A stretch of DNA of 30,356 nucleotides, from IMG/VR virus record IMGVR_UViG_3300042731_005932, positions 1 to 30,356 of that record, one strand, 5' to 3'. Below are positions 1-30,356 of the stretch, piece after piece. A model generated the notes under the pieces. That model worked only from the letters and a program-made list of their open reading frames with translations, was not told the DNA's origin and searched no databases. Numbering within the stretch: position 1 is the first letter of the stretch; each line of letters opens with the position of its first letter. The DNA is from a virus. The position numbers were made by a program, and so were the translations under genes.

Positions 1-2
1 AC

Positions 3-713
3 GGTGAAACAAAAAATAAATCAGTTTCGGAAAGCACATTAGAACTAATAGGTAGAATGATAGATAACGGCAATCTTATTGAAAATGATGATTATTGCAT
101 TAAGGATGATATGTTTTGTTTAAGATTAAGTAAGACATATGATAAGGTTACGAAATATTTAAGAGAGTTTAATATAAAATCTGAATGCTACGAAAAAGTT
201 TCACCATTTAAAAAACAAATTGAAAAAACAGATTATTTTGTTACAGATAAAAATGTAAGAAATGAGTGGAATGGAATAAATTCGGTGAAGAGATGCCATT
301 TATTTTCAATAAAAGAGTTGTCAAAATTAGATATGGGATTTTTAAGAAATAATGATGATGAAGAGCAATATAATGATACTAACCTTCCTTTGCTGGATAC
401 TCATAGCGCAACTAAAAACATGGTTTCGCTGACTTATGTAAAAGTTAATAGACACTTCAAAGTATTTGATAGAGTTAAAGGGTTATTTGATTTAAATACT
501 GATGACTCCGAACATATAAAAGGAAAAATATTTTTAGATAAAAATGATTGCCCTTATTATCCAGAGTTTGTAGATGAATTAATAAGGCGTGTCTGTCTTC
601 AGAATATGAAAGCGTTCAATCTTGATATTGTTGAACGCAAAAACATATATGATCAATCTAAAGAATATAAAGATAAAAAGGAACAAAAAAATAATACTTC
701 AGCTAAATGTTAA
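3..713 (+). CDS. C-terminal part of a larger phage protein (possibly replication primase/helicase)
   Basis: The reading frame is open from the left edge, so the gene starts outside the window; the ATG at 57 has no ribosome binding site and is probably internal. About 236 residues are visible. I do not recognise a catalytic motif. The first 100 residues, with KSVSESTLELIGRMIDNG and a basic region around YFVTDKNVRNEW, loosely resemble the DNA-binding tail of D5/DUF927-type phage replicative helicases, but this is an impression only. The end is lysine-rich and looks disordered. It is followed by a run of small genes with strong ribosome binding sites. Confidence 0.6.
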   Translation, partial: GETKNKSVSESTLELIGRMIDNGNLIENDDYCIKDDMFCLRLSKTYDKVTKYLREFNIKSECYEKVSPFKKQIEKTDYFVTDKNVRNEWNGINSVKRCHLFSIKELSKLDMGFLRNNDDEEQYNDTNLPLLDTHSATKNMVSLTYVKVNRHFKVFDRVKGLFDLNTDDSEHIKGKIFLDKNDCPYYPEFVDELIRRVCLQNMKAFNLDIVERKNIYDQSKEYKDKKEQKNNTSAKC

Positions 714-751
714 CATAAAGAGCTAATAATTACAAATAGGAGGATAACACA

Positions 752-1102
752 ATGATTACTGAAATGATGACATACAAGCAATATATGTTAAAAACTTATT
801 TAAACAAAGACAACATATATGGAGATTTAGCAAAAGACTTAAATGATGATAATAAATTTCCTGATGATTTTAGCCAATTTGAGACATTAGAAAAATATAT
901 AAAACGCAATGCGTGCTCTGAAGCTATGGAAGCATTTTATGAGTCGTATATTTTATATATAGGAGATAGATATTGCGATGAAGAAATATACGAACAAGTA
1001 AATATTGTTTCGGAATGTTATTACAAATATTATGGCAACAGTATGTTATTAAATATGGTTAGCGAATTATCAGAACTTTATAATGAAATAAACGGAGGAT
1101 GA
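752..1102 (+). CDS. Small hypothetical acidic phage protein
   Basis: 116 residues, start chosen for the AGGAGGA ribosome binding site 9 bases upstream. The protein is rich in Asp, Glu, Tyr and Asn and predicted helical, with no motif I recognise. It is the first of seven closely spaced small genes (752-2769) that share the same type of leader and are probably cotranscribed. Its stop lies 6 bases before the next start, and its last codons carry the next gene's GGAGGA. Function unknown. Confidence 0.75.
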   Translation: MITEMMTYKQYMLKTYLNKDNIYGDLAKDLNDDNKFPDDFSQFETLEKYIKRNACSEAMEAFYESYILYIGDRYCDEEIYEQVNIVSECYYKYYGNSMLLNMVSELSELYNEINGG

Positions 1103-1108
1103 AACATA

Positions 1109-1300
1109 ATGTTTATAAAATACACAAGCATTAACAAAGACAATTATACAACATATATTTACAGAAAAAGCGATTATTTTTATCTTGGAGGAACTTATGA
1201 TGATAAGTCCATGAAGAAGACAATTGAAAAATCAATGGTTAATGTTGAAAATTTTGTAATTAAAATTATTGATGATTACATAACAGGAATTAAACAATAG
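1109..1300 (+). CDS. Small hypothetical phage protein
   Basis: 63 residues, preceded by GGAGGA inside the end of the upstream gene, so translation is probably coupled. Tyr- and Lys-rich with no recognisable domain. N-terminal aromatic beta-type segments (residues 1-35) precede a helix containing KSMKKTIEKSMVNVENFV. Function unknown. Confidence 0.7.
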   Translation: MFIKYTSINKDNYTTYIYRKSDYFYLGGTYDDKSMKKTIEKSMVNVENFVIKIIDDYITGIKQ

Positions 1301-1314
1301 GGAGGATTAAAAGC

Positions 1315-1605
1315 ATGAGCAAACTTATATATTTTATATACGCAGAATTGAAGGATAAAAATACATTAGAATTATTAATGTCAATTGATGGTACTGTAAG
1401 AATTAATGAAACAATAAAATTTCAAGACGTAAGAGACTATGAAAAAAATTATTTATTAGATAAATATAATAAATCAATTAAAGAAACTGAAAAAAATGAC
1501 AACTTGATTCAATGCAATATTAAAAAATCTAATATTAAAAAACATGATGAAGTTTTGTTGATTATCAAGAGTTTTAATAAAGTTGAAAATAACTTGAAGG
1601 ATTAA
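1315..1605 (+). CDS. Small hypothetical phage protein
   Basis: 96 residues with GGGAGGATTAA as ribosome binding site. The N-terminal half looks like alternating beta strands, the C-terminal half is a basic helix rich in Lys and Asn. No family recognised. The stop lies 3 bases before the next ATG, which indicates a compact operon. Confidence 0.7.
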   Translation: MSKLIYFIYAELKDKNTLELLMSIDGTVRINETIKFQDVRDYEKNYLLDKYNKSIKETEKNDNLIQCNIKKSNIKKHDEVLLIIKSFNKVENNLKD

Positions 1606-1608
1606 CAA

Positions 1609-1950
1609 ATGAACAATTTTAAAGCTTTTAAAGTAACAATAGGCATAGATTACGAACAAGAAGAAATATTTAAAGAAATTTACGACTACTTAAAGCGAAA
1701 CTCAAATGAAACAGCAAGCGAATTTATTGATAAATTTTTACAATGGAAAGACAAAGTACAAGAGATACATGCTGGAGACATCGTCTACAAAATAGACAAC
1801 AAAGACGAATATGAAAATTTATTGTTGGTGACTAGTCATGGATATTTTATTAGGTTGATTGATAAAGAATCTATAAAAATTGGACAAACATTTGAGACAT
1901 TATACAAGAATTATTATAAGTCTGAAACACAAAATATTGTAATTAAATAG
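1609..1950 (+). CDS. Small hypothetical phage protein
   Basis: 113 residues. Its ribosome binding site (AAGGATTAAC) overlaps the end of the upstream gene. Residues 1-50 are helical; residues 55-100 (IHAGDIVYKID, LLLVTSHGYFIRLID) look like a small beta barrel of the kind often found in phage accessory proteins. No named family recognised. Confidence 0.7.
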   Translation: MNNFKAFKVTIGIDYEQEEIFKEIYDYLKRNSNETASEFIDKFLQWKDKVQEIHAGDIVYKIDNKDEYENLLLVTSHGYFIRLIDKESIKIGQTFETLYKNYYKSETQNIVIK

Positions 1951-1964
1951 GAGGATTAACAAAA

Positions 1965-2156
1965 ATGTACCTAAAATATGATTTTTATAGTATAGAAGTA
2001 TTAGAAGATAAACAAGTTAGAATTACTTTTCGCAATAATCAAATAGCAAGCCTGGGCGAACAATTTGTAAGTTTTATCTATAGCCATGACAGATATGCTG
2101 ATAAAACATTGAAAGAATTAGAAGAATTATATGTAAGTATGAAATTTCCAGACTAG
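1965..2156 (+). CDS. Small hypothetical phage protein
   Basis: 63 residues with a strong GGAGGATTAAC ribosome binding site that begins at the upstream stop. Two or three beta strands are followed by a helix ending KTLKELEELYVSMKF. Function unknown. Confidence 0.7.
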   Translation: MYLKYDFYSIEVLEDKQVRITFRNNQIASLGEQFVSFIYSHDRYADKTLKELEELYVSMKFPD

Positions 2157-2194
2157 TAATTTTAACAGAAAAAAATTAGAGGGAGGATTAACAA

Positions 2195-2380
2195 ATGGCA
2201 ATTGAAAAACAAGGCAAATATTACAAATTAATATGTGATTGCTGCGGAGAAACAGAGTTTGAAGAGTTTAATAGCTTTATGGATGCAGTAGATTTTAAGG
2301 TTAATAGCGATGATTGGTTGACAAGAAAAGTTGATGATGGATGGGAAGATTATTGTAAAGATTGCAGGGAGGATTATTGA
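2195..2380 (+). CDS. Small zinc-ribbon-like protein
   Basis: 61 residues. Two cysteine pairs, CDCC near residues 15-18 and CKDC near residue 55, bracket an acidic helical stretch (FMDAVDFK..DDWL). This looks like a single zinc-binding ribbon and resembles small phage proteins of unknown role. GGGAGGATTAAC precedes the start. Its stop overlaps the likely TTG start of the next gene (TTGA), suggesting coupled translation. Confidence 0.75.
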   Translation: MAIEKQGKYYKLICDCCGETEFEEFNSFMDAVDFKVNSDDWLTRKVDDGWEDYCKDCREDY

Positions 2381-2769
2381 AAAATATGATCAATTTATTA
2401 AAAGAAAACGACATAAATAGAGGATTAACAATATTAGAATATATTGATTGGTGCAATCTTTACAATGTGACAAAAATAGTAAATATAAAATCATCTGAAG
2501 ATTGTACAAAAGAAGAAATATTAAAATACAGTTCTTTTTTAAATGAAAATCATAAAAAACAAATGAAAATGTCATATCATAATTCAGAAAACGATAAAAT
2601 GCTTAAATGCATGACATGTGATCATTGTAAGCATATTTCAAAAGATACATTAAGATTACCCGAAATATTAGAGTATATTGTAACATGTTCTAAGGAAAAC
2701 GTTACTTTTATCAAAAGGTGGAATGCTCATGTTTCAGATTTACCATGCTGGGAGGGTCGAAATGATTAG
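2377..2769 (+). CDS. Hypothetical protein with a C-terminal cysteine cluster
   Basis: About 130 residues. No ATG is ideally placed: AGGGAGG at 2366-2372 lies 4 bases before the TTG at 2377, which overlaps the upstream stop, and 13 bases before the ATG at 2386; either could be used. The C-terminal half has a CxxCDHC cluster, a further Cys about 20 residues on and a final CW, the pattern of small phage zinc proteins. The N-terminal half is helical. Function unknown. The unit ends here and a strong promoter follows. Confidence 0.65.
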   Translation: MKNMINLLKENDINRGLTILEYIDWCNLYNVTKIVNIKSSEDCTKEEILKYSSFLNENHKKQMKMSYHNSENDKMLKCMTCDHCKHISKDTLRLPEILEYIVTCSKENVTFIKRWNAHVSDLPCWEGRND

Positions 2770-2807
2770 AATGCAACAATTAAATTAATATTACTCACAA
2801 CATACAA

Positions 2808-2836
2808 TTGACTTTTAATTTACAATGGTATATAAT
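2808..2836 (+). promoter_or_regulatory. Sigma70-type promoter of the acidic-protein/helicase unit
   Basis: TTGACT at 2808-2813 and a perfect TATAAT at 2831-2836 with 17 bases between. The same sequence, including the spacer pattern CAATTGACTTTTAA, recurs at 7763-7791. Transcripts should start near 2843 and read the gene at 2868 and, before the transposon inserted, the helicase gene. Confidence 0.8.
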
Positions 2837-2867
2837 ATATGTATATTAAAATTTTGGAGGATTAAAC

Positions 2868-3320
2868 ATGGGAGATAAAATAAGACTTACAAGAATTATG
2901 AGAATTGATAAATGTGAATTGTTAGAAATGCTTAAAAGCAAAATATTTAAATTTCAAGCTGGGACAAGTTGGTCAGGACCAGATTGCGAAGATTCATTTG
3001 AAGTAGCATATCACTTTGAAGGAATAGAAGTTTTTGTAAATTATAATGCAAATACGTCAGAAGTAGAAAGACCAAAGGATTGGGAAAAATTTGAAGAAAT
3101 AAAAAGGTTGAATAGTGAAGACGAAGAAATACCTGAGGAATTAGAGCAATATGCGTTAGATGAAAAAGTAAATGAGAATCTAGATGAATATATAAATAAA
3201 AAAGAATGGAATTTAAAAATAGAAGATATAGAGTCTATCTTGGAAGAAATAAACGAAGATGGATTTGATTCTTGGCTTGGGAAAGCTGATACAGGATATG
3301 TTGATTTAGATTTAGTATAA
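2868..3320 (+). CDS. Strongly acidic hypothetical protein
   Basis: 150 residues, about 40 of them Asp or Glu against about 18 Lys or Arg, so the protein is very acidic. The leader AAAATTTTGGAGGATTAAAC is excellent and a strong promoter lies just upstream, so it is probably made early and in quantity. The N-terminal half (residues 1-65) looks like an alpha/beta domain; residues 70-125 are acidic helix, followed by a short tail ending LDLV. Acidic early phage proteins are sometimes DNA mimics or inhibitors of host defences, but nothing here proves that. Confidence 0.75.
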   Translation: MGDKIRLTRIMRIDKCELLEMLKSKIFKFQAGTSWSGPDCEDSFEVAYHFEGIEVFVNYNANTSEVERPKDWEKFEEIKRLNSEDEEIPEELEQYALDEKVNENLDEYINKKEWNLKIEDIESILEEINEDGFDSWLGKADTGYVDLDLV

Positions 3321-3336
3321 TGGAATTTCAAAAAAA

Positions 3337-3403
3337 TAACTGGTCGAAATTGTACTCGAAATTTTGATATCTTAACAGATTTTGAGACTGTTTCGACAAG
3401 TTA
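3337..3403 (+). promoter_or_regulatory. Two-stage stem-loop between the acidic gene and the helicase leader
   Basis: An outer stem pairs TAACT-G-GTCGAAA (3337-3349) with TTTCGAC-A-AGTTA (3391-3403), with one mismatch. An inner stem pairs GT-CTCGAAAT (3352-3362, one bulged base) with ATTTTGAGAC (3379-3388). The octamer TCGAAATT occurs twice (3344 and 3356). No T-run follows, so it is not an ordinary terminator. It sits about 25 bases upstream of the old helicase ribosome binding site and may be an RNA leader structure or processing site. Confidence 0.4.
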
Positions 3404-3443
3404 GTTATCTTAATATAGATTAAAATTTTGGAGGCAGCTAACT

Positions 3444-3470
3444 GTTAAAGAAAACTTTATAAAAGTTATA
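3444..3470 (+). repeat. Left terminal inverted repeat of the TnpB element
   Basis: GTTAAAGAAAACTTTATAAA followed by AGTTATA is the inverted counterpart of the right end, which on the opposite strand reads GTTAAACAAAACTTATAAAA. The match has one substitution and one extra T in its core. Confidence 0.65.
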
Positions 3471-3491
3471 AATATTAATACTTTTATAGTA

Positions 3492-3520
3492 TTTACATAT
3501 ACGCTTATTAAATGTATAAT
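3492..3520 (+). promoter_or_regulatory. Promoter of the RHH-tnpB genes
   Basis: TTTACA at 3492-3497 and TATAAT at 3515-3520 with a 17-base spacer lie just inside the left end of the element. This gives the element its own promoter and could also push transcription into the downstream helicase gene. Confidence 0.65.
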
Positions 3521-3551
3521 AAACATATATTTAAAGAAATGAGGTGTTAAT

Positions 3552-3704
3552 ATGAGAAGATTTCAGATTTATTTATCTGAAATACAGCATAATATTCTTG
3601 AAAAAATGGCAAAAGAGAAGGGGATTCCACTCGCTGAATTGATTAGACGTATTTTAGATGAGAAAATTGAGCAGGTGGGGAATGATAAAAGCAATAAAAG
3701 TTAG
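3552..3704 (+). CDS. Small ribbon-helix-helix-like protein in the TnpB element
   Basis: 50 residues: a short strand (MRRFQIYLSE), a helix (QHNILEKMAKEKG) and a second helix (PLAELIRRILDEKIEQ), the usual order of ribbon-helix-helix DNA-binding proteins such as Arc and CopG. GAGGTG is the ribosome binding site. Its 3' end overlaps the tnpB start at 3682 by 23 bases in another frame, so the two are probably coupled. I infer a repressor of the tnpB promoter or a DNA-binding partner; it is not part of the classical IS607 gene set. Confidence 0.75.
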   Translation: MRRFQIYLSEIQHNILEKMAKEKGIPLAELIRRILDEKIEQVGNDKSNKS

Positions 3705-4809
3705 GTTAAAACCTACAGAAGAACAAGAAAAATTATTTTGGAAAGCTTCAGGAACAGCAAGATATATTTACAATTGGGCCTTAGATAAACAATTAGTTAA
3801 TTACAAAAATGGCGGGAAATTTATATCTGACAACGACTTAAGAAAAGAAATAACACAATTAAAGAAAACTGAGTTAGCCTGGTTAAATGAAATATCTAAT
3901 AATGTACCAAAACAAGCTGTTAAAGATTTATGTTTAGCATATAAGAGATTTTTTAAAGGGCAAGCTAAACAGCCCAAATTTAAGAAAAAGAATAAATGTA
4001 AAACAAGTTTTTACAATGACTGTGAGAAATTAAAGGTCAAAGAAAAATCTGTATTGATTGAAAAAATAGGATGGATTGAATTATCAGAACCAAAACGAAT
4101 ACCTGTAGATACAAAATATAAAAATCCTAGAATAACACATGATAGCAAGTATTGGTATTTATCAGTTGGAATTGAAGTAGAAACAGAATATCAAGAATTG
4201 ACAGATAAAACTATTGGAATTGATTTAGGAATAAAAGATTTAGCAATTATTAATACAGGTGAAAAGTATAAAAATATTAATAAAACTAGCTCTGTTAAAA
4301 AGATTAAAAAGAAGCTTAAGAGATTACAAAGAAAAGTAAGTCGTAAATATGAAAAGAATAAAATTAAAATGAAAGGTGGTGAAGTCCGTTATAACAAGAC
4401 TAAAAATATTATGAAAACTAAAAAGAAAATAAAGCTTATTTATAGAAGATTGACTAATATTAGATTGAATAATATTCATCAAATTACTACATCTTTGGTG
4501 AAAACCAAACCACAAAATATAGTAATTGAAGATTTAAATATATCAGGAATGATGAAAAATAGACATTTATCAAAAGCTATACAAGAACAATGTTTATATA
4601 CATTTGCAAATATATTGGAATATAAAACTAAATTTTATGGAATTAATTTAGTCAAGGCTGATAGGTGGTTTCCGAGCTCTAAAATGTGTAGCTCATGCGG
4701 GCAAATAAAGAAAGATTTAAAATTATCAGACCGGATTTATAAATGTGATTGTGGTTTGATGATTGATAGAGATTTAAATGCTGCAATAAATTTATCAAAA
4801 TTAGCATAG
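3682..4809 (+). CDS. tnpB: TnpB, RNA-guided RuvC nuclease of an IS607/IS605-type element
   Basis: 375 residues, full length. The start at 3682 gives MIKAIKVRLKPTEEQEKL, the conserved TnpB N-terminus, and follows the GGTGGGG of the RHH gene; the frame extends 24 bases further upstream without support. RuvC residues are present: D181 in GIDLG, E283 in VIEDLN and D364 in DRDLNAA. The zinc-binding Cys are C336, C339, C355 and C357. TnpB proteins cut DNA next to a transposon-specific motif using a guide RNA from the right end of the element, and help keep the element at its site. Nothing looks inactivated. Confidence 0.95.
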   Translation: MIKAIKVRLKPTEEQEKLFWKASGTARYIYNWALDKQLVNYKNGGKFISDNDLRKEITQLKKTELAWLNEISNNVPKQAVKDLCLAYKRFFKGQAKQPKFKKKNKCKTSFYNDCEKLKVKEKSVLIEKIGWIELSEPKRIPVDTKYKNPRITHDSKYWYLSVGIEVETEYQELTDKTIGIDLGIKDLAIINTGEKYKNINKTSSVKKIKKKLKRLQRKVSRKYEKNKIKMKGGEVRYNKTKNIMKTKKKIKLIYRRLTNIRLNNIHQITTSLVKTKPQNIVIEDLNISGMMKNRHLSKAIQEQCLYTFANILEYKTKFYGINLVKADRWFPSSKMCSSCGQIKKDLKLSDRIYKCDCGLMIDRDLNAAINLSKLA

Positions 4810-4975
4810 TATCATTTGAAAGATAATGTTAATGTGTACCGTGCGTTATACGGGAATTTAAGCCTTTGGAGCGTTATATCAAACCAAAGTAGCTATAATC
4901 TTTAAAGATTATACCAAATGGGACGTAATGAATGAGGAATAAGCTTTATTAACTTTTATAAGTTTTGTTTAACGG
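4810..4975 (+). ncRNA. Likely guide-RNA (omega RNA) scaffold of TnpB
   Basis: The non-coding right end of a TnpB element normally carries the guide-RNA scaffold. Here it contains paired segments: CCGTGCGTTATACGGG near 4840, CTTTGG...CCAAAG (about 4864-4890) and the palindrome ATAATCTTTAAAGATTAT (about 4895-4913). The RNA would probably begin inside the tnpB 3' end and the guide would be whatever follows the right end. Assignment is by position and structure; the 5' end and the guide border are not known. Confidence 0.55.
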
Positions 4976-5055
4976 TTAAACCCTGTCTTTTACTATTACC
5001 TTTATAAGACAAGATGAATAACTTTTATAAAGTTTTTATAAGTTTTGTTTAACGG
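4951..5055 (+). repeat. Duplicated right end of the TnpB element
   Basis: TTATAAGTTTTGTTTAACGG ends at 4975 and again at 5055, 80 bases apart, each copy ending in GG. After the first copy the sequence GTTTAACGGTTAAAC is palindromic, as if a left-end-like sequence began at the shared GG. Either the right end has two transposase-binding copies, or an 80-bp mini-element without genes lies in tandem with the tnpB element. Confidence 0.6.
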
Positions 5056-5063
5056 ATTAAGCT

Positions 5064-7196
5064 ATGGAATATCAATTCAACAACAACGAATATAATTTCT
5101 ATAAAGCACCAGCGAAATCAGACTGGAACTTTTATAAACCAGGTGCATTTGTAGCTGATGACATAACATTAGCAATACAGGGCATAGAATTAAAATTATT
5201 GCCTAACATAATAGTCGAAGGATCTCAAACAGAAAATAGTTTTGGCAAAACAATTTGGGTTAAATACCAAAAAGTAGACACAAAAAGCACAGAATACTTC
5301 AAATGTATTCTGTCGGAGATTAAGGGCATAACCAGGAAATCAATTGATGAAATGTTTGAAACATATAAGTTTGAATCAGCCCAAGACTTTATAAATCATG
5401 TCGAGGCTGGCAAAAAGATAAAAGGAATAGGTCCGAAAAAGTCAGAGTTAGTTTTGAAAAAGTTGGAACAAGCTGAGGCCGAAAACATAACAGCCGAGAT
5501 CGCTTGCATAATTGATAATTATAATTATGCAAGCAAATTAAGTAAGTCGATTAGGAGCTTAGAACAGTTGTATGATCAGCCATACAAGTACTTATCTAAG
5601 TTAAACATAGGATTCTTAGCGGTTGATGAAATTGCCAGGACAAAATTAAATATTAGCTTAGATAATACAGAAAGAAATAAATATTTGGTTGAACATAAGT
5701 TTAAACAATTTAACAGCAAGAACAGTAATTATGTTGAATTCAGCGAGTTCAAGGAATACCTGATAAATGAGGTTAGGTATTTGCCAGCAAACGAAACGGT
5801 AGATGATTTTATAGACAAGAATGAATTGCTTGAGACAGAAGATAAAAAAGTTTATCTAAAAGAAATATTCGAAGCTGAGACTATAAGTCCTTCTTTGCTG
5901 GCGCAGTTTAATAAATATCAAATAATAGAACAAAATGATATAAATGTCGAAACATTTCAAGACTCAATCAAAGATTTTGAAAATTACAATAATCTTGAAT
6001 TAGCAGACAGCCAAAAAGAAGCGTTATCAAAAATAACATTTGGAGACAATATATCAATTCTTACTGGCGGGGCAGGGGCAGGCAAGAGTTCTATAACAAG
6101 CGCATTACTAGATGTTTTGAACAAATTTAATTATTCATCATTGCTTTTAGCGCCGACGGGCAAAGCAGCCTGCCGATTGTCAGAATGCGCAAACCAAAAA
6201 GCATTTACAATACATAGCCTAGTTTGTTATATAGAGTTTATGGAGACATTAGTAAGTGCAAGTGCAGTATTAGATAGATTTAGTCTAAGAACAAATAAAA
6301 AAATAATAGTAGTAGATGAAAGCAGTATGATTGATCAACACTTATTTTACAGGCTATTAAAAACAATCAACAAGTTAAACCAGGTCAGATTAAAATTTGA
6401 AAAAATATTATTTGTTGGTGATCCATTCCAGCTTCCAAGCGTTGGCTGCGGTCAGGTATTAAATGACTTGATTGAAAGCAAATGTTTTACACATTTGCAC
6501 TTGCCTGAGACATTTAGGCAAGCCAAGGACAGCCTTATAATTAAGAATGCAAAAAAAGTAAGGAACAAAAAAGAGATTGATATTATAAAAACTGCTGAAT
6601 TTTTTATAGGCGAGTTGAAAGAGGACTTAATTGAAAAGATATACTTTAAATTTAAGAGTAAGTATAGCAATGTTTTGGAATTTTATAAAAATTTCCAAAT
6701 TGCAACTATAACAAATAAAACTAGAGAAACAATAAATGAGAAATACAAGGTTAAAGACAATGTCAATCCTGAACTTAAGAAATGTAAATTTAGGGTTAAT
6801 GATAAAGTAATTAACTTAGAAAATGATCGTGAAAAAGGCATATCTAATGGAGACATGGGCATAGTTGAACATGTTACAAAGAAAGAAACAACAATATATT
6901 TTTATTTTTTAAATCTTAGGATTATATTTAAAAATAGTGAGCTTAAGAAAATTGTGTATGCTTATGCTTGTACAGTGCATAAGCTGCAAGGTTCAGAGAG
7001 CAAAAGCGTATTGATATTGTTACAGAATAATTGCATAAGTGATCATAGGTTGCTATATACAGCAATAACTAGAGCAAAGCAAAACTGCATAATATTAGCT
7101 AAAAATCAATCAGAAATATTTGAAATTTGTAGAAAAAGTTTAGACTGGACTAGAAAAACTAATTTTGTTAGTAAGTTAAGAAAAATATTAAAATAA
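5064..7196 (+). CDS. RecD2/TraA-like superfamily 1B DNA helicase
   Basis: 710 residues. The N-terminal third contains helix-hairpin-helix motifs (IKGITRKSIDEMF and KIKGIGPKKSELVL), typical of RecD2-type helicases. Motor motifs follow: Walker A GGAGAGKS (335-342), DESS (418-421), GDPFQLP (452-458), ETFRQ, and the C-terminal CTVHKLQGSE and YTAITRAK (about 666-672). It should unwind DNA 5'-3' in phage replication or recombination. The native GGAGGATTAA ribosome binding site has been cut from its ATG by the TnpB element, leaving only AACGGATTAAGC, so expression is probably reduced or depends on the element. Confidence 0.92.
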   Translation: MEYQFNNNEYNFYKAPAKSDWNFYKPGAFVADDITLAIQGIELKLLPNIIVEGSQTENSFGKTIWVKYQKVDTKSTEYFKCILSEIKGITRKSIDEMFETYKFESAQDFINHVEAGKKIKGIGPKKSELVLKKLEQAEAENITAEIACIIDNYNYASKLSKSIRSLEQLYDQPYKYLSKLNIGFLAVDEIARTKLNISLDNTERNKYLVEHKFKQFNSKNSNYVEFSEFKEYLINEVRYLPANETVDDFIDKNELLETEDKKVYLKEIFEAETISPSLLAQFNKYQIIEQNDINVETFQDSIKDFENYNNLELADSQKEALSKITFGDNISILTGGAGAGKSSITSALLDVLNKFNYSSLLLAPTGKAACRLSECANQKAFTIHSLVCYIEFMETLVSASAVLDRFSLRTNKKIIVVDESSMIDQHLFYRLLKTINKLNQVRLKFEKILFVGDPFQLPSVGCGQVLNDLIESKCFTHLHLPETFRQAKDSLIIKNAKKVRNKKEIDIIKTAEFFIGELKEDLIEKIYFKFKSKYSNVLEFYKNFQIATITNKTRETINEKYKVKDNVNPELKKCKFRVNDKVINLENDREKGISNGDMGIVEHVTKKETTIYFYFLNLRIIFKNSELKKIVYAYACTVHKLQGSESKSVLILLQNNCISDHRLLYTAITRAKQNCIILAKNQSEIFEICRKSLDWTRKTNFVSKLRKILK

Positions 7197-7212
7197 TACT
7201 GAGGATGAAAAA

Positions 7213-7347
7213 ATGAAATGTAGTGAATGCAAAAGCACAGACATTGATAAAGAACTTGTACATACATATATACAAGATAGTAAATTAATAAAATTATTTA
7301 AATTGACTTGTAATAAATGTGGGTGGTCTTGGAATGTTGAAGAATAG
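7213..7347 (+). CDS. 44-residue zinc-ribbon protein
   Basis: ATG preceded by GAGGATG, 16 bases after the helicase stop. Cys at positions 3 and 6 and at 33 and 36 (CSEC and CNKC) form a four-Cys zinc ribbon, with a Trp-rich end (GWSWNVEE). This composition and arrangement support a real gene despite its size. Function unknown; possibly a small nucleic-acid- or protein-binding adaptor. Confidence 0.65.
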   Translation: MKCSECKSTDIDKELVHTYIQDSKLIKLFKLTCNKCGWSWNVEE

Positions 7348-7357
7348 GAGTGGGATT

Positions 7358-7525
7358 ATGGCGACTAAAAATCAAATTAAATGGTTCAATCAAATAAATA
7401 AAAATACATGCAAGTGTGGCAATTTAACCCCTAAGCCGCAAAGAAAATGTGTATGGTGCAGGGCAGATGAGATTAAGTTAGAAAATAGGCACAGAGAAAT
7501 GAGAAAATATGGGGTGGAAATATAA
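7358..7525 (+). CDS. 55-residue zinc-finger-like protein
   Basis: The start at 7358 (MATKNQIKWF) is chosen because AGGAGTGGG precedes it; an in-frame GTG at 7319 lies inside the previous gene. CxC (residues about 17-19) and CVWC (about 31-34) make a probable zinc site, and the rest is basic (NRHREMRKYG). Likely a small nucleic-acid-binding protein; role unknown. Confidence 0.65.
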   Translation: MATKNQIKWFNQINKNTCKCGNLTPKPQRKCVWCRADEIKLENRHREMRKYGVEI

Positions 7526-7548
7526 TATAAACATAGGAGGATAAAAAA

Positions 7549-7758
7549 ATGAAAGAAAATAAAAACATTAAAAACAATTTAAAAAAATACAGGGTATGGA
7601 AAAATTTAAGACAGGTAGATCTTGCAGAAATATTAGGTGTATCAACTTGCACACTTAGAAGAATTGAAGCTAATTGCTCTTACCCTAAATATCAAGTTAG
7701 AGCAAAAATATGTAACTATTTTAATGTAAATCAAGATCAAATGTTTTATTTTGATTAG
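7549..7758 (+). CDS. XRE/Cro-type helix-turn-helix regulator
   Basis: 69 residues, nearly all one helix-turn-helix domain: LKKYRVWKNLRQVDLAEILGVSTCTLRRIEAN, then YPKYQVRAKICNYFNV. This is the Cro/C1 fold of small phage repressors. AGGAGGA ribosome binding site. It is last in its unit and lies directly before the promoter at 7763, which it may control together with the matching promoter at 2808; that link is inference. Confidence 0.85.
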   Translation: MKENKNIKNNLKKYRVWKNLRQVDLAEILGVSTCTLRRIEANCSYPKYQVRAKICNYFNVNQDQMFYFD

Positions 7759-7762
7759 ACAA

Positions 7763-7791
7763 TTGACTTTTAAAATACAATGATATATAAT
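7763..7791 (+). promoter_or_regulatory. Second copy of the early promoter
   Basis: TTGACT at 7763-7768, 17-base spacer, TATAAT at 7786-7791. From CAATTGAC to TATAAT it is almost identical to 2806-2836, and both lead into an AATTTTaAGGAGGATTAA-type leader. It drives the genes from 7822 to 9437. Confidence 0.8.
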
Positions 7792-7821
7792 AAGAGTATT
7801 AATTTTAAGGAGGATTAAGAT

Positions 7822-7923
7822 ATGCCTAGATGTCCAGAATGCGGATGTATTATGACAAGGATTATAGATAAAAATGGCAATGAAACTTATGAATGCAGTA
7901 ATCCTAATTGTCCAAGCAAATAA
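7822..7923 (+). CDS. 33-residue zinc-ribbon protein
   Basis: ATG with a strong AAGGAGGATTAA ribosome binding site directly below the promoter at 7763. CPECGC near the start and a C-terminal Cys pair (CSNPNC) form a compact four-Cys ribbon. Too short for a function call, but its position, leader and cysteine pattern all support expression. Confidence 0.65.
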   Translation: MPRCPECGCIMTRIIDKNGNETYECSNPNCPSK

Positions 7924-7960
7924 GAATATGCCGTCAAGAGATAATTAATTATATGATTTC

Positions 7961-7976
7961 CTTTTGTCGGCACAAG
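7961..7976. repeat. Degenerate copy of the GCCGGC palindrome
   Basis: CTTTTGTCGGCACAAG differs from the consensus CTTTTGCCGGCAAAAG at two bases and keeps most of its dyad symmetry. It lies in the 84-base gap between two genes, preceded by ATATGATTTC, which matches the flank of the copy at 28668 (ATATGATTC). Confidence 0.45.
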
Positions 7977-8007
7977 TTTTACAAATAACAAAATGGAGGA
8001 TTAAAAT

Positions 8008-8490
8008 ATGAAAAACTTACAAGATAAAAACATTAATGCAGAATTAATTGTAAACGATTTTAAGGAAATTAAGCTTGAAAATGAAAAGCTTATAAATACT
8101 TGTGAAAGCATGATCGCAAAATATCAAGAAAAAATATCAGAATATAAGAGCAATATCGAAAATGCAGAAGAAAGCTTAAAACAAAAATTGTTTAGCATGA
8201 TACCAGAAGAGGACTATAAAGAAACGAAAACACAATACACTTATAAAACTCCGTCATGCAAACTTACAAGAAAGAAAGCTTTTAAAACAATTGCCTTAAA
8301 AACAGACTATATTGAAAAAGAAATACCTGAAGAATTTATAAAAATCAAAAAAAGCGTAGACTGGATTAATTTTAAAAAAGATCTGGTCATAGAAGGCGAA
8401 TCTGTAATAAATAAAACAACTGGCGAGATCGTAGAAAGCTGCGAAATAAAAAATAATTTAGAAAGTTTTAAAATCAAATTGGAGGATTAA
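8008..8490 (+). CDS. Coiled-coil phage protein, Gam-like or Gp157-like
   Basis: 160 residues. A long helix (about 10-65) is followed by a basic beta-rich part (TYKTPSCKLTRKK..., then VDWINFKKDLVI..G..V...TGEIVESC). This two-part architecture matches the phage Mu Gam-like nuclease inhibitors and siphovirus Gp157 proteins, which bind DNA ends or protect phage DNA from host exonuclease. I cannot separate the two families by eye. GGAGGATTAA leader, in the unit driven from 7763. Confidence 0.55.
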   Translation: MKNLQDKNINAELIVNDFKEIKLENEKLINTCESMIAKYQEKISEYKSNIENAEESLKQKLFSMIPEEDYKETKTQYTYKTPSCKLTRKKAFKTIALKTDYIEKEIPEEFIKIKKSVDWINFKKDLVIEGESVINKTTGEIVESCEIKNNLESFKIKLED

Positions 8491-8493
8491 ATT

Positions 8494-8934
8494 ATGAAAT
8501 TTCAAATTGGTGACAAAGTTAAGTTTAAAAATGGTTTAAAAATAGGTAATTGTTATGACGGATTTGGTTTTAGCTCAGATATGCACAAACAAAGAAACAA
8601 AACTTTTGAAATAGTAGAAGAAGATACTGAAGATTTTAGAATTAAATCATGTGATGATAAGTCAGATTTTATGTGTGCTAAATACTGGGTAACTGAGATT
8701 ATGATTGATTTAGTTGAGAGAGTGCATAAAAGAATATTTGTAAATCAATCTGATCGTAAACAATATGGCAGTTATAAGTATACAGATTTAGGAAAATGTC
8801 CTAAATGTGAAGATATAATGCATTGGAATAATCACAATACATTATACATTGATAAAGATGGAAAAAATAAAAAAATAAAAATAATTACGCAATACTGTGA
8901 AATGTGTGATGAGTTATATATTCGGTGTGAGTAG
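8494..8934 (+). CDS. Hypothetical protein: SH3-like barrel plus zinc ribbon
   Basis: 146 residues, GGAGGATTAA ribosome binding site inside the upstream gene end. It begins MKFQIGDKVKFKNGL, a start typical of small SH3/KOW-type barrels. CPKC (about residue 106) and CEMC (about 137) then suggest a zinc ribbon. Role unknown; the combination suggests binding to nucleic acid or a host protein. Confidence 0.65.
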   Translation: MKFQIGDKVKFKNGLKIGNCYDGFGFSSDMHKQRNKTFEIVEEDTEDFRIKSCDDKSDFMCAKYWVTEIMIDLVERVHKRIFVNQSDRKQYGSYKYTDLGKCPKCEDIMHWNNHNTLYIDKDGKNKKIKIITQYCEMCDELYIRCE

Positions 8935-8951
8935 AGGGGTTTGTAAATTTA

Positions 8952-9437
8952 ATGACTGATCTAAAATCAAAAATTAGAATAGCCGATTATTGCAACACAA
9001 AAGACTTTAAAAAAACAAGAAAAGGGCGATTATTAAAAGATTGCCCTTTCTGCAATCATAAATGGCATTTTATGCTGAACGACAATAACAGCTATTACAG
9101 TTATAATGGTTGCTGTGATGGCGGAGACTCAATCGACTTCATGAGAGAGAAATACAATAAGTCGTTTAGTGATTTGGTGAAAGAGTATGGATTAGATGGC
9201 AAAATTGAGAAACCGACAATTGCCGACAAAAGGATTGAAGAAGTTGTTAAGTTCAAGAGAAAAAGATATATAGATAAGGCATTTAAATATCTAGAAGGCG
9301 AAGCAGGAAGATATATTGATGCAGGGATTGAGGGCGATGACAATATTTACTTTAAGATTATTGTCAGGTTGTCTTCCTTGCCGGATAAGTCAAAATATGT
9401 TTATTTGAAGCAGTTGTTTTGCGAATATGATTTGTGA
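8952..9437 (+). CDS. CHC2-type primase zinc-finger protein without a catalytic domain
   Basis: 161 residues. Residues about 8-75 match the DnaG CHC2 zinc domain: IADYCNT..., CPFC..KWHF, then YYSYNGCCDGGDSIDFM and a helix SFSDLVKEYG. In primases this module recognises the priming site. No Toprim or polymerase domain follows, only about 85 residues of helical sequence. It may be a stand-alone recruiting factor for primer synthesis or a remnant. Ribosome binding site GAGGGG. A stem-loop overlaps its stop. Confidence 0.8.
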   Translation: MTDLKSKIRIADYCNTKDFKKTRKGRLLKDCPFCNHKWHFMLNDNNSYYSYNGCCDGGDSIDFMREKYNKSFSDLVKEYGLDGKIEKPTIADKRIEEVVKFKRKRYIDKAFKYLEGEAGRYIDAGIEGDDNIYFKIIVRLSSLPDKSKYVYLKQLFCEYDL

Positions 9438-9449
9438 TTATATTCGCAA
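9419..9449 (+). terminator. Stem-loop over the end of the CHC2 gene
   Basis: TTGCGAATATGA (9419-9430) pairs with TTATATTCGCAA (9438-9449) around a 7-base loop, 12 pairs with one G-T. The stop codon is in the loop region. The following T-run is weak (TTTGATAT), so termination may be partial. Confidence 0.5.
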
Positions 9450-9610
9450 TTTGATATAAATATTTCTAAAAGAATAAAAAAGATTTGATTTTTTGGGTTT
9501 TGAAAACTCTAAAACAAATAATGGTAAAAAAAAGGAAGACCAGAAACATTTTAAAATATAATTTGTGATTGCGAAATATATTTTGCATAGTTATGTAATA
9601 AATGACAATA

Positions 9611-9643
9611 AATATATAGTCCATAAATTATGGATTATATATT
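9611..9643. promoter_or_regulatory. Palindrome upstream of the Rha promoter
   Basis: 16-base arms with one G-T pair. The half-site TATGGATTATAT (9629-9640) is repeated exactly in the palindrome before the second Rha gene (13029-13040). A shared operator for Rha-type regulators is possible. Confidence 0.45.
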
Positions 9644-9706
9644 ATAAAAAAAATAGTTGTCTATTGTTACTAGGCAAGTTAATGAGTGGTAAACCTTAAT
9701 TTATTT

Positions 9707-9735
9707 TTGACATTAGCGTAAATTAATAATATAAT
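9707..9735 (+). promoter_or_regulatory. Consensus promoter of the first Rha gene
   Basis: TTGACA at 9707-9712, exactly 17 bases, then TATAAT at 9730-9735. GTAAAT upstream and ATTTAC downstream of the -10 box form a short dyad that could be an operator. Confidence 0.85.
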
Positions 9736-9773
9736 ATTTACATAAACGTTAAAAATAAAGCGAGGGACCATAA

Positions 9774-10550
9774 ATGAAAAATTTAATAGAAATAAATAAG
9801 AATGAACTAATAATAACTAGCAAAATGATTGCTGATGGAGTTAACAACAAGCATAAAAATGTAATTCAATTAATCGAAAATCATTTTGAAAGAATAAAAA
9901 AAATAAGAGGAATTCTTCCGTTTGAAACAGAAAAAAAATCAACTAATAATTGGAAAATAGAACGACGAGGACGACCTTCTAAATTTTATTTATTGAATGA
10001 AGTACAGGCGAGTTTTTTAATTTCTTTGATGGACAATAGCGAAGAAGTGTTAGATTTTAAACAATACTTAGTTAAAGAATTTTATAGAATGCGTAGAGCT
10101 TTATTACAAGTAGAGCTTAACAAACAAAACAAAGAATGGCTAGAATCACGAGAAAAAGGTAAAGAAACAAGAAAGAAAGTAGCAAAAGAGTACGAAAACT
10201 ATTTAAAGTATGCTATTGAAAACGGTTCTAAAACCTACGAAAAGAAGCCGCAATTAGCATATTCTCAATTTACCAATATGATAAACAAGTCATTGTTCGA
10301 TTTTGAGTTCAAGCCTAAAGCCGGAACTACTAGAAATTATATGACTAAAGATCAATTAGACATTGTTAATAGTGCTGAAATACTTACACAAAAAATAATA
10401 CAGCAGGAGATCGACAAAGGCACTGAATATCATGAGATATTTAAGACAACTAAGGCAAAAATTAAGACTTATGCTGAGCTTTCGGGCAAGAGTAAGATTA
10501 TAGATATATTAGTTAATAATCAAATCGATATGTTGAATTTGTTGAAATAA
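9774..10550 (+). CDS. Rha-family phage regulatory protein / antirepressor
   Basis: 258 residues. Residues about 8-115 match the Rha domain: ITSKMIADGVNNKHKNVIQLIENH, a basic RRGRPSKFYLLNE and ASFLISLMDNSEEVLDFKQYLVKEFYRM. A coiled helix (115-150) precedes a C-terminal part typical of phage antirepressors. Rha proteins are proposed to control lytic or lysogenic gene expression. It has its own consensus promoter and a stem-loop just after the gene, so it is a one-gene unit. Ribosome binding site GCGAGGG. Confidence 0.85.
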   Translation: MKNLIEINKNELIITSKMIADGVNNKHKNVIQLIENHFERIKKIRGILPFETEKKSTNNWKIERRGRPSKFYLLNEVQASFLISLMDNSEEVLDFKQYLVKEFYRMRRALLQVELNKQNKEWLESREKGKETRKKVAKEYENYLKYAIENGSKTYEKKPQLAYSQFTNMINKSLFDFEFKPKAGTTRNYMTKDQLDIVNSAEILTQKIIQQEIDKGTEYHEIFKTTKAKIKTYAELSGKSKIIDILVNNQIDMLNLLK

Positions 10551-10562
10551 AAAATACTTATT

Positions 10563-10592
10563 GCAAACATTTAAAATATTTGCTTAATTTTT
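10563..10592 (+). terminator. Probable terminator after the first Rha gene
   Basis: GCAAACAT and ATATTTGC pair with one mismatch around TTAAA, followed by TTAATTTTT. The stem is short and AU-rich. Confidence 0.5.
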
Positions 10593-10714
10593 ACAGTAAT
10601 AGTATTAGCTTAAATGAGGTTTTAAATAATGCTGGAGCTGTATTAGTTAATAAGGCTGAGGATTGCGATATTGATTTAAGTCCTGATTTAAAATTATTGG
10701 TAGGTGAAAGATAA
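10580..10714 (+). pseudogene. Possible remnant of a small gene
   Basis: An open frame of 44 codons begins at a TTG and ends LVGER. Its second half (GAVLVNKAEDCDIDLSPDLK) has coding-like composition, but no ATG is in frame. GAGGT at about 10616 is followed by an ATG one frame off that hits a stop after five codons. This could be a frameshifted small gene or chance. Confidence 0.2.
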
Positions 10715-10715
10715 A

Positions 10716-10844
10716 ATGGATTGTCCAGAATGCAAGAAAAAGAAAAAATCAGTTGCGATGGATAATGTTGGCACTGATGATATAACAGGAGGCACAGAAT
10801 ACAAGTGCCCAGAATGCGGATATGAATGTATTCAGAGAAAATGA
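10716..10844 (+). CDS. 42-residue zinc-ribbon protein
   Basis: ATG follows AGGTGAAAG. Two CPEC motifs (residues 3-6 and 31-34) plus C38 and a lysine run (CKKKKKS) form a small zinc ribbon resembling C-terminal ribbons of transcription or repair proteins. It ends just before a terminator. Function unknown; it is the last early-type gene before the packaging genes. Confidence 0.6.
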   Translation: MDCPECKKKKKSVAMDNVGTDDITGGTEYKCPECGYECIQRK

Positions 10845-10858
10845 TAATTGATTCAAAT

Positions 10859-10887
10859 AATGCCTATCGCTAGGTGTTATTTTTTTT
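10859..10887 (+). terminator. Rho-independent terminator before the packaging module
   Basis: AATGCCTA and TAGGTGTT form an 8-bp stem (two G-T pairs) with loop TCGC, followed by ATTTTTTTT. This is a good intrinsic terminator. Confidence 0.8.
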
Positions 10888-10900
10888 GTATAATAAGATT

Positions 10901-11491
10901 ATGGATAATAATAACGATAAATTACTACAGCATAAGCTTAAATGTAAGCTATGCATAAATAAAATAACAAATTACGATGTCGATTTATATACTAATAGTA
11001 AATCAGAATTTGTAATATATGCTCAAGTCAAAGCAAAATTTGATATAACTTTTGACATATTGAAAGAGCATAAATTATTTATACCGCAAATTTACAGTGA
11101 AAAAAGTTTATTAGCAAAAATCAAAGATCATAATTTTAATATAAACAATAATGGCATTAATGAAACAAAGCTATCTAAAAATATTGAACAAATGCAATTG
11201 ATTTGCAATAGCATTATATGGGAAGAAATTCCTGTGTTGTTAAATAAAATTGTGGAAGCATCTAAGTCTGGTAAAATATCAATTAATACTTTAACGAGTA
11301 TACTTGACAAGTTAGTATCTTGTAGCAAAAAGATAGATAAAAATGAAATTAATTTTATTGATATAAATAAAGATGAGTCTTTAAATTGTGATCCCGGCAA
11401 AGGAAATAATATGCAAGGATTAACACAAGAAAATTTTATGAAGACAATTGATGCTTTAAAAAAGGCGAATAAAAGGCTAAAAGATGATTAA
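10901..11491 (+). CDS. Putative small terminase subunit
   Basis: 196 residues, overlapping the large terminase gene by 8 bases, the usual place of the small subunit that recognises phage DNA for packaging. The sequence itself is not diagnostic: CKLCINK near the start, then helical segments including a basic C-terminus (KKANKRLKDD). The ATG at 10901 has no ribosome binding site; TATAAT at 10889-10894 lies so close that a leaderless transcript is possible. Residues CDPGKGN are encoded by a partial copy of the GCCGGC repeat (11394-11404). Confidence 0.5.
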   Translation: MDNNNDKLLQHKLKCKLCINKITNYDVDLYTNSKSEFVIYAQVKAKFDITFDILKEHKLFIPQIYSEKSLLAKIKDHNFNINNNGINETKLSKNIEQMQLICNSIIWEEIPVLLNKIVEASKSGKISINTLTSILDKLVSCSKKIDKNEINFIDINKDESLNCDPGKGNNMQGLTQENFMKTIDALKKANKRLKDD

Positions 11492-12995
11492 AGAAAAAAT
11501 TAGACAACATTCAAAATTACCAGGTGAATATTTGTTAAAGCCAACTACAGAAGCATTAAGAAATAAGCTTGAAAATTTAGATAAAAAAACTAGAAAAGAA
11601 ATAGTATTGCAAAATCCTGCATTATTTGGCGAATATTATATTAAGCCATATACTCGTAAATGGAACAGTAATACAGCTAATCATCAATATTATATGCTTG
11701 AAGAAGCTATGATTAATAACAATTTGGTGATTCATGTACCAGTTGAACATGCAAAGTCGACCTGGTTCAGTTTAGTATTACCTCTATTCTTTCTTTGCCG
11801 GGATCGAAATACACAAGGGTGCATCTTATCAAACACTTCTCGCCAAGCAAAGGGATTTCTAAGACTTATAAAATGGCATATAGAGTACAATCCACGATTT
11901 AAAGAAGATTTTGGAGACTATATCATACCTCATAAGCCAACCAAAAATGACGATGCTGGCAAATGGACAACAGAAGAGATAATTATAAAAAGAGATCAGG
12001 GATATCAATCAAAAGATCCTACAATTGTCGCAATTGGCACAGGTGGAGCAGTAATGGGAGCTAGGCTTGATTGGGTAATCGCTGATGATATTATAGATCT
12101 ATCTAATTCACAAACAGATATACTTAGAAAAAAAGTTGAGGATTGGTGGCTTGAAATAATCGACGCAAGGGTAATTGATGGTGGACGTAAAATTCTTTTA
12201 GGGACATTGCAACATACTAAGGATTTATTATGTGTTCTTTCAGATAAAAACGAATATGCTTATGTGCATTTGTCGGCTCTCGACTCAGATCAAACAACAA
12301 CTTTGTGGCCGGAGCAATGGCCCTTGTCAAGAGTATTGGCAAAAAAAGACTCTATCGGTACAATTAAGTTCAACAAAGTAATGCAGAATGATAGAAAATC
12401 AATTTCAGCAAAATTGCTAGATCCTAATTGGTTGAATTATTATGACAACATGCCTCCGAGGCTAAAAATATATATAGGCATTGATCCCGCGGTCGCTGAC
12501 GATAAAACAACAGCAGAAAGCAAGCGACAAGATAAGTTTGGGTTAGCTGTTATTGGATTTGATGGAGTTAAGGCATATCTGATAGAAGAATTTGAGGATT
12601 GGTTAACATTCCCAGAACAATTAAAACTAGTTGACCGATATAATAGAAAGTATAAGCCATATAAAATGGGCGTTGAAAGTGTTCAGTATCAGCGAGTATT
12701 GGCACAACAAGCATTTATATTAGGCAGTTTACCGCCGATTATGCCAGTTAACGTCGGTACACAAAGCAAGGCTACTAGGATAGAATCTTTTAGTGTATAT
12801 TGTGAGACTAAAAGATTTTGGATAAATAAAACCCATAAACTATTTGAAAATGAATTTTTGGAATTTGAGCCTGGGGGTAAGTCTCCTAATATTCTAGACG
12901 CTTGTTGCGTTGCTATGATTATGATACATGGTAGGGGCAGTTTGAAGGATGTTGAGCTGGTGCCTAGTAGTAATAAGGATTGTAATGTATGGTGA
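11484..12995 (+). CDS. terL: Terminase large subunit
   Basis: 503 residues, ATPase then nuclease. The Walker A equivalent is PVEHAKST (K91), lacking the usual glycines but acceptable for terminases; Walker B is WVIADD (D201, D202). The RuvC-like nuclease is intact: D334 in IGIDPAVA, E398 in GVESVQYQ and D472 in PNILDACC. It pumps DNA into the prohead through the portal and cuts it. Its start overlaps the upstream gene. A promoter for the next gene lies inside its last codons. Confidence 0.93.
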   Translation: MIKEKIRQHSKLPGEYLLKPTTEALRNKLENLDKKTRKEIVLQNPALFGEYYIKPYTRKWNSNTANHQYYMLEEAMINNNLVIHVPVEHAKSTWFSLVLPLFFLCRDRNTQGCILSNTSRQAKGFLRLIKWHIEYNPRFKEDFGDYIIPHKPTKNDDAGKWTTEEIIIKRDQGYQSKDPTIVAIGTGGAVMGARLDWVIADDIIDLSNSQTDILRKKVEDWWLEIIDARVIDGGRKILLGTLQHTKDLLCVLSDKNEYAYVHLSALDSDQTTTLWPEQWPLSRVLAKKDSIGTIKFNKVMQNDRKSISAKLLDPNWLNYYDNMPPRLKIYIGIDPAVADDKTTAESKRQDKFGLAVIGFDGVKAYLIEEFEDWLTFPEQLKLVDRYNRKYKPYKMGVESVQYQRVLAQQAFILGSLPPIMPVNVGTQSKATRIESFSVYCETKRFWINKTHKLFENEFLEFEPGGKSPNILDACCVAMIMIHGRGSLKDVELVPSSNKDCNVW

Positions 12996-13008
12996 TATAT
13001 AGTATAAT
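12980..13008 (+). promoter_or_regulatory. Promoter of the second Rha gene
   Basis: TTGTAA at 12980-12985 and TATAAT at 13003-13008, 17 bases apart, overlapping the stop of the terminase gene. A transcript would start near 13015 and its leader would consist almost entirely of the two hairpins described next. Confidence 0.6.
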
Positions 13009-13024
13009 AGTATTAAGTTAATAA

Positions 13025-13139
13025 ATTATATGGATTATATTGATTCCCAGCCAATATAATCCATATAATAAGTTATAGTATCTTTGTAAATTCGAGCTGG
13101 GAAATTTGGATTTACAAAGATACTTTTATTATATGGAGG
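13025..13139 (+). promoter_or_regulatory. Two-hairpin leader with complementary loops
   Basis: Hairpin 1 pairs 13025-13042 with 13052-13069, 18 perfect pairs, with loop ATTCCCAGC. Hairpin 2 pairs 13077-13093 with 13108-13124, 17 pairs including one G-U, with a loop containing GCTGGGAA. TTCCCAGC (13044-13051) and GCTGGGAA (13096-13103) are exact complements, so the loops can kiss over 8 bases. In addition CCATATAATA (13061-13070, 3' arm of hairpin 1) is complementary to TATTATATGG (13127-13136), which runs into the ribosome binding site GGAGG at 13135-13139. I infer a structured 5' leader controlling translation of the Rha gene; a DNA-level site remains possible. Confidence 0.6.
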
Positions 13140-13143
13140 AAAT

Positions 13144-13845
13144 ATGAATAGAGAATTAGGATTAATTTTATTAAGACATGATGGGTTTAATTGGGTATCA
13201 TTGGATATAGCTAAATGGGCAAACAAAGATCATAAAAATGTAATGAGAGATATTAGAGAAGAAATTATAGAGCTCAATAGCAATCATATATCGACGGAGC
13301 TCATTTTTGAGCTCGTTGAAAATACTAATGTTAACAGCATAATATCAAATGCGCATTATAAACTTTCCAAAAAAGGCATGTTACAAATTGCTTCAAGATA
13401 TAATGCTAAAATTAGACATTTATTAATAGAAAAAGTTGAAGAATTATCAAATCAAATTCAAAAATACAAAAATGTTAAACAAGATAAAGAACATCAAAAA
13501 CAAGCTATGACATTATTGCACGATTTATTGCCAACCGAAGAACAAACAGCAAAAATAAATTATATTAAAGCTAATTCAGTAACAAACAAAGCTGTTAGTA
13601 ATGCTTTTGGATTTAAAAAAATGGTAAAGAAAAATGATATGAGTGAAGACATGAAAGATTTACGTAAAATGGTATTAGAGGATTATGTAAAATTATTTGA
13701 AATTACACAAGATACAAGCGTGATTAAAACATTGCTATATAATAAATATACACCTAAATTATTAAATAAAAGGGAAAGATCATGCAGTTGTGAAAACGTT
13801 ACCGGAGATATAGATGCAGGCGGAAGCGTGAAAATAAAAAGATAA
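13144..13845 (+). CDS. Second Rha-family regulatory protein
   Basis: 233 residues. The N-terminal 100 residues carry the Rha pattern VSLDIAKWANKDHKNVMRDIREEI, then HYKLSKKGMLQIASRYNAKIRHLLIEKVEEL. A coiled segment and a helical C-terminus (NSVTNKAVSNAFGFKKM) follow, different from the first Rha protein. The strong TATGGAGGA ribosome binding site sits at the foot of the two-hairpin leader. A bidirectional terminator closes this one-gene unit, so it is expressed separately from the terminase and head genes around it. Confidence 0.8.
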   Translation: MNRELGLILLRHDGFNWVSLDIAKWANKDHKNVMRDIREEIIELNSNHISTELIFELVENTNVNSIISNAHYKLSKKGMLQIASRYNAKIRHLLIEKVEELSNQIQKYKNVKQDKEHQKQAMTLLHDLLPTEEQTAKINYIKANSVTNKAVSNAFGFKKMVKKNDMSEDMKDLRKMVLEDYVKLFEITQDTSVIKTLLYNKYTPKLLNKRERSCSCENVTGDIDAGGSVKIKR

Positions 13846-13881
13846 TAACAATAAATTTAAATAAATAGTTTACATTACATA

Positions 13882-13910
13882 AAAACACCTAACTAAAAAC
13901 TAGGTGTTTT
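13882..13910. terminator. Bidirectional terminator after the second Rha gene
   Basis: AAAACACCTA and TAGGTGTTTT form a 10-bp stem with loop ACTAAAAAC. A-runs before and T-runs after allow it to work in both directions. Confidence 0.8.
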
Positions 13911-13911
13911 A

Positions 13912-13956
13912 TTATGCTCTAAAACAAGTTATGCTATAATAAAAATAAAAGCATAA
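13912..13956 (+). promoter_or_regulatory. Late-gene promoter with three TTATGCT sites
   Basis: TATAAT at 13935-13940 has no good -35 box. TTATGCT occurs at 13912-13918 and 13929-13935, and inverted (AGCATAA) at 13950-13956, flanking the -10 box. A regulator binding these heptamers could activate or repress the head operon that starts at 13969. Confidence 0.5.
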
Positions 13957-13968
13957 AGGAGCAACAAT

Positions 13969-14415
13969 ATGACAAAGAAAAATGATGAATTAGAAAATGA
14001 AAATCAGATTGAAATTGAAATTTTGAAAGAAGAAATTGAAAAATTAAACAAAAAAATGGATAAAATTAAAACTAGTAAATCCAATATTGGCAATAATGAC
14101 AGTGTGCTAGATGAAAATGCAGAGTTTATGAAACTTGCAGATGCTTGCGTTAAATATGATACAAGAATGAATCATATTAAAACAATGAGTTATAGTGCGC
14201 CGAATGGAGAAAATTTCCCATTGTTTTATTTAAAGCAAATGAAAACTAAAGCATTTTTGAGAATGTGTGAACTGGCAGAAAAAGAAGGGATAACAAGTAG
14301 GAAAAAACCTAAATTTGGGATTGTTTCAGAAGAAGGCAAGAAAAATATGAATGCCCATGCCGGCAAAGAAGAAAGATATGAACCGAAATCAAGTGGAGGA
14401 TCGAAAAATGTATGA
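13969..14415 (+). CDS. Hypothetical coiled-coil protein, first gene of the head operon
   Basis: 148 residues. Residues 5-40 are a charged coiled coil (NELENENQIEIEILKEEIEKL). The middle (MKLADACVKYDTRMNHIKTMS) is helical and the end is basic and glycine-rich. AAAGGAG ribosome binding site. Position suggests a packaging or head-assembly helper; no family recognised. A GCCGGC repeat near the end encodes HAGKEE, and the last codons overlap the next gene. Confidence 0.7.
   Translation: MTKKNDELENENQIEIEILKEEIEKLNKKMDKIKTSKSNIGNNDSVLDENAEFMKLADACVKYDTRMNHIKTMSYSAPNGENFPLFYLKQMKTKAFLRMCELAEKEGITSRKKPKFGIVSEEGKKNMNAHAGKEERYEPKSSGGSKNV
14358..14368. repeat. GCCGGC repeat inside the coiled-coil gene
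   Basis: TGCCGGCAAAG, the core and right half of the palindrome, followed by AAGAAAGATATG. The ATG at 14378 is in frame with the next gene and could be an alternative start. Confidence 0.5.
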
Positions 14416-14971
14416 TTCAAAACTTGATACATTGCTGCACAGAAACAGAGTCGAATATTGGATATTAAGATTTTTATTATTGTTAAAAGAAAATTTCGTA
14501 GTTACTGAGCTTCCTTTGCTGGAGAAAAGTTTTATACACAGAGCAAATATTCATGATAAAAGCAAATTGGGAAAATATGAAAAAGGTTACTATGACATAT
14601 TTACTTCTAAGCTTAAACAATGCGAATATGGTTCTGATGAATACAAAAAGTATTTAGACAAAATGCAAATTGCAATTAAGCACCATTATAACAATAATAG
14701 GCATCATCCTGAATATAGCGGATATAATAATATGACTACATTGGATAAAATAGAAATGCTGTGCGATTGGTTAGCAGCTACAGAAAGAAATAAAAACGGG
14801 AATATTATTAAAAGCATTGAAATAGGTAAAATGAAATATAAATATGACGAAAAAGAGTATGATATATTACTAAATACTGCTAAAATGTTACAAGAAAATA
14901 AAGCAGATAAAAATATTAATAGTCTATTTATAGAAGTTGTAAAATTTATGAAAGAAAATTATGGGAAATAA
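14408..14971 (+). CDS. DUF5662-family phage protein
   Basis: 187 residues. Recognised by the family pattern: HDKSKLGKYEKGYY (about 55-68), a helix, then KHHYNNNRHHPEYSG and MTTLDKIEMLCDWLAATER. The conserved His and Asp residues suggest a metal site like that of HD-type hydrolases, but no activity is established. The start at 14408 follows GGAGGA by 7 bases; an in-frame ATG at 14378 has a weaker site. It overlaps the upstream gene and precedes the portal gene. A role in virion assembly is not implied by the family. Confidence 0.8.
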   Translation: MYDSKLDTLLHRNRVEYWILRFLLLLKENFVVTELPLLEKSFIHRANIHDKSKLGKYEKGYYDIFTSKLKQCEYGSDEYKKYLDKMQIAIKHHYNNNRHHPEYSGYNNMTTLDKIEMLCDWLAATERNKNGNIIKSIEIGKMKYKYDEKEYDILLNTAKMLQENKADKNINSLFIEVVKFMKENYGK

Positions 14972-14990
14972 CAACAAAAGGGGTAATTAA

Positions 14991-16796
14991 ATGGCGACAA
15001 GAAGAGGTGAACTTGGAGGCACTGGCAGAAGCTATTCAGCTAGATTTCAATATTCATTGCCGACAGATGAATATCTGTCAACTTTGCAATGGCCTAGCGA
15101 TATTGAAATTTACAATAAAATGGAAAGATCAGATGCCCAAGTAAAAGCAACCTTATTAATGTTAGAATTGCCGATAAGGTCTACAAGCTGGTATTTGAAA
15201 TCAGCAGATAATTCAAGTCAAGCAAAAAAAAATAAAGAATTTATTGAAGATAACTTATTTAAGGGTCCGCCGTCGGGTATGAAAAATCATTTTGACGATT
15301 TTATAAAAGAGTCATGTTCGATGTTTACATATGGACATGCGGTATTTGAAAAAGTTTTTGAAGTTAAAAACAATTTCTTGCAATGGAAAAAGTTTGCACC
15401 AAGGCCACAATCAACTTTATATGATTTTTTATATAATAAATTTGGCGATTTAACAGATGTAGAACAATGGATATATCAACCATCTTACACTAGAGTTAAA
15501 ATGCCAAAACAAAAATTGATTGTATTTACGCATGATATGAAACAAGGAGACTATAGAGGTCGCAGTGTGCTAAGAACCGCCTATAAGCATTGGTCAATAA
15601 AAGATTTCTTGTATAAGATAACTAATATTGGAATAGAAAGAAATTTTGTAGGGACTCCAGTAATAACCCTGCCTCAAAATTATGATGAAGCTGATTATGC
15701 AAGAGCAAAAAAAATAGTGACAGATCTTAGGAGCAATCAATATGGCGGGATTACGTTACCTGAAGGTTTTTTATTAGAACTTTTCGAGGGCAAGCGCACG
15801 ATGGTAGACGTATTACCATACATAGAACATCAAGACTTGTTAATTTCTAGGAGCATTCTAGCTCAATTTATGAATTTGGGTTCAAATAGTGCCGGTAGTT
15901 TTGCATTATCTAAAGACCAAACTGAATTGTTTTTAATGATGTTGGGTGCAATAGCTAAGTATATAGCAAATGTAATAAATACTGAAGCTATCCCTCAATT
16001 GATTGAGTTTAATTTTAATAGTGATTTATATCCTAAACTTTGTTTTAAGCCTTTAGGCAATAATAAAATACTTGAAACATTAAAAAATATGGTCGATGGA
16101 AATCTTATAATTCCTGACAGAGATTTAGAGGATTGGTTACGGGACATGATGGAATTACCAGAGAAATCCAAAGAGTCGAATAGCTATAATAGTTCTTTTG
16201 CCGGCAAAGGAGAAAATCATGATTCAGAAACTTTTGAAAAAAATAAGATTGAGATACAAAATAATAAAAACCAAGATAAAACAGATGAGAACAAAGATGA
16301 AGAAATCCTAGAAAAAGAAAAAGAAATAGGTGAAAATAAGCAAGAAAATAACAAAGACGAAAAAATTAAAAAAATGTCTGAACCTGCAAGCTTTCTAAAC
16401 ATAGAAAAGGATTTTGACAATATAGAATCTAAGTTTTTTAATGCGGCTAGAATAATAGTTGAAAAGCAAATAAAAGATTTAGTCAATAAAGCTAAAAATA
16501 TAAAGTTATCCGAAATAGCAAAAATAGAAGTCGGATATAAAGGCGCAATGACAAACTTTGTAATTGATGCATTTGAGGACGCTTTTAACAGAGGCGTTAA
16601 GCAAATGCAAAAAGAAATTAAAACAGATTACAAGCCAAAGCTAGACAATGATATACTAAAAGCGAAGGCTAGCATAGTAGCTAACAATTTATCAGAAAGA
16701 ATTAAAACTAGATTTTTAAATGAGTATTTAATTAGTAAAGATTTAGGAGATACAGAAAAAATAACTAAAAAAATCATGAGGAATATTAAAAAATGA
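14991..16796 (+). CDS. Portal protein (Mu gp29/DUF935-like) with a minor-head-protein extension
   Basis: 601 residues. Residues 1 to about 395 are a Mu-type portal domain (TLQWPSDIEIYNKMERSDAQV, SMFTYGHAVFEKVFEV, FTHDMKQGDYRGRSVLRTAYKHW, ISRSILAQFMNLGS). The portal is the dodecameric ring through which DNA enters the head. Residues about 395-465 are a low-complexity Lys/Glu/Asn linker in which a GCCGGC repeat encodes SFAGKGE. Residues about 465-601 are helical and look like the N-terminal half of a MuF/SPP1 gp7-type minor head protein, whose second half is the next gene in another frame. Confidence 0.88.
   Translation: MATRRGELGGTGRSYSARFQYSLPTDEYLSTLQWPSDIEIYNKMERSDAQVKATLLMLELPIRSTSWYLKSADNSSQAKKNKEFIEDNLFKGPPSGMKNHFDDFIKESCSMFTYGHAVFEKVFEVKNNFLQWKKFAPRPQSTLYDFLYNKFGDLTDVEQWIYQPSYTRVKMPKQKLIVFTHDMKQGDYRGRSVLRTAYKHWSIKDFLYKITNIGIERNFVGTPVITLPQNYDEADYARAKKIVTDLRSNQYGGITLPEGFLLELFEGKRTMVDVLPYIEHQDLLISRSILAQFMNLGSNSAGSFALSKDQTELFLMMLGAIAKYIANVINTEAIPQLIEFNFNSDLYPKLCFKPLGNNKILETLKNMVDGNLIIPDRDLEDWLRDMMELPEKSKESNSYNSSFAGKGENHDSETFEKNKIEIQNNKNQDKTDENKDEEILEKEKEIGENKQENNKDEKIKKMSEPASFLNIEKDFDNIESKFFNAARIIVEKQIKDLVNKAKNIKLSEIAKIEVGYKGAMTNFVIDAFEDAFNRGVKQMQKEIKTDYKPKLDNDILKAKASIVANNLSERIKTRFLNEYLISKDLGDTEKITKKIMRNIKK
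16195..16210. repeat. GCCGGC palindrome at the portal linker
   Basis: CTTTTGCCGGCAAAGG, one base from a perfect palindrome, then AGAAAATCATG. It sits exactly where the portal domain ends and the linker begins. The ATG that follows is out of frame with both portal and MuF parts. Confidence 0.7.
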
Positions 16797-17200
16797 TTTA
16801 TGATGATATTATTAATGACCAAATGTCAGGATTGGCAAATATGGTAAATTTAGGTAGAGATAGAACAGCTATAAGTAAATGTAAAAAGGCTGAATATTAC
16901 GCAATTTTAGACAAAAAAACATGTCCATTGTGTAGAGAACTTGACGGCAGTGTGGTTGAGGTAGGCAGTTCCGAACATCAAAACCATATGCCACCTATAC
17001 ACAATCGTTGTAGATGTATTTGGGTATATTATGACGAACAAGAGACAAATCAACCAAATTATCAATGGAATGATATTGATGAAAATTTGATATTACAGCA
17101 CGGATATTTGGTCGGCAAAAATTATATTTCGACCGAGGATGAAACATTAGGAAATATTATTAAAGAAATAATAGAAAGCACTCAAAAAGAAAAGGAGTGA
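16793..17200 (+). CDS. Phage Mu F-like minor head protein, C-terminal half
   Basis: 135 residues. Carries the MuF signature: CPLCRELDGS with C44 and C47, then MPPIHNRCRC with C73 and C75. These proteins sit inside or at the portal vertex and take part in head assembly. It overlaps the portal gene as ATGA. The usual helical N-terminal half of the domain is missing here and appears as the end of the portal reading frame, so the two may be made as one chain by frameshifting at AAAAAA (16789-16794) or work as two pieces. Confidence 0.85.
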   Translation: MIYDDIINDQMSGLANMVNLGRDRTAISKCKKAEYYAILDKKTCPLCRELDGSVVEVGSSEHQNHMPPIHNRCRCIWVYYDEQETNQPNYQWNDIDENLILQHGYLVGKNYISTEDETLGNIIKEIIESTQKEKE

Positions 17201-17204
17201 TTAT

Positions 17205-17717
17205 TTGACTACAAGAAGAATAGATGGCAAATATGTAAAAAGTCCATGCGGCAACCCATCTGCGACAATAACAAGACCTGACAATACAACAGCTTATACA
17301 GCTGGCGACGTGTTCGGGACTAGTCCAGCAACAAATATCGAGTTCGAAGATGTTTTGCCGACCGCTGGTGAACATTTTTATATAACAGGAAGTAGGTTAG
17401 TATATAATGCAAATGCAGTACCAGCCAGTATGTCAACATTTACTTTGCACTTATTTAATGCAGCTCCAACGGCAATTGCAGATAATGCGGCATGGTCATT
17501 GGCAAGTGCAGATAAGGATAAATATCTAGGTAGCATAACAATAACTTTGCCTACAGATTTGGGTGATGTTTTAGTTACGCATGTAGATAGTGTGAATATA
17601 AAAAGAAAATTAGCGACAGATAGTACTTCAATATATGGACAATTGGTGACAAATGGTGCTTTTACTCCAGCAAGTGAAGATGTAATTGATATCTCTTTAG
17701 AGGTGATCGCTGCATGA
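17205..17717 (+). CDS. Putative virion structural protein
   Basis: 170 residues, start TTG with AAAGGAG 8 bases upstream, 4 bases after the preceding stop. Beta-rich, Ala/Thr-rich (TITRPDNTTAYTAGDVFG, FTLHLFNAAPTAIADNAAW, YLGSITITLPT). Such proteins occur beside head genes in many clostridial and other phages, and I infer a capsid surface or head-completion role. It overlaps the next gene by 4 bases (ATGA). Confidence 0.65.
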   Translation: MTTRRIDGKYVKSPCGNPSATITRPDNTTAYTAGDVFGTSPATNIEFEDVLPTAGEHFYITGSRLVYNANAVPASMSTFTLHLFNAAPTAIADNAAWSLASADKDKYLGSITITLPTDLGDVLVTHVDSVNIKRKLATDSTSIYGQLVTNGAFTPASEDVIDISLEVIAA

Positions 17718-18547
17718 TTAGTTCTAAAAGAATAAGGTTAATGGGTGGATATAAAGGTATATTAGACACGTTAAATATTGTCAATAACTGTAAATATGAT
17801 TTTTTACCTTATAAGAGATTGACGAACACATATGAAGGAAATAAATTATATATTAAAAGAACCACTGACTCAGCAACTGATTATATCCATACTTCTGATT
17901 ATGATAGCAATGGAAATATAAATTCTTCTGAAATCGCAGCTTGGGCAAATGGTGGTGATGTTTTACTACATGATTGTTATTCTGAAACGGCTTCAGGAGA
18001 AAAAGCTTATCAAGCAGATGTTAATAAAGCTCCAAAGATTGTTGTTTCTGGAGTTTGGCAAGAAAATGGTGTTAAATTTGATGGTAGTAATGATTATATG
18101 TTAGTTGATGATTATTCAGATATTCAAATAATAAATCCACCGTTGACGATTTATATTAATTATAAAGTTTTAATATTACATATAGGTTATGTTTTAACTA
18201 AAAACTTAAGTACAGTTTCAGATATTCAATTTTCAAACTTGTCAAATAATGCAAACATGCAATTTCTTATGAATGGATTTAATATATATACTTCAACGAA
18301 TCAAAATATAAATTCGCAAAATAAGCATATTGTCAATTGGCAAGGCAAAGGAACTAATCAAGTTAAATCTAATATAGGATATGCTTCAGATAGTGCAACT
18401 GCAAACATAACATTAACAAATAGACAATTTTTCGTTATAGGAAATAGAGCGGGTGGAAGTGTTTATTTTAATGGGCATATTAAAAGTATTCTTATATTTA
18501 ATTCAAATGAGTATAGTAATTATAATCAATTAGCAGCTAATATTTAA
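17714..18547 (+). CDS. Lectin-like (concanavalin/LamG fold) virion surface protein
   Basis: 277 residues. Residues about 45-120 follow a pattern common to phage proteins that resemble arabinofuranosidase-B or LamG domains: NKLYIKRTTDSATDYIHT, ISSEIAAWANGGDVLLHDCYSET, APKIVVSGVWQENGVKFDGSNDYM. The rest is a beta sandwich ending FNGHIKSILIF. No catalytic residues can be assigned. Within the head operon it is probably a decoration protein that binds sugars on the host or in mucus. Translation is coupled to the upstream gene through ATGA. Confidence 0.75.
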   Translation: MISSKRIRLMGGYKGILDTLNIVNNCKYDFLPYKRLTNTYEGNKLYIKRTTDSATDYIHTSDYDSNGNINSSEIAAWANGGDVLLHDCYSETASGEKAYQADVNKAPKIVVSGVWQENGVKFDGSNDYMLVDDYSDIQIINPPLTIYINYKVLILHIGYVLTKNLSTVSDIQFSNLSNNANMQFLMNGFNIYTSTNQNINSQNKHIVNWQGKGTNQVKSNIGYASDSATANITLTNRQFFVIGNRAGGSVYFNGHIKSILIFNSNEYSNYNQLAANI

Positions 18548-18608
18548 TTATACAAAAGTCTAGTTTTGTTTAATGCTAAAATTAATTAATAAAAGAAGGT
18601 GATTAAAA

Positions 18609-19925
18609 ATGCCTTACAACTCAATAAAAGATTTGTCAGAAAATACAAAAAGACTGCCAGCAAAAGCAAAAGAAATATGGTTAGCTGCCTTTAATTCAGA
18701 TTATTCAAAAAATAAAAATGAAGAATCTGCTATTAAAATAGCATGGTCGGCGGTTGGCAATGCTGGCTATAAAAAAGAAAATGACCAATGGATTAAAGCC
18801 GACGAATTAGAATTAATACATTATTTTACTAAATTATCTTTGTCTGAAACTAATTCAGATATCGAAATCATGAGGACAGGCTCTTGGAGCCATCCAAAAT
18901 ATGGAGATTTTCAAATTACAGAAGACAATCTAAATGGATTTATAAAAAGTTTTGATGAAAATGTTCGAGGTATCCAAATTGCGATCGATCTTGAACATGG
19001 CGAAACTAGCCACAAAGGGGCTGCAATTGGATGGATTAAAAGCTTAAAAAAAGATAATAAAAGATTGTTAGCCGAAATTGAATGGACAAATTTTGGCAAA
19101 GATATGGTACAATCTAAACAGTATAAATATTTTAGTCCTGAGTTTGTATTTCAATATACAGACCTAGAGTCTAACAAAAAGTTTAATAACGTTCTGATGG
19201 GCGGAAGCCTTACGAACAAACCATTTATAAAAAATATGGCACCAGTGCTATTATCGGAAGAAGTGTACAAGGAGACACTTACAGGTATTGCGCCGTTTAA
19301 ATCCGACAAGGAGGAAAGCGTAATGAAATTTAATGAAAATATCTTAAAGGCATTGAAACTTGACGAAAATGCTACAGAAGATCAGGTAAACGAGGCTATT
19401 AATAAGCAACTTGTAGATTTGAAAAAATTGTCAGAAGACAACGAAGATTTAATTGAAAATTCAAAAAAAATAAAAAAAGAAAATGATGAATTAACAAAAA
19501 AATTAAGCGAATCTGAAAATAAAAAAAATGACTTAGATCAAACAAATATAAAATTATCTGAAAGAATTCTAAAAGTTGAAAACAAATTAAATGAAAAAGA
19601 TTGGGAAATATTAGCCGAAAGAAAATTAAGTGAAGGGGTTATGACTCCAGCAATGGCTGAAAAATTTAAAGCAGCTTATTTGAAAGACAAAGAAGGCACT
19701 ATAGCTCTTATGGAAACATTGCAACCTGTAGTAAACATGGGTGAAAATGGTTCAAGCAGGGGCGATAATGAAGTATCCGGAACTGGAGCAGGAGATAAGT
19801 TTAATGCAGCTGTAATAAAATGCATGGAAACTAATAAGCTTGAATATGACAAGGCTATGGAAAAAGTAACAAGAGAAACTCCAGAGTTATTCGAAGCATA
19901 CAGAAACGAAAGGAGAGGATTATAA
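18609..19925 (+). CDS. ChaB domain fused to Mu I-type prohead protease and scaffold
   Basis: 438 residues in three parts. Residues 1-63 are a ChaB domain (MPYNSIKDLSENTKRLPAKA, AFNSD, AIKIAWSAVGNAGYKK). Residues about 70-230 match the Mu gpI protease (GSWSHPKYGDFQITEDNLNG, QIAIDLEHGETSHKGAAIGW, YFSPEFVFQYTD, LTNKPFI). Residues 239-438 are a coiled-coil scaffold. The protease matures the prohead and the scaffold shapes it. AGAAGGTGATT ribosome binding site. An internal start at 19323 produces the scaffold alone. Confidence 0.88.
   Translation: MPYNSIKDLSENTKRLPAKAKEIWLAAFNSDYSKNKNEESAIKIAWSAVGNAGYKKENDQWIKADELELIHYFTKLSLSETNSDIEIMRTGSWSHPKYGDFQITEDNLNGFIKSFDENVRGIQIAIDLEHGETSHKGAAIGWIKSLKKDNKRLLAEIEWTNFGKDMVQSKQYKYFSPEFVFQYTDLESNKKFNNVLMGGSLTNKPFIKNMAPVLLSEEVYKETLTGIAPFKSDKEESVMKFNENILKALKLDENATEDQVNEAINKQLVDLKKLSEDNEDLIENSKKIKKENDELTKKLSESENKKNDLDQTNIKLSERILKVENKLNEKDWEILAERKLSEGVMTPAMAEKFKAAYLKDKEGTIALMETLQPVVNMGENGSSRGDNEVSGTGAGDKFNAAVIKCMETNKLEYDKAMEKVTRETPELFEAYRNERRGL
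19323..19925 (+). CDS. Nested scaffold protein
   Basis: AAGGAGG at 19308-19314 lies exactly 8 bases before an in-frame ATG at 19323 (residue 239 of the protease). The product has 200 residues: a short N-terminus, a charged coiled coil (DLKKLSEDNEDLIENSKKI and on) and a C-terminal capsid-binding-like helix region. This reproduces the nested protease/scaffold arrangement of Mu I/Z and lambda C/Nu3. The near-perfect ribosome binding site inside a gene makes chance unlikely. Confidence 0.75.
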   Translation: MKFNENILKALKLDENATEDQVNEAINKQLVDLKKLSEDNEDLIENSKKIKKENDELTKKLSESENKKNDLDQTNIKLSERILKVENKLNEKDWEILAERKLSEGVMTPAMAEKFKAAYLKDKEGTIALMETLQPVVNMGENGSSRGDNEVSGTGAGDKFNAAVIKCMETNKLEYDKAMEKVTRETPELFEAYRNERRGL

Positions 19926-20320
19926 TGGCAGTACATGGCGAAAAAAGTGTTTTAAACTTAACATTTGAAGCAGCTGAAGATCTGTCAACTGCTGGACAAT
20001 ACAGATTTGTAAATTTAGCTAGTGATACAACTTGTGAGTTATGCGATTCAGCTGAAGCAGCAGTAGGAGTATTACAAAATAATCCCGAAAGCGGAAGACC
20101 TGCAAATGTTATGGTAATGGGGGTTACCAATTTGGTAGCAGGCGGAACCATTACAAGACTTGCAAAACTAACTCCTGACGCTAGTGGTGATGCGGTTGCT
20201 ACTACAAGCGATGATGCTGAATATTCTGCAATTGCATTAGAAGCGGCTGTTGATAATGATGTATTTTCAGCACTATTATGTATTGGTGGATCACTATCTG
20301 GATCAGGTGACAATGGCTAA
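19925..20320 (+). CDS. DUF2190-like capsid decoration (cement) protein
   Basis: 131 residues, start overlapping the upstream stop as TAATG, with GAGAGGA as ribosome binding site. Pattern of DUF2190 proteins: TFEAAEDLSTAGQYRFVNL, AAVGVLQNNPESGRPANVMVMG, VTNLVAGGTITRLAKLTPD. These small beta proteins sit on the capsid surface and stabilise it. Position between scaffold and major capsid genes fits. Confidence 0.85.
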   Translation: MAVHGEKSVLNLTFEAAEDLSTAGQYRFVNLASDTTCELCDSAEAAVGVLQNNPESGRPANVMVMGVTNLVAGGTITRLAKLTPDASGDAVATTSDDAEYSAIALEAAVDNDVFSALLCIGGSLSGSGDNG

Positions 20321-20349
20321 TTAATTTTTAAATAAAAGGAAGTGAGACT

Positions 20350-21282
20350 ATGAGACCAACAGCGTCTGATGCACATGTTGACATACCCTTAAGCAATATT
20401 TCGATTATGTATAGAAACATGAATTACATTGGGGATTCAGTGGCTCCGATGGTAGAGGTAATGAATGAGTCGAACAAATATTATGTGTTTAATAAAGCAG
20501 ATCAATTTAGGAGTACAGCACAAAAAAGAGCGCCAGGCTCGGCCTCTAAAAGGCATGGATTTGCTTTAAGTACTAGCACGTACTTTTGTGAAGAAGTAGC
20601 AGATTCTACAATTCTTGCAGATGAAACAAGGCAAAATGCTGATGCTATTTTAAGAATGGAAACAAATAAGGTGAATTTTGTAACTGATAAAATTTTGCTG
20701 AAATTTGAGCAAGACGTTGCGAGTGCTGTAACTACAAACTCGAACTGGGGATCAAATTATACAACTCCAACTGTACTATGGGATGACTACGAAAATTCGG
20801 ATCCGATCGATGATATAGAAACAGCTATTTCTACAGTTGAGGACAACACAGGGCAAAAAGTAAATAAAATGATCATTTCAAAAAATGTTTGGAAAAAATT
20901 AAAACATCATCCACAGCTTCTTGAAAGGATGAGTTCGAATGATGTCAAATCTGCAACTTTAGATTTATTAAAGTCTATTTTTGAAATACAAGACATTTCG
21001 ATCGGCAATACAACTATTAACACTGCAAATTTAGGTCAAACAGCGAGCTATTCAAATGTTTGGAGTGGTGATGTATGGCTAGGTCATGTTGCTCCTACAC
21101 CAGGAATTGAAGTACCAACAGCTCTTTATACTTTTGTATGGCCTGATCAAGGACAAATGCGTGGTATTAGGACATGGAGAGATGAAGATATACATAGTGA
21201 TGTTTACGAAGCTTTTATGCGATATGATGTAAAAATCACAGGATCAGATTTAGGTTACTTGTTAGAAGATTGTATATCTTAA
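20350..21282 (+). CDS. Major capsid protein
   Basis: 310 residues, AGGAAGTGAG ribosome binding site. It follows protease, scaffold and decoration genes, the conserved place of the major head protein. The sequence shows the HK97-type order: N-terminal arm (LSNISIMYRNMNYIGDSVAPMVEV), long spine helix (DAILRMETNKVNFVTDKILLKFEQDVASAV), peripheral domain with NKMIISKNVWKKLKHHPQLLERM, and end (TWRDEDIHSDVYEAFMRYDVKI). It forms the shell; no cleavage site can be assigned. Confidence 0.9.
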   Translation: MRPTASDAHVDIPLSNISIMYRNMNYIGDSVAPMVEVMNESNKYYVFNKADQFRSTAQKRAPGSASKRHGFALSTSTYFCEEVADSTILADETRQNADAILRMETNKVNFVTDKILLKFEQDVASAVTTNSNWGSNYTTPTVLWDDYENSDPIDDIETAISTVEDNTGQKVNKMIISKNVWKKLKHHPQLLERMSSNDVKSATLDLLKSIFEIQDISIGNTTINTANLGQTASYSNVWSGDVWLGHVAPTPGIEVPTALYTFVWPDQGQMRGIRTWRDEDIHSDVYEAFMRYDVKITGSDLGYLLEDCIS

Positions 21283-21284
21283 TC

Positions 21285-21300
21285 CTTTTGCCGGCAAACG
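21285..21300. repeat. GCCGGC palindrome after the capsid gene
   Basis: CTTTTGCCGGCAAACG, directly after the capsid stop. TATATAAT follows 10 bases beyond the core, so the site could overlap the -35 region of a promoter for 21380. Confidence 0.7.
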
Positions 21301-21326
21301 AACTATATATAATATTAACTAAATTC

Positions 21327-21347
21327 CGTAATATTTTAAATATTACG
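21327..21347. promoter_or_regulatory. Perfect hairpin in the leader of the beta-helix gene
   Basis: CGTAATATTT and AAATATTACG form a 10-bp palindrome around one T, 33 bases before the start at 21380. No T-run follows; perhaps a weak attenuator or mRNA-processing structure after the abundant capsid message. Confidence 0.4.
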
Positions 21348-21379
21348 AGACTTTTCCATAAAGGAGTGTAATACAAATT

Positions 21380-22795
21380 ATGGATAATTTTATAGGTTAT
21401 TTTAGAAAAGTAACTACAAACAAACTTAAAGTAAACAATCAACTTGAAATTGGAAATAAAGCTATATTTGCAGGGACAGGCACAACATATTATGTTGACT
21501 CAGACGCCAGTAACGCTGCTGATACAAATAGCGGTAGATCATGGTCTAAGCCTTTAGCTTCAATAGATGGAGCTATAAATAAATGTACTGCAAATCAAGG
21601 TGATACAATTATACTTGCTGAATCTCATTCTGAAACTTATACAACTACAGGCGCTAAATTTGTTGCTGATGTTGCTGGTATTACTATCATTGGCTTGGGA
21701 GAAGGTAGTGACAGAGCTACGCTTACATTTTCGCATACAGGAGCCACAACAACAATAAGTGCTGCAAATGTAACAATATATAATGTTTTATTCGTAACTG
21801 GGATTGATTCAGTAGTTACGTACGGCACAATCAGTGGTGCTGACTGCAAACTCATAAATTGCGAGACTAGAGATGCGGCAGCTAAAGAAGTTATTGATGC
21901 ATTTACTGTTACAACTACAGCAAGCAGATTTAAAGCATATGGCCACAAACATATAGGCGATGTATCAACCGGCGATGCAAGCAAATCAATTTTTAATCTT
22001 ACAGATGTTAGTGATTTTGAAATTAGAAAATGTGCATTTATAACATTATGCGGAACTGGTGTAATAGAAATTGCTTCTACTGGAATAAATGGAATTATAG
22101 ACAATTGTTTATTCCGAGTTGCAGGTACATCTGATTTATCATTGAATGTAGTAGATACAGATGGTGATTCAACTGTTATAGTAAGAAATTGTTACGACCT
22201 TGAAGCAATGAGTAGTTTTTCTGGTGGAAATGCTGGATCTGGGTTTTCTGTTGCAGGCGATGATGTTGGAGCAATAGCGACAGCTTTGTCAACAGTTGAT
22301 GGGATAGTAGATGATATTTTAGTAGATACAGGTACAACAATACCTGCACAAATAACTTCTAAGATTCCAGATGTTGTAACAAAATCTGTTTCAAGCGTTG
22401 CAAATGGTAATACCAACTTGTTTGACCTAGTAGGTGAAGTAGAAATAGAAAGTATTTATGGTGTAGTTACGACAGCTACAGAAGATGCAGCTTGTACATA
22501 TAAATTTGATTTTTATGATGGAACTACGGCAACAGACTTATGTACTACAACATCTATACAAGATAAAGTTATTGGAACTAATTTAGCTATTGATGGAACT
22601 TTTGCTAATGCTCTTGCTGTTACAGCAGGAAATGTTAGTCAGGGTCAAAGTAGAAAAATTGAATTATCTGATGGCGGTGGCACAGGTAATGGCAAAATAA
22701 GAGGAGTTGCAAGCGCAGCTATTACAGGTGAAGTTACTTTTTATTGTAAATATAAAAAGCTATCAACTGATGGAGCTATTACTGCAACAGCATAA
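21380..22795 (+). CDS. Right-handed beta-helix virion surface protein
   Basis: 471 residues. Residues about 35-85 carry the entry motif of phage pectate-lyase-like helices: YYVDSDASNAADTNSGRSW, KPLASIDGAINKC, GDTIILAESH. About ten short turns follow (VTIYNVLFVTG, CKLINCETRDA, FEIRKCAFITLCG, GIIDNCLFRV). Residues about 340-471 are a separate beta domain. No active-site residues can be assigned. Placed just after the major capsid gene, it is likely a head-surface or receptor-binding decoration. AAAGGAGTG ribosome binding site. Confidence 0.78.
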   Translation: MDNFIGYFRKVTTNKLKVNNQLEIGNKAIFAGTGTTYYVDSDASNAADTNSGRSWSKPLASIDGAINKCTANQGDTIILAESHSETYTTTGAKFVADVAGITIIGLGEGSDRATLTFSHTGATTTISAANVTIYNVLFVTGIDSVVTYGTISGADCKLINCETRDAAAKEVIDAFTVTTTASRFKAYGHKHIGDVSTGDASKSIFNLTDVSDFEIRKCAFITLCGTGVIEIASTGINGIIDNCLFRVAGTSDLSLNVVDTDGDSTVIVRNCYDLEAMSSFSGGNAGSGFSVAGDDVGAIATALSTVDGIVDDILVDTGTTIPAQITSKIPDVVTKSVSSVANGNTNLFDLVGEVEIESIYGVVTTATEDAACTYKFDFYDGTTATDLCTTTSIQDKVIGTNLAIDGTFANALAVTAGNVSQGQSRKIELSDGGGTGNGKIRGVASAAITGEVTFYCKYKKLSTDGAITATA

Positions 22796-22820
22796 TAAAA
22801 AATAAAAAAGGGGTGAGTAT

Positions 22821-23255
22821 ATGTCTACTTTTTATACATTTGGAAATTTAATCATAAAAGCTTTCAATAAAGAAATTGATTGGGAAGCAGATACTATAAA
22901 AGTTATGTTGTTAGATGACACATTAGCTCCAGATCAAGATACTCATGATTACGTAGATGATTTAGATGATAATGAAGTGTCAGGAACTGGTTATACGGCA
23001 GGTGGCGCTACTTTAGCATCAAAAACTATTGGTTATACAGCAGGAACAAATGTAACAAAGTTTGATGCGGCTGATGTAACATGGAGTTCATCGACAATAA
23101 CTGCAAGGTATGCTATTGTGTATGTTGACACTGGAACGCCGTCAACAAGCGTACTGATAGGATATACAGATTTTGGTGAAGACAAATCTTCTGAAAACGG
23201 AAACTTTACATTAACCTGGGATGGTGACGGGATATTTACAACTACCGCTGGGTAG
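22821..23255 (+). CDS. Conserved phage structural protein of unknown role
   Basis: 144 residues, GGGGTGAG ribosome binding site. The sequence follows a pattern I know from many phage structural proteins: DWEADTIKVMLLDDTLAPDQ, THDYVDD, NEVSGTGYTAGGATLASKT, FDAADVTWSSSTITARYAIVY, LIGYTDFGEDKSSENGNFTLTW. It is a beta-sandwich virion protein often found near capsid or tail-fibre genes. Its stop is 9 bases before the next ATG. Confidence 0.75.
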   Translation: MSTFYTFGNLIIKAFNKEIDWEADTIKVMLLDDTLAPDQDTHDYVDDLDDNEVSGTGYTAGGATLASKTIGYTAGTNVTKFDAADVTWSSSTITARYAIVYVDTGTPSTSVLIGYTDFGEDKSSENGNFTLTWDGDGIFTTTAG

Positions 23256-23264
23256 GTGATTCAA

Positions 23265-26081
23265 ATGGCAACATTACAAAGGTATATTTCTATTGGAGCA
23301 GATGATGGGTATAGTAATGGCACAAGTTCGTTTAATAATAATTATAATTTTGTTCATATATCTCCATATTTTAATTACGAAGGATTTTGGAGATTTCAAA
23401 GCATTGGAATAGATCAAGGTTCAACGATCTCTAGTGCTACTATAACTTTTACAGAATACTCATCTACTGATCCAGAAGATGTTAGTTCAGATTTTTATGG
23501 TGCTGATGCTGACAATCAAGCTGCGCCAACAAATTATAGTGAGTTTGCAGCTTTATCAAAAACTACAGCAACAACAGCAAAAACATGGACGTCATTTTCT
23601 GTTGATGTAACAAGTATAATCCAAGAAATCATTAATAGAGGTTCTTGGGTTGCTGGGAATGCTTTGTTGGTCTTCACTGATAATTCTAGTGGTGGTATTG
23701 GTGACAAAGTTCAACTTGATTCGTACGATTATAGCGAAACAGATACGTTGCTAACCATAACTGGAAGTTTTAACTTAAATGAATCAATATCAATAACAAA
23801 AACAAATATTAGTATTGACACACAAAATGTAATTGTAGATGCTGGAAGTGCTGATGTTTCAGTGCCGACAACAAAAACTAATATTTCTTTAGATATTCAA
23901 ACAGTTACAATGTCTACTGATATTGGTGTTAGTACAACAAAAACTAATATTTCTATAAATAGTAAAGATGTAACTATCTCTACAATTAAAAATGTGAGTA
24001 ACTCTTTAACAAAAACTAATATATCAATAAACACAAAGATAGTAGAGATAGCTACTGTTAAAAGTACAAATAATCTTGTAACAAAAAGTGATATACAAAT
24101 TAATACGCAAGATGTTAGCATATCAGTTACAAAGAATATTAGTGAATCAATTATAAAGACTAATGTATCAGTTAACACAAAAACAGTTGGTATTGTAATC
24201 GATAAAAATGTATTAGTTACAAAAACTAATATTGCTATTAGTGCAGAAAATGTAAGTATAATAGCTATTAAAAACATTAATGAATCTGTCATAAAAAGTA
24301 ATGTAAGTATTGATTCGCAAGATATTAATATTATTTTTGGCTTTTTAGAAAATTTAGTTAAAACTGGTATAACGATAGATGCTCAAGATGTTGTTACATT
24401 GATTGCAAAAAATATAAATTTAACTAAAACTAATATTTTAATCAATACTAAAAATGTCAATATAGGTACTGCAACAAATATTGTAATAACAAAAAATAAT
24501 GTTACTTTAAATACACAAAATGCAAATATTGATGTTACTAAAAATGTGTCAATAAACGTTGAAAAAACAAATGTATCTATTAACACAAAAAATGTTAATA
24601 TCAATGTAGGTAATGTTGTTTCATTAACTAAAAGCAATATTTCTATTGATACAAATAGCGTAGGTATAGAAGCTATTAAAAATGCTAATATTGATGTTGA
24701 TAAAACAGGTATTAGTATTAATACAAAGGACATTATAATTAGTTTTGCTAAAAATTTGAGTATAGACAAAACAAACATATTAGTAAATACTAAAGATGTT
24801 AATATTCAGGTGTATGCTAATATTAATACCACTAAAACCAATGTAAGTATTGATACAAAAAATGTTACACTTAATATTAATAAAAATATTTTATTAATCA
24901 AAACTAATATTCCTTTATATGTACAGGACGTAGTAATTGGTGTTGGAAGAAATATTGAAACAACAAAAACAAATATAGGCATTGATATCAAAGATGTTTC
25001 TTTACAAACATATATTAATAACAATGTCAATAAAACAAATATTGATATCAACATAAAAGATGTTGGAATTAATATTGATAAAAATATTTTGTTAACCAAA
25101 AGCGGCATTGACATTAGCACAAAAGATGTTGGAGTTAATATTGGCTATGGCATAATAACTAATTTATCAAATATTAACATAAATACTAAGGATATTTTAG
25201 TAAGTACTGGACTTGATGAAGTTTTGGACATTACTAAAAGTAATATAAATATAAGTAATGAAACAGTTAGTTTGAGTATAGATAAAATTTTATCATTAAT
25301 TAAAAGCAATATTTCTATTGATGCAAAAGATATTAATATTCAAGTGTATGCTAATATTGTTACTACTAAAACTAACATAAGTACCAATGCAAAAGATGTT
25401 ACAATTTGTGTTGACAAAAATATTTTATTAACCAAAACTAATATTTCTTTAAATGCAAAAAATGCAATAACTAATATTGAAAAAAATATCAATATTGAAA
25501 AAGCAAATATAAATGTTAATACAAAAAATGTTTCTTTAAAATTATATATTAATAACAATGTAAGTAAAACAAATGTTAATATTAATACAAAAGATGTTAC
25601 AATTGGTATTAATAAAAATATTTTATTAGATTTAACTAATATATTAATAAATACAAAAAATGTAAACAATAATGTAAGTTATAATAATATTATTAATTTA
25701 TCAAATGTTAGTGTCAATGCAAAAGTTGTTATAATAAGTATTAGTAAAAGTATAAATATTATAAAAAGTAACATTAACATAAATAGCAAAGTAGTTGATA
25801 TTAATATTAGTAAAACTTTATTATTAACAAAGAGTAACATTGCTATTAGTGCAAGCAATATTAGTGTAAGCACTAATACATCTGGATGGGTTAATATACG
25901 TATTGATAAAACTAATATTGATATTAATACAAAAAATGCCTATTTAGTCTTAAACATAATAAATGTGTTAACTAAAACTAATGTTGATATTAATCAATCA
26001 AATGCGGAATGTTACATTAAATATAGCAAACATTATTTTACCTTTTATAGGAAAATGAATTTTGTGAAAAAAGGAGTATGA
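23265..26081 (+). CDS. Giant repetitive surface protein: DNRLRE-like head plus 33 repeats
   Basis: 938 residues; start ATG 23265 follows TAGGTGA (the frame also has a GTG at 23256). Residues about 1-170 form a beta sandwich of the DNRLRE/carbohydrate-binding type (GFWRFQSIGIDQGSTISSATITF, WTSFSVDVTSIIQEIINRG, ALLVFTDN). From residue about 178 to 925 the chain is 33 diverged repeats of about 22 residues with consensus TKTNISIDTKDVTIxVxKNI, two beta strands per unit. This predicts a long beta solenoid or string of small strands, probably a fibre. The tail YFTFYRKMNFVKKG is aromatic and basic. No cysteine framework or transmembrane segment. Confidence 0.8.
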   Translation: MATLQRYISIGADDGYSNGTSSFNNNYNFVHISPYFNYEGFWRFQSIGIDQGSTISSATITFTEYSSTDPEDVSSDFYGADADNQAAPTNYSEFAALSKTTATTAKTWTSFSVDVTSIIQEIINRGSWVAGNALLVFTDNSSGGIGDKVQLDSYDYSETDTLLTITGSFNLNESISITKTNISIDTQNVIVDAGSADVSVPTTKTNISLDIQTVTMSTDIGVSTTKTNISINSKDVTISTIKNVSNSLTKTNISINTKIVEIATVKSTNNLVTKSDIQINTQDVSISVTKNISESIIKTNVSVNTKTVGIVIDKNVLVTKTNIAISAENVSIIAIKNINESVIKSNVSIDSQDINIIFGFLENLVKTGITIDAQDVVTLIAKNINLTKTNILINTKNVNIGTATNIVITKNNVTLNTQNANIDVTKNVSINVEKTNVSINTKNVNINVGNVVSLTKSNISIDTNSVGIEAIKNANIDVDKTGISINTKDIIISFAKNLSIDKTNILVNTKDVNIQVYANINTTKTNVSIDTKNVTLNINKNILLIKTNIPLYVQDVVIGVGRNIETTKTNIGIDIKDVSLQTYINNNVNKTNIDINIKDVGINIDKNILLTKSGIDISTKDVGVNIGYGIITNLSNININTKDILVSTGLDEVLDITKSNINISNETVSLSIDKILSLIKSNISIDAKDINIQVYANIVTTKTNISTNAKDVTICVDKNILLTKTNISLNAKNAITNIEKNINIEKANINVNTKNVSLKLYINNNVSKTNVNINTKDVTIGINKNILLDLTNILINTKNVNNNVSYNNIINLSNVSVNAKVVIISISKSINIIKSNININSKVVDINISKTLLLTKSNIAISASNISVSTNTSGWVNIRIDKTNIDINTKNAYLVLNIINVLTKTNVDINQSNAECYIKYSKHYFTFYRKMNFVKKGV
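23796..26036 (+). repeat. 33 coding repeats of about 66 bp
   Basis: Units are 22 codons in most cases, 24 to 26 in several early ones and unit 31. DNA identity between units is low while the protein pattern K-[TS]-N-[IV] ... [DN]-[VI] is kept, so the array is old and selected. Some neighbours are closer: GVNIDKNILLTKS-like and IQVYANI-TTKTN-like units recur, evidence of later block duplication. Confidence 0.85.
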
Positions 26082-26082
26082 A

Positions 26083-26382
26083 ATGGATAGGTTTTTGAAA
26101 CAACCAAGTGAAAAGTTTACAATAACTGTGAATTTTGCTAGTGTATTGACAGATGAAACTATTAGTTCATATATTATTACTTGTACTGATTTGAGTGACG
26201 ATTCTGACTCTTCTTCTGTAATAATTGATTCAGATTCAAATACAACAAATACAGTTTCTATAAAAGTAAAAGCAGGACTTGATGGAGAAAATCATAAAAT
26301 TACTGTTAAAATAACTACTTCTGATTCTAATATTTTTGAAGAAGATATATTAATGAAAGTGAGAGAAGATAATGTATTGTAG
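26083..26382 (+). CDS. Small Ig-like structural protein
   Basis: 99 residues, AAAGGAG ribosome binding site overlapping the end of the repeat protein. One beta sandwich: FLKQPSEKFTITVNFASVLTDETISSYIITC, then TVSIKVKAGLDGENHKITVKITTSDSNIFEEDILMKV. This is a common phage Ig-like module found before DUF1320-type connector genes. Likely a capsid or neck surface protein. It overlaps the next gene. Confidence 0.7.
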   Translation: MDRFLKQPSEKFTITVNFASVLTDETISSYIITCTDLSDDSDSSSVIIDSDSNTTNTVSIKVKAGLDGENHKITVKITTSDSNIFEEDILMKVREDNVL

Positions 26383-26818
26383 TATAAGCGATGTTCAAAG
26401 TTTAATTAAATGGACTACTTTTACAACTACAAGCAAAGTTAATACTAATGATGTTGCAGATTTTATACTAGAGGCTGATGCTTTAATAAATGGGAGAATT
26501 GCTTTAATTTACAATACTCCAATAACCAATGTTGATGATGTAGAAATATTAAAATTTATATCTACAAGGCTAGCAGCTTATGAGGTTGCTAAAGTTTTAG
26601 TTATGCAAACCGCTGGCAAAATGCCAGAAATTGCTTATAGTTGGAAAAATAGTGCCGACAAAAGAATAATGCAAATTATATCTCGTGATCTTATATTGCC
26701 TAATTCGACTGAAAAAGATAGCACAAATGGATTATATTCTTTTACAAGCCATGGAAATTCTGATAATGATTATGAAGATACTGAGCCGGTTTGGAAGTTA
26801 GAAACGGAGCAATGGTAA
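26372..26818 (+). CDS. DUF1320 (Mu gp36-like) head-tail connector protein
   Basis: 148 residues. Family pattern: MYCSISDVQSLI, DVADFILEADALINGRIALIYNTPI, LKFISTRLAAYEVAKVLVMQ, DKRIMQIISRDLIL. In Mu-like phages this helical protein lies between head and tail genes and is proposed to close the neck below the portal. The start overlaps the preceding gene by 11 bases. Confidence 0.85.
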   Translation: MYCSISDVQSLIKWTTFTTTSKVNTNDVADFILEADALINGRIALIYNTPITNVDDVEILKFISTRLAAYEVAKVLVMQTAGKMPEIAYSWKNSADKRIMQIISRDLILPNSTEKDSTNGLYSFTSHGNSDNDYEDTEPVWKLETEQW

Positions 26819-26819
26819 T

Positions 26820-27290
26820 ATGTTTAGATTAAGATTTGATGTTGATGGTGATGTTCAATTATCAAGATATTTGGATATTATGGCAGATCATTTACAAGAT
26901 TTTAGGCCTTTATTTGAAGATATAGCAGATGATTTCAGAGAAACTGAAAAAGGTATATTTAGCTCTGAAGGTGCTTTTGAAGGCAATTCTAGGTGGAAGC
27001 CATTATCACCAGCATATAAAGCTATTAAGGACAAACAATTCCCAGGCAAGCCAATATTGCAACGACGTGGTGATTTAATGCAGTCATTGACAAGTATAGG
27101 AGGTAATCATGTTAACCATGTGTCATCTAATAGTTTGGAAATTGGTACAAAAGATCCAAAGGCGGTATTTCATCAGCGAGGCACTAGCAAAATGCCTCAA
27201 AGAAAAGTTGTAAGCTTAACAGCAGCACAAAAGCGTAGATGGACCAGACTTGCATTTGAATATATTTTTGAGCATGGAGGTAGTACATGA
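26820..27290 (+). CDS. Mu gpG-like tail completion / virion morphogenesis protein
   Basis: 156 residues. Matches the phage virion morphogenesis family: IMADHLQDFRPLFEDIADDFRETEKGIFSSEG, then FEGNSRWKPLSPAYKAIKDKQFPGKPILQRRGDLMQSLT, FHQRGTSKMPQRKVVSL. These proteins are needed to join or finish the tail. The ATG begins 1 base after the upstream stop and its end overlaps the next gene by 4 bases (ATGA). Confidence 0.88.
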   Translation: MFRLRFDVDGDVQLSRYLDIMADHLQDFRPLFEDIADDFRETEKGIFSSEGAFEGNSRWKPLSPAYKAIKDKQFPGKPILQRRGDLMQSLTSIGGNHVNHVSSNSLEIGTKDPKAVFHQRGTSKMPQRKVVSLTAAQKRRWTRLAFEYIFEHGGST

Positions 27291-27757
27291 ATCCTGAATA
27301 TGCCTTAAATTCAATTAAATATTATCTTATTGCTAATATAAATAGTGTTGTTGATACGGTTGAAACGGAGGCTAGTGCCTCAACTAACGCTCCGACAATT
27401 GAAAGTTTTAAAATAGGAAGCTACTTGCCAACTGAGTTAGACGAATTTCCAGCCGTGCTAATTAAAGCTCAGAAAACGTCTGATAAGCAAGACGACTACG
27501 AACATCAAGAAAGGCGCTTAAACTTTGAAATACAGGTTTGGTGCGTTAACATAGATGCTGATGAGCTGCAAAGATTTATTTGTAGATATACAGAAGCAGT
27601 AGTAAGAGTATTAAGAAATGAAAACAATTGGAAAAATAGTTTACATTCTCCTAAAATTGGAGATGCGACAATAAGTGATTTATTTGAAGTAGATCATGGA
27701 TTAGCGCAAGGTTCTCAAATTTTAGGTTCAATAGATTATATAATTTCGAATTATTAA
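27287..27757 (+). CDS. Tail terminator-like protein
   Basis: 156 residues, overlapping the tail-completion gene. Mixed alpha/beta with PAVLIKAQKTSDKQDDYEHQERRLNFEIQVWCVNIDADELQ, the pattern of phage tail-terminator or minor tail proteins that cap the tail tube. Its position directly before the tube gene agrees. The family assignment is by context plus this strand order rather than by a unique motif. Confidence 0.65.
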   Translation: MNPEYALNSIKYYLIANINSVVDTVETEASASTNAPTIESFKIGSYLPTELDEFPAVLIKAQKTSDKQDDYEHQERRLNFEIQVWCVNIDADELQRFICRYTEAVVRVLRNENNWKNSLHSPKIGDATISDLFEVDHGLAQGSQILGSIDYIISNY

Positions 27758-27774
27758 AGAGAGGAGTTGATTTT

Positions 27775-28650
27775 ATGGCAACACCTAGTAAAATACATGT
27801 AGGAGCTGGAAACGTAGTTTTAAATCCAGATTCAGTCCCTATTGATTTAGGATTAACATCAGAAGGAGCTACTTTTAAATATAATGGCGAACTAGAACCA
27901 ATTAAAACTGATCAATATTTAGCACCGGTCGGATACTATATTCCTGGCGAAGAGTGTTCTTTTGAAACAATTTTAAGCGAAAGTGGAGCTACTGCTTTTA
28001 AATATGCAATTGGCGGTGGAACAATAACAACTCAAGCACCAGATGCAGGTCAAGTCGGATATGATAAAATCCCTTTTGGCGGTCAAACCGTGCTTACAGA
28101 TTATGTATTAGAATATAGAGCGCCAAAACGTACTAATAGAAGCTTATATTTAAGATTAAGATTGTTAAAAGTAAATATAAGTCCTAATTTAGAACCACAA
28201 TTCCTAAAAGATGGCTCAATGGGATTTAAATTTACCGCTATGGCTGTATGCGACACCACTCAAAGTGCTGGTGAGCAACTAGGATACTGGATGGAAGAAA
28301 CTGCCGCAGCTACAGATGGTAGTCCTGCTACATTGGAAACTAGTAGTATTGTACCAGGTGATGGGGCATCTGGAATTGCGGTTGATACAACTATTGTCGT
28401 TACGTTTAATAGAGATATTCATCCTGATAGCGTTAATGATGGTAATTTTGTTTTGACTGAAGATGACGGTACAATAGTAACTACTACTGTTTCTCAAACA
28501 GATACTGACGAAGTTACTATTACACCAAGCTCTGATTTGTCAGCAAGTACTACAACTTATCTAGTATCAGTATCTGAGAATTGTCGTGCATTGGATGATT
28601 ACTCCAAGATGGCTGTAACAGAAATCTTTGACTTTACAACAGTAGCCTAG
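27775..28650 (+). CDS. Tail tube protein with a C-terminal SbsA/Big_5 Ig domain
   Basis: 291 residues, AGAGAGGAG ribosome binding site. Residues 1 to about 180 have tail-tube character (GAGNVVLNPDSVPIDLGLTSEGATFKY, GYYIPGEECSFETILSE, PFGGQTVLTDYVLEYRA, KFTAMAVCD). Residues about 185-291 are an Ig-like SbsA domain (VPGDGASGIAVDTTIVVTFN, DEVTITPSSDLSASTTTYLVSV, EIFDFTTV). The tube polymerises along the tape measure; the extra domain would decorate the tail surface, perhaps binding host glycans. Confidence 0.82.
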   Translation: MATPSKIHVGAGNVVLNPDSVPIDLGLTSEGATFKYNGELEPIKTDQYLAPVGYYIPGEECSFETILSESGATAFKYAIGGGTITTQAPDAGQVGYDKIPFGGQTVLTDYVLEYRAPKRTNRSLYLRLRLLKVNISPNLEPQFLKDGSMGFKFTAMAVCDTTQSAGEQLGYWMEETAAATDGSPATLETSSIVPGDGASGIAVDTTIVVTFNRDIHPDSVNDGNFVLTEDDGTIVTTTVSQTDTDEVTITPSSDLSASTTTYLVSVSENCRALDDYSKMAVTEIFDFTTVA

Positions 28651-28667
28651 TTAGTAGTTATATGATT

Positions 28668-28683
28668 CCTTTGCCGGCAAAAG
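28668..28683. repeat. GCCGGC palindrome after the tail tube gene
   Basis: CCTTTGCCGGCAAAAG, with one T less than other copies. TATATAA begins 9 bases beyond the core, again the spacing of a -35-overlapping site and a -10 box. Confidence 0.7.
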
Positions 28684-28737
28684 AAAATATATAAAACAAT
28701 AAATAGATATAATGAATGGAAAGGATTTTAACAAAAA

Positions 28738-29175
28738 ATGACAAGAGAAGAAAAAGAAAAAGTATTTAAAAAAGTTGAACAAAGAAAAGAAAGAGATAAA
28801 TTAGTAAATAAAGGAGAAGTTGTCCCATTTGGTAACGACGCTATTACGATAAAAGCATTGTCCTGGAAGGCTTGCAATGATTTTGACGATGCACTTGTTG
28901 AAGCATTAACACAATTAGATCCTTTGATAAAATCTGATTTCATGAAAGAAGGATCTGAATTTTCACTAGCTGATATTTTAAAACAAATATCAGGCTTAAT
29001 AAGAGACGATTTGCCAAAGATTCTCGAAAGAGGAACTAATGGACATGTTACAATGGATACAATTATTGACATGGGGGCAACAAGGGACGATGTATTGAAA
29101 GCTATTGCAACATGTTTGACATGTAACTACGGCTATGTAAAAAACTTAATGACCCTAACCAAGGGATTGAAATAG
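28738..29175 (+). CDS. Tail assembly chaperone, short form (G)
   Basis: 145 residues, AAAGGAT ribosome binding site. Helical throughout, basic at the start (EKEKVFKKVEQRKERDKLV), then VPFGNDAITIKALSWKACNDF. It lies between tail tube and the place of the tape measure, the standard position of lambda G-like chaperones that coat the tape measure during tail assembly. Most ribosomes stop at 29175; some shift frame at 29139-29145 to make the long form. Confidence 0.82.
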   Translation: MTREEKEKVFKKVEQRKERDKLVNKGEVVPFGNDAITIKALSWKACNDFDDALVEALTQLDPLIKSDFMKEGSEFSLADILKQISGLIRDDLPKILERGTNGHVTMDTIIDMGATRDDVLKAIATCLTCNYGYVKNLMTLTKGLK

Positions 29176-29444
29176 GCCAAGAATTTGGTTGGGGTGGTGT
29201 ATTTGACATGATTATGTCTGAATATAATATCTCATTTTTAGATATACAAGAATTGACTAGAGAACAAATATTTTTAATGAAAGATAAAATTGAAAGTAGA
29301 TTGATACAAGAAAGAAAATTTCAAGCTAAGCTACATGGCGGAGAAATGAAGACTAATGGACTTGACACTGATGGAGCAATACCGATCGAGACCGCGATTG
29401 ATAAAGGGATTATACCAGTTAAAAGAAATTATGATAAAAGTTAA
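28738..29444 (+). CDS. Tail assembly chaperone, frameshifted long form (GT)
   Basis: join(28738..29145,29145..29444), about 235 residues. After the slip the -1 frame reads LNDPNQGIEIGQEFGWGGVF, then DMIMSEYNISFLDIQELTREQIF, continuous with the open frame to 29444. The ATG at 29208 lies within this and is not preceded by a good ribosome binding site, so a separate gene is unlikely. The T extension recruits tube subunits in lambda-like tails. Confidence 0.8.
29139..29194 (+). promoter_or_regulatory. -1 ribosomal frameshift signal: slippery AAAAAAC and stem
   Basis: The heptamer A-AAA-AAC (29139-29145) is in the correct phase with the G frame. After 7 bases, CCCTAACCAA (29153-29162) pairs with TTGGTTGGGG (29185-29194), ten pairs with one G-U. 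The stop of the short form lies in the loop. Heptamer, spacing and stem all fit known tail-chaperone frameshift sites. Confidence 0.8.
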
Positions 29445-29466
29445 AGCACCTTCACTCAGGTGCTTT
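29443..29466. terminator. Bidirectional terminator between the tail unit and the reverse cassette
   Basis: AAAGCACCT and AGGTGCTTT form a 9-bp stem with loop TCACTC. It overlaps the stop of the long chaperone form and the end of the reverse-strand gene, so it can end both convergent transcripts. Confidence 0.75.
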
Positions 29467-29670
29467 AATATATATACTGCAAAAATCATCAAAGCTAATG
29501 GCCAAAACTTTTAATAATATTATTATTTCAGCAAGCCGCAAACTACTATTTTCTATTTTTTTGCGCAATCCATACTCAGAAAGATCTAACTGTTTAGCTA
29601 GATCTTTAAAGTTTATATTGTAGATTATGTCTTTAATTAATAGTTTTGAGTTTAAATTAATTTTAATCAT
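29452..29670 (-). CDS. Small helix-turn-helix protein of the reverse-strand cassette
   Basis: 72 residues. NFKDLAKQLDLSEYGLRKKIENSSLRLAEIIILLKVLAISFDDF has the spacing of an XRE/Cro helix-turn-helix. AAAGGT ribosome binding site overlaps the stop of the upstream reverse gene, leaving a 4-base gap, so the two form an operon. It could repress the cassette promoter at 30089-30117 and act as the antitoxin-like or regulatory partner of the 126-residue protein. That is inference. Confidence 0.75.
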   Translation of the reverse strand: MIKINLNSKLLIKDIIYNINFKDLAKQLDLSEYGLRKKIENSSLRLAEIIILLKVLAISFDDFCSIYIKAPE

Positions 29671-29674
29671 TTTT

Positions 29675-30055
29675 TTACCTTTCTAGAAATATTTTTTTTA
29701 TTTGTTTTGCTTCTTTTATAACCAAATCTCTGTGTTTTTCGCTAGATAATTTTTCGCTAAATATGTCATGATTATGTATTCCCATTTCGCTTTCTTTAGT
29801 AATTTCTGTGATGAATTTTGATTCAATAAAATATCTGGCTGCTGAATAATCATTTAAATCCATATTCATCAATTTTTCATTTCTTTTTGCTCTTTTAATC
29901 CATTTTTGTGTATGTTCATTCATTGTCATATTCATATTTGCATACAATGTCTTTAATTCTAATCCAAATTGAACTCTGTAATTTACCTCTGGATAATTTC
30001 TTTTCATTTCTTTAGTATTTTTATGAGCTGTTTTGAATAATAATGATTTAGTCAT
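29675..30055 (-). CDS. Unknown 126-residue protein, first gene of the reverse-strand cassette
   Basis: Reverse strand, AAGGAGG ribosome binding site on that strand, strong promoter upstream. Helical and basic. The start, LLFKTAHKNTKEMKRNYPEVNYRVQFGLELKTLY, resembles a short motif seen at the ends of various small phage proteins (K..H..TK......YR.QFG..LK), whose function I do not know. The rest has charged helices (QKWIKRAKRNEKLM, HRDLVIKEAKQIKKIFL). With the helix-turn-helix gene it forms an independently expressed unit inside the tail operon. Confidence 0.7.
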   Translation of the reverse strand: MTKSLLFKTAHKNTKEMKRNYPEVNYRVQFGLELKTLYANMNMTMNEHTQKWIKRAKRNEKLMNMDLNDYSAARYFIESKFITEITKESEMGIHNHDIFSEKLSSEKHRDLVIKEAKQIKKIFLER

Positions 30056-30088
30056 TGTATGCTCCTCCTTGTTTTTTAGTATGTATAT

Positions 30089-30117
30089 ATAATACCATAA
30101 CTTTTTATTATTGTCAA
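30089..30117 (-). promoter_or_regulatory. Reverse-strand promoter of the cassette
   Basis: On the reverse strand TTGACA (30112-30117), 17 bases, then TATTAT (30089-30094). This is a near-consensus promoter about 33 bases from the start codon at 30055. Confidence 0.8.
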
Positions 30118-30132
30118 CAACTTTTTATTATT
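30099..30132. repeat. Direct repeats flanking the -35 box: candidate operator
   Basis: AACTTTTTATTATT occurs at 30099-30112 and 30119-30132, 20 bases apart (two helical turns), on either side of the -35 box. This arrangement fits cooperative binding of a small repressor such as the helix-turn-helix protein encoded by the cassette. Confidence 0.6.
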
Positions 30133-30204
30133 TTTATAAACTTTTTTTTTGTAGCTTAATATTTGGTTAAGTAGTTGTTCGGGATTATCGAATGACCGCT
30201 TTTC

Positions 30205-30220
30205 CTTTTGCCGGCATGGG
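30205..30220. repeat. GCCGGC palindrome before the terminal RHH gene
   Basis: CTTTTGCCGGCATGGG, with an intact left half and core and a diverged right end. TATATAA begins 15 bases beyond the core. Confidence 0.6.
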
Positions 30221-30288
30221 GAGAGATGGATATATAAGCATTGTAATATATTATAATATATGATAATATATATAAAGAGGTGATTATT

Positions 30289-30356
30289 ATGAAAGATTCA
30301 CAAATTAGAATCTTAATTGAAAAAGATTTAAAAATTAAATTTAAGAATTTTTGTAA
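30289..30356 (+). CDS. Ribbon-helix-helix protein, start only
   Basis: The gene runs off the right edge after 22 codons. MKDSQIRILIEKDLKIKFKN has the strand and first helix of Arc/CopG-type DNA-binding proteins. AGAGGTG is 8 bases upstream. It lies divergent from the reverse-strand cassette, so it may regulate that cassette or belong to the same insert; the tape-measure gene is expected further right. Confidence 0.65.
   Translation, partial: MKDSQIRILIEKDLKIKFKNFC

Follow-up and report, generated by a model that had tools for sequence, protein, structure and literature searches.

Results

The window analyzed here, meaning the whole stretch of 30,356 bases, is an environmental phage contig, and the element that we describe is present letter-identical in the 57-kb record G001. 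Its upstream neighbor is the gene for the terminase large subunit, terL (11484..12995, +; phrog_38, E = 1.7e-70). A predicted sigma-70 promoter, TTGTAA-17-TATAAT (12980..13008, +), has 10 of 12 consensus matches; its -35 falls within the 3' end of terL, and transcription is predicted to start near 13015. Hairpin 1 (hp1; 13025..13069, +) has 18 perfect pairs and a 9-nt loop, ATTCCCAGC, at 13043-13051, and it is separated by a 7-nt linker from hairpin 2 (hp2; 13077..13124, +), which has 20 pairs with G-T allowed. The hp1 loop holds the kissing strand UUCCCAGC (13044..13051, +; DNA TTCCCAGC), and the hp2 loop holds its exact complement GCUGGGAA (13096..13103, +; DNA GCTGGGAA), below which UCGAG (13092-13096) and UUUGG (13105-13109) form U.G, C-G and G.U pairs. 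A U-rich tract like that of an intrinsic terminator lies immediately 3' of hp2 (13122..13131, +), followed by a ribosome binding site, GGAGG, with the ATG of the cargo gene (13135..13146, +). The cargo gene encodes a Rha-family regulator (13144..13845, +; PF09669, E = 8e-10), and the portal gene (14991-16796; phrog_113) lies downstream of it.

Two further features of the window were recorded. A second Rha-family gene lies upstream of terL (9774-10550, +; PF09669, E = 3.5e-15), and the region before it yielded no kissing element. A RAGATH-18 RNA (4863-4939, +; 59 bits) lies directly after a TnpB/Cas12f-like transposase gene (3658-4809), and because of this placement it may belong to the TnpB/Cas12f-like element, for example as a guide RNA.

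The first-pass annotation had described hp1 as an 18-bp perfect hairpin and the two loops as exactly complementary over 8 bases (13044-13051 versus 13096-13103), and both descriptions were confirmed; the hp2 that it placed at 13077-13124 is also present, but with 20 pairs when G-T is allowed instead of 17. It had further judged the design unlikely by chance, and the controls agreed. The RNA fold of the window element has an energy of -48.3 kcal/mol (z = -6.45), which none of 200 shuffles equaled. When the window was scanned de novo for neighboring pairs of long hairpins whose loops are complementary over at least 7 bases, the kissing element was the only site returned (the other strand repeats the same site, as expected), and this design had no match in 4.55 Mb of dinucleotide-shuffled window. 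The observation in the window is real and does not reflect chance.

We found 14 related elements, either in different environmental phages or at another place in the same genome. A TerL search gave L005, whose TerL is 92% identical to that of the window; the stems of its element are wholly different yet still paired, and its loops are changed yet matching (CCCACGC/GCGUGGG). The genome of the window's phage carries a second copy (G001:19617-19717) ahead of another Rha gene, and pattern scans of IMG/VR added L031, L048, L134, L103, L191/L192, L194 and L167. The covariance model R1, built on a six-copy seed, recovered L005 and L103 at 68 and 74 bits, neither of which was in the seed. A TerL search based on L134, in which the RNA was not used, yielded L323 (UUACCGGC/GCCGGUAA) and L324 (UCGCAGC/GCUGCGA), with both loops changed in each, and a whole-record scan revealed a second copy, L342 (UGCGUCC/GGACGCA), in the L103 phage. 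Scanning 2.75 Mb of retrieved DNA for structure alone returned all elements but one, the new element L113 (UUGAUGGC/GCCAUCAA) and one apparent false positive; the element missed at that setting was L335, which has only six contiguous matched loop bases. L323, L324 and L113 were all recovered by searches free of loop letters (TerL and de novo structural). Because several of the collection scans were baited with loop letters, the 14 related elements probably underestimate the size of the family. Every relative is from a metagenomic phage, the set includes one decayed element (L335), and several of the copies have common ancestry, so that the combined p-values below are approximate.

Other collections gave no further members. 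No DNA similar to the window element was matched in 50,697 annotated phages, where a relative used as query gave only weak chance pieces, and in 84,980 bacterial and archaeal genomes the search pattern matched eight stretches, none with the structure. Two matches in 398 genomes of one bacterial phylum were read as chance from their sequences; a covariance-model search of two single genomes and an inspection of five annotated phages with related genes found no element. No element followed terL in TerL relatives at 54-69% identity to the TerL of the window or at 33-65% identity to that of L134. Among the latter, L335 carries a decayed copy 3 kb upstream (1967-2075, +), with no promoter, no cargo, a mismatched hp2 and one G-U in the kiss, and this copy is a natural negative control.

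The aligned copies revealed extensive covariation. In an 11-row alignment, 93.7% of the cells pair and 27 of 45 pairs are changed on both sides; none of 500 shuffles reached any of these measures, and the pairing signal was destroyed when the partner was slid by 1–3 columns. Two-sided changes were present in both stems (13 of 18 pairs in hp1 and 12 of 19 in hp2). Seven consecutive positions of the kissing helix, counted without gaps, are Watson-Crick in all nine copies compared, with four pair types at one position and three at another. The kissing words, which differ in their letters, include UUCCCAGC, CCCACGC, UUCCCCAC, UUCCCGAC, UUCCCGCC, UUCCCGUC, UUACCGGC, UCGCAGC, UGCGUCC and UUGAUGGC. 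An uncompensated change in a single loop, named beforehand as evidence against a kissing RNA, was not seen: intact copies retain 7–8 paired loop bases, and the decayed copy has 8 with one G-U. These two-sided changes in the stems and in the loop-loop helix strongly support the kissing-loop RNA structure proposed by the first-pass annotation.

Close relatives illustrate how the words change. L322 and L323 have TerL proteins 97% identical and a nearly letter-identical promoter and lower hp2 stem; hp1 and both loops differ between them, and the changes are compensated. Two phages have two copies each, with kissing words that differ between the copies. The calculated energies of own versus cross pairs were -13.0/-13.0 versus -8.0/-6.3 kcal/mol for the copies in G001 and -14.5/-12.0 versus -2.6/-4.5 kcal/mol for those in G013.

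The U.G, C-G and G.U pairs below loop 2 are invariant in 10 of 10 rows, and most copies have UCGAG and UUGG on either side of loop 2. Such conserved UCGAG/UUUGG letters could form a pocket at the kissing loops, as in a riboswitch that binds a ligand or protein or in an operator like that of a coat protein. We consider this unlikely, as L342 keeps the architecture with the UCGAG/UUUGG motif wholly absent, so that the pocket is not conserved across all members; moreover, stems of 17–20 bp leave little to switch, and the cargo genes are unrelated.

The dimensions of the element are nearly fixed. In most copies hp1 is 43 nt long (17 bp and a 9-nt loop), with 16 or 18 bp in the rest, and hp2 mostly measures 46–48 nt. 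A sigma-70 promoter with at least 10 of 12 matches and a -10 ending 7–17 nt before hp1 was present in 13 of the 15 copies scored; the match is weaker in L191, and the decayed L335 has none. Just before hp1 of L103 (reverse strand), the spacer of the promoter includes GGGAATCAATG, which is complementary over 11 bases to CATTGATTCCC at the tip of hp1; this was noticed in the L103 copy only.

A U-rich tract follows all 12 hp2-type hairpins tested, compared with 27 of 169 other long hairpins in the same phages (p = 2e-9), and hp2 thus resembles an intrinsic terminator. The region 13122-13131 is the only terminator-like site within 12800-15100. In the G+C-richer phage of L113, hp2 ends in GGGCG-TTTTTT, a canonical terminator; in most copies the stems are A+T-rich, so that the terminator may be weak. 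The L113 phage also has a lone hp2-type terminator hairpin with the loop GUCGGGAA at a gene end, without hp1 (L113:7236-7291, +), and the matching loop UUCCCGAC was not found in that phage. A CRISPR-like array with 30–32-nt repeats (CTTGAACCTTAACAAGAGTTGTATTGAAAC) every ~66 nt is borne by the same phage (L113:7392-7734, +).

An alternative partner of the hp1 3' arm is the linker, with which it can pair in a register that hardly varies. In the window the candidate helix joins TATAA (13064-13068) to TTATA (13073-13077; helix 13064..13077, +). Own arm and linker form 5.4 bp versus 3.4 bp when swapped (combined Fisher p ~3e-5, with 10 copies treated as independent); the helix reaches 6–8 bp in L103, L191, L113 and L335 and is weak in the window copy. 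It is possibly a second state of the RNA. This conserved helix does not overlap hp2; the analysis turned up no mutually exclusive pairing that could serve hp2 as an antiterminator.

The same arm had suggested to the first-pass annotation a translational switch, in which 13061-13070 pairs with 13127-13136 before the ribosome site. The match is real, and in the window copy it extends to 11 bases, a length reached in none of 500 shuffles, but it lacks conservation, with 12 of the 13 other copies at, or close to, the level of shuffles. Because the complement is private to the window copy, and because opening an 18-bp hairpin for it would be unfavorable, we regard translational switching as very improbable.

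The genes downstream of the element vary and include those for Rha, Dam, N6/N4 methyltransferases, an ERCC4-domain protein (nuclease) and DUF6948, or there is none. In L031, L048, L134, L323, L324 and L325, the element lies between a near-identical terL and a common zinc-ribbon gene. The cargo at this site is absent in L031, which keeps the element all the same, and consists of Dam in L048, a decayed gene in L134, a 122-amino acid ORF in L325, and Dam plus a 134-amino acid ORF in L324. The element can thus persist without cargo, and the control of Rha specifically, as first proposed, is not supported, since the same element precedes methyltransferases, the ERCC4 nuclease, DUF6948 or no cargo elsewhere. 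In L327 the terL frame runs into intein-like sequence and then another ORF (L327:1564-3817, +), with the kissing element downstream as in relatives.

With its promoter and terminator-like hairpin in a plastic position behind terL, where the cargo changes, the element might be a composite that mainly serves modular gene shuffling, similar to the PeSL cassettes considered below: it would stop transcription arriving from upstream, launch a fresh transcript and provide short homology for cassette exchange. This would leave hp1, the compensated kissing helix and the fixed sizes unexplained; the promoter stands before, not after, the terminator hairpin, and the stem and loop letters have diverged too far between lineages to offer shared homology. 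We think such a role for the element improbable.

Many copies lie directly after terL, a position that would suit a feature acting as DNA, whether a cruciform, a protein operator or a packaging (pac/cos) site. Yet the wobble pairs are invariant (10 of 10), which argues for RNA and against the cruciform that had been raised as an alternative, as do the U-tract on one strand and the promoter in register. A packaging site, also raised earlier, is disfavored because copies occur elsewhere in the genome, beside lysis or other genes (L020, L194, L342 and L113). Function at the DNA level is therefore extremely improbable.

Discussion

Comparison of the copies in sequence established near-fixed stems, a kissing helix, a promoter, a U-tract, changing cargo and words that differ within a genome. 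The element probably represents a novel type of on-off control by RNA, and its best reading is a unit of promoter, kissing RNA and terminator that would act as an attenuator or a small RNA. We put at roughly 0.5 the probability that it combines kissing-controlled attenuation with a free RNA of ~110 nt at the head of exchangeable accessory-gene cassettes.

In the mechanism that we propose, the element would be a self-contained transcription unit heading cassettes of exchangeable phage accessory genes. Transcription from a host sigma-70 promoter would begin right before hp1, and the RNA would fold hp1 first and hp2 afterwards. Because hp2 is built like an intrinsic terminator, two products would be expected, a discrete RNA of ~110–115 nt and, by read-through, an mRNA of the cargo gene. 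The 7–8-bp loop-loop helix ties hp1 to hp2 and could thereby set the frequency of termination at hp2. Most likely, loop 2 emerging from the polymerase would be caught by the folded loop 1, and closure of hp2 would be delayed or favored. The freed leader RNA, carrying the same loops, could compete in trans and serve as a feedback sensor that responds only to its cassette of origin. Several steps of this model are inferred, namely that cells transcribe the element, that hp2 terminates, that the kiss exerts control and in which direction, and any action in trans.

Attenuation is suggested because the parts (promoter, terminator-like hp2, ribosome site and gene) are those of an attenuator, including a leader that ends in a hairpin and U-tract ahead of a gene, and because the kiss ties loop 1 to the terminator loop. 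The lone hp2 of the L113 phage, lacking hp1, counts against it, as do the A+T-rich hp2 stems of most copies, the missing antiterminator helix and geometry: fitting a folded 17-bp hp1, a 19-bp hp2 and a kiss of all 8 bp into one molecule is difficult over a linker of 7–11 nt. By this rigid-helix estimate, which is reasoned and not computed, stems of 17–20 bp would not kiss end to end intramolecularly unless the weak top of hp2 opens, and the geometry favors partial or intermolecular kissing.

For this reason we give some weight to a homodimer or multimer, in which the kiss would join loop 1 to loop 2 of a second molecule and the cargo would be a passenger behind a leaky terminator. Hairpins of near-fixed size, full 8-bp loops that by geometric reasoning fit intermolecular end-to-end kissing better than intramolecular kissing, copies within one genome that use differing words and the retention of the element without cargo in L031 are all consistent with this arrangement, and phage-encoded ornate RNAs have established intermolecular kissing loops with covariation (PMC12286853). 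However, opening of the weak top of hp2 would permit an intramolecular kiss, and we hold dimerization to be a possible but minority explanation.

A more tentative reading is that each cassette has a private loop-loop address, by which leader RNAs would recognize themselves in cis or, as copies, in trans and thereby signal gene dosage or a superinfection that brings in the same cassette; compensated loop changes would give rise to new specificities. Such a system, which we offer as speculation, would resemble plasmid incompatibility groups held in one short transcript and controlling phage DNA-modifying genes.

The element represents an RNA family absent from Rfam whose loop-loop helix is backed by compensated changes. 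Its letters are nearly free and its geometry is fixed, and relatives with TerL proteins 97% identical already differ in kissing words; these properties make the function of a phage kissing RNA directly testable by loop-swap reporters. The copies also provide a natural set of loop pairs that pair better with themselves than with one another. In addition, the element may account for the separate expression control of accessory genes that lie within a late operon.

None of the named known systems matches the element in full. At the gathering threshold of Rfam 15, no family matched it, RAGATH-18 being the only match and lying elsewhere in the window, and permissive thresholds gave only sub-threshold chance matches to microRNA and other models. 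The promoter early stem-loops (PeSLs) of T4-type phages were reportedly described by Arbiol in 2010 and Comeau in 2014. In their motif order, a stem-loop terminator stands before or around the early promoter, and we know of no kissing partner for them. The present element differs in having a promoter followed by two near-fixed-size hairpins with covarying complementary loops; the T4-type motif order is absent, and the neighbors are TerL and portal genes of non-T4 phages. PeSLs, a concept cited in PMC4503421, are nevertheless the nearest known idea, since both they and the element are short intergenic units of promoter and stem-loop or terminator in plastic, gene-exchanging phage regions.

In staphylococcal and streptococcal plasmids such as pIP501, attenuation is controlled by antisense RNA (PMC8383071). 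The attenuators of pT181 and pIP501 and ColE1-type recognition share with the element a terminator-ending leader, loop-loop contacts and rapid change of loop specificity among relatives. Unlike in those systems, both kissing loops here lie in one transcript, and neither a counter-transcribed RNA nor a rep gene, as in plasmid copy control, was found for the element.

ROOL and GOLLD kiss between molecules with covariation (PMC12286853). These RNAs, the phi29 packaging RNA and the element are phage RNAs with kissing loops, a covarying loop helix and words that differ by phage, and the two mutually complementary loops of a phi29-type pRNA are present here. The element differs from them in comprising only two hairpins, ~110 nt, and then a gene, without an Rfam match, and its copies are not tied to the terminase (L020, L194, L342 and L113), which lowers the likelihood of a ring-forming RNA tied to a packaging ATPase and needed for packaging, as phi29-type pRNA is. 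The HK022 put RNA antiterminators comprise a pair of neighboring hairpins immediately behind a promoter of the phage, and to our knowledge they have no loop-loop complement. The element resembles put in placing an adjacent hairpin pair directly 3' of a phage promoter, but it joins the two loops by a complement, and its second hairpin is itself terminator-like.
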